Positions 1 to 64,000 of a stretch of DNA of 64,000 nt are shown here, piece after piece. Both the position numbers and the translations under genes were made by a program. Source of the DNA: Gyrodactylus bullatarudis (lineage: Eukaryota; Platyhelminthes; Monogenea; Gyrodactylidea; Gyrodactylidae); contig SSNU01000064.1 of NCBI GenBank assembly GCA_012064415.1, forward strand, positions 169,613 through 233,612, written 5' to 3'. Below the pieces are notes generated by a model, which was given only the letters and a program-made list of their open reading frames with translations, made no database searches and had not been told where the DNA came from. The stretch's first letter is position 1; every line of letters begins with the position of its first letter.

Positions 1-901
1 TAGGAGCAAATTCATTGTAAATCAGGCTCAGAAGTTGATTTGGAAACCGATTGTTTAACGATATTTTGTAGTAATGACTTTCAGGGTTAGAGTTGGCATT
101 ATGAAAGGAGATAGATAGCTTCCGTTTCGGAGTGAGTCCTTGTATAAATTTGGCCACGGTGCTGATGTTGAAATCTGGTTTATTGATCCCGTGGATAATA
201 AGGCTGAATTTATTTTGAATAGTTGGAGTTGTCATTTAGATTCCAGTGAGATTCCTGGATCGAGATGGAATTGGGTTATTAGCGACTTGGGCATAGGATT
301 GTTTATGATTAGTAGTTTGATTAACGAAGTAAGTCAAGCTCGGCTAAAATATCTTCGTAATATGAGATTGGTATTGTAATAAATCCAATTTTAGGCGAGA
401 CATTCAAAGTCCGCGGTACGTGTTGAGTCGATTCAAACATTTTTTTTTCATTTTGTTCAATCTTGGGTTCGAGCAATAATTGATACCAAGTAGCGAGAGC
501 GTTGCCGTCAGGGATGGAACTGCTAAACCTACTGTCCTGCGATTCCTCATTGGCATTGGGGACCTTTAGGGGTAAAACAGAATCAATTTTAGAATTTTCC
601 ATAATCAATTTTGTATTCGAATCAAGAGAAAAAGAATGCCGTGCCGCGGCTTTTTATAACAATTCTTTATTTCATATTATTTTGTACACTTTGTTTTTCA
701 GCTCTTCCAATTCGACTTTAATATCACTTAGGCTGCAACTTTTTGATGCTATACAATATGCAATAACAATATTGATAAAAATAGTATTGCAATAATCGCT
801 TTTTAAAACAAATTTTTTCTATCTAAGATTACTGAGACTTTTGTTATAATGCATCCAGCTAAAAAAACACAAATTCAAACGTTAATCTTAATTGCTGCAT
901 A
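1..901. other. No recognised gene
   Basis: Short open frames occur on both strands but none shows a domain, good splice sites or a signal peptide. AT-rich and featureless apart from adjoining the decayed hAT element. Confidence 0.4.
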
Positions 902-1830
902 ATGCCTAAGAAGAACGACGAAATGTGGTCATACTTTGACAGTGTTACAAGTATGCATTCACTTTCATTTTTAGCTGATAAAGTACGATGCAAAATATGC
1001 CAAAAAGATGTCGCAAGGCCAAACAGAGGCTCGACTGGCATGTGGAACAACTTGCAGAGGAATCATGTAGTTATTTTCGACAAAATTAAGAGTAGAAAGA
1101 AAGTTGTACCTTGTACACAACTTTACTCAAAACTAAATTATCTTTTTGACATTTCCATGGCTCTGGCTATTACAACAACATCCATGAGAGCACTATCCAA
1201 CTTCTTTTTTAAACGGGTCTTATCCAGAAGAGACCCATCCTTCAAGACCTATTGTCCCCAGCATATAGCAAGGATGTATGTTCCAAAAATATTTGCCGCT
1301 TGTGAGATATATTTGGTAACTCAAAAGTTGATTTTTGCCTATTTTTAGAAAAGTTACATAAATCAAAAATCATCAAATGCCCACTCATTCTGTATAACTA
1401 CTGACTTTTGGAAATCCAGTCAGGGAACAGATTTCCTTGGCGTCACAGTTTCTTTCATGTGTAATGAATTTGAAAAGGTATGTACTTTCTTGGATTTCAT
1501 ACCTATCGAAAATAAACTAAACTCAAAATCATCTGAGCTGCAAATATGCTGAAGGCAATGCAGGATATAAGGTGCATCAAAAACGTAAATCACCACTTTG
1601 GAGCACACAGGATAAACCTTGTGCTTGAAAAATCTATTAAAAATTCTCCTTTTAAACACTATCTGGAAGATATAAACTTTTATAGAAAGCGACTAATTGA
1701 TTATTACAAAAATAATGATGATCAAAGAATATTTTCGCGGATAATATCTCTTTTTCCATTCCTCCGGCATATGTTGAAAATAGATGGAATTCCCTTTTCC
1801 CTCTTATTTCTTTATTTCTCATTATTGTAA
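902..1830 (+). pseudogene. Decayed hAT-family transposase
   Basis: The first frame (902-1348) opens with a BED-type zinc finger: W-S-Y-F near residue 9, CKICQKD near residue 31, then N-x4-H near residue 50, the usual N-terminus of hAT transposases. Matches to the rest of the family follow in shifted frames: a CITTDFWKS stretch near 1391-1420 (the conserved TTDxWTS block) and an AHRINLVLEKSI block near 1600-1640 (the AHxLNLVLxK block). Stops and frame changes between blocks show that it is broken. Terminal inverted repeats and target duplication were not found. Seen: ordered blocks. Known: these are hAT landmarks. Inferred: a fossil, inactive copy. Confidence 0.7.
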
Positions 1831-1898
1831 TAATCAATGATATCCCCCCTAGAAATAAATTCAATATTGAATTTTTCAATAATATTATCCCATTATTA

Positions 1899-2105
1899 TA
1901 ATATGAAGATGGGAATTTATGATTTTTACAAAATTCTTAATTATTTCACCAAGAAATCGAATTTGATCAAGAATTTTTGGAATCTAGATCATGAGGCCCT
2001 CTTTCACGATACAGAGAAGAAAAAATCAATTTTTAAGGAAAATACGGCAAATTTGAAATCTTGAAGTAGTGTCAAATTCCCATTTTTTGAGCTTTGAGTT
2101 GAAAA
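1899..2105 (+). repeat. Partial foldback element, family A
   Basis: Begins with the family terminal signature ATATGAAGATGGGAATTTAT and follows the left arm of the full copies at 17.3 and 41.6 kb (diverged) through the block about an AAATCGAATTTGATCAAG stretch and the later CAAATTCCCATTTTTTGA stretch. The other arm is missing. Confidence 0.7.
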
Positions 2106-3266
2106 TTTTTCTTTCTATAAAGTTGCCATCATTTTGAAAAGTTCCTATTTTTATTTAATCTCTTTGATTACTGGATTTGAAACTCAAAAGACCGTTATAA
2201 ACCAAATGGTCCAACACTATGCTAAAATAATGTCAATCATATAGTTTTCGATTAATTTTAATAAGTACTTTTTTGATAAGGAGGCTGAAATGGAGATTTT
2301 AAAGCTCCACTCCTTTTTTAACCCAAATGAGAAAAACTCTGTAATATCTATGAATACTGATTACTTGAACTAATAAAAAATTTTTATATCCCTCCCGATA
2401 ATCGTCTGATAAATAATGTATCTCTCCCCAAAAATATTTGTGAAGAAAATTTTATGCTTAAATACCTTAATTCAAAATCCTCGGAAATTTTTCAATTATC
2501 CAATGAACGCTGAAGATCCAAAGTAAACTTCCTCAGATCCAACATTGGATCTTTCTCATATTGCATCCTCCTCTGAAAAGCCCATCTTTCTTCACTTCTC
2601 CTTTTCAATTTCAGTCAGAAGATTAATCACTAGATTTTTACACTATTTTATCAAAAATGAATAATTTTACTCAAATTATTCAGTTTAAACATAAAATATC
2701 TACTACTGAGTAGATATATGAATCGTTTTTAAAAATAAACTACTAGAGAATCTGTATTCAGATCAAAGATTTTAATTTTTATTCAATTTCATAAAACTAA
2801 TGACAAACTGTTAGAAAAATGAATGTTTTTTGAAAAGCAAAAACAAAGTGAAGAGTTAATTGAATCTAAATATTAGCCAATTTCATCAACCTGAAAGCTG
2901 AAATATTGTCGACCAAATCATTTCCAATCTTTTCTCAGTTTATTAAGCCTTGAAATTAACTTTTTCCATCTGAAGCTTTGAAATTTGCAATAGCGTTTCC
3001 ATTCTGAACAATACTGGGTTAAAGATTTGAAGAATCTTCCTCTTTTACTCCAATTAAATCTACTTTTACTAATATTTATTCAAGCTCTAATTTATTTCTC
3101 ACCAATTCTGGAATAAATCCCAGTCTATTGAGCTAATGGATAATTTACAATAACATCCATATTGAATTATGCCTTACATAAATAACCTTTTGATGAAATT
3201 AAAATGATTTACGACAAACATGCCGATAAATAAGAAACATAGTTCAAGTACTCATCTCACTGGATA
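2106..3266. other. Intergenic, nothing recognised
   Basis: AT-rich, no supported coding sequence. A weak TATA-like CATAAATA at 3177-3184 lies about 85 bp before the Kunitz start codon and could serve it. Confidence 0.4.
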
Positions 3267-3575
3267 ATGTTTCTACTCATTCTAATAGCTATATTGCTGC
3301 AGAGTCTACTCTCAAAGGTCAAGAACTTGGATCTCTGCTCAGAACCCTGGGTAGATAGTACATGTGGCTTCTTTGGTTGTCAGAATAGGGAGTTCTGGTG
3401 GTACGATTATTGGAATTCAACTAGTAGAGGATGTAAAACCTATATTTACAAAGGCAAGGGAGGACCCTCTGACAACTGGTACAGGTCAAAAGAACAATGT
3501 GAAGAATACTGTGGTCATTTTAACCATTCAGATGATTATCAACCCTCTGATCATGGGAATCCATTGGATTGGTAG
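3267..3575 (+). CDS. Small secreted Kunitz/BPTI-like protein
   Basis: A 102-residue single-exon protein. Residues 1-16 (MFLLILIAILLQSLLS) form a clear signal peptide. A Kunitz-like domain spans about residues 24-82: first Cys at 24, an aromatic FWWYDYWN block, then GCKTYIYKG (the counterpart of the usual CxxFxYGGC block) and a closing EQCEEYC. Six cysteines are present (24, 33, 38, 56, 78, 82), but the usual Cys of the YGGC block is absent and an extra Cys lies at 33 or 38, so the second disulphide must be rearranged. Kunitz domains commonly inhibit serine proteases; with this pattern inhibition is only possible. The start is chosen because it begins the signal peptide. The C-terminal tail after the domain is polar. 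The overlapping frame at 3364-3663 is a shadow. Confidence 0.75.
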   Translation: MFLLILIAILLQSLLSKVKNLDLCSEPWVDSTCGFFGCQNREFWWYDYWNSTSRGCKTYIYKGKGGPSDNWYRSKEQCEEYCGHFNHSDDYQPSDHGNPLDW

Positions 3576-3685
3576 TACAGTAGTTGATATGAAACCTCAA
3601 AGAATAAAGAATGATTCTATTGCACTGATTAATTCAGATGTAAAATGTACTTCTATATTGTAATCTTAGAAAGTACTTACTTTTT

Positions 3686-3691
3686 AATAAA
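3686..3691 (+). terminator. Polyadenylation signal AATAAA of Kunitz gene
   Basis: A canonical AATAAA lies 111 bp after the Kunitz stop codon. Confidence 0.6.
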
Positions 3692-6600
3692 GTTTAGTGC
3701 TGTGGTAATTTTCCTACTCGGGTAATGTACGTACGCTCTGTTTCTCGATTCAACTAAAAATATTCTTTCTCGAAAAAAATATTCACTTTTAAAATAAATA
3801 GACTTACAAGGATGTAAAATCCATGAGAGACCTTGGTAATAAATTTTTAAATTGATATAACACCCTCCTCAAAATTCATAATATCAAGTAGGTAATGTGA
3901 AGACAGTTGCTAGTTGAGGAATCATGAATAAACTTGATCTATTTCTCAGTAAAATTTACAACTTTGTACTCAGAAATTATGAGAGATACAGGTAGTTTAT
4001 TTCTCCGATTAACGAAATCTCAATAATCCGTATCTTTCAAGGATATGTAGATGAGTTAATTTAAGTTAATATTTCCCCTTGTGCTAATTGAGCGAGCACT
4101 CAACCACTTTGTCCAACTGATAATAATTTTTATAGTATTATTCACAGGTCTTTTCTTCTTTTTAGACTTGTACTTTTATATACCAAAATGAATTTTTTTT
4201 AATTTTGGTATTTTTTGGTATCAAATAGTCATAGATTAATTGGCCAGTAATAAACCTTTTCTGAGATTATTCAAAATCGGAAATTCTTGGTTATTTCACA
4301 GGTCTAAACAATATTACATAAACATATCTCGAAAATCATAAGACTTAAAATTCTATTCTTTCATCTACTTATTAGTAAATAGAAAATTCGAAGTAAAATT
4401 GACTTTCTTAGAAACGATCAAAAGAATCTCTATAACATAAAGAATTCCTATTTTGAATCGTCTTTTGTTAATTTTAAGTCTTCCTTTCGGTTGGTTTTTT
4501 CTCGATAGGTTTAATAAAGTAGAGGTTCGTGTGCATTTAAAACATAATTTCCATTAGGCACATCTGAAGGAAATACAGCATCAGGAATTCTATATTCCTC
4601 CTCAAATGAGGTCATTTCTCATAAGAGAACATGTCATGAGAAACATGAACACACAAAAAGCGTCAGATATGTGTACAGAAAGAGTAATGGGATTCTCTTC
4701 TTCCATCACAGAGGAGAAAGAGAAAAAAGACCCAAGTGAAAAGGAAGCAAGAAATTCACACATGCAACGTTATGTTACAAGCAGTCCTGGTTTGTGTACA
4801 TGGCAAAGTCTGCTCACTTTGAGTCACATTGTGAGAACATTTTACAAAGCAATATTCGGTATACTCTCAAGTTTATAGTATGTCTTGTACTTCTTATTGC
4901 ATGACACGAAAATAAAGTGACTGAAAGGATATCTTAATTCATAGCTCTGCTCACTGAGATTCCCAATATTATCCATAAACCAGGATTTGTCAGGCTGAGT
5001 TTATCTCGAATGCAAACTGTTTTATTGACTGTCTGACAAGATCGAAAGAAGACATTGGATTGAGATAATTTTGTTGTTGTTCCTCCACCACTTTCTGGGC
5101 CAAACTCACGTGACCCGCGTTCTCCAAATGCCTAACCATAAATATATAGTATTTTGAAACAAAAAATAAAAGGTAAATCTCTATCTGTACTGAAATGGAT
5201 TAGTTAGCGACATCTTTTTAACATGGAACTCTAACACATTTTACATATTTTTAAGTAGAAATTAATTCTTTCTCATATACATATTTTCCACTTGAATACA
5301 GCTCAGTTTTTTAAGATAAGAACTGACAAAAAACCCATTACCTATTACCTTAATCGGGTGAGTGAATATACAAAACATTGACAATTATTCAAATGATTCA
5401 AAACAGCTAAACAACAGGAATCTTACAAGAATTTTTATCTATGGGAAATTCATTGGTGAATCTGGTAACTCCGCAACTAAAATGGTTACTCATTCGAAAA
5501 AGAGAGCTTGTTAATTCACAAGAATATTTAAAAACTATCGATTCTTCTTCGGCCTCAATTGCACAATTAAAAATTGTTTCGTATTAGCTAAAAAATGATC
5601 TAAATTTATTAAAAATAAGAAGAGAGCGTGTATAGACAATCACTATCGATCAATGGGTAAGAATTATAATTTTAGTTTTAATCAATTGATAAACCAGAAT
5701 CTGTTGAACTAAAAGTTTATTAAAATTCTTTTATTGAACTCAATTTCGGTTCCAGAAGTTTACACTGGACGTTTCTTTATGGTTTATTAGAAGTAGACAC
5801 ACAGATATAATGATAAAATAGAATAATTTCAAAAGTATCGTAAAAGTTGAAATAAAAGAATATCACTCGAGCAGAATAAACGCCAAAACTCTCCGATTAT
5901 AATTTAATTAGTAAAGAGAAAGCTGAATAATGTTTAGTGAACAAATAGATTTGGTTAAGAATTATTGAGAAAGAATTTGAAGATCAAAATACACCTGAAG
6001 ATGAATGGCAATTCTCTACGTCATAGCCATTTGGAAATTATCTTTTTTCATATAATTTTCCTTTGAGATAAACATAAACTCCAATTACTATGATAAAGGA
6101 CCATAGATTTGATAATCAACCCTGTGTATCCTTTGGGAAGATTAAATGTTCCAGGTAAATCAAAAATCAGAAACAGTTTTATAATCAGTTACTCGGCCCG
6201 TTGAAAAGTCAAGGAAAATTGGACTTCTGTTTTTTCACACGGCATTTAAATCAAATTCATGGGAATACTTTTAATGCTGTTGTAGTAGGTTTTCATTCAT
6301 GTTATAAGCAGGAGAATTCTCGTATCCTAATGCTGTGTATTGTCTACTCTGACAAGAAATGTATTCTTAATCTTTCCCATTTAGCCAGGGAGAGTGAATT
6401 TAGACAAACTGTGTCTGTGAAATAGTTTGCTTGCCATGTCTCATTAATTTTTCAACTTGAACAACGTGAGAATAGGGGTTCCTTGCAAAATTAATCATTA
6501 CATTATCTGAGAATAAGCCTAAAGTTTCACTATTATTGACTGTAATTTAGTTATAAACTTTTCTGAATCTTTGATTTGCTTTCAATCGCGTAAAACCATT

Positions 6601-7112
6601 GTAGACTTGCTAAATAAAACTGTTAAAAATCTACAAATTTTTATTAAAATTTTGAAAATTATTGAAAAGGTCAAAGATTGAAATATAAAAAGCATTTGAT
6701 GCAGTTGATCACGAAACTATTTTTAGATTTGAGCTAATTTCAATTTTTATGTTTAATTCCTGAAAATTGAAATAAACTGCACATTGAAAATCTCCAAATT
6801 ATGTTCAATTTTGATCTATTTTTTTATTATTGATTTTTGAAACAAATGATTAACGAATTTTCAATATAAAAATTCAGTACAAAGATTATTAAAAACGTTC
6901 TAAATTTAACACATGGCAAAGATGAAATTTTCCAATACTTTCTTCTCTAAATTCATCCGTGTGTTCTTCAAAATACGTTACACATTACATTAGAAACTAA
7001 TTGGAAACACATTTAAATATTTTTTTCAAATTTCAAATAACAAATGTTTTTTATACGTCATACGTTGCTTAACATCTGGATCTGGTTTAATAAATTGCAT
7101 TCTAAAGCTAGA
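3692..7112. other. Intergenic, no supported gene
   Basis: Very AT-rich. Frames such as 4606-4878 and 6201-6425 (+) have no domain, splice context or codon signal that I can defend. Confidence 0.4.
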
Positions 7113-7320
7113 GTTGACATGAAGATGAGAATTTACTATTTCTACAAGAAAACTCAACATATTTCTCCGGATAGTCTGGACAAAAGTACAAAAGGAGTTG
7201 AAATAAAAAAATTCAATTAGGCCAAAATTCTCCAGTTTTACACTTTTTTCAACCTTTAAGCTCAAAATGTTTATCGATTTCGAATATTTAAAACAATTCA
7301 ACACTGATATTTCGGATCAA
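7113..7320 (+). repeat. Partial foldback element, family B
   Basis: Starts AGTTGACATGAAGATGAG and continues through the family B block with CTCCGGATAGT and GATTTCGAA stretches seen at 34.8, 49.7 and 52.2 kb. Only one arm is clear. Confidence 0.6.
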
Positions 7321-8894
7321 GATTAGACGAAGAATTCAAATTTGGCGGTAAAGGTTGCAACATTTTTTTTAGTCATTCATGATAATTGAAAAAAATAACC
7401 AAAAAGACCCAAATTTGGCCTGATGTTTGAGATGGTTTTGATACACTACACGTAAGATCGTTTTAAATGAGTTTAATTATTTCTTATTCGTATTATTCAA
7501 TACTGTGAATCGATTAATTTGAACAAAAAGTTTAAATATCACGAATTCCATGCGAAAAAAGATTGTAGATTCAACAAACTTCTACTACACTTTAGAAATT
7601 TTTCACTAAAGCAGAAAAAATATGACCTTTTAAACCAAAAACCTTTGAGCAAATTCAAATTTTACTTTTCAAGCTCTAATTAACCATAACTGAGAATAGG
7701 AGAAATTAACTGATTAAAAATTATGAGCTCAAGTTTAATCTTACTGTGAAAAGGAAAAAGATTGAAAATTAAGCTCGAAATAAGCCAATCAGAGAAAAGC
7801 CTGTTAAATTTTGTAAAATCTAAATTTTCTTGTAAAATCTTCTACATAATCCATTAAATTTAAACCTCTTGCACGTCATATTCATCCATTAACTTGAAAT
7901 AAAGGTGAATTTTAAATTAATTTCAACATCTCAACGAAATGGGCAGGTGCACGCTTCAAGGGAGTGTATCCATGACACCATTGCCCATCTTGACCAAACT
8001 CATAAATGTATTACATAGCTTTTAGAAAATTAATTAGCAAGTTACCATGTGGAAATGTATCCCTCTATCATGGATTAAGACTGACAAACTTTTTTCAAAA
8101 TTTAAATACAAATTTTATGTCTTTACAAACAAAAGAATTTAGATTAGAAGAATTAAAGCAACAGACGTGCCATTAAAAAATTGGGTCAAAACTTTCTCAA
8201 ATTCCATTCTTAAACAAACAATCAAACAGCCCCTTTTACACACAGAATACAGAATAGAGTTGGATTGAGTTAAAGACTCCCTTTCACTCCCCTACCCCTC
8301 CTTACCTTCCCTTGAACAAACATTCATAGACAAATGACAAGAGAAGGCTTGCCTTTTATTTTTTTTATTTCTTCTCCCACTTTGGGGATATAACAAGTAT
8401 TTTCCCCAACTGTTCCCAAAATTATTATGCTTCATTCTTTCTCAATCACACATGTACTTGAAGAGGTCATTTGATACTTGAGAACAATACAATTTCTACA
8501 TATAAGATATATATGGGCTTTTAATAAAGTAATTATTATTATTATTACTTTTCAATAATAAACCAATAAGTATCCCAGCAACTAAGAAAAAATATTCTTG
8601 AGTGAATAAAAGTAAATAAAAATATATATTTGGGAATATACAATCTTGATATAGTAAATTAATCTTACAATTATCATAATCAATAGTGTTATATGTACAA
8701 TGTAGGTTATAATTTTGAGTTGATTTTTTATCTCTCATGAACAAGTTGGTTCAAGAGAAATGCAAAGTAAAAATGAAAGACTCCTCAGCTGAGACAGCGA
8801 CACACAAGGTGGTGGGACATACCCATGATTAAAACAACTACGTAACAATAATCTGAAATGTAGAGAGACCTCATCGCACAGTATGGGGTCTGTG
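7321..8894. other. Intergenic, nothing recognised
   Basis: AT-rich with short ATT runs near 8530-8550. No canonical AATAAA was seen for the minus-strand gene that ends at 8895; an ATTAAA variant lies on the minus strand near 8520-8525. Confidence 0.35.
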
Positions 8895-9611
8895 TTAGAA
8901 GAGAATCTCTTGGCCCTGATGGACTGGTTGTTGAGCTGGTTGATGGTTATCTGTTTTGGAAAGGCTCTTTTTTCGTCGGAATGTCCCATTGTTAAGAAAG
9001 TTTTCAAACTTTGTTACAATTGTCGTCTTATTCAGGTCCCATGGTGTTAATGAGAACCTACGGACCTTTCCATGCACGCTACTGTTACCGAATGCAGGAC
9101 TGTTCTGATTGAGGTTACTGGTGGAAGTTTGACTGACGTCAGGGCTGAACAGAATTGAATTTACTTTATCGATAACCTCGTTACTGGAGAGACGTTTCTT
9201 CTTATCTGTCTTGGTGTAAGACTCCCGGATGGTTGTAAAGGAAAATTTACGCTCTCTAGACGAGGTCTTGTCTTGTCTCTTATCTGGCTGTTCAATCACC
9301 TTGATTGGGGAAACTGAGGTCTTTTTAATTGAGTTTGTCTGCTCGAAGCGACGCTTTTTTATCTCTTGTTGGCCCTGGGCGAAATCGCCAGCTGACGTGA
9401 GTAGTGGCTGGAGGTATATATCATCAGTTACAACGGGGCCGATTTTAGTGTAGACATTTTCAATCTTTGGCACTGGACAATTCGTACTTGGTGGTGCTGG
9501 TCTCTTTAGATGGCTGACTGTACGATAATGAGAGTTCATCTTGGTCTGATGCATTCTAGTGCCCATTCTGGGGACAACTCGTTCACACTCTGACTCGTAT
9601 AATCCAGACAT
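8895..9611 (-). CDS. Orphan basic, Ser/Thr/Lys-rich 238-residue protein
   Basis: I do not recognise this protein. It is rich in Lys, Arg, Ser, Thr and Asn, with no signal peptide, membrane segment or cysteine motif. Clusters such as KKRRF (about residue 85) and FRRKKS (near 216) resemble nuclear localisation signals, and several RxxS/T and S/TP sites could be phosphorylated. Three things support it as a real gene: one long frame, a well-formed promoter upstream, and a likely 5' UTR intron. That intron begins GTAAGC at 9711 and ends TTTCTATAG at 9620, ten bases before the ATG at 9611. The coding part is then a single exon. Function unknown; a disordered nuclear or cytoskeletal protein is a guess. 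Confidence 0.65.
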   Translation of the reverse strand: MSGLYESECERVVPRMGTRMHQTKMNSHYRTVSHLKRPAPPSTNCPVPKIENVYTKIGPVVTDDIYLQPLLTSAGDFAQGQQEIKKRRFEQTNSIKKTSVSPIKVIEQPDKRQDKTSSRERKFSFTTIRESYTKTDKKKRLSSNEVIDKVNSILFSPDVSQTSTSNLNQNSPAFGNSSVHGKVRRFSLTPWDLNKTTIVTKFENFLNNGTFRRKKSLSKTDNHQPAQQPVHQGQEILF

Positions 9612-9823
9612 GATATCTTCTATAGAAATGAAAATTATCTTTTAGAATATTTCACATAATAATTATTAATTATCGATTAAATATTTATTATATCATATTA
9701 GTAGTGCTTACAAGTTAAGTAATTAGTTACTGATGCAATAGAGATGATAATCCAGAAAAGATTCTTATGTGATTAGAGTTCGTTTGTGATGATTATGTTG
9801 ATGAGAGGTAATCCAACTTTGAC

Positions 9824-9911
9824 TATTTATATACTCTCTGCTGGTGTTCTGGTTTGATTTGTTATTTACTTTCGCTATGCAATATGATTGGTCGATAGTC
9901 TAGACCAATCA
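9824..9911 (-). promoter_or_regulatory. TATA box and inverted CCAAT pair of the orphan gene
   Basis: On the minus strand TATAAATA lies at 9831-9824, about 200 bp before the ATG. Further upstream two CCAAT boxes face each other as a perfect 9-bp inverted repeat, TGATTGGTC (9885-9893) and GACCAATCA (9903-9911), about 55 bp from the TATA box. CCAAT boxes are typical NF-Y sites. Predicted start of transcription about 9800. Confidence 0.7.
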
Positions 9912-10253
9912 GATTTGAGATGGAGAGATGAAAAATAAGGTAATCCCCTCTACCCCCTCCTATCGATCATTACTATACTCTTTGGGATGAATTATAGTAT
10001 TTACGCATAGTTGTTAAAAACTTTTCAACCAATTATATTCGAGTATTTTTTCAATTTTATCAAGTTATCATTAAAATTCTCTCCTGATTATTTCTCAAAA
10101 CTGTTTTGATTCTGTAAATTGAGAACTTTTATCAGCCATGGCCTGTAAAATTAGAAAAAATGTTTACGATGAAACATGACTGAATGATTCCTTGAGATTT
10201 GATTTTTTCAACTAAAAAAGGGATGTTCAACAATCTAAATAAATGATAAATTA
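9912..10253. other. Intergenic, nothing recognised
   Basis: AT-rich spacer between the promoter and the LINE fragment. Confidence 0.35.
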
Positions 10254-10733
10254 ATGATAGTCAAAATAAAAAAATCCGTAGACTGGTTCGTAGACACTAG
10301 GGCTTTTATTGTTAAACCATTCACCGAGCATTCGATTAATATAGAACAATCCTATAACCTGAGAAATGCATCGTTTAAAAATAATTATCTTCTTGCCTTT
10401 TACAACTATCTAAATTTAAAATATGACTTATCAAATTGCACAAATCTATATTCAATCAAATGCATCATGACCCACATAAGATCTAAAATTGACTATACCA
10501 AAACACTTTTATATCCAGATCTTCATTATTGAGTTGCCACCAGAATAATTTTCGATTTAAATTTTCAGATTCAATTTATCACATTTATTTACAAAGACTC
10601 CAAGATTTTAATTATTCATTATTTTATTTTACAGACTTTAACCAGATTCACAATGTATTTAGACTTTTATTTATTTTTGTACATATTTTATATTGAATTT
10701 TCTTTAAATACAGAACTGATTTCTAACAAAAAA
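10254..10733 (+). mobile_element. 3' fragment of a non-LTR retrotransposon (LINE)
   Basis: The frame 10254-10532 contains VDTRAFIVKPFTEHS, which matches the C-terminal block of the LINE on the other strand near 19 kb (RRCAFIIKSFTNSS there). After the stop, an AT-rich tail ends in TTTCTAACAAAAAAAA (about 10718-10733), the same 3' end as other copies in this window. Severely 5'-truncated. Confidence 0.6.
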
Positions 10734-13700
10734 AATATATATAGTAAAAAAATTCACCCAAACCCTAGTAAAAACGATAAATACAGGGTCAATATTAATA
10801 AGTGTGTCTGAATTAATGAAACGAAAACATGCTATCAGAAAGACACGCGGATCACTGATGTTTGTTTCACTCTTTTATTCTTCTTTCTGCTGATTATACA
10901 ATGGAGAGAGGGATATTTTTGAAAAGTGAGTACAAGGAAGGAAATAAGAGTTCATCACGATTTTTTTGGACTTGTTCACACTTGCTTGATGAACCGGCAA
11001 TGGGCCAGGAAAGGGGTCAACAGTCTTCATTGTTTGTTAGCTATTCCTGATCTCATTCCACGAGTGTTGTGATGTACACGATACGAATATCAATCATCAA
11101 TCCCTTTTGTATTCTTGCCCTTGGACATTGTTAATTGTATTTCTGTGAATTGATAGGAGTAGACAACAATAAATCTTTGAATAGAATAACTCAAAAACCC
11201 CCTTTTCTTCTTTGTCTTCTTGTTTTGTTTACAAGAAAATGTAAGAATTATTTATGTTACCCAGAATACGAATCAGGGTTTTCATCAAACTATATATTTC
11301 CCAATCAATCTCTATTGATAACTGGAAAAAAATATAGCATTTTTTTTGTTAGACAAATCATTTCAATATGAATTACAAATAAATATAGTATAATCTTTGT
11401 AGAGGTTCTCAAATGTAAAAGAAATAAATATATAAATGTACAATCAAATTCATCAATTTGGAGAGTGTGAAAAGTGCATTATAATGGTTTCAACCAAGTC
11501 AAATCTAAATCAGGATAAGAGAGAGGGTTAATTGAATTATTTTTCTAATTTTTCATGATCTTTTTTTCCCACTTATTCTGTTCCCTGATAACGACTAAAA
11601 TAATAGAAAATCAATATTTCCAATCTAAACATTTATGCGTCTTATCTTCTATTAAATTGATCAAATTAGAATTCGAGTTATCTGATTTTGATTTCTCTTA
11701 TCAGATCTAACATTGATTGCTCAAAGTCTAAGTAAGAATGTTGAAGATAAACTGAATTGTAGTTTTCAGACTATTTTTTGTTAGACAAAATCTTATATTG
11801 AATTATGAAAAAAATTAAATAATGTCCACAAAATAAATGTAAATAAATCTGATAAATAGCATGATTTATAATTTTTTAAATAAGGCAATGAAAATAGAGA
11901 AATTGTTAATATTAAACTCTAGTGTCTGAAGGTAAACCATTAATCATCTGGCGGTTATTACTGAATGTAAAAATCATAAATTCCCATCTTCATATTAACT
12001 AGCTTTAGATAAGAATAGAGAAGAGACTTAGAATAATCCAGGTTAGATCTGATGTGTGACATGACTAATAAAAATGCAACCTCAAGTCATGGAATCACTC
12101 TTTATTCTATGCAATATAGTTGTCTTGACATTATTCATAAACAAAGTGTTAATTGTAGGCTTTTTTTGATTTTGTTTACCCAAAAACAGAGAGTGAAATG
12201 TAGAATAAAAGGGAAACTTCAGTATCCAAAGATTCCCTTGGAGGTGTTGAAAATCATAGTTCTCTTTCTGTCCCGTCTTACTCTATAAATCAAAAGAGAA
12301 GTAAACAACAGTGGCCAGTGTGTTAATTATGGGTAATTCTAGGAGAGAATAAATCTTAAAGAATAAGAAGATATTATTTCCCTACACCACCCTTCAATTT
12401 TAACGACAAGTTCAGTCTCAACTCGTAATTATTGCCCCTCCAATGATCCTTGTAATTGTAGGTTATTGATATTATTATCCTGTAATCTATTCTACTCTAT
12501 AAATTATAATAATGATCACTAAATCAGTACAATTGATATCATCTTTTAATTAATATATGTAATTAACCTCGGATTACCAATAAAGGGTCTTTAAGTAAAT
12601 ACTATTTACTAATTATAATAATTATCAGAAATTAATCAATTATGCGCTGAGAGATGACCCTTTAGGCGTATTCATTGTAACTTGTTTCAAACAAGTTTTG
12701 AGTTGGAGTATTAAATTTTTTTTTCTAGTTTAAAGAATTACAATATTTTGTTAGACGGTTAAGCTTATATAGAAATAGAATAAAATAAGAATACAACTGA
12801 GATGATTCAAAATTTCTAACAAAAATGGAAAAACTTAGGTCTTTGATCAGTTAAGAAAAATAAGTGTGGATATCTTCTTTATCCCCTTATTATTGCCAAG
12901 TATTCCACTTTTATGTAGGATTACGTCAACCTTTGATGGATCATAATAAAATGTTTTGCAAAAAGTCACCAATTTTATTGTTTCTTTTGTCTCTGTCGAC
13001 TTGTCAAGACATGTTTGCTCTGCTCATCCCTTGAATTTTGCTTTTACTTTCACCAAAATTTCTCTTTTTCTACAATACATACAGGGACCTCATTCATTTT
13101 TTAATACTTTAATAATATGATAGAACGTAACCAAGTCGTGGATAATATATACCACCTCTATATATATTTATTTTGTTTTATTTCCATAGTGGTTAATTAG
13201 ATAACTTTTATTATTATTATATGCCATTGTTGGATTTTATTATCAACTACTCTGTGTGTGTGTGTGTGTACTAGGGAATATGAAGATGAGGGGGGGGTTA
13301 GAGAGAGAGAGAGTAACAGTAGGGTCATTTTGTTGTTGTTGTCGTCTAATTTGAGCCCTCATGATTGAAATTTTTTATTCAACCCGAGAAGGAACACGAA
13401 AAAAAGAGAGTGGTCATCTTGAGTGATGGGTGTGAAAACACGGGAAAGAATGGTCTGGTTTATGTATCGAATAACTTTTTCAAATATCCATGATTCAATT
13501 GTAACATGGCTCTTTCCCTTATTCCTTCTACCGCTCTTTGATTTGAAACTGTGAGCAAACTTTTAAAAGGTGATTACAAAAGAAATGTTTTTACCCAAAA
13601 TTTATCACTAAATAAATAAAGTCTCAGAAAGTCCTCTTTTTTGATCCATATTTTAGATTATTAGGGAAAAAAAAGTTCCACAATCTTAATGATCTCTCTA

Positions 13701-16700
13701 ACGTAAGTAGAAGAAAAATAGTTAAGTTTAACCATCATTTAATGCATATTTCCCAAAGAGAGACAATTTCTTTTTAGATTTTAGTTCTTACTCAAGTTGG
13801 ATACCTCTCAATTTACTGACCTAGAATTCTTTCATGTATGCTTTCCATGGATGTTAAGATGTAGGATTTTGTCACTGTTCTCCACCCTTATAACTTGTCT
13901 ATTTTTTTTAGATTCATTTCAAAAATAAAGAAATTAGATTCCCCTCTTCTCAATGGTTACTGGTTTCTGTCAATTGTTTCATAATACATTTGGCAAATAA
14001 TCTGAGTAAATAAAATAGACGTATGTATGACGAATTTAGTCTTGTAATCCCTTAATGGTTGGCAGTTTAAACAATGTAATCACAATTCAGTTATCAAGTT
14101 AAACATGTCATTGGTAGTCTCTTCTTTAGCTTGCTGGCATATTTGATTTGAATCGTGAATTTATAATGAGAAGAATCGTGTTCTTGTAATGGTGTTCTTA
14201 ATTCAAAACATGTACAATTAATTATAATAATATAGGTAAATAATATTGTGTGGTAACATGTTTTCAATGTCTCTATATATTCTAACAATGCCTTCATTAT
14301 TTAGACAACCTGTTTTTTTCCATCGATAAATCATTAAAATATGGAAATTTTTGTCAAATTAATTCATATTCTTTCCATGTCAGAAGCCCTAGAACAAGCC
14401 TCCCGTAAGTATTTGAGAAATAAACTTTGTTGATAGACATGGAACTTTCTAAAAGAATGACGACCACACTTGATATTTATTTTATTAGTTAAGGGAACTA
14501 AGATCAAAATGAAACTTTTGATTTTATTGAAGAGAAAAAAAGGAACAAAGATAGAAATTCTATACCTTGGATACAATGGCCCGAATAGGATTAGTTTTTT
14601 ACATTCTCTGTTATAAGAGTTCTATTCTTTCCAAACAATGAAACAGAAACGAGCAGGAATCATCAATACGGAACGACAAGGAAAAAAAGACAATGCTTCC
14701 TTATTATTACAATTTTTGCCAGTCTAGTCCACTTCCTTGCAAATGTCCAAATGTTTTGTTAGGGAAATACTCTCTCATTTTTATCATATCCCATGTTTAT
14801 TTACTCAACGAGAGATAGAGAATGAATGTAAGCTCAGTCGGGATGATGATGATATCTATTACATCATAACGACAAGAAGAAGAAAAAACGAAACGAAACT
14901 AAAGACTTTCCTCATACAAATGCGAGGCCATATTGAAATTAAATAATCATTTTCAAGGAGACGTATAATCTCCTTGTAATCTTATCCAGCATGTATTCAA
15001 GAATTTCAATATTGTGAATATATTAGATATGCTCAAGTGTATCTATGTCAATAAGACACACACATATTCATTATTTATTCAGTATTTAATAATGTAAAAT
15101 ATAAAATATGTATGCCTCTAGGCTAGGAAAATATCTAGTGGATACTTAGCAAATGTTGTTATCAAATTTTATATGAAATAAATTTTTTTTTCTCAAATTA
15201 GTAGATAAATTTATTGATTCTTTCAAAATCTATAGTCTTCTTATTGGTCTTAGGTGTTGACTTTGGCTCCGGAACTTCACCGTATTGCCTTGATTTCCAC
15301 CTATAGGTCTTTCAATTTCATATATTCAATTTGATGATTTTTCTCGTTTCCTCAGCTCCCATTACTGTCTTTTCTTTGAACTCACCATTTTACTATTTCT
15401 TCTACTTATTGAATGGTGAATTTTATATCTAATCTGGGTAATTATAGATTTAAGAGTGTCTTATCAATGAAGTGATACTTTATTGTCCAATCCTTTAAAA
15501 ATGGGGAGCTAGAAAATTGTCTTCAAAGGAATTTCGCCTTATTCATGTCGAGACAATCATTTCAAATAAAGAAATCCGTTTTTCAATTAACTCATAATAT
15601 TCCTTCATTATAGTTAGCTTGAGATGAACTGTTTATTCTAACAATTTAAATGAATCAATTGAATAATACTGCATGTAATTAGGAAATTATCCTTGTTGAT
15701 CGATTCCCAATGTCCGACTCAACCATGTTCAGTATGTATAATTAGGACGGGGTTCTTCCTTTGATCCTGACTTCTTTTCTAAAGACCATCTTAAGAGAAG
15801 GGTTGGATGAGAGGTAAAGGGAAGGGACCACTTGAGAAGACCACTTAAAACCTAAATTGAGGGGATTTTCAATGGACTTGAGTTCTGTTGAATGTTTTTT
15901 TTAAGGGTTAAATAGAGTAAAATAACCTTTGTCTGTTGCATTGTTTGATATATGGTCAAATACTAAATTTGAACAGTTAATTACTGTATTACTCTAAATG
16001 AGTCATTGTCCTTTTTCTAAGAGCATCAAAACATTCGTAAGGTTAGACCAGATACCTTTTTTTCATTCTGTGGATTCAATTTAGACCTAGAAAGAAAGAA
16101 TGACAACTGTCAAAATACTATATAGGAATAATCAAAACTGACAAATATAGACACAAAACAAACTGTTAAAAATGTTAACTGGATAGACAGGTTAAATTTG
16201 TAAATTTTCAACTTGTTTGTTTGTTTTTTTTTTATAAATTTTGAACAACACCAACACTACTGATTGACATCCATCACTTTGGCTTCCATTTTTTCATGTT
16301 TTTTTTTAATTTCTGAACTAAACGAAAGAATACAAGAATAAATAGTGGAAATACTTTTGTACAAACTGCTCATTATTCTTATTATCTTAATTTCTATTTC
16401 GTAACCTTTTTTAAAATTTGTATTCACTTATTGCCATCAGATCCAGATAACATTAAATCTTTATTGTATTTCCTCGTATAGAACTTCTATATTTTTTTAT
16501 TTCAATTTTGTATATAATTATTTAGATTAAAAATTAATATTTTCTAACAAAAAAAATATCAGAGTATCGAATATTGAAAGACGCAGAGAGCAGAATATTA
16601 GTGGCCTTATAGAATGCTTCTAGAAATGAAAATTTATCCATAAAATTCTTCAATATCCATCATGTTACTGAATCATTTGATCCAAGTATGAGAAGGTCTA

Positions 16701-17271
16701 CTTCTCAAAATACAGTGATAGGCTTTGACCTTACTCAAATACATCTCATTGGTTTACACGAAACATTGTTACATATTGAAAATAATCTGATTCTATATAC
16801 ACAATGTGTATTACACATTTCTCTATGATTCACATCTTTAGAATAAAGGTTTGATTACAGTGAAAGAGACCAACCTTGGAAATTCATCATTTTTATTGAA
16901 AATTACCTATTAGTGGATGATGTCTTATATTTGCATTGCTCACAAATTTTTCTGTATTGACAACTTATCAGATGGCTCGAATCTGCCTGATCTTAAACTA
17001 GTAATGACTCTTCTCCTCATTGAATTTTCAGAATTATGATCCAGTTATTGAAAATAATTATTCAGATTATATTGCAAAAAAAAATTATGCCAAAAAAATT
17101 CATTAATATGTCATGAATAAATAAAGGGAATTAACAAAAAAACACCTCATTGAGCAGGGATCTTATATCTCTCGATAATAATTAAATGATATTTTAAAAA
17201 TAAGAATTTTTTTTGGTTTGAAATAGCGACATTTATATATATATAATAGAATAAAAATAAATCATTACAGT
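10734..17271. other. Long AT-rich intergenic region with repeat debris
   Basis: No gene is supported. Recognisable pieces: motif TTTTTTGTTAGA at about 11340, 11777 and 12745 (minus-strand LINE tails); the right end of a family A foldback at about 11965-12006; a (TG)n run at about 13253-13270 followed by a G run and (GA)n to about 13312; a plus-strand LINE tail ending TTTTCTAACAAAAAAAA near 16540-16557; and GGTTTGAAATAGCGACATTT near 17213, the complement of a retro-element tail also seen at 18520. Confidence 0.45.
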
Positions 17272-18028
17272 AATATACACCTAATTAATATGAAGATGGG
17301 AATTTATGCTTTTTACGAAATTATGAATTTTTTCATCAAGAAATCGAATTTGATCAAGATTTTTTGGAATCTAGATCGTAGGTTCCACTTTCAGGATCTG
17401 AAGAAAAAAATTTGAAAAAAATCAAATTTTAAGAAAGTTATGGCATATTTCAAATCTAGCGATGGCGCCGGATTCCCATTTTTTTGAACTTTGAGTTAAT
17501 AATTTTTGTTGATTTAAAAGTGAGAGAGTGATCAAAAGTTGATTTTTAGGATCACGATTAGTCAAAGAAATCAAATATACTGATTCAGATTTTGAGAATC
17601 CGCCCCTCTTCTTGTGAAAATCGAATTTTGACTTTTTGAACATTTCACTGCTTGAAAATCGCTGAAATTTTGATGATTCAACATCCCTGGAAATTGGCGA
17701 GTCCATTGAAATTTTCATAGTCATAATCGGTTTTTTTGACTAATCGTGATCCTAAAAATCAACTTTTGATCACTCTCTCACTTTTAAATCAACAAAAATT
17801 ATTAACTCAAAGTTCAAAAAAATAGGAATCCGGCGCCATCGCTAGATTTGAAATATGCCATAACTTTCTTAAAATTTGATTTTTTTCAAATTTTTTTCTT
17901 CAGATCCTGAAAGTGGAACCTACGATCTAGATTCCAAAAAATCTTGATCAATTTCGATTTCTTGATGAAAAAATTCATAATTTCGTAAAAAGCATAAATA
18001 CCCATCTTCATATTAACTAGCTTTAGTT
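17272..18028 (-). repeat. Foldback (MITE-like) element, family A, full copy 1
   Basis: About 750 bp with two nearly identical inverted arms of about 290 bp (17281-17571 and 17734-18020) around a 160-bp centre. Ends carry CTAATTAATATGAAGATGGG on the left and CATATTAACTAGCTTTAG on the right. The centre is the reverse complement of the centre in the 41.6-kb copy, so the two copies lie in opposite orientation; strand here is arbitrary. The apparent 100-residue frame inside is a by-product. No transposase, so any movement would need another element's enzyme. Confidence 0.85.
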
Positions 18029-18325
18029 CAGTGCAAATAGAATGAATGTTCTTGTTCAATTCTTCCTTTCTCGTGATATTGACCTACTCAATTTCGCATT
18101 TACACAGCATGAGCTATTGCATAAAATCCAAACTCAATAGAACATAAACATATTTTTGAATTTCGTGATTGTGATGATCTATCAAATTTAAAAATAATAA
18201 TTTCTTATATAAGAGAAAAACTTGATTATTCCTCTACCCTTCTCAAATCTGAACTTCATTTAAAAAAATAATCGTCTGTTTTTGGGATCTTACATTTTTT
18301 GAAAAGTTTATCCATGGTACTCCAT
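18029..18325 (+). mobile_element. LINE 3' end, plus strand
   Basis: Reads FLNFVIVMIYQI then stop at about 18151-18189, nearly the same C-terminus as the minus-strand LINE (FLNFVTVMIYQI), followed by the same 3' UTR, so 18155-18325 is an imperfect inverted repeat with about 18740-18880. Two LINE 3' ends therefore face each other. Confidence 0.65.
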
Positions 18326-18547
18326 TAACAGTGTTTTTTGCTGAGGTTACGTTCTAGTGAGTTTGGATTTTCTGCAGTAGCTCATGAAGTTGTGTAAATG
18401 AGACATGGAGTATTCGCAGTTTATTAGTAGTCATACATCATTAGAAGGAAGAACTATATTTGAACATTCATTATCTACTCAGAATTTTCCATTGTATAGA
18501 TCTTTATTTTTATATAATAAATGTCGCTACTTCAAACCAAAAAAAAA

Positions 18548-18724
18548 CTCAGCCCCTTGGCCCGGTGTGGCGTAGAGGTATCTCTCTCACCTCTCATTCG
18601 CACCCTCTTACTCTTCCACACCGGGCACATTGAACACTCTTTCTCTGTTCTCTTATTTGTACAATCATTAATATTTATAATTCTGTATATAAATAAAAAT
18701 GTTCGATTTCAAAAAAAAAAAAAA
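18548..18724 (+). mobile_element. SINE-like, tRNA-related retroposon
   Basis: A relatively GC-rich unit with a box A-like TGGCGTAGAGG (18568-18578) and a poly(A) tail at about 18711-18724. An 11-bp perfect inverted repeat, GCCCGGTGTGG (18560-18570) and CCACACCGGGC (18616-18626), encloses an inner AGAGGT/ACCTCT hairpin. The box B match (CATTCGCACCC) is poor. It sits directly after another retro-tail (GTCGCTACTTCAAACC plus A-run, 18524-18547). It is not a canonical tRNA gene: no anticodon arm could be folded by eye. Confidence 0.55.
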
Positions 18725-18741
18725 TTAACGGTATTTAAGGA

Positions 18742-20215
18742 ATACCATGGATAAACTTTTCAAAAAATCTAAGAGTTTAGTTTTTCAAATGAAGTTCAGA
18801 TTTAAGAAGGGTCGAGGAATAATTAATAATAATTATTTTTAAATTTGATAGATCATCACAGTAACGAAATTCAAAAATGGAGTAAAGGAGTATATACTTA
18901 TAAGTAGAGAGTAGATAATGGTAATAGAAAGATGTGCATAGCTCCCCGGAGCCAAGGATGAGTTATTAGAGAAAGTCTTAACGATAAAAGCTGTTCTACG
19001 AATCCGAATTGGATCAAGACCAGATGTTATAATCAAGGCGTTATAAGAGTAAATGGTGGGGTATAAATAGTGAAGGAATCTATACTGAACCCTTTCTAAT
19101 TCAAGCTAAGATCTGCAGTTCCCTGGTATCAGTGAAACGATTTTTTTTGTTTTGTTAGAAAAATTTATTAATATATACAATATAGGTAAATATGAACATA
19201 AATAAATCTTATATAACGATATAATGTGCAAAAATATACAATACATATTTGGTCTATTTGATTTAGTTCATTTAACAGTCAAGTAACTAAATGAGTCTGA
19301 GCAATAATTCGAAGACCAAACTGGATTTGATAATTTATAAATGTAGGGAAGAGTATAAGAGAGATTTTGAATAATCAATTTTTGATCTAATATATGCCAT
19401 AATAGATTTAAGGAGGTAATGGATGACGACGAGTTTGTAAAACTTTTTATAATAAAAGCGCATCTTCTGATCCACAGTGGCTGTAGCCCCGAGATCGAGA
19501 TGAGCGCATTGTTAGAGTCAAGATTCAGATACAGAGTGTAAACACGATATTGGATTCTTTCAATCTCTAAAGATTGATAGTGATTTATATCGTATAAAAG
19601 AGGAAATAAATAGTCAAAATGACTTAGGACTAGGCATTTATAAGCTTTTAGTTTAAGTACAATAGATTTGGAGAATTTTTGAATAGTTTTTAAATAATAA
19701 AAAATCTTTTTAAAATTAGAATAAGGATCAATTTTTAATTTTGAATCAATACTGAAACCCAGATCAAAAGTAAAGGAGACAATTTCTCCAGGAAGTAGAA
19801 GCGATTCAAGGAGGGTTGCAGGGAGACCCAATGCGAGCATTATCTTGCATTTATCTCTGTTTAGACAGAGCCCCATGGACTCGAGTGAATCTTTTAAAGA
19901 GTAGAAGTAGTGGTTGATTTTTAATATATCAAGGTAGTTTCTCACCTTGAAGACGAATTTAATATCGTCTGCAAATTTAAAGAGAGCACCCTCAGTACTC
20001 TCTGGGAGCTGAATATCAGCGAAGCAAAGATTGAAAAGAAGCGGACCGATGGTTGAACCGTGTGGAACACCCGAGTTGATGGGTTGTATCTCACTGGAGA
20101 AGGAGTCATATGCAACATATTATAACGATTGATTATGTAGCTAACAGTTTTAATATGATTGATCTTTGTTAGAGGTTCAATTTTAAGGGAAGAGTCAATC
20201 TCAAAGATCAATAGT
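18742..20215 (-). mobile_element. Truncated LINE with reverse-transcriptase core
   Basis: Minus-strand reading gives, across a frameshift, the RT blocks SGVPHGSTIGPLLFN and KFADDIKFVFK (about 20070-19945; FADD is the catalytic site), then a 225-residue frame (19945-19268) with MGLCLNRDKCKI, LSHFDYLFPLLYDI and a C-terminal RRCAFIIKSFTNSS block. This is the arrangement of jockey/CR1-like non-LTR elements. It ends after TTTTCTAACAAAAC (about 19158-19145); a second 3' end continues to 18742. The 5' part including the endonuclease is missing, and stops and frameshifts make it inactive. Confidence 0.75.
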
Positions 20216-20859
20216 GGATATTTTTGTTAGACAAAGATGAAAAAATTTCACATGAAAATTAGAGAGGAAGGGTTCAGGGAGATTAATCGGGGTCATTATT
20301 AATTTATATATTACGTGTCTTATTATCAACTTCACCCATAAGTCTTGGCTAACTTCATTTTTAGATATGAAACTCTGCGAAAAATCAGTATTGATCTGTA
20401 CTTTTGTATATATAATATTTAATATTTCCTTTTAAATAAACGTGTTACTTGGACAGGAAGAAAATGGGAATTATCCAACCCCTTTTAAGAAAATAGATTT
20501 CATTCGAAGTGCATTCACTCGAGAATTTCTAAACGTAGGCAACAAGAAAACTAAACAAATCTACAAATTACCTTTTCAGACATGGAAATGGATAAAAAGT
20601 GTAATTGAAAAGCAATTCATTCGAAACATTTCAATATAAAATGCATAAGTTATACGATGATAAGTTGTCTAATGATTTATATTCCATTCAGTTTTTTTTG
20701 TATTTTAATACGTTATACCTAAACTAAAGAGGATTCTAGAAATCGAAAAAAAGGTTGATTGAATTCTTTCTGGGTCTATTATCATTTAATAAAGTAAGGT
20801 TCTGACAATCAGATAAGTCAAACTTAGTAAAATTAAACCAAGATAATAGAACATTGAAA

Positions 20860-21065
20860 TCATATGATAAGTTTTTAACAGAAATGTAGAAGAAGATTCA
20901 GGAAATTTCTAAGTGATGAAAGCAGATCTACGGACCCAAAGTGGATTTTGACCAGATATAGCAATAAGAGCATTTTAAGAATCAATACTGTGTTAGGATA
21001 TAAAGAATGTAAAAAGTTATATTGAACACGTTCAATCACAAGAGATTGAGCGTTGTTCAAATTAG
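20860..21065 (-). mobile_element. Small LINE fragment
   Basis: Reads NNAQSLVIERVQYNFL, the counterpart of the HYQSLEIERIQYRVY block of the LINE at 19.6 kb. Short and degenerate. Confidence 0.5.
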
Positions 21066-24000
21066 ATAATCAAATAATGGTAATATTAAAGCTTTGTAGG
21101 TTTACAGTTTTTAAGAATTTTTTTATTGTAAAGAGTAAAGATTTAATCCCAGATAATCTTGTCGAAAGCTGATAAATTATTCTAAAAGCACAAAAGTGTT
21201 GAGAATCCTTAATTGGTTAGGCTTTTGACCAGAGTTATTTTTAGCATGAAAATTACCATTATTTCTTTGTAATTTCATGGAACATAAACTATTGATGGCT
21301 TGGATCTAAAATTTTCATAAATTTTCAACTTTAAGAAGAAATTCCCGTAGAGTGAGCGGCTTTTTTAGTCTACAGGGCCGATTGTCAGGATGAGCTTGAG
21401 CTGTTATTTTAACCTGTTCAAAACATCTCTCTTGTGATAACTTTTATTTTATAATAACGATTTCATATTGATTCAATAAAAATTGATATTTCAAAGAAAA
21501 AAAATAGCAACAAAACTTTTCGAACCAGTTTTTGAAATCAGGGTGAAATTATATGCACTTTTTTCACCGTGCAAATCTATTTTATATTTCAACTTTTATA
21601 ATTGATTAATACATTTGACTGCAGGTGAAGTTGATTCTTTTTTTTGCAAAAATATAGTACTCCAGGGGGGAATTCCATTTTATTTTGGCGATTTTCTTTT
21701 CTACTGACAATCAAATCCAATCAATTCTCTGGTCTAATTCTTATTTCTTATGTGTAGGATGGTAAAGGGTACGAATCAAGACTTTTGATGAACGACGTTC
21801 ACTATCAACTCTTGAGTCCAACAGTTGTCAAATATTAATATTGTATTATCAACAAGTTGAAGGGAAATGAATCTAACTCTTTCTCTTCAACCTATCCGTC
21901 TCACCCCCCACACATTAGTTCATGTCATTTTCTGTTCCTATACACATAGCTAGACAGTTTTGTCTGAATACAACTTTTCCACTCATTTTTTTGAGATAAA
22001 CATTAATATATATTAAAAAGGATAAAAAACATTACTTTTTAAAGGCTACGCTTAATTGTTCCGGATTCGTCTTCTTTTCAATCATTCTGAATAATAATGG
22101 CCAGTAATCAAAGGGCAGGAAGTGGAACGCCAAAAAAATAAGATGCTTATCAATAGAACTACATTTCAGTAAAATAGAAAAAGAGAAGGCTTACCCAATA
22201 CTATCACTGACAATAGACAGAATTCACTCAGTGTTAATAATGGGCAGTAATGGATATGATCTTATCGACGAGACTTTATAAACTCATTAAATGACAATGG
22301 AATTTATTGAAGATCAACTATACTATACAAGGTTTCGAAAATGTATCTCTACGTTATTAATTATACAATCATTTGGGAGAATAATTGAAAAATCAGTCTC
22401 TCTATGCGTATTTTACAATAGTCAGAATGATTGTCAGTTCAAAAAGTATACTTGAAAGAGTGATTACAAGAGTTCTCAGACAGTTTGAGTCTTTTCTGAA
22501 AGGATGAGAAATGTTTTTGTCTTGTCTGTCCAACTAATCAAAGAACTGCTATATATTTTCTAAGAAACCAGATATTTTTTATTTTAATTTTTTAGTATAC
22601 TATCATTTTGATAGCATAAAGGTTTTATACATTTTGGACGATCCCACTGATTACACAAAACTTGTTTCCTTCATGACAAGAAAGTACTTTCTACACACAC
22701 AGGAATAAACAATTTATCTGCTGTAATATTGGGGAAGAAGTTGATCTATCTTTTTTCTAATGATTAAATTAATCAAACTTATTTTTTTATATTTATTTGT
22801 ATTCATATGACATTTAATATGATTCAATATTTACAATTTACCCCATTATACAAGACCTTTCAATGGGCAATATAGGAATTAAACCTCTTTTAATTTCTTT
22901 TTTTGTGAGAAAGAGTAAGACAACAGGTGAGGTCGAAATTCGCCCCTCGGATTATCTCTAGGGTAAATAGAAAAGAAGATGTTTCAAAATATTAACAGTA
23001 GTCAAACAATACAACTCAAATACTTGAAACAACATATTTCTTCCAAATGTTTGGGGAAACTTTTGGTCAGGCTTGATGATGATTCCGACTATGAAAACAC
23101 GTTTTTTTGCGTACAAGATGTTTGGAAATTTCTTTACCTTCAAGTCCACTTCAGAAGGTGAGAGAAATAGACCACTTCTTCTCCATCGTCTTGAGTTTTT
23201 GTTTGCTGTTTTAGATTCATTCTTGCTCATCAAACATTCTTTTCAGTTATTTCAAGTACATTTGTTATTTTTTGTTGCTACCAGATAATTATTCTGTATA
23301 TCAAAATTCTTACTTGAAAAATAATGAAAAACTTACCAAATAATGAGGGTAGTTTCCCTCAATTAGTTCACAGTTTAAGATTTCCTTACACATCAAGAGA
23401 CTTTACTTCAAATTTACTTTATTTTCGCCTTGTTACTTTCAAGTAGATTTCTAAATTATTAACAAAATTGGACGGGGATAGTCATTCAACTCGGATATTT
23501 ATTAAACTTTGATATTCTATTTACAAAACATTCGAATGATAATCATGAATTCCTTTTGTTTGTTTACAAATAATAATAGACTTTGTCACAATAATACAGC
23601 TTAGTTATCTTTAGTTTCTTCTCATAGTTATATTAAAAAACGTTCTTAATAATAGTAGCCCACAAACGTTGGCTGAGAGATGTTTGTAATAGAATAATGT
23701 CATAGACTTTCATCTGATTAAAATAATTCCCTAAAAAATACCGTTATGCCAAGAGTATTATTACAACTGTATAAGATTCAATGTATAAGATTCAATTGAC
23801 ATGGCTTTTTCACGTGCAATATATAATATACAACAACAGAACAAGATTGAATTAAAAACACAAACTATCCACAGCATTTTTCTCTCTGGCTGGGGGAATC
23901 GGATATTGAAGGAATGATGAGCTTGCATTCGGATGATTATCTTAGGATAATTTGGTAAAGAACAATTAGACTCAGACACACACTACCTCCTGTCCCAGTG

Positions 24001-24084
24001 ATTGGGAAAGAGATGACACATGAACTGAACTGATGTGAAGTGAAAAATGGGAGAGAGGCTGGGAACCTTTGCAAAGAGAACTGG
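21066..24084. other. Intergenic, nothing recognised
   Basis: AT-rich. The frame at 22958-23233 (-) and its plus-strand partners show no domain. No clear poly(A) signal for SEC63 was found close to its stop at 24085. Confidence 0.35.
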
Positions 24085-27000
24085 TTAAAAGATACCGAGG
24101 AAAGAAAACTTTTGATTATCGCCATCTCCGTCATCGCTGCTGACATATTCATCAGAGGAGGACTCAATGGCACTATTGCGAAGGCCTCCATTGGCCATTG
24201 TATGATTATCATCTTCATCCTCGGAGAGTTCATCATCGTCGTCACTATCATCACAGCCAGTATGACATTTGGGAACCTTTAACAGGTTGAAGATTTGCTC
24301 TTGAGGGTTGATGGGCTTGTCAACAGTGAACCGGATAGTCTCGGTGTAATCAAAGCCAACATAGCAGTCGGATCGGACCATCAAGTTGAAGAGATAATTG
24401 CCAGCTTGGATGGGAGCGAAAAACTGAAATTCCATCTAATATGTGAAGAAAGAGGGATTTATTAAGATATATCCATGGAATATCTCATGGTTTTTTTAGA
24501 CTTACATAAAATTCTTCTTGAAGAGAGTACACATATCTTGGCTCAGAAATGATTCGTTTGGTTCTTCTATCGACAAGATAGACCCACCAGCCCTCAAACT
24601 TTTCAACGGGAAAATAAGGACAATGAACAAGGTGAGAGCAGACGCCGGAGCTCTTTTGAGCTTTCAATTTCTTCAGGCGTATTTCATCGGTTTCAATCTT
24701 TGCACGATTCTGACCTTGGTTCTGCTTCTCAGACTTGAAGCCCATTGTATTCTTGAATTTGTCACCGTCTTGGACTAAATTTAAAAAACAATCACTAGTG
24801 AATGTCAGTCAATACCTCTTAGTATTAATAATAATAAGAATAGTCGGAGAAACTGAATAGATAACTGTTATAGAATACAATGATGAAAATAAAAAGAGAT
24901 CTCTTTGCACCAATGGAATGAAATGAATAGTTCTCAGATGACTGTGTGAAGAGTAGAGAGGAACTAAAACTTACAGAATTTTACACAATCAGGACATTCT
25001 AAATGTCAGAGTTTATGTGAAAAACGATAATTTTATCATGATTGGATAACTCAATATTTCATGTCTTGAGATATTATACTGCCTGGAAAATTAACCCGCT
25101 CTTCTCAAAATATTCTTGCCATTACTTGAAAGTAGACATAATATTGTTTTTTTTATTCTCAAAATTTAGTTTCTCTTGAATTTTAGACTATTCGATAGGT
25201 TTTTATCTCTAAATCAAAACAGCAAAATAAGCTGTGCATTTTTGATTTAACCCTTGAAGTCGCACAGTGAGTTCTATCACACGTCATTCTAGCAACTCAT
25301 TATAATTCATTCAAGCCTCGGAAAATACTTCGTTTACTACCCATTCGATAGGAAATTTATTGATCTCCATGAATAGGCAAAGATCTTGGCTCTATCATTC
25401 GTCAAACTCGTGCTATACTAATTCAAAGAAAGTTGATTTTTTTCAAAAGAATAATTTTTGTTTTAAAGGTTTTTTTGAAAACTTATTTCCCAGGGTCATA
25501 GGTAAAAAGTAGGATAACTTTGATCGAGTAATCATACTTCTGGAATTAAAATATGCGATTGACTGAACTCTATCTACTAAAGCTACAAAGATAACCTATT
25601 TGTTTTGATCGATAACTTTTGAACCAAAAATAATTGCGTTAAAACAACTATAGATTTGTAATCAGCGTATTCACAAACCGTAGGATAGACAAAAGATTGA
25701 ATGCGAATCATGAAAAAAAGTTCTCTGGGACGTTGAGGGTTAAAATAGTGATTTTTGGTATTCATCACAGGCACAGGGGGGATAGAGCAGGCCTCTTTTC
25801 CCAAGCTTAATTGATGATAAATTGGTTATTTTAAATCAAAAATACACAGTTTATCGTACAGTTTTGATTCAACTTAAACTTAATTTCGTCTACTTTCTAC
25901 CGTAATGGGAAGAATATTTTGATACAACTTGGGAGTGGAGAGAAGAGGGGGCACTACTGAATAGTGAGTGACCCATTACTTACAGTAGTAGGATCAGATT
26001 CAAAGAAAACATTCAGAAAGGAAATCTGGGACACCCTAGAACAACCCAAATTAAAGTAAATTTGATAACAGATTATAGCTCATTCTGATTAGATAAGAAA
26101 AGCTATATAATTAACTCCAGAAATAAAAAATAATTGGACGCAATCATTTGGGGGTTTAGCGAATTCAACTTTCAATATTGTCCTTTTTCAAGGTACAGAC
26201 AAACAAGGAAAGATGTAAAAACTAATGAGAGTTATGAGCATCTTAATAAGTTACCTTCAGATTCAGTCTCTTCCTTTGGTTGGGATGCCTTGGAGGGATC
26301 TAGTTCAATTTCGTCTTCCATCTCTTGGGATTTGAGCTTTTCATTTTCATCGTTTTTCTCTTTCATATTCTAAGGAATTTAAAAAAGAGTATATTATCAA
26401 TTTTGAAATGAAGAGGATTAAAAACGATTGTACTTACATTGGAGGAGTAAGAGTTTTCGTTATCACCATTGGAAAATTGGTAGTTTGAAGACAACTTTGA
26501 AGATTTGTACGACTCCATTGAGATGAGTGGAGTTCTCTTGAGCCAAATTCGACAGGTGATAACAGACATTGGTCTAATGGTACGATCAACATCGTCAATT
26601 ACTTCACAGAGGTAGTCCAGTTCCAATTCGGGCATTCCACAGAGTACCTGAATGACGTCATTGTACTCTTCGTCGGTAAGGGAGTTCAGAACATTTCGTC
26701 TTGTGGCATCTGGCATGGCAGCTAATTGTTGGATTGATTTTACATTTTTCTACATTAGTAAAAGTATGCTCAATAAAATGTAAATTTCATAAATTTGTGC
26801 TCATAAAACTTACAGCTTTTGATGTGATTGCTCTAATCTGAGTGAGACTAAAATGGGGCAGTTGCATGAGTGGAGATAGCTCATCTGACATGGCCTGGAA
26901 GATCATTGGCAGGAAATCCATAAAATTCTCCAATGTGGCCAGGTAGAGAGCCATCCTTTTACTTTTGGCTGCTAAAGAATAGAAATTATTGGGTCAATCA

Positions 27001-28626
27001 CTGATAATGAAACCATTGGCTTAATTTGGTAATGTTTAGTGAGTTTACATTAAATTCTTTAAAGATACATGGTTAGGGGATCATTCTTAAACCCTCTTGT
27101 GACAGCTCAAAGTGACTAATTACCCTTTAATCAACAATGTGCCTCAAATTCAGAAATTATACTATAGTGGTGAGATGATAGTGTTGAAACTTAAACTCTA
27201 AATGTATATGTTATATTAAACATGCGAGAATATGGTTTATTGACTTACCTTGATCACCTGTTTGGAATAGAAAGAGTATTAATTTTATACCAATAATTTA
27301 TGGGTACATTGAAATAATTTTGCAAAAAATAGAAAATCAATTACTCTTCCTTTCTATGTACATTTTATATATAATATACATTTTATACATGCGTGAAATT
27401 AAATACAAAATGGTGCATACGTACTTTCTTCATTGCCGAGAAACATGGCATTCTTACATAATTCGATGAGTTCATTGAGTAATTTGGGACAATTCTTTAT
27501 AATGTAATCTTTGTCAAGTTTCAGATTAACGGGTAACTCTAGTCTCCTAAGGTGTGCATAAATGAGAGCTTTAGCTTTCACAGAATACGGAGAACCAATT
27601 ACAGCCTTTTTGAAAATTGTAAATTCCGGAAGATTTTTAATAAGCTGACAAAAAAAGATAATTAGCTCATTACTCGGTTGTACTTTAGATAATAATAAAC
27701 ATACTGAAGATAGATCGTAATTATCACTAGACCGAAGAATGATTTCTTTATTGTATTCACTAGAAAATTCGAGAGCCTTTGATACAAGTTGGATGACAGA
27801 GCGCTTACATTGGAAGGGATTTTGTAACAGTTCTGACATGAAGACATTCTTGGTAATGAGAAGGACCTTGGATGCGCTATATCTCACAGTGTTACGCCAC
27901 CATGTTCCCACACCAATTGGCAAAACAAGTAGGAAAAGAAACACGTAGAATCCCAGGACTAAATATTTATTTTCTTTCATAATTAGCCATTTTGGCAGGG
28001 CAATCCCGTAACTGGCTGCTTCCGGACCATCAGGATTTCCGAATTCAATCCAATTCTTTTTCATATCTTCATTCGTCAATCTAAATTTAATATATCAAGA
28101 GAAATCAAAACTAACGCTGAGTAAGCCTTTGATATGAGAATAAAGGTTTTCTCATCGCCTCCCTTGTCAGGATGATGTTTCAATGAGAGCATCTTGTAAG
28201 CTCGACGAATCTGCGAGGTAGTAGCATCTTTGTCAATATTCAAAATGGCAAAAGGATCATAGGTGGAAACAAAACTTTCCTTTACTTCAGAAAGACGATG
28301 AACCAAATTTATGAAAATTAACCAACAAAAGACAAGAAAAATTTTCCTGAAATTAAATGAATCCGTAATTACTTGAGACTCTTTTTTATTTCCTTTTTGC
28401 CAGAGCTGATTTTTGTCAGCATAACTTTTGATTGACATACCTTGCAGCGACAACGTTTGCTTATTTTGAGGTTTTCTATAGACGATAAGTGAAATAAAAT
28501 ACCATATTGATCATTAGACGATAGCAAATAATAGGTCAAAGGAATTAAAGTCAAAGTGTAGAATGCAACAAAGAAACAATAGAATACATCACCATCTTCA
28601 TCGAACTGAAACTGTTTACCAGGCAT
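24085..28626 (-). CDS. SEC63: Translocation protein SEC63 (DnaJ/Brl domains)
   Basis: Membrane J-protein of the ER Sec61 translocon that recruits luminal BiP. Exons (minus): 28626-28373, 28346-28116, 28080-27705, 27644-27425, 27257-27249, 26971-26814, 26749-26438, 26369-26255, 24774-24506, 24435-24085. All phases agree and give 764 residues, close to the usual length of about 760. Landmarks: MPGKQFQFDEDG start, membrane segments near 14-36 and 87-100, J domain about 113-165 with the HPD triad at 143-145, the NPDGP motif, a third membrane segment ending in VGTWW, two Brl/Sec63 blocks, the FEGWWVYLVDRR and LMVRSDCYVGFD blocks, and an acidic tail. Intron 1 is uncertain: 26 nt as listed, or 35 nt (28440-28406), which would change a short linker. 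A piggyBac-like MITE lies in intron 8. Confidence 0.93.
25247..25743. mobile_element. piggyBac-like MITE with TTAA target sites
   Basis: A 489-bp unit (25251-25739) flanked on both sides by TTAA, the piggyBac target duplication. Its ends are imperfect inverted repeats: CCCTTGAAGTCGCA on the left and, on the complementary strand, CCCTCAACGTCCCA on the right. No transposase. It sits inside SEC63 intron 8. Confidence 0.65.
27249..27257 (-). other. SEC63: Nine-base microexon of SEC63
   Basis: GTGATCAAG on the minus strand, with a good acceptor (CTATTCCAAACAG) before it and a near-perfect donor (GTAAGTC) after it. It enters and leaves in phase 1, so inclusion adds three residues and skipping keeps the frame. 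Flanking introns are 167 and 277 nt. Confidence 0.7.
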
Positions 28627-28769
28627 TGTACCAAATAATGTCTTGATACAAACAAATTCTCGAACCTAGAATCATCATAAACAAAATTTGCTTGATAAAT
28701 AGTGCACCAATTTGAATTAAAAATTTAGTTATTCAGTAATAATATCAAACTATAGTCAGGAAATATTGT
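28627..28769. promoter_or_regulatory. Bidirectional promoter region of SEC63 and RFK
   Basis: Only 143 bp separate the divergent start codons of SEC63 (28626, -) and RFK (28770, +). No TATA box or CCAAT pair stands out. Head-to-head housekeeping genes often share such a region; sharing is inferred from spacing alone. Confidence 0.55.
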
Positions 28770-29241
28770 ATGTTTTCTTGCAAAGGACTCGTTGTAAACG
28801 GTTTCCAAAGGGGGAGTAAAGAACTCGGTTTTCCAACAGGTATTTACCATTCATAATTGATTTTAGCAAATTTATGTGATAATGTTTTGGATAAACTACC
28901 AAAATCCTTAAATAATGGAATTTATTGTGGGTATGCCAAGGTTAACAGTGGACCAATCTACAAAATGGTTGCTAGCCTGGGGTATAACCCTTTTTATAAA
29001 AACGAAAAAAGAACATTTGAAGTGCACATACTGAATAAGTTTGAGGAGGATTTCTACGGAGCCGAATTGAGCGTTATAATCGCGCAACGTATTCGAGATG
29101 AAGCTAATTTCAAAGATATAGGTATGAGATATTCTTGAATTTTTAGAATCTTTAAAGAAAATGATCGAGAATGATATTCGAATTGCAGACGAAATGCTAC
29201 TAGAGCATGAAGGATTGAAAGACCATGCAATTTTCCACTAG
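28770..29241 (+). CDS. RFK: Riboflavin kinase (FMN synthesis)
   Basis: Phosphorylates riboflavin to FMN with ATP; cytosolic, first step to flavin cofactors. Exons 28770-28839, 28867-29121 and 29147-29241 give 139 residues, slightly shorter than vertebrate forms (about 155). Landmarks in order: GLVVNGFQRGSKELGFPTAN, with the nucleotide-binding PTAN motif split by intron 1; NNGIYCGYAKV; YKMVASLGYNPFYKN; FEVHILNKFEEDFYG; then ESLKKMIENDI. Both introns are extremely short (27 nt at 28840-28866 and 25 nt at 29122-29146). Without splicing, the first exon meets a stop after six codons and the PTAN motif is lost, so removal is required. Both introns are phase 1. The start is set by similarity to the family N-terminus. 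Confidence 0.93.
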
Positions 29242-29369
29242 CCTTTTCAGTATATTCCACACACAGAATGCCAAAAACTTTTCTATCCAAATTTATTGAT
29301 CACCTGCCGATGATCTGCATAATTTGTAGCAAAAAAATCAGATGTATTTTAATGAATTTAGATAATCAC

Positions 29370-29375
29370 AATAAA
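29370..29375 (+). terminator. RFK: Polyadenylation signal AATAAA of RFK
   Basis: Canonical AATAAA 129 bp after the RFK stop codon. Confidence 0.55.
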
Positions 29376-30282
29376 TATTCTATTCTAGAGACTATTGAGT
29401 TTAATTTCAATCATCAGAGAAATGTAATACTGATTTAGTATGCATGATTCTATCTTTCGTTTTATCATATGCAAATAATTTACGCATGATACCGAAGAAA
29501 CAAATTTTTCTTTGTAATATAGAAACTACTTCAAAGTATAAATACAAAAAATCGATTATTTTTTATTTACGAATAAATTAAAAAAATAGATTTTAATTAA
29601 TTCTTTGAATTCTAAAGATTCATTCAAGCAAAGATCAAATTTTTTGATTTAATATAAAAGATATAAATAATTACTCTATGCAGGCTACACTCTGTGTTAA
29701 ACCTCAATAGATTAGACAGCCTCGTAAGTATTTTCTGGTCTGTATTTTTTTAGTTTTTTTAGGAATCAGACTCGAAAAATGGTTTTTTTTTCTAATAGAC
29801 CTGCCATTCTTACAGATCTTAAATCGTCAAAATTCGGTTGATTTTCGAGTACAGTGATTTTCGTTTTCAATGTTAAAATGCCTTCTATTCTTAGCTAGAT
29901 AAACCCATCAGAAAGTAAAGTCCCCTTTACGGTACACATCTTGAAATACATTTAACTAATTTTAAAGATTCTATTGTGATATTTTCTCTTGAACAATGCA
30001 TATTTTCCACAAGCTCATCTGGAAGCTTATCAATCATGTATTCTTCAAATTTCCGCCTAATTTTTCATTCAAATTTTACTACAACTTTGAATTTTTTTGT
30101 AAACTGAATAAATTTTGATGGAAAAACCAGCAATAAAAAATGTAGAGAGTGACACCCAAAATGTAGGCTTACTAATCACCAAATGTGAAATTATTATTTG
30201 TTTGTTTATATATTTCTTACAAAGTTATCAGATTATTCCAACACCCATGGAGAGTTGAGGGCGGAACAGGTTACGAAAATCA
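29376..30282. other. Intergenic, nothing recognised
   Basis: AT-rich sequence without a supported gene or repeat. Confidence 0.35.
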
Positions 30283-30290
30283 TATATAAA
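30283..30290 (+). promoter_or_regulatory. TATA box of candidate peptide gene
   Basis: TATATAAA about 40 bp before the ATG at 30329, a normal distance for a short 5' UTR. Confidence 0.45.
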
Positions 30291-30328
30291 GGTAAGACCC
30301 ATTTAAAGAGAATACTTCTTTTCTGAGT

Positions 30329-30478
30329 ATGGAAAATTTTCTGGTAAAACTGCTGAGTTTCATACTCTTGCTTACAATGAGCTGTAAGTCTTAATTATTA
30401 ATAGAAAAAGATGTTACTGGATATCGAGTTGACGATGACGAAGATGTCGAGGAACGTTCGAGAACATTGTGGGGATAA
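30329..30478 (+). CDS. Possible tiny secreted peptide precursor
   Basis: ATG at 30329 opens a convincing signal peptide (MENFLVKLLSFILLLTMS). It runs into a donor GTAAGTC at 30384; without splicing the frame stops three codons later. Using the AG at 30409-30410 removes 27 nt and gives a 40-residue product whose mature part is acidic (YRVDDDEDVEERSRTLWG) and ends in Gly, which could allow C-terminal amidation. The acceptor lacks a pyrimidine tract, so this is weak; the nearer AG at 30404 would create an immediate stop. Evidence in favour is the TATA box, the signal peptide, and the short introns in nearby genes. It may instead be a non-coding or longer spliced transcript. Confidence 0.3.
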
Positions 30479-30588
30479 TCCTGGACATGGGAAGAAAGTT
30501 GAGTAGAAAAAGGGAAGTCTTACAATCAGTTGTATTCATAAAAAATTAATATATCAAAAAATACAGTACCATATCAACTAATTAATTC

Positions 30589-30594
30589 TTTATT
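30589..30594 (-). terminator. SLC4A11: Polyadenylation signal of SLC4A11-like gene
   Basis: AATAAA on the minus strand, about 100 bp after the stop codon at 30696. Confidence 0.6.
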
Positions 30595-30695
30595 CAATTG
30601 CCAAATATACTCTAGAGCATTCTCAGATGGTTGAAATCTTGTTATGAAAGGGATAGAGAAGGGGAAGTTCAGCTCCTATGATTGTAAATTCTGTT

Positions 30696-33600
30696 TCATT
30701 GTTTATCCATGGCTTCGAGAAATTTCTCCGGAATCAACTTTGGTATCAACGAATGTCTAGAATGAAGAGAAAATTTTAATCAAGACGAATATCCAGAACA
30801 ACAAAAACATGTCAGAGAAGAGATAACTAATAATTACTACGCATAATATCCCATAGAGTCTGTAATTATAATTATAGATCAGGAATCAAATCTATCTAAT
30901 CAATATTATGTTTATTTTGAATTTTGCGCCAAAAATTTTTAAAAATAGAATACAGTTTATGTTTTATTATTATTATTATTATTATAGGCTATTGTAAAAG
31001 GGAAATAGAGATAGAGTTTATGTCACAAAATTTGAAGAAAGTTATAGATCATTAGAACAGCTTTCTAAAGATGGAAATACTTTGATTTATTTAAAATGGT
31101 GACATTAATTAATTTCTTAACCGTAAGAAGGAGTTAAGTTAATGATAAGTATTTTGATAAAATAATTTTCAATAGTTGACATGTCTCAAAATCAATACAA
31201 TCTGTACTGGAAAGTTTCAAAGCCTGTCTGAATTGCATCAATGATTGATGCAAAGTTCAATTTACTGCCTTCTTTAAATCAATTGAGCCTGTTCGAGCAT
31301 TCTCAATTCAAGATTCGAGAATATGAATAAATAAATTGTGTGAATGCTAACCTCATAGGTATGGCCAAAATGAGGCAAATCGGCAAGGTAATATTGACCC
31401 ATATAATTGGACAGAATGCTATCAGAACCAAGAGGAAGACTTGTAAAGTCTGCAGAAAGGTAAACTTGTGAATAGTGCGCAGAGGAACCTTTTTAAGGTA
31501 ATGCGAGGGTGGATAGGCACTCTGTTCTGTGAAGATGATGAGAATTCTCTCGAATATCTGATTCTGTGAAGTTGAAATGAAAGCAATACATAACAAGAGT
31601 CCGTACAACACCCCATTTGGTATATATTGAAAGGGTTTCGGGAACATTAGGAATAGAGTTACAATAATTAGGAACTGGGAAAGGATCCCTGATAATCGGG
31701 TTTCTCTTGCCTTCAAGATGGATTGGGAGATCTGACGACCAATTCCGATTCTCTCGTCTAGGTCAGCCAACACTTTGATGTGATATAATGACTGACACGT
31801 AGATCCATATATCAAGGGTAGGCCCAGCCATGACAAGAGGCCCGTGACACCAGCGAGGACTATCATGTCCCAACTGTAAGTTGCTCCTTTCTTCAATCTA
31901 AAAGGAAAATTTTCAAGTTGTGAAAAGATATTCTCTCAAACAGAAAATGACAAAGATTTATACAAAAGATTAATCTTTATTAAATTTTATCAGATTGAAG
32001 AGAGCTTTTGTAAGCAATTCATTATTCAAGAAAATCTACTCATCATGATACAAAATCTGTATTCTGTGATTAATAGAAGAATCTGATAAATATAGTTGAG
32101 AAAATTGAGGGACAAACTTGTTTTGATTGGCATTAACTGCAGCAGAGGTAATGTTGTGATCAAAGAATATGAGAATTGTCATTGGTATGGACGTGCCAAG
32201 TGCTGCAACAGCCACTTTCCAATCTATAGAGGCTACATTCAGAATGTTTATTCCCTCCGATAAACTGGTCCATGGAAATTTACTCACTAGACGAATAAAT
32301 TCAATTAACAAGCGATACAAAATCTTGTGTGTTTCAATTCAATTTTTCTAGCTCACATTCGATATCTCTGAAATAGACCGATCCAAACAAGGTCATAGTG
32401 AGTACACTCAGAGGTATCGAGAAGTCTGAAAGGAATTGTCTCTTGGAGGAATTCAAAAAGGGTCTGGAAGAAAAATTGAAAAGGGTATTGAAAAGGATTC
32501 CTTCATTCACTCTCATTGGTTTAGAGAACTGTTTTGTAAATATTTACCAAAGCTTATAGTCATATGTTCTAAAAATATGTCTCTAATTAAGAATTTAATC
32601 TGTTCCTTTTAGTTTTGTCTTTCTTCTATAGATAAACTCTGATGTTTACTGTAAGCTGATACATTAAATTTGCAAAAGATATCATGATCAATTCAAGGAA
32701 ATCCATCTTCTACGATGAATCTGTGTATGATAAACCTACGTTTTTGTTGATTTCAAACAAATCATTGCAAACCAGAGAGTTCCAACTATTATGGCCATGT
32801 ACAAGATTGATATTTCCCTTCGTATATGGCCATTATTAACTTGATCTGTGGCAATTTTCAGTCCTGTTGAATTCAATGTCTCTGTTAGATCGCCTTTTAG
32901 GAAATAATTCTCCTGGAAATCTAAATGAAGTTTTAATTTAAAACAAGAATTATAGGAAAGTATAGGAGATCAAAATGCTCACTTGAATAGATCGATTTCA
33001 AGACGTAATAGATCAGTGAGTTGAATGTGAAAAAGGTTAGAATTTCCTCTGTTGATCTGTTAGAGGGGAAAAATAAAAGAGAAATTGAATCACTGGTTCA
33101 ATAATAAATTGAGATGTACAATTCCTGTCTTGTAATCAGGGGATAAGGTGGAGATTAGTTTAGTCAATCAATTTATTCCTTTCCAAAATAATCAAGTTGA
33201 TTATATAATGGGAATAGCTTAAAACTTTTTTTCGAAAATTCTCAGATACCAACATAAATATTGGTGCTTTAATATATGAGGAATCTAGGTGTGAAATTTC
33301 AAAAACTTTTTTTCCTATTGGTCATGTCAATACAATTGCATTTTTTGACGAAAATAAATCACACTACTTAAAAAAATGGACCATCACGTCATTTTTGAGA
33401 AGTTTTCTAGAATTATAGCTAGGAAAAAATTGCTAATTTTCAAAAAACATCCCCATAGTCATACAAATGGGACTAACTTGGTTGACCATCTCATTAGGGA
33501 TGAACAGTCGAATATTGTCATAACTGTCAGAAAGATACTTGTCATGAGTCCCATCAGAGAAATCAATGGAATGAAATCCAGGCTGTACTTTACAGAGAGT

Positions 33601-36600
33601 TGATAAATTACTGAAAAAAAGGGATAACTATTTTAGAAACGATTAGTGTAGAACTGTGTTTATTTTGAAAACAATCTATTCACAGAATTAGAAATCTATC
33701 AAATAGAGCCCCTTTCAACCAAAAATATATAGGAAAATCGAACGATTTTAATGGTTTATAAGCAGATACAACAAAGAGTAACGCAAGAATTATTGCTTCA
33801 AATTCTATGGAACCAAAGAAAATACACCTGTATTTTATGTATCTTTTTTACCACTTCAAGCATTTTCAAGCTTATCTAAAAGTCCCGATAATGTTTCTGA
33901 ATCTTCAGATAAAAAAGATGTTCTCCAAGACCAAAAACTTCCATGCACTGATTATTTCTCTAATTTTATAAAGAAGAAGAAACATTATCAGAATTGCGTA
34001 AAATTTAATCATGTATTTTTTCATGATTGAATAGAAAAGTTCCTCTCTATTTTTTTCATTTAAAACAAAGGCATTCGTACGAAAATCTGAGTAGACGAAG
34101 AACAAAAGCAGACAATACAAAAAGAGAAGTCTCTTCTTTTCAGTTAGACATAAAAATACAAATTTCTGATCCGACATTCAGGAAATTTTGTTTCTCTCTC
34201 CAATTAACATTCACACATACAAAGTAAAATATACACGGTGTTCTTTTGGCTTTGATAGAAAGTCGAAACCTGTTTCCCTTCTAGACTCTCGGAGGAAATT
34301 TACTACTCTCGTATAAATCAATAGGTTTTAAGTCGAGATAAATTGCCAAAAAAATCTTGTATTTATTTTAAAATCAATATCGTTCAAGATGATAACTCAC
34401 TATGATAATAAAGGCTAATAGGCATTGATGTTTCGAGAACAATCAACGGCTGCCCACCGAGTATGAAGAAAATCATTCCACCGATTGCCTGGGATAATAA
34501 AATGGACGAAACCTCTAAATTAAAAAGTAATACATTCATTATCATGGGGAACGGTTTTTTTCGGAATAAAAGAATGCTTACGAATTTTACCATGTGTATT
34601 AACACAATTCAGTAGGCCGAATGCAATAGTTGGCAATAAACAGGACAAATAAAGAAATAATCCGGCCGATAGTGTCTTGTAAAATGCTCGTAGACTTGAA
34701 AACCCTGTAATAGGAATTTAATAGGCTGTTATTTTAAATACATTGTTGTTTAGATTAAATCTACACTAAATAATAAGTCTAGTTGATATGAAGATGAGAA
34801 TTTACTATTTTTACAAAAATACTCGATATCTTTCTCCGGATTCACAGAAAAAAATAATTTTTAAAATTCTAAATGGAAGGAGCTAATGAGTTGTTGATAT
34901 TCAAAAAAAATTCTAATAATTAGGCCAATTTTTGGATTTCGAAAATGCACCAAATTTCCACTTTTTCAACTTTTGAACCCAGAGTTTTCATTGATTTCGA
35001 AGCAGTTAAGTGATGATATTTGGAACATCAGACAAAAAATTCGAATTCACCTGTAGAAGCTCACTGAAGTTTGTCATTACTGTGGGAAATCGAACCATTT
35101 GAATTTTCGATTATCACGAAGGCAAATATCAAAAATCTTGAAGTCTAACTCGGAGACAGTAAGATCTTCGCTATCTCTTATAGTCAAATTCGAATTCTTT
35201 GTCTAATGTTGATCCCAAATATCAGTACTTGTCTGCTTCGAATCATTGAAGTCGATGAAAATTTTGGGCTCAAATTTTGAACTTCAAAAGTTGTAAAAGG
35301 GGATATTTGGTGCATTTTCAAAAATCAAAAAAATTTGGCTAGATTGAATTTTTTTGAATATCAACAACTTATTAGCTCATTCCACTTAGAATTTAATTTT
35401 TTCTGTGAATCCGGAGAAAAATATCGAGTTTTTTGTAAAAATAGTAAATTTTCATCTTCATATCAAGCAGCTTCAAATTACAGGGTAAAGCTTTAGTAAA
35501 ATTACTTTGGAGAATTTAAATGGTCTACTGCCTTATAAAACTAGTTGTCATGAAGGCTCAATACTCTTCTCCCAATAGACAGGAAAAATTCAGTTTTGGA
35601 ATTCCATGAGTTTTGGAATAGGAAAAGTCCCAAAAAATATATTGGCCGATATAAAAGCCTCTTTTTAAACTTCGAAAATGTGCCTAATTAACACTTTTTC
35701 AATGTTGAATTTACGCAATTAAATTCCGAAATTGGAAAAATTTTTTGAGTCATTCTCCCTCAGGATGATTGGAAAATTCAAATGCAAGTTTTTCAGATAT
35801 TCTTAGACCATATTCGAATCATTCGCCAAAAATAATTGAAATTAACAGAATTCAGATTTCTTTCAAAATTCAAAATGTAGCCTAATTTTGGTCAGATTGA
35901 ATTTTTTCCTGACTATTCAGAGAGAAAAATTGATATAAACATTTTAAGTTCTCATTGTCTGTTGTTTCTACTTACCATCATAGTAATCAGATAGATATTT
36001 TGGACCCCTCCTCTTCAGGTCATCTCGAATGCCATTGAAAAGAGGCCATTTCGATTCCTAGGTGGAAATACAATGTCACAGGGAAAAATTTAGATAGATG
36101 AGAAAACCTACACAGGAAAATTCAATCTTCATGGCATCCCTCATAGGTATGGACTGTTTCCTAGTACGTAGTTGTTCATGGGTCAACTGTTTGGCAAGTT
36201 TGATTATGATTTCTCTGAAATTGCTCTTGGTCTGAGCTCGCATTAATTTTGAACGGAAATCTGGATACAGAAATATTGTGGAGAACGTTCGCGCGATTTC
36301 TATGTCTAATTTGGCAACACGCTAGAGATGGAAGAACTTACAATTAGCACCAATTTTATCAGACAAGAGGAATTTCCACAACTCACTCTTTTATCTTGCT
36401 CAATAATCAGAATGATGAATGATATACCTTCAGATGATCGGCCCAAATTAACAGGCGTTTTTAGTCGGGCAATAGCAACCTGTCGTTGGCTCACATAGCT
36501 AGAGGTGCATCTGAAAACATTTTTATTCTAGCTACATCCAACAAACAAGAGAATATCATTCAAAATACTCACACTGCACAAATCCAAGAGGGATCGTATA

Positions 36601-39483
36601 TGATTCCCTCGTGTTCATTGATCTGGATTCCTCGGACTGTCTTTGATAAACGCTTATCTAAATTAATATTGAATCAAGTCTTTAACTCAAAAATCAATGA
36701 TCATTGATCTGTAAAATAAACAGTACACAGCTATAATAAATAATGTGTTATCAGCGAGTGGATCTTATTTTGTTTCACTTGGCATCCTCTTTTCAGAAAG
36801 CTATCATATCACAGTATTCGAGTACATGGCCTAGAAGTTATAAAAGAGTCTAACATTACCTAATAAATCATGAGAATTTTTGAAAATTATATAACTATTG
36901 TTACTACTATTCGGCCTATGTGAGCTTTTTCACTTTTCTCTCCACTGTTGCTATTTAATGAAGAGTTTTGGTGTTTTTTCAGCTTGCATTTATTCTTAAT
37001 TCGTTTCATCCGAATATAGTTTTTACTATGGAAAGAGAATCTAATGGTATCTTGAGTTTCTTAGATGTCAAATTGACTAGAAGAGAAGATGGATCAATTC
37101 TGAGAAATATTTATAAGAAGAAGACTGACACCGGGAAGTATCTACATTATGCCAGTTTCAGTCCTATCTCTCATAAAGTTGGCTTAGTAATTGGTCTAAG
37201 TAAGAGGATAAGAAAGATAGCAAGCCCTGAGGAATGGTCTAACGAAATAGAGAACGTGAAGTTAAGTCTGAAGGAAAATGGTTATCCCGGTAAATTTGTT
37301 GACAAATTCATGAATGTATCTATGGATAGAAATGAGCTTGTCGAAACAGATGAATTGGAGAAAACAACTATTTTTATGAAGCTCAACTTCAAAGGTGATG
37401 GGTTCAGTAATGATATTAGAAGAAGGCTAAATGATCTCATCAATCAACATTATAATAACATACAATTGAAAATTGTATTTAAAACTCAGAGATTATTTAG
37501 TTTGATTCATAAGGATTTGCTGAAGCCGGAGGAGAAAACTCTATTAGTTTACAAATTCCAATGTGATTGTAGAGCCTCATATATAGGTAGAACTATTAGG
37601 AAATTATCTACAGGTGCGGAGGATCATCTGAAGAAGGATACTGCGGTTACTAGGCACCTTAGACAAGAAGATCATACAGCTTCAGTTTCTAATTTTTCCG
37701 TTTTATACAAAAACCCCAATGACAACAGCATAGATGTATGGGTGAAAGAAAAATTTCTTATTAACCTATATAAACCTAATCTATGTGTTCAAAAAAACTA
37801 TTCCTATAATCTTCAACTACCTTGGCCAATGTAAGCTTTTTCACTTTTCTCTCCACTGTTGCTATTTATTGGAGAGTTTTGGTGTTTTTTCAGCTTGCAT
37901 TTTATTCTTATTTTCTTTGACTTTTACTATTTCATTCATGATTTGTAAATTATTATTTTGAATGAACTTTTAACTTATATCACTTTTGAAGAATTACCAC
38001 TGATGATAAGAAATGTACATTTGGTTTAAATATATTTTCCTCCAATTTTTCTAAATTATGAATTTAAGTGGATTTTCGGACGTGTTTGAAAAACTACGTG
38101 AATTACTTGTAATATTCTTAATTCTTAAACTTGTACTATTTCTTTCAAAATTGTAAATTATTATTTTCATTCAATTCTCATTTTTAAAGTGATACCACTG
38201 GTGATACTTTATAAGAAACTTGGTGCATTTGGTCTAAATATATCTTTTACTTCTATATTTTCTGCATGGAAAAATAGAAATTTTTGTCAAAATCATAGAT
38301 TCCCAACTTTCCATCAATTAGCTTTATATTATACAATGCAATTTGTACTATTTTCTTATTTAGTATGGAAGAAATTGATCAGATTAGTTCTAAAACTAGT
38401 TGATTTACACGTTATAATATATCAGGATTTCCCGTTAAATTCTATTACTTATCTAACGAGTAGGCTTATTATTTCAAGTTCTTAATGGATAGAAATTTTA
38501 TGTTTTTTGTTTCATTTGCCTTTGGGCGATCATTTGCCAAGAGAATTAGCAGTAGTATTCTTTCTATGATGATTCAGTTCTATGATAACTCACAGCTATA
38601 ATCAGCATAATTGACGTCCATAAAGAGAGATTTGCTAATCTCATGATAGAATGCCTCGAAGGATACATTGTTCAAGTTACTATTAGCAGTACTGAAACTG
38701 TTATTATTAACATTCGAGGTGGATGGTGTTGTCAAGGAGGGATTCAGGGAACTTTGATTGGACGGTTGTGTTGTTGCAGGGATTCCTTCGTTACTCGCAC
38801 TGTTGTTGTTGTGCCTATTGCTGTAGTTAATGATGTTCGAGTGGATATGTCTGATCATATTCTGGACTATGGTCTCTGCATCGCTACCCTCTTCATTGAG
38901 CATTATGCTAGACTCTTGGAGGAACTTTTCAATGTCCAATGGAGCTCTTATCTCTTGGGAGAAATCTTTGACAGAGACAGTCTAGAATTTTATCAAGTTT
39001 TTAGAGTTTTCTTAGGTTCTTTTGTTATTCATTTCAAGTAATTCTGTGAGAAACTTGAAACTCTCTTTGTTTAGCCATGGTATCAAAGGTTGGGATAAAA
39101 ATGATCAAGTTTTTGAAGCAATAGTTTTCTTGATGGACGAGTTGAGATATTCCCAAAAAATTAAACTCCCTTCATCATCATATTAACTAGAGCTTTTGAT
39201 TGGAAAATACCAACTGTTCCATTTCGCATACCCTGGGGGTTATGTATAAGGGAAACGATTTATATCTAAATTTATTTATAGAAAATGGTCTATTCCCCAG
39301 AGAGGTTTGAGTATAAACTACATACATACACACTTACATTTGTAGATCAATTCTATTCTAGGAAATTTGCATCAAATCAAAAGACAACTTATCAACAGTT
39401 GCTGGTGTGAAGCAGGAAAAATAGTGTAAAATTTCTTCAACTTACTTCGAGACGAGCCAGTACCAGACAGGGTAGGTGATCCG
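30696..39483 (-). CDS. SLC4A11: SLC4A11-like membrane transporter (5' end missing)
   Basis: SLC4-family plasma-membrane carrier; SLC4A11 relatives are linked to borate, proton/hydroxide, ammonia and water transport, and the substrate here is unknown. Exons (minus): 39483-39446, 38981-38594, 36657-36573, 36510-36387, 36321-36112, 36057-35976, 34704-34591, 34514-34401, 33610-33478, 33056-32983, 32920-32740, 32463-32357, 32286-32118, 31897-31352, 30756-30696. Every junction keeps phase and gives 807 residues; relatives have about 875-920, so one or more N-terminal exons were not found. Landmarks: FSQEIRAPLDIEKFL, RRGPKYLSDYYDG, FLYLSCLLPTIAFG, ILGGQPLIVLETSMP, KADLDER-type loop (KVLADLDERIG), IPNGVLYG, SAYPPSHYLKKVP and the IPMRHSLIPKLIPEKFLEAMD C-terminus. 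Two introns hold a foldback element and a Penelope-like element. Confidence 0.92.
34779..35490. repeat. Foldback element, family B, in a transporter intron
   Basis: About 710 bp, starting CTAGTTGATATGAAGATGAG and ending with the inverse CATCTTCATATCAAG plus CAGGGTAAAG. Both arms carry the blocks TCTCCGGATTCACAG, ATGCACCAAATTTCC and GATTTCGAAGCA in inverted order. It lies wholly inside the 1.27-kb intron 34705-35975, in which it would form a long pre-mRNA hairpin. Confidence 0.8.
36913..37910 (+). mobile_element. 5'-truncated Penelope-like element with GIY-YIG domain
   Basis: The frame 36968-37834 (288 residues) matches the C-terminal part of Penelope-like retroelements: after the RT core, LSFLDVKLTRREDGS and YASFSPISHKVG, then a GIY-YIG endonuclease with YKFQCDCRASYIGRT near residue 190 and the usual closing KEKFLINLYKPNLC. 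The catalytic RT core (YxDD) is missing. An 87-bp direct repeat flanks it (36913-36999 and 37824-37910; GCTTTTTCACTTTTCTCTCC in both), which fits the pseudo-LTRs of this class. It is inserted, antisense, in an intron of the SLC4A11-like gene. The frame is intact over its length, so insertion may be fairly recent. Confidence 0.8.
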
Positions 39484-41609
39484 CTAAAATTTAAAATTCA
39501 ATTTTTAGTAAATTTCTTGGACATAAGAAGCAAACGATAGATTCTAATTATTGTTATTACACGTAGTAGTTGAATGTATTGCTCAAAAACATCATTTTAT
39601 ATTGTTTACGTGATCGTTATTTAATTGAAAATCAATTGAAATTAGCCGAGAGTCAAATTTATTTAGAAGATCATTTCCTACGTTGAAAGCAATATCCTCT
39701 CATACGTACTATATTTATAAAGTTAGTTAAAATAGAATGTAAGTCTAATATGTAATTAACCAAAAGTTTAAGAATAACATTCTCGTTTGGCTCTCATAAC
39801 TCATAAGGAAGGTTAGATAAACATTATATTCCGCCGGTGTCTCTTCAGACTCTTCCCCTGGTATATTTGATTACTACAAATAAATTTAAATATCACTAGG
39901 CAAACTATTTCATGGTTTTCATAGGTCCATTTCGTGAATGTATTTTAGCTCTCATTGGAATGCTTAATTTTTAACCCACAGATTTTCTTTTCATCTCAGG
40001 TGTCCTAAACAATCAAGATATCTTAACCAGATCATATAAGAGAGTAGTTATTCTTTATATATTAGAATTATTGTCGATGTAAACAATTACGATTACATTC
40101 AATGTATTAACGTTCAAAAAGAAAAGAACAAAAAACGTGACAGGAAATCAAAGAAAGAATAATTATGCTCTTCATAACTGAGATACAGTGTTTGTGCATT
40201 CAATCTTTATCGTTTAGAGAATATAGCATTATCATTCTATCTCTGTCCCTCTCTCTCTCCCTTGTTAGTAATTTTCATTGCGAAATACAGTCAGTTAGAG
40301 AACGTTTGGACAATATCAGATGTAAATGGACTGCTCAAGTAGAACAAATTGAACAACTACGATAATGTCATTGATACTATGATCTCTGCTCTTTGAGAGA
40401 CATTTCAAAAAAAAGGAAACTTGAACTTCTATCAGTGTCAAAGTTGATAACTAGGGGGGGGTCAAGGAATAACATTTTTGTCAGAAATAATGGCAGAATT
40501 TTCATAGAAAAAAAATATATTATTCGGTTGAGTAGGCCAGAATATTGCGTCTTATCGTCTGATCAGACATTCAACTATGAATGAACTTAAAATACAGTGA
40601 ACTCTATAATAATTGTATATAAAAAAGACTAACTCGATAAAAAAAATAATCGACCCTCTACTATAAAGTAGTCGTATTAAAATTGTAATTCGAGCATCTA
40701 CTTTTAATCATAATTTTTCCAATGTTTTTTCAGTCATATGATTGAAACGACCTAATATTTATGTTCGTTATGCATAAGTCTACCATATATCAACGTTTCA
40801 AAGCAACAGGTTCAAATACGACGATTTAAAGTTTTATTTCATAATTCCTCGATAAAATTTATACCATTAGATTGAGAATCAACAATTATATATGTTTCCA
40901 CTATTTGATTTCGAGTTTTATCCGCCAACATTTGATTTCTTAGAAATCATCTGAATTCCTAAGCTTACTTGTGAAGGGACTGACTTTGATGTGAAGCTAC
41001 TAAAGATTTGCTTATTTTGGTTTTATGGCCATAGCGGCTGAAATATTAACGTTAGCGAAATTCTGAAAGCAGATCTGAAATCAGCATAAAATTTTATTCT
41101 GGTTAGTTTTAACAGATCAAGTTCGTACGAACCTACCCGTGTTATTTTCGTAAGGGAATATCATTGTTGCCTAAGAATGTTAATTTCATAATTCTCATGA
41201 AAATTCTAGCAACATATCAAAAATAGCATTTTGACCGCCCTACTCAATGAGTACCTACTCAGTGTACTAGATATTAAATGATAGCATGAGCGCTATACTC
41301 TTCTTTACAAACAAGTATTTCCAAAAACAGATTCCCCACTATAAATATCAAGCCGGTGTTCAAGTCTCCAAGAGAATCGTAGAAAGATTTATTTTTTTTA
41401 TTTCTCACGTAATTGATTTTGAATAAAAAATCAGGATTTCCCGTAGATATTTAAAAGTTGCAAAAATATAAGATAAATAAGATTAATGATTCATAAGCCA
41501 TTAGGGCTGACACACTTTGAATATATTTCATGGTTATTCTTAATAAACCTTTCTAACGAACAAGCTGTAATAATAATATTGAAAGATTCCAAATTAGATT
41601 TCTATATTC
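39484..41609. other. Intergenic upstream of transporter
   Basis: The missing first exon(s) of the SLC4A11-like gene should lie here or further upstream, but I could not place them. Contains a hammerhead-like PLE motif at 39816-39862 and a short G run at 40454-40460. No other gene supported. Confidence 0.35.
39816..39862 (-). repeat. PLE-type hammerhead-like motif
   Basis: Minus strand carries GAGTCTGAAGAGACACCGGC then GGAATATAATG, a close relative of the motif at 53141-53191; the second core box (GAAA) is changed to GAAT here. Confidence 0.45.
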
Positions 41610-42373
41610 ACTTTACCCTGTAACTAAAGCTAGTTAATATGAAGATGAGAATTTATGCTTTTTACAAAATTATGAATTTTTTCACCAAGAAATCGAATTT
41701 GATCAAGATTTTTTGGAATCTAGATCGTAGGTTCCACTTCCAGGATCTGAAGAAAAAAATTTGAAAAAAATCAAATTTTAAGAAAGTTATGGCATATTTC
41801 AAATCTAGCGATGGCGCCGGATTCCCATTTTTTTGAACTTTGAGTTAATAATTTTTGTTGATTTAAAAGTGAGAGAGTGATCAAAAGTTGATTTTTAGGA
41901 TCACGATTAGTCAAAGAAACCGATTATGACTATGAAAATTTCAATGGACTCGCCAATTTCCAGGGATCTTGAATCATCAAAATTTCATCGATTTTCAAAT
42001 AGTGTAAATGTTCAAAAAATCAAAATTCGATTTTCACAAGAAGAGGGGCGGATTCTCAAAATCTGAATCAGTATATTTGATTTCTTTGACTAATCGTGAT
42101 CCTAAAAATCAACTTTTGATCACTCTCTCACTTTTAAATCAACAAAAATTATTAACTCAAAGTTCAAAAAAATGGGAATCCGGCGCCATTGCTAGATTTG
42201 AAATATGCCATAACTTTCTTAAAATTTGATTTTTTTCAAATTTTTTTTCTTCAGATCCTGAAAGTAGAACCTACGATCTAGATTCCAAAAGATCAAATTC
42301 GATTTCTTGGTGAAAAAATTCATAATTTTGTAAAAAGCATAAATTCCCATCTTCATATTAATTAGGTGTATAT
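41610..42373 (+). repeat. Foldback (MITE-like) element, family A, full copy 2
   Basis: Matches copy 1 at 17.3 kb almost throughout, with arms of about 290 bp. The left end reads TTACCCTGTAACTAAAGCTA and the right end ATTAATTAGGTGTATA, which are the complements of the right and left ends of copy 1. The centre is also reverse-complemented, so the whole element is inverted relative to copy 1. High identity suggests fairly recent spread. Confidence 0.85.
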
Positions 42374-44505
42374 TTCATTATTTTAGAAGATTTCTATAAC
42401 TTGCATTCAAGTTATGTTCTCTGGCCATGTAAATAAGATTTTCTTTGTCCCCTAAAAATATAGCGTTGGATATGTAAAGCATAGATTGCTTTTCTAATTC
42501 TTTATTTCAAAAACAACAGTGGTAAAGATTGAGTAGGAAATTAAAATTATTTTCACGATTCACTAGTGATTCGTAAGAATTACTAAATTTTGTAGAGATT
42601 CTAATAAGTCGTAAAAACCTTGAATTGAAGATACTTTTGGGAAGACTCCTTGTGGATGAGGCTACCGAATTGGACATCTTTGGGATCTGAAACTTGCTCT
42701 TAATGTATATCGAACCAAATATAATGATTGTCTCTAACAATCAATTGGAGATGCCTTTGAAGGGATTTGATTAGACTTTTTTATTATTTGAAAAAGTTTC
42801 ATCCCAGCCATTCGATAGACTGAATTGTAGTACAGACATTCAAATTTATTGCTATAGAATTTAGATATTTTTCAAATTAAATCATTTTATCTACAGGAGC
42901 AGAAAGAAAGGAAAAAAATTACTTCAGACGAAATGCCCCTTATTTCTCGAGGAATTATGTACACTTGAATCTTGAAATAGTATAGATCCGAATATATATA
43001 TCAAGTGGAAAAAGAAAATGAATTGTTCACAGAGATTTATCTCAAGGAAAACAACTGTATACACTAATTTCCAACTCTTGCGTATTGTGCAGTGCAGTGC
43101 AGAAGTATGATTTTGCAATCATTCTAACTACACACAGATACTGCTCAGTGAGCCATCTGTATCGCGGCGAGAGAGGGAAAAAGAGCCAGAGGGATAGTTG
43201 GATCTGTCAAATTTATTAATGATCAAATTAAACTGTCTAGTTTATTCTACACTACAGATAATAAATGTATAATTTTATTCTTATTTTGTTTAAAATAGAT
43301 TGTAGTCCTATAACGGATAGATTGACGCCAAAATATTTATCTATATAGAATAAATAATTATTATCTATCAGTTATATCAAATGAAGCTAGTTGATATGAG
43401 CTATAAATATGAGAAAATCATGGGTTTTTTAATGATAATCACAATTTCTTGTTCAGTATGTTTTTTAATTCAAATTTATAGAAGCCATTCAAATGAGAAT
43501 GCCTATTAACTTATTCAAGATGACTTTGATTCGAAATCTTTGGACCATTTCAAATATTTTGAGAGTGCATAGATAGACTGACCAGAAGACTGAATAACAA
43601 TTTGTTGTTCTATACTAAGGTCTTATCATGAGCTGAGACGTTAGCTAAACCATTGGTGCAAACATAAAAAGTAATTTTGATTCGTGTAACATCCCTTAGA
43701 GCAGGTGCAAAATTTTATTGATTTTTTATAATCTAAGATCTTCTTTATGAAAAATGGCTCAACTTTTAGGCATTACAGGGTGAAAGATCAAGATTCATTT
43801 CATAAATTCAACCTATAGATTGGATTACAGATTCAACGCTGACTGAATGCAATTTTAAAAATTTCAGATTTATCCTTATCAGAAAGTTTGCAATTCCAAG
43901 TGGTAAATGCATACGACTGTAAACGAAAAAAAACGAAGAAAATTCTGCAAGACAAGAAAAAAGTTTGTGATTTTTCCCCCTTTTGGTGAGAATCATTCAC
44001 ATTACGTCTACATATATATATTGTGTAAGTTTGTGTATTGAAGTCTCCTGATCTCGCCAAAGTTTGTTTTTGCTATCACTCTACAATCTCACATTCACAC
44101 AATGAGGAATGTAGCTACTCTTTTCTCTGTCATTATTCCCCTCTCAAAGGATTACACAATTCTTATTTAATAAAAAGAAAAAAGGGGATAAAATAACTCT
44201 GTAGTGAATAGCAGTAATAGAGACTAGAGTAGTTGAGACTGGCTCTTCTTTTGTAGTTTGGGATAGGAATCTTGCGACTAATTTATTTACTTTTAGTACA
44301 TCTTTGTAGTTGATTTCCTCTTAGGATAAAAATTAATTAAAGAAAACAATCTTTAATTAGATCAAATCAGTATAGTAGAATTTGTAGTCTGAGAAATCTC
44401 ACACAAGGGACTTGTCTCAGAGACAATAGTAATTGAAGAGAGAATATGCAAAATACATGAAAATACAAATTTGATAATAATATTACCTGATAAAGATAAA
44501 TATAG
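42374..44505. other. Intergenic, nothing recognised
   Basis: AT-rich. A single foldback end (GCTAGTTGATATGAG) lies near 43385. No supported gene. Confidence 0.35.
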
Positions 44506-44796
44506 CCCGTAAAAAGATTTCTTCGGACTTGTTTTGGCCCTTCCTCTTACCGTATCCTGCTAGCTAAGGCTCAACTCTTTCCTCACTGGACTCGCAGACT
44601 TGCCTTCTCTATTTCTCTCCAGATTCAATGCAAAGAACTCTCGCCATCCCCATACCTTACCAGGAATAAATTGAAGTCCACGTGCCTTCTCAACAACACC
44701 CTTGTCCTAAGACCAGTTTCAACATTGACATCTACTCCCTCTCTGGATTGCAAATTCGCAACATATGCGCCTTTCTTTACCGAAAAATTCTCTTGA
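44506..44796 (+). CDS. Unidentified open frame, no start codon
   Basis: A 96-codon frame without ATG, from 44506 to a TGA at 44794-44796, in a stretch clearly richer in C and G than its surroundings. It could be an internal or terminal exon: the bases before it (AAGATAAATATAG) look like an acceptor. The product is rich in Leu, Ser, Thr and Arg (for example KAQLFPHWTRRLAFSISLQ). I recognise no domain. It might also be part of a transposon. Confidence 0.25.
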   Translation, partial: PVKRFLRTCFGPSSYRILLAKAQLFPHWTRRLAFSISLQIQCKELSPSPYLTRNKLKSTCLLNNTLVLRPVSTLTSTPSLDCKFATYAPFFTEKFS

Positions 44797-45531
44797 TTAA
44801 GATGAAGTTCAAAACTCCAAAAATCAAAATTTATTGAGTATGAATTAGACGATATTAACTTTAGAGCTGTACACTAGACTGGTTTGTCAAATCAATATCA
44901 CGACAGATTTATAAACTCCCATCAATATTTGTATGATACAAATTGTATCATGTGTCAAAAATGACCTTGAAGAGAGGATAGAAGCGTTTAGCACCTCAGC
45001 TGTATATGATCTTGAATTATACGCACGCACAATGAACATTATTTATTTAAAGAATGTTAATTCTTGAAATTTTTCATAAATACTGCTAGAAGCGTAAGAA
45101 ACTAGATCCAAATTAGTTATATAAAAATTTTCATAAGGATAAAAAATTTAATCCATAATAATGAAAAAATCAGATGCACTGAAGGCACAAAAATTCATTT
45201 AAACATGCATTATGGCAAAAATATTTAAAAAGTTCATTCTGAGGATTTAATACATGAAAAAAATAATTTTCTTTTCCCACGTTCTCTAAGAGAAGCTAAT
45301 AATTATAAAATTGAACTAGGTCATGTAAAAGCATTAAAAGTTTTAATTTAAAACTTGGAAATTTTTGATATCATAACCCCAAAATCACTATCAATTAACC
45401 TCACAATATCTAAAATTTAATTGAATATCCTTAGGTTTTTAAGAAAGGGAATTAATGCATCAAAAATGCGGAAGATATAGTTATCTAGTGAGATAGTTTT
45501 TAAAAATTATTATAGGAAATGCATTGAAAAA

Positions 45532-45830
45532 CTAACTGTTATGACAATCTCTTTCAGTTCCATGAATAAACTCTGTATTTTGAAATACCTTGCCAGTTAC
45601 TTTGTTCATACAGAAACATTTATCAAAGCTGCATTGTGTGTCTTTGAATAGTTTTGGATTAGAGGGATCACATTCGGTTTTGAGTAATTTCAGTTTTGAG
45701 CTGACTGTATAATCCAAGCAATTTGATCTTAGTGAATGAGCATCGAATGCATGAAAAATAATCTAAAGTTATTAAATTTACTTACTGTCGCTATAAAATA
45801 AATGTTTTTAATTATGAAAGACTTGATCAT
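45532..45830 (-). CDS. Secreted single-domain thyroglobulin type-1 protein
   Basis: Exons 45830-45786 and 45762-45532 give 91 residues. Residues 1-23 form a signal peptide (MIKSFIIKNIYFIATIIF core). The rest is one thyroglobulin type-1 domain with its six cysteines in order (30, 46, 59, 64, 66, 88): TEC, TQC, the KCFC pair (CWC in most members) with MNKVTGK after it, and a closing RDC. Such domains often inhibit cysteine or other proteases, or form part of larger extracellular proteins. The intron is only 23 nt (45785-45763, GTAAGT...CTTTAG, phase 0); without its removal the frame ends at a TAA before the domain. A TATA-like TATATATC lies at 45884-45877. The stop is preceded by AACA-GTTAGT, a possible donor, so the gene could continue. 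Confidence 0.75.
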
Positions 45831-46393
45831 TTTTAGGTAATTTGAATTCGCAACAACTCCATAAAATAATTTAAAAGATATATAAAAACAAAAACTTTGA
45901 TTTTTAGTTTATTTCTGTAACTGAAAAAAGTTTTAATACTTCTAAGAGGTAAACTCAAATGTAAAACATTTTTTGAAAAAAATTTTTTCTTTCAAGACGA
46001 TTTTCATCTACATCTAAAATGTATAATATTTCAATTTACATTAAAATTATCTCAGATCTTGAATTGAATTAATGGAAACTTTATTTTAAAAAGAGTTATG
46101 TTATAGAACTTCTACCATAGAAGCCAAAGCTCTCTAATCAGTAGAGATTAAACAATGTAGAATTTTTACAGTAGATTTCTAGTACAATATGAGTTTTGCT
46201 TAGTTTATATGTTCGATCACATTAATATCTAGAAAATTAAATATTTTCATGGGGCTACTTTAAAGTAACAATACTAGACAAAAATTCAAATGTATGGAAA
46301 TATTTTAGAATATTTTTATCTTTTTACTTCTAAGTAGAATTGGTTATAAATTATAAGAATGAATTAGCACAAGGAATTTTCTACTTCAATTTT

Positions 46394-46468
46394 ATTGGCT
46401 TAGCCAATGATAGACGTTATTTCTTTGAGCCAATAGAAATTTGCATGCATCCATTTTGGTTATAAATA
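46394..46468 (+). promoter_or_regulatory. Core promoter of the phosphatase gene
   Basis: A palindrome ATTGGCTTAGCCAAT (46394-46408) holds two facing CCAAT boxes; a third CCAAT lies at 46430-46434, an octamer ATTTGCAT at 46439-46446 and a TATA box TATAAATA at 46461-46468. The ATG is 112 bp after the TATA box. NF-Y and POU proteins are the usual binders of these motifs. Confidence 0.7.
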
Positions 46469-46579
46469 AAGAAGTTTTACTTGATTATTTTCCATGTATT
46501 CAGGGATAATGGATATACTTACGATAAAATTTTCAAATCATTCTCTTTTTAGTTTTTAAACAACCAGAAACTGAAAATA

Positions 46580-49500
46580 ATGATTGAATTAACCGGAGAA
46601 AACTTTTTACACAAATTGAATCCTATCGATTCTCGAGAGAGATCAGATTCCGATAAGGAAGATTTCATATTAATTGGACCTCTTGATGTCTACAAATGTC
46701 TTGAAGCGGCGAAAAAGGATTTCACTCAGTTCAACTGTATCGTGGTTGATGCTAGGGATATAGATTCCTACCAAACAGGACATATTGCCTCGACAAACAT
46801 TGTTTCTACTTACAATTTCAACTGTACTTCAAAGATGATGGCTAAAATGGCCGTTAATACTTGGAAATCATATTTCAAACAATATGAGAATTATTCGAAG
46901 AACTTTCTTTCAAACACCATTCTCATCTATGATCAAAGTTCGGAACATATCAATACCACTGCTATCCATGATGAATCAGAATGTCAGAATAATGGACTGG
47001 TACATTTTATCAAAACTTTAACAATGAGCGGTTGTCGTGTAGCCATGTTGAAGGGTAAGTGTCTCTCTTAAATTCATTATCATTTGAAACTTGGAATATT
47101 TACATGTCTTGAAGTATCCAATTGAGTTATATATTCTTGTTTGTAATTTTCTAATTTTCGATTATTAGATTGAGCAAAAATTTATGGGATTTTGACTTTA
47201 ACCCTTAAAGTCCCAGAGAATTTATTTTTATGAATCGCATTCACTGTTAATCAAATATTTCTCTATAAAATCAAGTGTTATTTAAAACAATATGGGCGCC
47301 AATAAATAGGAAATTTTTTCTTCTCTTTGTATATCTAAGCATTTTATTCCAAAATTAATAAGCATGAATATATCAGATCGTTTTGATACTAAAGATTTTC
47401 GCAAGATAATTGCATATGAGTTTTTTCTTGGAATGGGCCCAGCAGAAAAGTTCAAAATATACTCATTTTCACGTTACTTTCTTCAAATTGAAAATAAGAA
47501 TTGGAATAAAATTTCCTGTATATTTCCAAACTGCTATACTAATTTAAATAGTTTCATAATCAATTCTCGTAGTAAAACTCATTGAAAAATTTTTACGTGG
47601 AATTTGAAATTTTAACCAGACAACCCATATCCATAACATTGGATTCAATGATTAATTGATTTCATAATCTCCAAATGAGTTTTTAACAATTCAAGAATGG
47701 ATCAAATTTTTAATGGTGATCAAATATACATTTTTTCTGTACTTGTAGGACTTTTCTTTGATAAAATAAAACAAAAACTTATATGCTCCGGAATGCTGAC
47801 TTTGATTTATCAGAATTTGATTGACTTTTCATTGCTATTAACTGCTATTTTATTCTCAATTTTTTTTGGTAATTTAAGAGCATTGAAAGCAGAGGGAAAT
47901 CTTGGAAAATTTTTCATCAAGTGGCTCTATGTTGCTCTATTCTTAATTTTTCTAATTAAATTTCTATAAATGGAAGCTTCTTTTCATACAAATGAAAATT
48001 TATTTGATACGTATTAAAGAGAGTTTAATAACAATTATTTTTCATTCATTTTTTAAACATTTAAATTGATAGTAGAAGATATTGAGGTTCAAATTATATT
48101 TCTTCTTCTTTATTTGACCAAATTTCTGGTCTTGATTTAATTATAGTTGAACTATTAATCATAAGTCATGTCTTATCTCTGATGACTCATCAGTACTATA
48201 TATTGAATGAAACACCTTATTTACAATCTGCATAGTTGAATAAGTAATACAAGCTTTTATGATTACATTTTTCTACTCATTTCATTCATTGAGTAATTCA
48301 GATTATCCAATAGAAATTTGTAGAGTTTCATTTTTTAAGGTATATAGATTTTTGATCGTTTAATTCTAATTATTTTCATTTTTTATCCAGGCGGTTATTC
48401 ATCCTTCGTGAGGCTAGGCGACAAAGTTGATGAATATATCAGGAGAATTTCTGATCCCAATAAACAGATAAATATTTCCAGTTCCTTCGTGTTTAAGCCA
48501 AGGTTTGAAGAGCAATTTAATCTTGACAAAAATTATTCCATGGTTATGAAGACTCTTGAAGATCAACTTCACGAGGATCTTAACGAAATTGAATTATCAA
48601 ATATCAACATGGGTCTCATCAATACAAAAATTTCAGGCGTGAATTGTAACGAGCCTCAGGTGACTGTTGGCCAGCGAATAGCACGCTCAAAATTGAATCC
48701 TCTCCCATTTCTTGTTGCGGACGGAGCGACAAATCGTGTAGAATTTACTAAACAACATTCTGGAACTGACATCTGGAATGCAAACATTTCCAAAATTCTC
48801 GACTATCTATACTTGGGTAAGTTTTTTGTATGAAACTCAATAATTCTCTTAGAAATAGAAACTGTTATAGAACTATTTTTAGAAATGTTAATTAGTTTAT
48901 GCAGTGCGATCTCAGGCTTAAATGATTAGCAGGCTATCAAAAAGCCTCTAAATCACATCTATACAAGATCATTAAAAAAATAAGATTTTACGACAAAAGC
49001 AGAGAATTTTTAAGGGCTTAATCTGTCTAATAAATAACTTTATCTATTTTGAGTAAAAGTCTTGTTATTTGTTTAAATATTCATTCGAATTAGAAATTTA
49101 CGAAAAGCTTAGCAGCATAACAAACTGGTCGTACAAGTTTAGTTTCAATGTTCTCTTTTGAATTCTGGTATTTTGCAAAAGGCCATTAATGAAAACAGAA
49201 TCTAATTCAAACCCAAAAAACTATTATGATCTTTACACTCCTACTTATAAGCGATTTTTATTCTTACTGGTCTTACTGGGTCGATTTTTAGGTATTACTT
49301 TTGGTTGCCCTAGTGATTGGTAAATCTATTTAAACCTATCTTAGATACTCGTTACTTGATATACGAATAAATTACTCGGCTTTGATTGTGGAAATATATT
49401 TTTAACAAAATAATATCTCTCTAACTGAAATTAAAAAAAAAGAGAGTGGTTGCTAAATTTAAAAGACATAAATGAGATCATGAACTGAAATTAAAAAAAA

Positions 49501-52500
49501 AACAATAATCCAAATAAAGACGAGAATTTAATTTCACATTTTTGGCCTATTTTGCAAAAAACTGGTACAGTTCAATAGTCAGAAAGTAAAAATTAGAGTT
49601 TCTACTATACTATAAAAAGTATAAAATCTTATTTCTAAGGAGTCGTGTATTACTCTAAAATAAATTATTCTCAACCTAATTGACATGAAGATGAGAATTT
49701 ACTATTTTTACAAAAAACTCATTTTCCTCCGGATAGTTTGGAAAAATTTAATTTAATTTTTGAATTCTGATTTTCGAGCTAAGATTTTCTATTTTTACGA
49801 TAATATTGTCGAACTTCAGAACTAAGATTTTCTATCGATTTCTAAGTTTTAAAACAATTCGACACTATAATTTCGGGCCAGATTAGACGAAGAACTCGAA
49901 TTCACCTAAAGAAGTTCACATAAATTCGGCATCATTGTGAGAAATCGAACAAAGGGGAATGACCAAAAGATTTTCTCTCATCCAAATCTGATTTCTTCGT
50001 ATAATCATGATCCGAAATATCAGCATCTGATTGCTTTAAATCTTCGACATTGCTAAAAATTTTATTACGATTGAAATATTCACGTAAATTTTCAAATTCC
50101 TCCGAAAATCCAGATAAAATCAGAATTTAAAAAGTAGTAAATTTCTCAAAGGTTCATCAGTAGTGACTCTTTAATAATGATAAAAGTTAAAAGATGAATG
50201 AAAATGATGATTTACAAATTTTGAAAGAAATAGTAAAATTTGAAGAAAATTGGAATAAATGAAAGCTGAAAAAACACCGAAACTCTTCAATAAATAGTAA
50301 AGTGGAGAGAAAATTGAAAAAGCTTAAATGTAGGCCAAGGTAGTTAGAAAGGTTGTAGGATAATTCTTTTGAATACATAAGTTTGGTATATATAAATTTA
50401 TGAAGAATTCCTTCACCCAAACGTCTGTATGTACTATAAAATGGCCTCAATTTATCCAGATTTCCACAAGGTTTGGGTATAATTTGGGAAAATGTAAAAA
50501 AGCGAAATTTGTAAAATCATGCACCACATAAGTTGAATTTTTAAAGAGGAACACTAGTTTATCCATATAAAATTTGTAATATTTAAAAGAGCGGAAAATT
50601 TCACACAGGCTAAACCAGGCTCGAAAAAATTGCAAGTAAAGTAGAAAAATAGTGAAATTTTCTTGCAAAATCAGCAAAATTTCTTGGACAAATAGATGAA
50701 TTGATAAGAAATGTTATCAAAGTAAATTTGATGTCAAATGTAATGCTCTTTCCACTGATTCATGGTCTAATTTTATGGTATTCCTGGTCTCGAAGTTTTA
50801 AGGCTTTATTCAAAGGTGTTTTTCACTGAATTTTAATTCACTTACATCTGATTGATTCACTGAATGAATAACTCAGATAACTCATAATTTTTTTATTATT
50901 TTACCACCAGTATTATTGAAATAGTCATGAAGATGTAATCAAAATATCCTTTATTCTGATATTCTTTTCAAACAAATCATTGTTAGCCAATCGATAGAAA
51001 TTTTTCTTTTTCATCACAATATTCATTTGAATAATCTGCTTTTTTATTGATTTTCTTTTTTTAAAATCATACTAACTGAATAAAGTTACTATCGACTACG
51101 TATCTATAAAATAAAGAATTAAATTTTTTTTCATAGAAATCCCTCAAAAATAAGTTTCTATTCAAAGAATATTTAGTATAAATTGGATCTTTGATTTCCA
51201 CGATTCACGAATCTGGTTTGAATCTCGGCTTGGTTAGTCACAATAAAAAAACGTGTCTATGAGTACTAGAGTGATATAAAATATTTTTTTTCCCGAACAA
51301 CTTTCTGATCGATTTGCTAATTTGGACGCTTTCATGTTTTGCTGAAATCTATGAATACCATTTAAATGGGAAAATTTTTAAAAAAGGATGAAGAAAGGAA
51401 TTTAGATGACTATCAGAATAATTCCCATCCGAAAAATGAATTTCGTCAAATATCTTAGCAACATTCATTAAAAATTGGTTGGCACGGATGTAAAAATTGT
51501 AATTTTCAAATGAAATTCTGTATATCAGACGAAAATTTAAAAGATTTTTTCTAAAAACTTAAACACAGAAACTCTCGAGAAAATTGCATAGATTTCGGTA
51601 ATTTCTGGCAAAAAAAAGAAAAGATATCTATCAATAAGAATTAAGAAATTCAGCTGAAATAATATCTTGTAGTGGGGGAATGTGTTGGCGAAAATGGGGT
51701 ATGCCATGTTTTAAGAGTAGCAAAATAATAGCAACATTTTCTTGATTACAAGAAAGCAAAATCAAATCCAAAAAAGGCAAGATGTTGTTTATAATAGTAC
51801 TTGATCAAATACTGTAAAAATTGGGAGATGATCGGAAAGCCTTTTACCCAGTTAAATTTTTTTGTGTTAAAAATCTTTAAGACTATCACGTGAAGGAAGA
51901 TGATATTCAGTTACATACACCAGTGAGATAATAATTATCAATCGACAATCTTGAAGAGACTTGCTCATTTTTACTAGTCTGATTATTTTTTGTCGATCAT
52001 TAAAGAATAAATGAGAGAGTGGTAGTCTGATGCAATCTTTGAGTAAAGAATGCGTGGATTCTATATTTGATTACTATTCAACTATCGATCAGAATTGTAA
52101 ACTTTTATTTCAAATAGCCTTTCGTACAAAAAGATTACTATAGTTTTGAATTAATTTTTCAAATTCCTATGAATTTCGTTATAATGTAAACCTAATTGAA
52201 ATGAAGATGAGAATTTACTATTTTTACAAAAAACTCGATATTTTTCTCCGAATTCACAGAAAAAGAAATTAGTTTATGAGTTCTAAAAGAAATGAGCGAA
52301 TACGATCGTATTAATTCTTCGTCTAATGTTGATCCCAAATACTTAACTGCTTCCAAACATTGAAATCGATGAAAATTTTGGGTTCAAAAGTGGAAAAAGT
52401 GGAAATTTGGTGCAATTTCGAAATCCAAAAACTGGCCTAATTCGATTGAATTTTTTTTTGAATATCAACAACGTATTACTAATACGTCGTATTCGCTCAT

Positions 52501-55500
52501 TTCTTTTAGAATTCATAAACTAATTTCTTTTTCTGTCCGGAGAAAAATTTCGAGTTTTTTGTCTTTATTCATGAAATATTTCTCAGTGAATGTGTGACAT
52601 ATATTGTATGTACTTTAATTCTTATGTAAATTAATTCTTCAGGAAATTCTAAGGATGCTCAGAATGTTGAACTTTTAGAGTCAAACTGTATCACTCATAT
52701 CATCAATGTAACCGATAACGAGCCAATGTCCTCTGAAGATAAATTCAAATGCCTACGTCTCTCAGCTACTGACAATGTCGAACAAGATCTTATTCCCGTC
52801 TTTAATCAGGCGAATGAATTCATAGGTAAGTTTTTATAAGATTTAAATATTGGTTAAAGAAAGAAAATGAAGTTACATTAGAACTTTTGGCTGTGATTTT
52901 GGCTTCGAAAATTCCTTCCCATAATCTAATACGCTATCATATTCTTGTTGAAAAATAATCAGTTTTGAGTCTGAAATATGTGCATTGTCTGGAGAGAGAA
53001 CCAAAGAACTTTAACAATGCTTGTTCATCAAAAACTATTAGCGCTCAGCAAATAGAGAACGAATTCAATTGAGTCAATAAATTTTTTTTTGTTAGATTCT
53101 AAACTCATTTGAAAGGTCTTGAGAACAGCAAGCGTATATTTGATTGATAAACGTTATATTTCGCCGAGTCTCTTCAGACTCTACCCCAGGTTAACATATA
53201 AATGCTATTGCATTGCTTTATTTGAGATCTTCCATTAGCTCATTTTGACATTGCAACTTCTATCGGTAGGGCGGGAGAGACTGGTTGGAAAATTCATCTC
53301 TTGATCTGCTAATTACTTTTGCCTTTTGAGTAAGTTGTCGATTTGTATCTTTTACGTTTTCTTTTGGTTGTTAAGCAGCTTTTTACTCTCTTCATTAATA
53401 TTCTTAATGAGATTCGGCAATATATCGTATAAATAAAATATTTTCTTTTTATAGTCTAATCAACCTCTACAAAATTTTCAAAAAATTCCTTCATCTAATA
53501 CATGTTAGGTTTGTACAGTTTTAAAAATAGTATTAAGAATAATTTGGTTCAAAATTATGATTAAAATAGTATCTAATTATAATTGATCGAGTTATACGAA
53601 TGATTTCGAATAAGGGTCACTTTTAGATTGATTTTCTGAGAAATTTTCAATTCAAATTATTACAGTTTGTTAGTTCAAAAAAAAATTTCCAACAAAACAA
53701 GATTTAAATAACCTTTGAAACCTTCTTCCTATTATTATAGAAAGATTATTGTATCTAAGAAAATAACCTCCTCAAAGTTCAGACATATTCATAAAGCAAC
53801 AAATCCTTCATCTAGACAGTAATTTTTTTCTATTAAAAAAATTTTTTATCTGAACGATATTCAGACAGTAAAATGTCATTTCTTGTGTATACTGGGCTAT
53901 GATACCATTTAAATTTAGTCAAATAAAAAGCTCAGAAAGATAAATTTCCATCTCTGGAAGATCGTGAAACAAAAAAACAGTGTAGGCTAAAAATAAACGA
54001 ATGAAATAAATCTACATTCTTCCTACAACTGTGATTCAGCAGAGTTTTGTGTATGCATAAAAATAAATTTATCCTACATTTTCTCTTGTCGAGTAGACAT
54101 TTTTTGGATTTTTCAAACATTTACACGTAGTCTAATTTATAAATAAGATTTGTAAAATATTATTTTTATCCATCGATTTTACCAGCCCCATAAATATATT
54201 TATATGCCTTGCCTATTTTAAATTATTATCAAGGGTAATTCGAGAATTTTAATTTTCAGTCCTTATAAAGTAAATCTTCACATTGAATAGATCGTGGAGA
54301 GTTTTAGGTTTCTATTTTTGTCTTCCCTTTGTTCTCTCCGATTATAATTATAATTATTATAGAAATTGCAAATCTTGTATTGAATGAAATACTTTTCAAT
54401 AATACACTTTAATTTGAAACTTCTAAGAGACTACGCACACACCAAAAGAGTAATTTGAGAATGAATTTCATGTATGCTACTAAAAATAAAGCATTTTTAT
54501 AAAAAAATACTACAGGTATACCTAGATATACTGTTTATCTATTCATATATGGTAATTTGAGAATAAATTTCTTGTATGAATAATATTTATTGAATATCTC
54601 AATGGAAGCGTTGATAAAATCAATATATATTCACTTTATTGATCCGGTTCAAATGTGTTAACGAAACTTGATAGCTTTTTGTAGATGACTTGAAAATTTG
54701 CATTGCATGGGAGAAAGGGTGAAAAGTTTAATTTTTCTATTAATAATAATTTGCTCACAACTGTATATAAACAAAATTTCACTTGACTACAGTTTATTGT
54801 CATATGGTTTTGCTGATATCAACTTCTGTCACACGAGCTAGTGTCACATGATGACAAACCAAAGGAAAGTTGTTTTCAATATGAATTCCTTATGAGAATT
54901 TCCATTGAATCGATATTAATTTCTCTTAGATACTTTGTATCTGAATAAAACTGAGAAGTATTGATCTATTATTTTTTTAAAACTAAATTGCGTTCCGATC
55001 ATTATTTTCAACGAATAGATAACAAGAAACTTTAGACTATTATGGTCGAAAAAATTGGCAAAAACATGCAAATTTGGTATGTTTCAAGGACCCATTTTAT
55101 TCGCAAGTTTGAATTTTACGAGCTCCAGTTTACCATTCATACTACAAGGAATTATTATATTAGTTATAGACACGATAACTTTTTAATTCAAGTTTTATTA
55201 TAGTTACTCATGAGTAGACAGCTGAAAATCTTAATTTATTATCAATAAAATAAACCTAATCCGAAATCCCTAATCATGCTCTTTCCTTTTCAGCTTCAGC
55301 TAGAGAAAGTAATGGAATTGTCCTGATTCATTGTCAAGCTGGTGTTAGTCGTTCGGTATCTGTTGTTATTGCTTATTTGATGAAAATACGTTCCGAGTTT
55401 ACTGTTGGCGATGCCCTGAGCTATGTCCAGTCTAAGAGACCTATTGCTGGTCCCAATTTACACTTTATGGGACAACTAGAGGCCTATTGGAAAGATTTGC

Positions 55501-55622
55501 ATGCTCATGATGACTGTGATCTGACGATGCCAAGAAGACCCAGCCTTGATAATTTTTCCCGAATAAACTCGACCAAAGACTCCGACGATTCACCAACATC
55601 CTTTGAATCCTATTCCTCATAG
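46580..55622 (+). CDS. MAP-kinase-phosphatase-like dual-specificity phosphatase
   Basis: Exons 46580-47054, 48391-48816, 52643-52825 and 55294-55622 give 470 residues; all junctions are phase 1. Residues about 25-165 form a rhodanese/CDC25-like domain (FNCIVVDARDIDSYQTGHI ... MLKGGYSSF), as in MAP kinase phosphatases, where it carries the kinase-docking site. A less conserved linker of about 120 residues follows. The catalytic domain starts at ILDYLYLGNSKDAQN; the general acid is Asp344 (SATDN) and the active site HCQAGVSRS has Cys375 and Arg381. The Ser-rich tail ends SFESYSS. It should dephosphorylate Tyr and Thr of MAP kinases; which one cannot be told. Introns 2 and 3 hold foldback and PLE pieces. 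The exon 4 acceptor is doubled (CAGCTTCAG), giving a possible two-residue variant. Confidence 0.9.
47198..47260. repeat. Solo end of the piggyBac-like MITE family
   Basis: TTAA followed by CCCTTAAAGTCCCAGAGAA and ATGAATCGCATTCA closely follows the right end (complement) of the element at 25.2-25.7 kb. The opposite end was not found. Inside intron 1 of the phosphatase gene. Confidence 0.5.
49675..50148. repeat. Foldback element, family B, shortened
   Basis: Opens CCTAATTGACATGAAGATGA with the CTCCGGATAGT block and has inverted copies of GATTTCGA-type blocks further right. The right terminus is eroded. In phosphatase intron 2. Confidence 0.6.
50240..50450 (-). mobile_element. Penelope-like element 3' fragment
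   Basis: Minus strand reads LGEGILHKFIYTKLMYSKEL with SYNLSNYLG, a diverged form of the C-terminus of the 37-kb PLE, followed by the same CTCTCCACTTTACTATTTAT and GGTGTTTTTTCAGCTT repeat that flanks that element. In phosphatase intron 2, antisense to the gene. Confidence 0.65.
52191..52575. repeat. Short foldback element, family B
   Basis: CCTAATTGAAATGAAGATGA start; both arms carry TTTCTCCG, AATTAGTTTATGA and GAGCGAATACGA-type blocks in inverted order. About 385 bp, ending 67 bp before phosphatase exon 3, so a hairpin could affect that acceptor. Confidence 0.65.
53141..53191 (-). repeat. PLE-type hammerhead-like motif
   Basis: Minus strand has CTGAAGA, a short spacer (GACTCGGC) and GAAA, followed by ACGTTTATC. 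This order matches the two conserved core boxes of hammerhead ribozymes (CUGANGA and GAAA), but the stem between them is poor. Confidence 0.4.
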
Positions 55623-55920
55623 ATTTGAGGCATATCAGATTTCTTTGATTTCATGGAGACCTTTCGAGAATTTTTCATCTTTTTTCTCCTCAAAAAGGAT
55701 ATTTATTCTTTCTATTATTCAAATACACATGGAGATGTAAATATATTTTTCAAGCTATCTATGGAAGATTTCGACTATATTATAAATGCAAGTCCCCATT
55801 AAAACTATTCACTCCCCCCCCCAACCCTTGATCAAAATCCCAATTGTCTTTCCCAGAAAGTTTTTGAATTGATATTATTTTTCTGAAACTTTCAAATGTT
55901 AACAAAGATAAAAACTATGA

Positions 55921-55926
55921 AATAAA
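55921..55926 (+). terminator. Polyadenylation signal of phosphatase gene
   Basis: AATAAA about 300 bp after the stop; a second AATAAA lies near 55969. Confidence 0.5.
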
Positions 55927-57345
55927 TTTTCGATTTTATTTTACATAAATTTACCAAAATTATAAACAATAAAGGCATCATAATATTCCAGAAATATTTT
56001 TATTATTTATCAATACATTAGTAAAATGTGGAAAAAGAATTTCTGCGAGACAAACCATCTAGAAAATTATTGTTTGAAAGGTTTTGAATAACCTCTGATT
56101 TTATCTGCGCAATAGATGAAAGGCCATCATAAAGAATAGCACTATGGCATACTCATTAGCTTTGACATGCCAAATCCATAAATATTATTAAAAAATAAAA
56201 GTTGATTTTGTGAGCCTAGACTACCCGACCAATTTTAATACAGTTATTTAAACCTGTAAAATTTAAACCAGTTATAGATTACCCAACGAACTATGTTCTT
56301 AGCAAAAAAAATTTCTAGATTTGGCCCTAGTTGAGCCGTAATCTCAATCAGAACCGAAAAAGTGATTGACCAATCAGATGGCTTAATTTTTAAACACGTA
56401 AGCTTGCTTCTCAACATTTCGGTTCATCTTTAAACGAAGAACTCAAGGTTAGTCATAAAGAGTCCGAGAAATTGGGCAAATCAAAAAAATTTAATATTTT
56501 GGATCGCTCTAATTCGTGATAAAAGAAAAATTCAAATGAACTGATTGATTTTTTTCGGAATTTTTTTTCTTTTAACAACTTATTAGCTCATTACAAAATG
56601 GAAATCAAAAAAGGTTCGTTTTCTTCACTACATTTGGAGAAAGAAAGGTGAACCTTGTGTCTAGGTTATTTCTGGTTGCGATTAACACTATTATAAATTT
56701 ACATAGCTACTTAAAAGTAACTAATTTATAATATTTATTTATTTCAAGTATTAAGGAACCGATTTGGAAAAGAAGTATTTATTTTATTCTTGTCATACCA
56801 AATTCAAATTGATATTAGTTGATGATTGAACAGTTAAATCTTGTTCTTTTCCGATATAAACTATAGTCGTAATTGATCGAAAATTGTTTATCTGATGAAA
56901 CTTTAACTAATATACGATGCATCGATAGTTATTTTAGTAGTAATGATGCAAGGTCTCAAAAACATAATAACCCTCTTAATCAGCTACATCATTTTAATAA
57001 TACTAGCATAATAATAATATGCTTGTAATGTATGGTTTTAATGAATTGGGGTTAATACAAAATAGATGGAAGGAGGGGGCACCTTGTGAATTATTTTTAT
57101 CAGATCATCAATATATATATCAGGAGGAGGAGAAAACAGGGTTCAATAACATACATGGCCAAGAGTGTAAAAAGACAACTCTTTACATTGTGTATGTACA
57201 TGTAAAATCACACAGTGTGTAGTTTAGATTCGGGGAAATTGAGGGATTAGGTGAAATTTTATCTTTAATGAATGAAAAAATAGAAATGTAACTGTATATT
57301 AATATTTTGGGGTTTTGGTCTCTTGTCACAATTAATTGAAGGAAG
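55927..57345. other. Intergenic between two convergent genes
   Basis: AT-rich; no gene supported. Confidence 0.35.
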
Positions 57346-57351
57346 TTTATT
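57346..57351 (-). terminator. Polyadenylation signal of right-end gene
   Basis: AATAAA on the minus strand about 440 bp beyond the predicted last codon of the right-end gene. Confidence 0.45.
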
Positions 57352-57794
57352 GTTTTTGAGCATAGAATGTGGATTTGGTTCCTTTTTTAGTACTGGTTAT
57401 TATTATTATTACCTTTGCATACATGTATATTATTATGTGGGGATCTGAAATACTGCCGTTTTTCTTTAATCTATTCAAATGTCCATTCATTTATATCAAT
57501 GAATATTATAGTAATAATTGATGAATGATTGGTTGTCACAATTTGAAAATTATATACAAAATACTGGGATAACAACTACACACTACTATTCACGGGTCAT
57601 TTACATTTTTAAATCTGCAACATCATGGTAATTGTTTTTTATTTCAAATGTAATGCAATATCAAGAAGTGTGTACTCTGCAAAATTAAGTAAGTGTACAT
57701 TGGAATGAAATAGGCTTTTCTGTTTAGTTACCAAATTGAATTTTCATCAGAGATTTTAGGTATATAATCTTGTGGTCCGAAGATACGCAGGCAT

Positions 57795-60700
57795 TCAATC
57801 ACCCTAGAGAAAAAAAAGAATCCAAAATTATCAAATGAGAGATGCTATATGAATAAGTTATAGAGAAATTAGGAGCTAGTTGATATGAAAATTTACTATT
57901 TTTACAAAAAACTCAATATTTTACTCTGGATAGTGACTTTATGAAATGAGCCAATTAATTATTAAGAGAAAAAAGATTTGGCCATTTTTGGAATTTCAAA
58001 AATGCCCCGATTTCCCTCGAAGATTTAAAGTGATTAGATGCTAGTATTTGGGATCAAACATTCGTTCGAAAAAGTTCGTTATTATTTTGGGAAGTCGCAT
58101 AACATAGAATTTACAACTATCACACGAAAAAGAACTTTTTCTTGGATATCGCGAGTTTCTCTTGACCTCTATGGCCTCGATTTCTCCGTCTAATGATGAT
58201 TTAAAAAATGTTGAATTGCATTAAATCATTTTGAGCTCAAATTTTCAAAAGTGGAAATTCGATTTTCGTCAGATTCAATTCTTTCCTTTCAACAATTCAT
58301 GGGCTCATTTCATCTTGTAATTCAAAAATAATATTTTTCCTTACTTTTCCGAGAAAAATATTGAGTTTTTGTGAAAATAATAAATTTCAAGATGAAATAG
58401 TAAACGCTTAATATTGCCCCACAAGAAAGTTAATTATCAAAATTATCGAGAGTTACCATTAAACGATGGACTTGTCCGACAATCGGCCGATTCTCAGATA
58501 TAAGTCGGACAACTTTGATGGGAGCGTTGACAGGAACATTATTTGTATCCTCAACTGGATCGGATTCGTTTTCAAAAGTTTGTTTCCCCTGACTCAAATC
58601 GGAAACAACATCAGGCTTAGTGTCTACAGTAGGTCCATTCTTAGTTCTGGTAGCACTGAGAATATGAGCTTTTTGGGTAAACTTCCACGTTCCTCGGCTC
58701 TGATGAGACTGAATTATTAAATATATTTTAGTAATAATATACTTGATAATATTACTTTATCTCAAAACATGAATATTAGAGTGGATCTATCCGAATTTTG
58801 AGAAATAAAAAAGTTAATCGAGTTTTGATACTAATTTAGACTTTTTCTAACTTTTAGAATTTTTCGATTCTATCACCGATTACCTGCTATTCTCACATTA
58901 GATTTTTTTTATAAAACTGGTAGGACTAAAGTTGATGTCCCAACTCTGCGCAGGGGTAGAGAGGAATATACCGAGCGTATATGGTGTGTGCATAAAATTT
59001 TTTTAGATTTATCAGATAAATAGCTGCAACTTTAAAGATTTGTTTCATTAATAAGAGTTTTAAAAATACCGAATCAGTGAAAAATGATCTAAAATTAGTT
59101 TTATAATAAAATTTATTAAAACTTAGGTCAATATTAGGATTCTCAGCCATGGTCATCCAAACATTTCGACGGTGATTGTCTTCACACGCCTTCTTCAGTG
59201 GTACGACAAGTTAATCAAAAACAAAATACTATTTATATATTTTCATGATCTCATACCTATCGATTTTGTCCAATCAGATGAGTGAAAAGAATAATACAAG
59301 AGGCTGACCTATGATAATAAAGTATTGATAATCAGAAAAGGATTCAGCTTTTTGGCAAAAGAAGGAAGTTAAATTAAATCTGATGAAAAATTATACCCCT
59401 ATCCTTTTCTGATTATCAATACTTTATTATCATAGGTCAGCCTCTTGTATTATTCTTTTCACTCATCTGATTGGACAAAATCGATAGGTATGAGATCATG
59501 AAAATATATAAATAGTATTTTGTTTTTGATTAACTTGTCGTACCACTGAAGAAGGCGTGTGAAGACAATCACCGTCGAAACGTTTGGATGACCATGGCTG
59601 AGAATCCTAATATTGACCTAAGTTTTAATAAATTTTATTATAAAACTAGTTTTAAAAATACTTTTTGATTTCCTCAAATGTCACAGGAACGATCGTTTTA
59701 CTCTGAAATTATCGTTTTTTTTCATAAATTTTTTCTCAAGTAGTAAAGAAATTCTGAACCAACAAAATATTCTTAAAGCATTTCTGAACAAGTTAGGTGA
59801 AAATAAACCTCTTAAATAGTATGAAAATTCGGGTAATTTTCTTACGATTCAAGGAGGGACCCACTCTAGTGGCAATATGGCAATGTAGTTAAAAATTAGA
59901 GAAAATGCTCACATTGAATTGGGAATTTTGATTATGTTGATTAATAATCTGACCATTGGGCCCAATTTTACCGATTATTCCTGTTTGCTGTTGTGAAGGA
60001 TTGTTGACCTTGAGAGAGGCGGAATTTTGCAGACCCTTTTGAGGTTGATTACTCTCCAATAGACTCTTGAGGACCTTGGCCTGGTTAGCTGGATTTGAGG
60101 ATGCATTATGTGGATGGGGATTGATTTGTGCCTATAAGTTGACAATAAAAATGTCAATGCGAAATGTACATTCTTTGGAGCTTTATACCATTTTCTCGAT
60201 GGTCATTAGAAGTATGAAATCAATTTTCTTTTAAAGAATTTTTTAAAAACTCTACGCTTTCTTGTGGTTAAATATACTTGTATATATTATTCAGATGTAT
60301 ATATATATATATTAATAGAAACATGAATTGTATTTTATTCAAAGGTAGAGCTCATAATTTGTATTTGTCTCTCTGTATAAAAGGTGTATTTATTTAACCT
60401 ATATCTACATCTCAGATACATACCCCATAATTATATATTAAAGTATAGATAATGATGCATACACTCAAAAATACTGATATTAATAATAATTATAATTATT
60501 CATTGTGGGTATAGTATTGAGTGAGAGAAACCATCATGTATGAATGAATATCAAAAAAGTAATGAATGAGACGTGTATTTATTCTTGTCGTCATCTAAAA
60601 AGATAAGTTAATTATCATAGGTTGATGGAATATATCATTTATGGATTGAAAATATTAAAAGGCTCTTTTGTCTTGAGTAATCTAACGAGAACGATTAATA

Positions 60701-63700
60701 AAGGCGGTTGCCATCAGTGTACAGTAAAATTATAAAAATTGATGACAGTACAAGCTGTATAAGGTGCAAGAAAAAAACTCACTTCATTCTTCAAATTCTC
60801 CTGGGACGGATTTTTTGGGAGAATCTTTCTGAATGAATGCACCTTGTGCACCAAATTCCTTTGCTGCTGCTGTTGGTGCTGATTATGAATTTGGGTAATG
60901 TTTTGAGTTGACATTGGAGTAGAGGGAATAAAATCAGACTTGATGCTGACATTCTTATACTTTAGCGGCATATTTGACTGATTTTCCACCGGCGGCAAAT
61001 TCAGATTGGAAGCACTCTTTGAAGATGACAAAGTGGGTCGATTGATACTCGAGATTGACTTCATAGCGCCATTAGTTTGGTAAGGGTGATACAAAGAGCT
61101 ATTATTTGCTGGGTTGACGGTTTTTAGGTAGAAATTATTGGCAGGATTAGACAGGATCACTTTTGTCTGGTTATATCCAACTTGAGTTCTAGTATTATTC
61201 GTAGAAGAATGACCAATGTTATTATTCCACATGTGATAGTCATCCTCGTTGGTAAAAGAACGAGAAAGTGTCTCTTCCTGATACATGGAAATACGCATTT
61301 TTTGTTCGTGACCGTTTTCCTTGATAAGAGAAAAACAATAACTTGATTGACTTATCATAAAGTATTTTCAACTTACCAAGGGTCTTGGGAGAAGGACTCG
61401 TTGGTTGTTCTTTTGATTGGAAGAGGCAGATGTCATAGACAGGGATGATGTTGTCATACATGTATCATTAATTGGTATATTAGAATTGACATTACTAGAT
61501 TGCATGGTTGTCGTCATAATATCCATGGGAGTTGATGTTGGAGGCTGAACTTTCTTCATGCGTAATAACTGACTAGCTGACAGGGAAATCGAAGGATTTA
61601 ATTCATTATAAACGCCTGTAACCTCGTTACTACTGGTCATGGAACCAGCAGGTGAGGCTGACTCATAGATCAAGTCGTTCTTTGGGTTATTAATATTTGT
61701 GGTGCTAACAGTAACCAGAGAGGATGAATTGTACTCCATCGAAGAGAAATTGTTATTCTTCTCTTTAACCTGAAAAGATAAATATGACAATGAATATCAA
61801 GAAAATGTGAAAAATACATATCAATACATTATATTTCTTCACTGAAATTTAGTAAGATTAATTTAGACTTTAAATTATGAGTAAAGACAACGAAACAATT
61901 CTTAGTATGCATTTTTGCATAAATTGAAACTCACATTTCTAACCAAAGGTTGGGAGTAGTTTGAAAGATCTGACATGGAATCAGAATAATCATTATCGCC
62001 ATTGGTGAGCGCCTCACTTTGTTGGGCATTCAGTTTGTCAGATTCTTTTGTAGCAGTCACTATTGAAGAGTTTGATTGATATGAGGGCGCTTCTGCTACT
62101 AATGATGATGTTGTTGTTGGTGTTGAGGAGTTGTTTTCTGTTGAAGCTTTCACTTGACTAACTGTTGATGCTGAGGAAGCAGTTGAGCTTTGTTGAGCCT
62201 TGTTGATATTACCCATAGAAGTCATGGCCGCTGTTCTTTTTCGATTGAGAATCTTTGGTACTGTACTTGTGCCGGTATAAACCTTGCGGATCAACTTCTT
62301 AGGACTTGGCTTTCGACCTGGAGGTCGATTAGCAGCTACTGGCAAACCAGCAAGACTAGCAGCCTCATGAGATGAAGGAATATTAATTTTTGCTGTTTGA
62401 GTTTCATTATAGCTACTTGAAGGATCATAAGATTCCTGGCCATTATAAACTGAATTGGGAGATAAACGAGCCTGTTTTGCACTATTTACATTGGTTTGTC
62501 GTTTTGAGTCATTAAATTTACGTTTTTTATCGTACAAAGATTGATGGAAGAATCGTTCTCGAGAATTATCTGTCTCTGGCTCTGTGTCAGGTGATTGCTC
62601 GCGGTACACTTGGGATTTAATTTGATGAGACTTTTTGCGAATAATATGACGCGAAATGAATTTACGATGACGATCCAAGTTTGTACGACGAAGCAGTCGA
62701 TTAGTGAAAGCACGAACTTTCTTTTGGTTTTCATCATAAATCGCAGAATCTGAGTAAGTTCGCTCCTTCAATTTTTCGATTTCAGCAGTACAATAAAATG
62801 AGCTCTTTGGTTTGTACTCGTCATCAGATTTGCATTTAAAGTCAGACTTGGCTAGTAGACCTTTTTGAGTGTTTTTTCCTCTAGTTTTTGAGGCCTTTGG
62901 ACCATTATTGGTATCCTCATTCTTTATTTGGTTAGGAGGTAGTCCTGGCTTAACTTTGGCGTGAGTCAGAATTATATTGTAGAGATTTTCTTTGCCATTG
63001 TTTCTTCCAATCGAGACACTTCTCAGAATAAAGTTTGTCTTTTCAATCCGCTTGGAGATGGTTTGATAGTCTCTCATATCTAATTCTTTTATGTAAGCTT
63101 CCAAATTGCCAATCAAAACTGTACATCGTAGCCCAAGGATCAACTTTTCAAACATACTAAGACCCATGAATTTATCCTTTTTACTTCTGCTGGCGAGTTT
63201 ACTACAAATTTTCATGACTGATCTTTTGGATGACTTTTGGAGTTTTGTATCTTCAACTTCACTATCGGATGATTCACAATGATCATGATATCGAGAATAT
63301 TTAAATCCCCAAATCTTTTTGACCTTTTCCTTATAGGCATTTGTCTCCATTAAGAAGTTTTCTTCATCAGAATTAATCGACTTTTTACCGTACCCAGTAG
63401 TATTTCTTCGCTTTGTCTTGCCATTCTTCATGGATAGTGAAGGAGCCGCTCTCATAGGTGGTGGACTACGTTGAACGAATGATCGGTTGTAACCACGAGA
63501 GGGTGAGGGATATTCTTCATCTCCACTGAAATAATTTTCCTTAATTCGGGTATTCCTATTACTTTTTGGTTTCTTATCCATATCATTTTGCTCGCTATTG
63601 GCTTTATTTTCATAGCAAAATTTCCACTCAATATGTTGTTTCATGTCTGTTCGTCGAGTTCTCTTTCTACTTGGCTCTTTGGACTGATCGTTTGTGTCGG

Positions 63701-64000
63701 AGGAGTTATCAGATGCATTTGAATTGCCATCTTGAGTATCGGACATCTCGTTACCATTTTCAATATTATTGCTAGCTTCGTTCTTTGAAGAGCGCATTTT
63801 CTTCTTTGAAAAGAACTTTTTGGACTTCCCGTTGGCATCTTGATTCTGCAATTCTTCATCGACCATATCTGAATATTTTTTCTGCTTTGGATTAGGTCGA
63901 AGACGTCCAGTAACACTCCTAGATTGCTTTTTATTTTCAATTTCACGACGTTTTTTGAGAATTTCAAAGATACCAGGACGAACAAGATTTGCAGATGCAA
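57795..64000 (-). CDS. Large basic Ser/Asn/Gln-rich protein, 5' end outside window
   Basis: I do not recognise this gene. Exons (minus): beyond 64000 to 61935, 61769-61377, 61319-60783, 60131-59913, 58708-58457 and a last exon from 57803. All internal junctions are phase 0, and more than 1,150 residues are visible. The first exon is Lys/Arg-rich and acidic-patch-rich, with an NRPPGRKPSPKK stretch like an AT-hook and one more ordered block (MGLSMFEKLILGLRC ... HAKVKPGLP). Later exons are rich in Asn, Ser, Thr and Gln, with a HNQHQQQQQ run. This composition suggests a chromatin or transcription regulator. The end is unclear: the plain reading stops two codons into the last exon (TGA at 57797-57795), whereas another frame there would encode 24 more residues (VIECLRIFGPQDYIPK...). 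A family B foldback and a PLE palindrome lie in its introns. Confidence 0.75.
57874..58400. repeat. Foldback element, family B
   Basis: GCTAGTTGATATGAAAATTT start, ACTCAATATTTTACTCTGGA block, and inverted GAAAAATATTGAGTTTT near the right end (58353-58370). Lies in the last intron of the right-end gene. Confidence 0.65.
59096..59648. repeat. 553-bp near-perfect palindrome with PLE-type motif
   Basis: Arms 59096-59343 and 59401-59648 (248 bp each) are complementary with a single difference that I could find (CATTTCGACG against the complement of CGTCGAAACG); the spacer is 57 bp. Each arm holds CACTGAAGAAGGCGTG and CCGTCGAAACGTTTGG, a signature I associate with Penelope-like terminal repeats. 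The unit lies in an intron (58709-59912) of the right-end gene. Confidence 0.85.

Follow-up and report, generated by a model that had tools for sequence, protein, structure and literature searches.

Two introns, just 27 and 25 nt long, very probably interrupt the riboflavin kinase (RFK) gene within the 64,000-nucleotide stretch of DNA analysed here (the window). The explanation we favour, with a probability of about 0.92, is that the two pieces are very small GT-AG spliceosomal introns in the single-copy RFK gene of a gyrodactylid, and that they belong to the microintron class of a two-class system, a class found mostly towards the 5' end of the coding sequence in the stretch studied. Directly observed are the junctions, the need of the protein for them, the splice letters common to these and longer introns, the occurrence of further introns of similar size, and a 5' bias in the modelled genes. 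Judging from the sequence, both RFK introns would be spliced out in the worm.

The RFK gene is encoded on the forward strand at window positions 28770-29241 and consists of three coding exons. Coding exon 1 (28770..28839, +; 23 codons and one base) is followed by intron 1 (28840..28866, +; 27 nt, GTATTT...TTTTAG, phase 1), coding exon 2 (28867..29121, +; 255 nt), intron 2 (29122..29146, +; 25 nt, GTATGA...TTTTAG, phase 1) and coding exon 3, which includes the stop codon (29147..29241, +). The spliced coding sequence (28770-28839, 28867-29121 and 29147-29241) specifies a protein of 139 aa. When intron 1 is kept in, an in-frame TAA is introduced; keeping in intron 2 results in a TGA and a frameshift. 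Using the Pfam Flavokinase profile, the spliced protein scored 123.8 bits, as compared to 88.7 bits for the unspliced genomic sequence, which carries one stop inside the match. The RFK locus was the only Flavokinase match in the 77.3-Mb assembly (471 contigs). Human RFK (PDB 1nb0) aligned to the spliced protein with 135.6 bits over residues 2-130 (129 residues), gap-free across both junctions, and a homologue search revealed 54% identity to a tapeworm protein. RFK (+) and a SEC63-like gene (-) are arranged head to head (window 28626-28770), their start codons being 143 bases apart, as with a shared promoter.

The position of the junctions was evaluated with a profile built from 69 RFK homologues, the query being left out. 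Deletions near each site, one at a time and no longer than 100 bases, were scored provided that the frame stayed long enough. With retention counted too, there were 1232 candidate readings at the first intron and 5241 at the second. For intron 1, the junctions proposed in a preliminary description of this DNA obtained 198.6 bits, in a tie with two shifted placements that are both non-GT-AG, and the runner-up GT-AG placement obtained 173.5 bits. The junctions proposed for intron 2 also scored 198.6 bits and tied with three non-GT-AG shifts. At this site three non-GT-AG deletions scored higher (two of 25 bases at 199.6 bits, one at 198.8 bits), while the runner-up GT-AG placement, of 7 bases, reached 189.6 bits. 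The proposed junctions are the top GT-AG option at both RFK sites. The identical protein is yielded by three placements for intron 1 and four for intron 2, of which one per site is flush with GT...AG; taking P(GT) and P(AG) as approximately 0.053 each, we estimate by hand rather than with a tool that a flush GT...AG would arise by chance in about 1% of cases per site (≈1e-4 for both). In the alignment, the P, T, A and N of the PTAN motif are each present in 68 of the 69 homologues, and none of the 69 displays extra residues between query residues 23/24 or 108/109. GT-AG ends and the restoration of a conserved protein by removal, as expected of a spliceosomal intron, were thus found together at both sites. 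The preliminary description had the coordinates 28840-28866 and 29122-29146, the lengths, the GTAT starts, the TTTTAG ends and phase 1 right throughout. Its further claim, that PTAN and the second junction are restored only upon removal, agrees with the conservation of P, T, A and N, with the gap-free alignment to human RFK and with the stops encountered on retention.

The unspliced RFK frame is broken twice, which is also what a pseudogene or a misassembly would look like; the extra stretches would then have arisen by insertion or as errors, and the locus would not give a functional RFK. We consider this quite unlikely given that each of the two stretches is bounded exactly by GT and AG and has a T-rich end, that outside them the reading frame is undamaged and conserved (the tapeworm protein is 54% identical), and that the assembly holds no second Flavokinase match. 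The pieces might alternatively be removed without a spliceosome, by translational bypassing or by splicing of the tRNA or self-splicing type, a reading that the small size, and nothing else, would favour. It is very improbable, as longer introns of this genome have matching GT-AG ends and splice letters, the assembly contains a U2 snRNA whose branch-pairing stretch is the usual GUAGUA, and no Rfam model reached its gathering score anywhere in the 64-kb window.

Introns in the surroundings of RFK were modelled with a gene finder that received no homology input and was trained first on long open frames; a second version used a length prior of 1/L. Four pieces made up the 284 kb scanned: the whole window, 200 kb on its right, 10 kb on its left (with a 387-base overlap with the window) and 10 kb from contig C1. 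This sample represents approximately 0.4% of the genome and derives nearly entirely from one contig. The gene finder reported 160 introns, with 29 genes above threshold, as compared to 11 introns in 4 genes (four introns shorter than 46 nt) for the reversed sequence used as control. Of the 160 introns, all 17 belonging to a transposon-like model (joined coordinate 208028) were dropped together with a 15-nt call, leaving 142. The two RFK introns were added by hand, neither gene-finder run having called RFK, which gave 144. Eighteen of these introns measure 23-42 nt (median 30), 41 measure 47-74 nt (median 61) and 85 measure at least 80 nt, with a single intron between 43 and 52 nt. On the 284 kb, a short class therefore stands apart from a second short class, as in flatworms with microintrons. 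Retention of any of the 20 short calls made before dropping breaks the frame or adds a stop, a property for which the gene finder itself selects.

The preliminary description had suggested that introns of similar size occur elsewhere in the genome, and several genes bear this out. The SEC63-like gene has a first coding intron of 26 nt (28347..28372, -; gene-finder model) and a second of 35 nt (28081..28115, -; at residue 161.7), the latter spanned by the Pfam DnaJ match (residues 115-171). SEC63 had been named as a case of introns of 23-27 nt, which holds for its first intron and fails for its second. Similarly, Pfam BLTP3A_B (residues 1-341) spans introns of 23 and 31 nt in a BLTP3-like gene, and Pfam MAS20 (residues 11-124) spans a 28-nt intron in a TOM20-like gene. 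The gene finder further placed introns of 27, 42, 26 and 39 nt in a TPR gene. A 30-nt intron in dynactin lies at residue 70, at the end of CAP_GLY, and because the domain ends there it provides no test of this intron. For a 30-nt intron in PRMT5 the profile gain over reading through was just 8 bits. Dynactin and SEC63-like were each named from a single domain together with our reading of the protein, and TTC37-like and TMEM67-like were named by eye. A thyroglobulin-type gene, also cited as a case, was not found in a weak search for CWC letters in six frames, which gave five places, none of them convincing.

Right of the window, on contig C424, two tandem-duplicate genes (protease-like, named by eye; joined coordinates 100244 and 102966) each contain an identical 33-nt intron, so that the two are not independent. 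Further frames were recognised by eye. Window positions 36962-37834 hold a 290-aa frame that resembles the GIY-YIG endonuclease-like end of a Penelope-like element (CDCRASYIGRT), and a similar frame is found at joined coordinate 218669. A 283-aa frame at 19268-20119 is like a non-LTR retrotransposon reverse transcriptase (FADD-like motif) and has a relative at joined coordinate 212288. At 3243-3575, a 110-aa frame displays a hydrophobic start followed by a Kunitz-like cysteine pattern.

Within genes, the short introns come first. All seven genes of the 284 kb that mix short and longer introns have a short one as their first coding intron (mean relative rank 0.125; permutation p≈2e-5). This is a 5' bias of coding introns such as that described for the fluke Opisthorchis felineus. 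The two tandem-duplicate genes have one intron each, a short one, and eight genes of the gene-finder set have at least two introns but no short one. Donor and acceptor letters were alike across the intron length classes; before dropping, position +5 was a G in 60% of the short (n = 20), 83% of the mid-size (n = 42) and 76% of the long introns (n = 98).

Counting of splice patterns irrespective of gene models yielded a different result. Over the whole genome, AG/GTAAGT...TTTCAG was found 26 times with a spacing of 20-50 nt, 40 times with 51-81 nt and 24 times with 262-292 nt (background). By this spacing the middle class shows, and there is no excess for a short class. The strict pattern is low in power because few short introns fit it. 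The pattern read backwards, intended as a control, gave more matches in all three ranges (61, 50 and 66), but has other word frequencies; the spacing ranges were therefore compared instead. Donor-acceptor distances, counted over 264 kb with five pattern pairs, revealed no clear peak and scattered excesses only, e.g. for GTA[AT]G...TTTAG at 24 nt (6 vs 1.4), 39 nt (6 vs 1.3) and 19 nt (4 vs 0.8). The peak at 22-30 nt that had been anticipated in the intron lengths did not appear: the whole-genome pattern count is without a short excess, and the short class is spread over 23-42 nt. Nor is a general class confined to 22-30 nt supported: 18 of 144 introns are shorter than 46 nt, and just 8 of 144 are shorter than 30 nt.

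For such small introns we propose recognition by intron definition, in which the donor and the T-rich acceptor would be recognised as a pair across approximately 25 nt, and a degenerate branch A would lie near the 3' end, just a few nucleotides before the AG. The branch-like word YTRAH is present in 11 of 20 short as compared to 38 of 42 mid-size introns, a count that has the RFK pair outside the set and in which longer introns offer more room for the word. In the RFK introns, TTGAT and TTGAA can be seen by eye near the 3' ends.

A search for U6, in which 48 of 11714 candidates were scored, returned two U6-like sequences with 91.1 and 54.7 bits, located at L024:1501-1603 and L025:1501-1601 on contigs C154 and C426. 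The better copy reads ACAGAAA against ACAGAGA in the Rfam consensus, and the degenerate copy has the same A at this second-last base of the box. The usual U6 22-mer (GATACAGAGAAGATTAGCATGG) is absent from the whole assembly, and one place in the assembly lies within three mismatches of the 31-base U6 core. The first 20 positions of the better copy fall inside an inverted-repeat arm (54 nt, 96%; second pair 33 nt, 97%), and because of this overlap the copy may be borne by a mobile element and non-working. Both copies may be defective, with the U6 gene from which they derive missing from the assembly. A bolder interpretation would be that short introns in this gyrodactylid lineage have been reduced to the lower limit otherwise known from dicyemids and ciliates (23-31 nt), that the same genes nevertheless retain introns from 60 nt up to several kb, and that the spliceosome has altered in a way that permits this. 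The G-to-A change common to both copies might be a remnant of that alteration, although we regard this interpretation as a whole as improbable.

The identity of the genome was established from two genes. Read in the standard code, COX1 (contig C13) is interrupted by 12 TGA codons, whereas the flatworm mitochondrial code gives an open frame of 517 residues. The best match of COX1 is a cluster led by Gyrodactylus albolacustris (89%), followed by Macrogyrodactylus, Cichlidarus and Paragyrodactylus (83-84%) and by further monogeneans from 71% down. For PRMT5, encoded on the contig of the window, the nine best matches comprise one unnamed protein and eight proteins from named flukes or tapeworms, with which identity is 43-47%; a sturgeon protein ranks tenth. 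Because of these matches we assign the genome to a gyrodactylid monogenean, and the host of the short introns is a flatworm. Published gyrodactylid assemblies measure 67-91 Mb and have a GC content of 31-39% (PMC12677651), consistent with this assignment.

The preliminary description had drawn a comparison with dicyemids and ciliates; dicyemids as the nearest case are not supported by this identity. If the genome were that of a dicyemid or an orthonectid, introns of the dicyemid type would account for the short pieces, given that the median intron is 27 nt in Dicyema sp. and 57 nt, with some shorter, in an orthonectid (PMC6543705). The 89% match of COX1 to the Gyrodactylus cluster and the flukes and tapeworms among the nine best PRMT5 matches speak against it and lead us to reject either identity as extremely unlikely. 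Moreover, 85 of 144 introns are at least 80 nt long here, against a mean of 38 nt in Dicyema japonicum, and the GC content of the window is 28.5-35.8% (4-kb stretches), against 36.7% in that species (PMC6736024). In dicyemid-type genomes most introns would be shorter than 30 nt, which is the case for 8 of 144 here.

For the microintron reading, there are practical consequences. Gene finders or aligners set to a minimum intron length of 30-50 nt would disrupt the models of such genes close to the 5' end, and the first domains of flatworm proteins may therefore be mis-annotated. The genome is also suited to asking how one spliceosome handles introns of 25 nt and of kilobases in one transcript, and why the tiny introns come first.

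Very short introns are already established for flatworms, gyrodactylids included, and the RFK introns are short members of this known class. Taenia and other tapeworms are described as having two-peaked short introns, at about 36 and 73 nt, with the peak-1 introns towards the 3' end of genes, and two peaks are also reported for the monogenean Gyrodactylus salaris (PMC5036155). In the light of this report, the RFK introns are less surprising than the earlier statement, which placed them far below the usual metazoan minimum, made them out to be. In Opisthorchis felineus, microintrons peak at 37 nt beside a second peak at 90 nt, and lie near gene starts and adjacent to one another; the same source gives a microintron fraction for further flatworms and cites two peaks in Cestoda and Monogenea (PMC6530080). 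A modest novelty may be the size, with a median of 30 nt, from 18 short introns in a small sample, against published peaks near 36-37 nt. No flatworm was found in the open-licence literature to have a short class with its median near 30 nt next to another near 61 nt, which is weak evidence of absence.

Compared with these systems, the genome resembles the tapeworms and G. salaris, itself a gyrodactylid, in having two short-intron classes, but differs from the tapeworms in the medians (30 and 61 nt) and in having its short class at the 5' end. As described for O. felineus, the short introns are located near gene starts, adjacent to one another and beside longer introns; they are, however, shorter, and whereas the microintron sites of the fluke are nearer to consensus, +5G is less frequent here in short introns (60%) than in mid-size (83%) or long ones (76%). 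In absolute size they are similar to the introns of dicyemids, for which a mean of 26.2 nt (n = 16) is given (PMC2222250), but the animals are different, as seen from COX1 and PRMT5, and only 8 of 144 introns are shorter than 30 nt. Similar size and GT-AG ends are likewise shared with the introns of the unrelated Paramecium (≈25 nt; PMC2222250, PMC5014332); such ciliates are reported to possess ultra-short introns only (PMC5014332), while in this flatworm longer introns are present as well.
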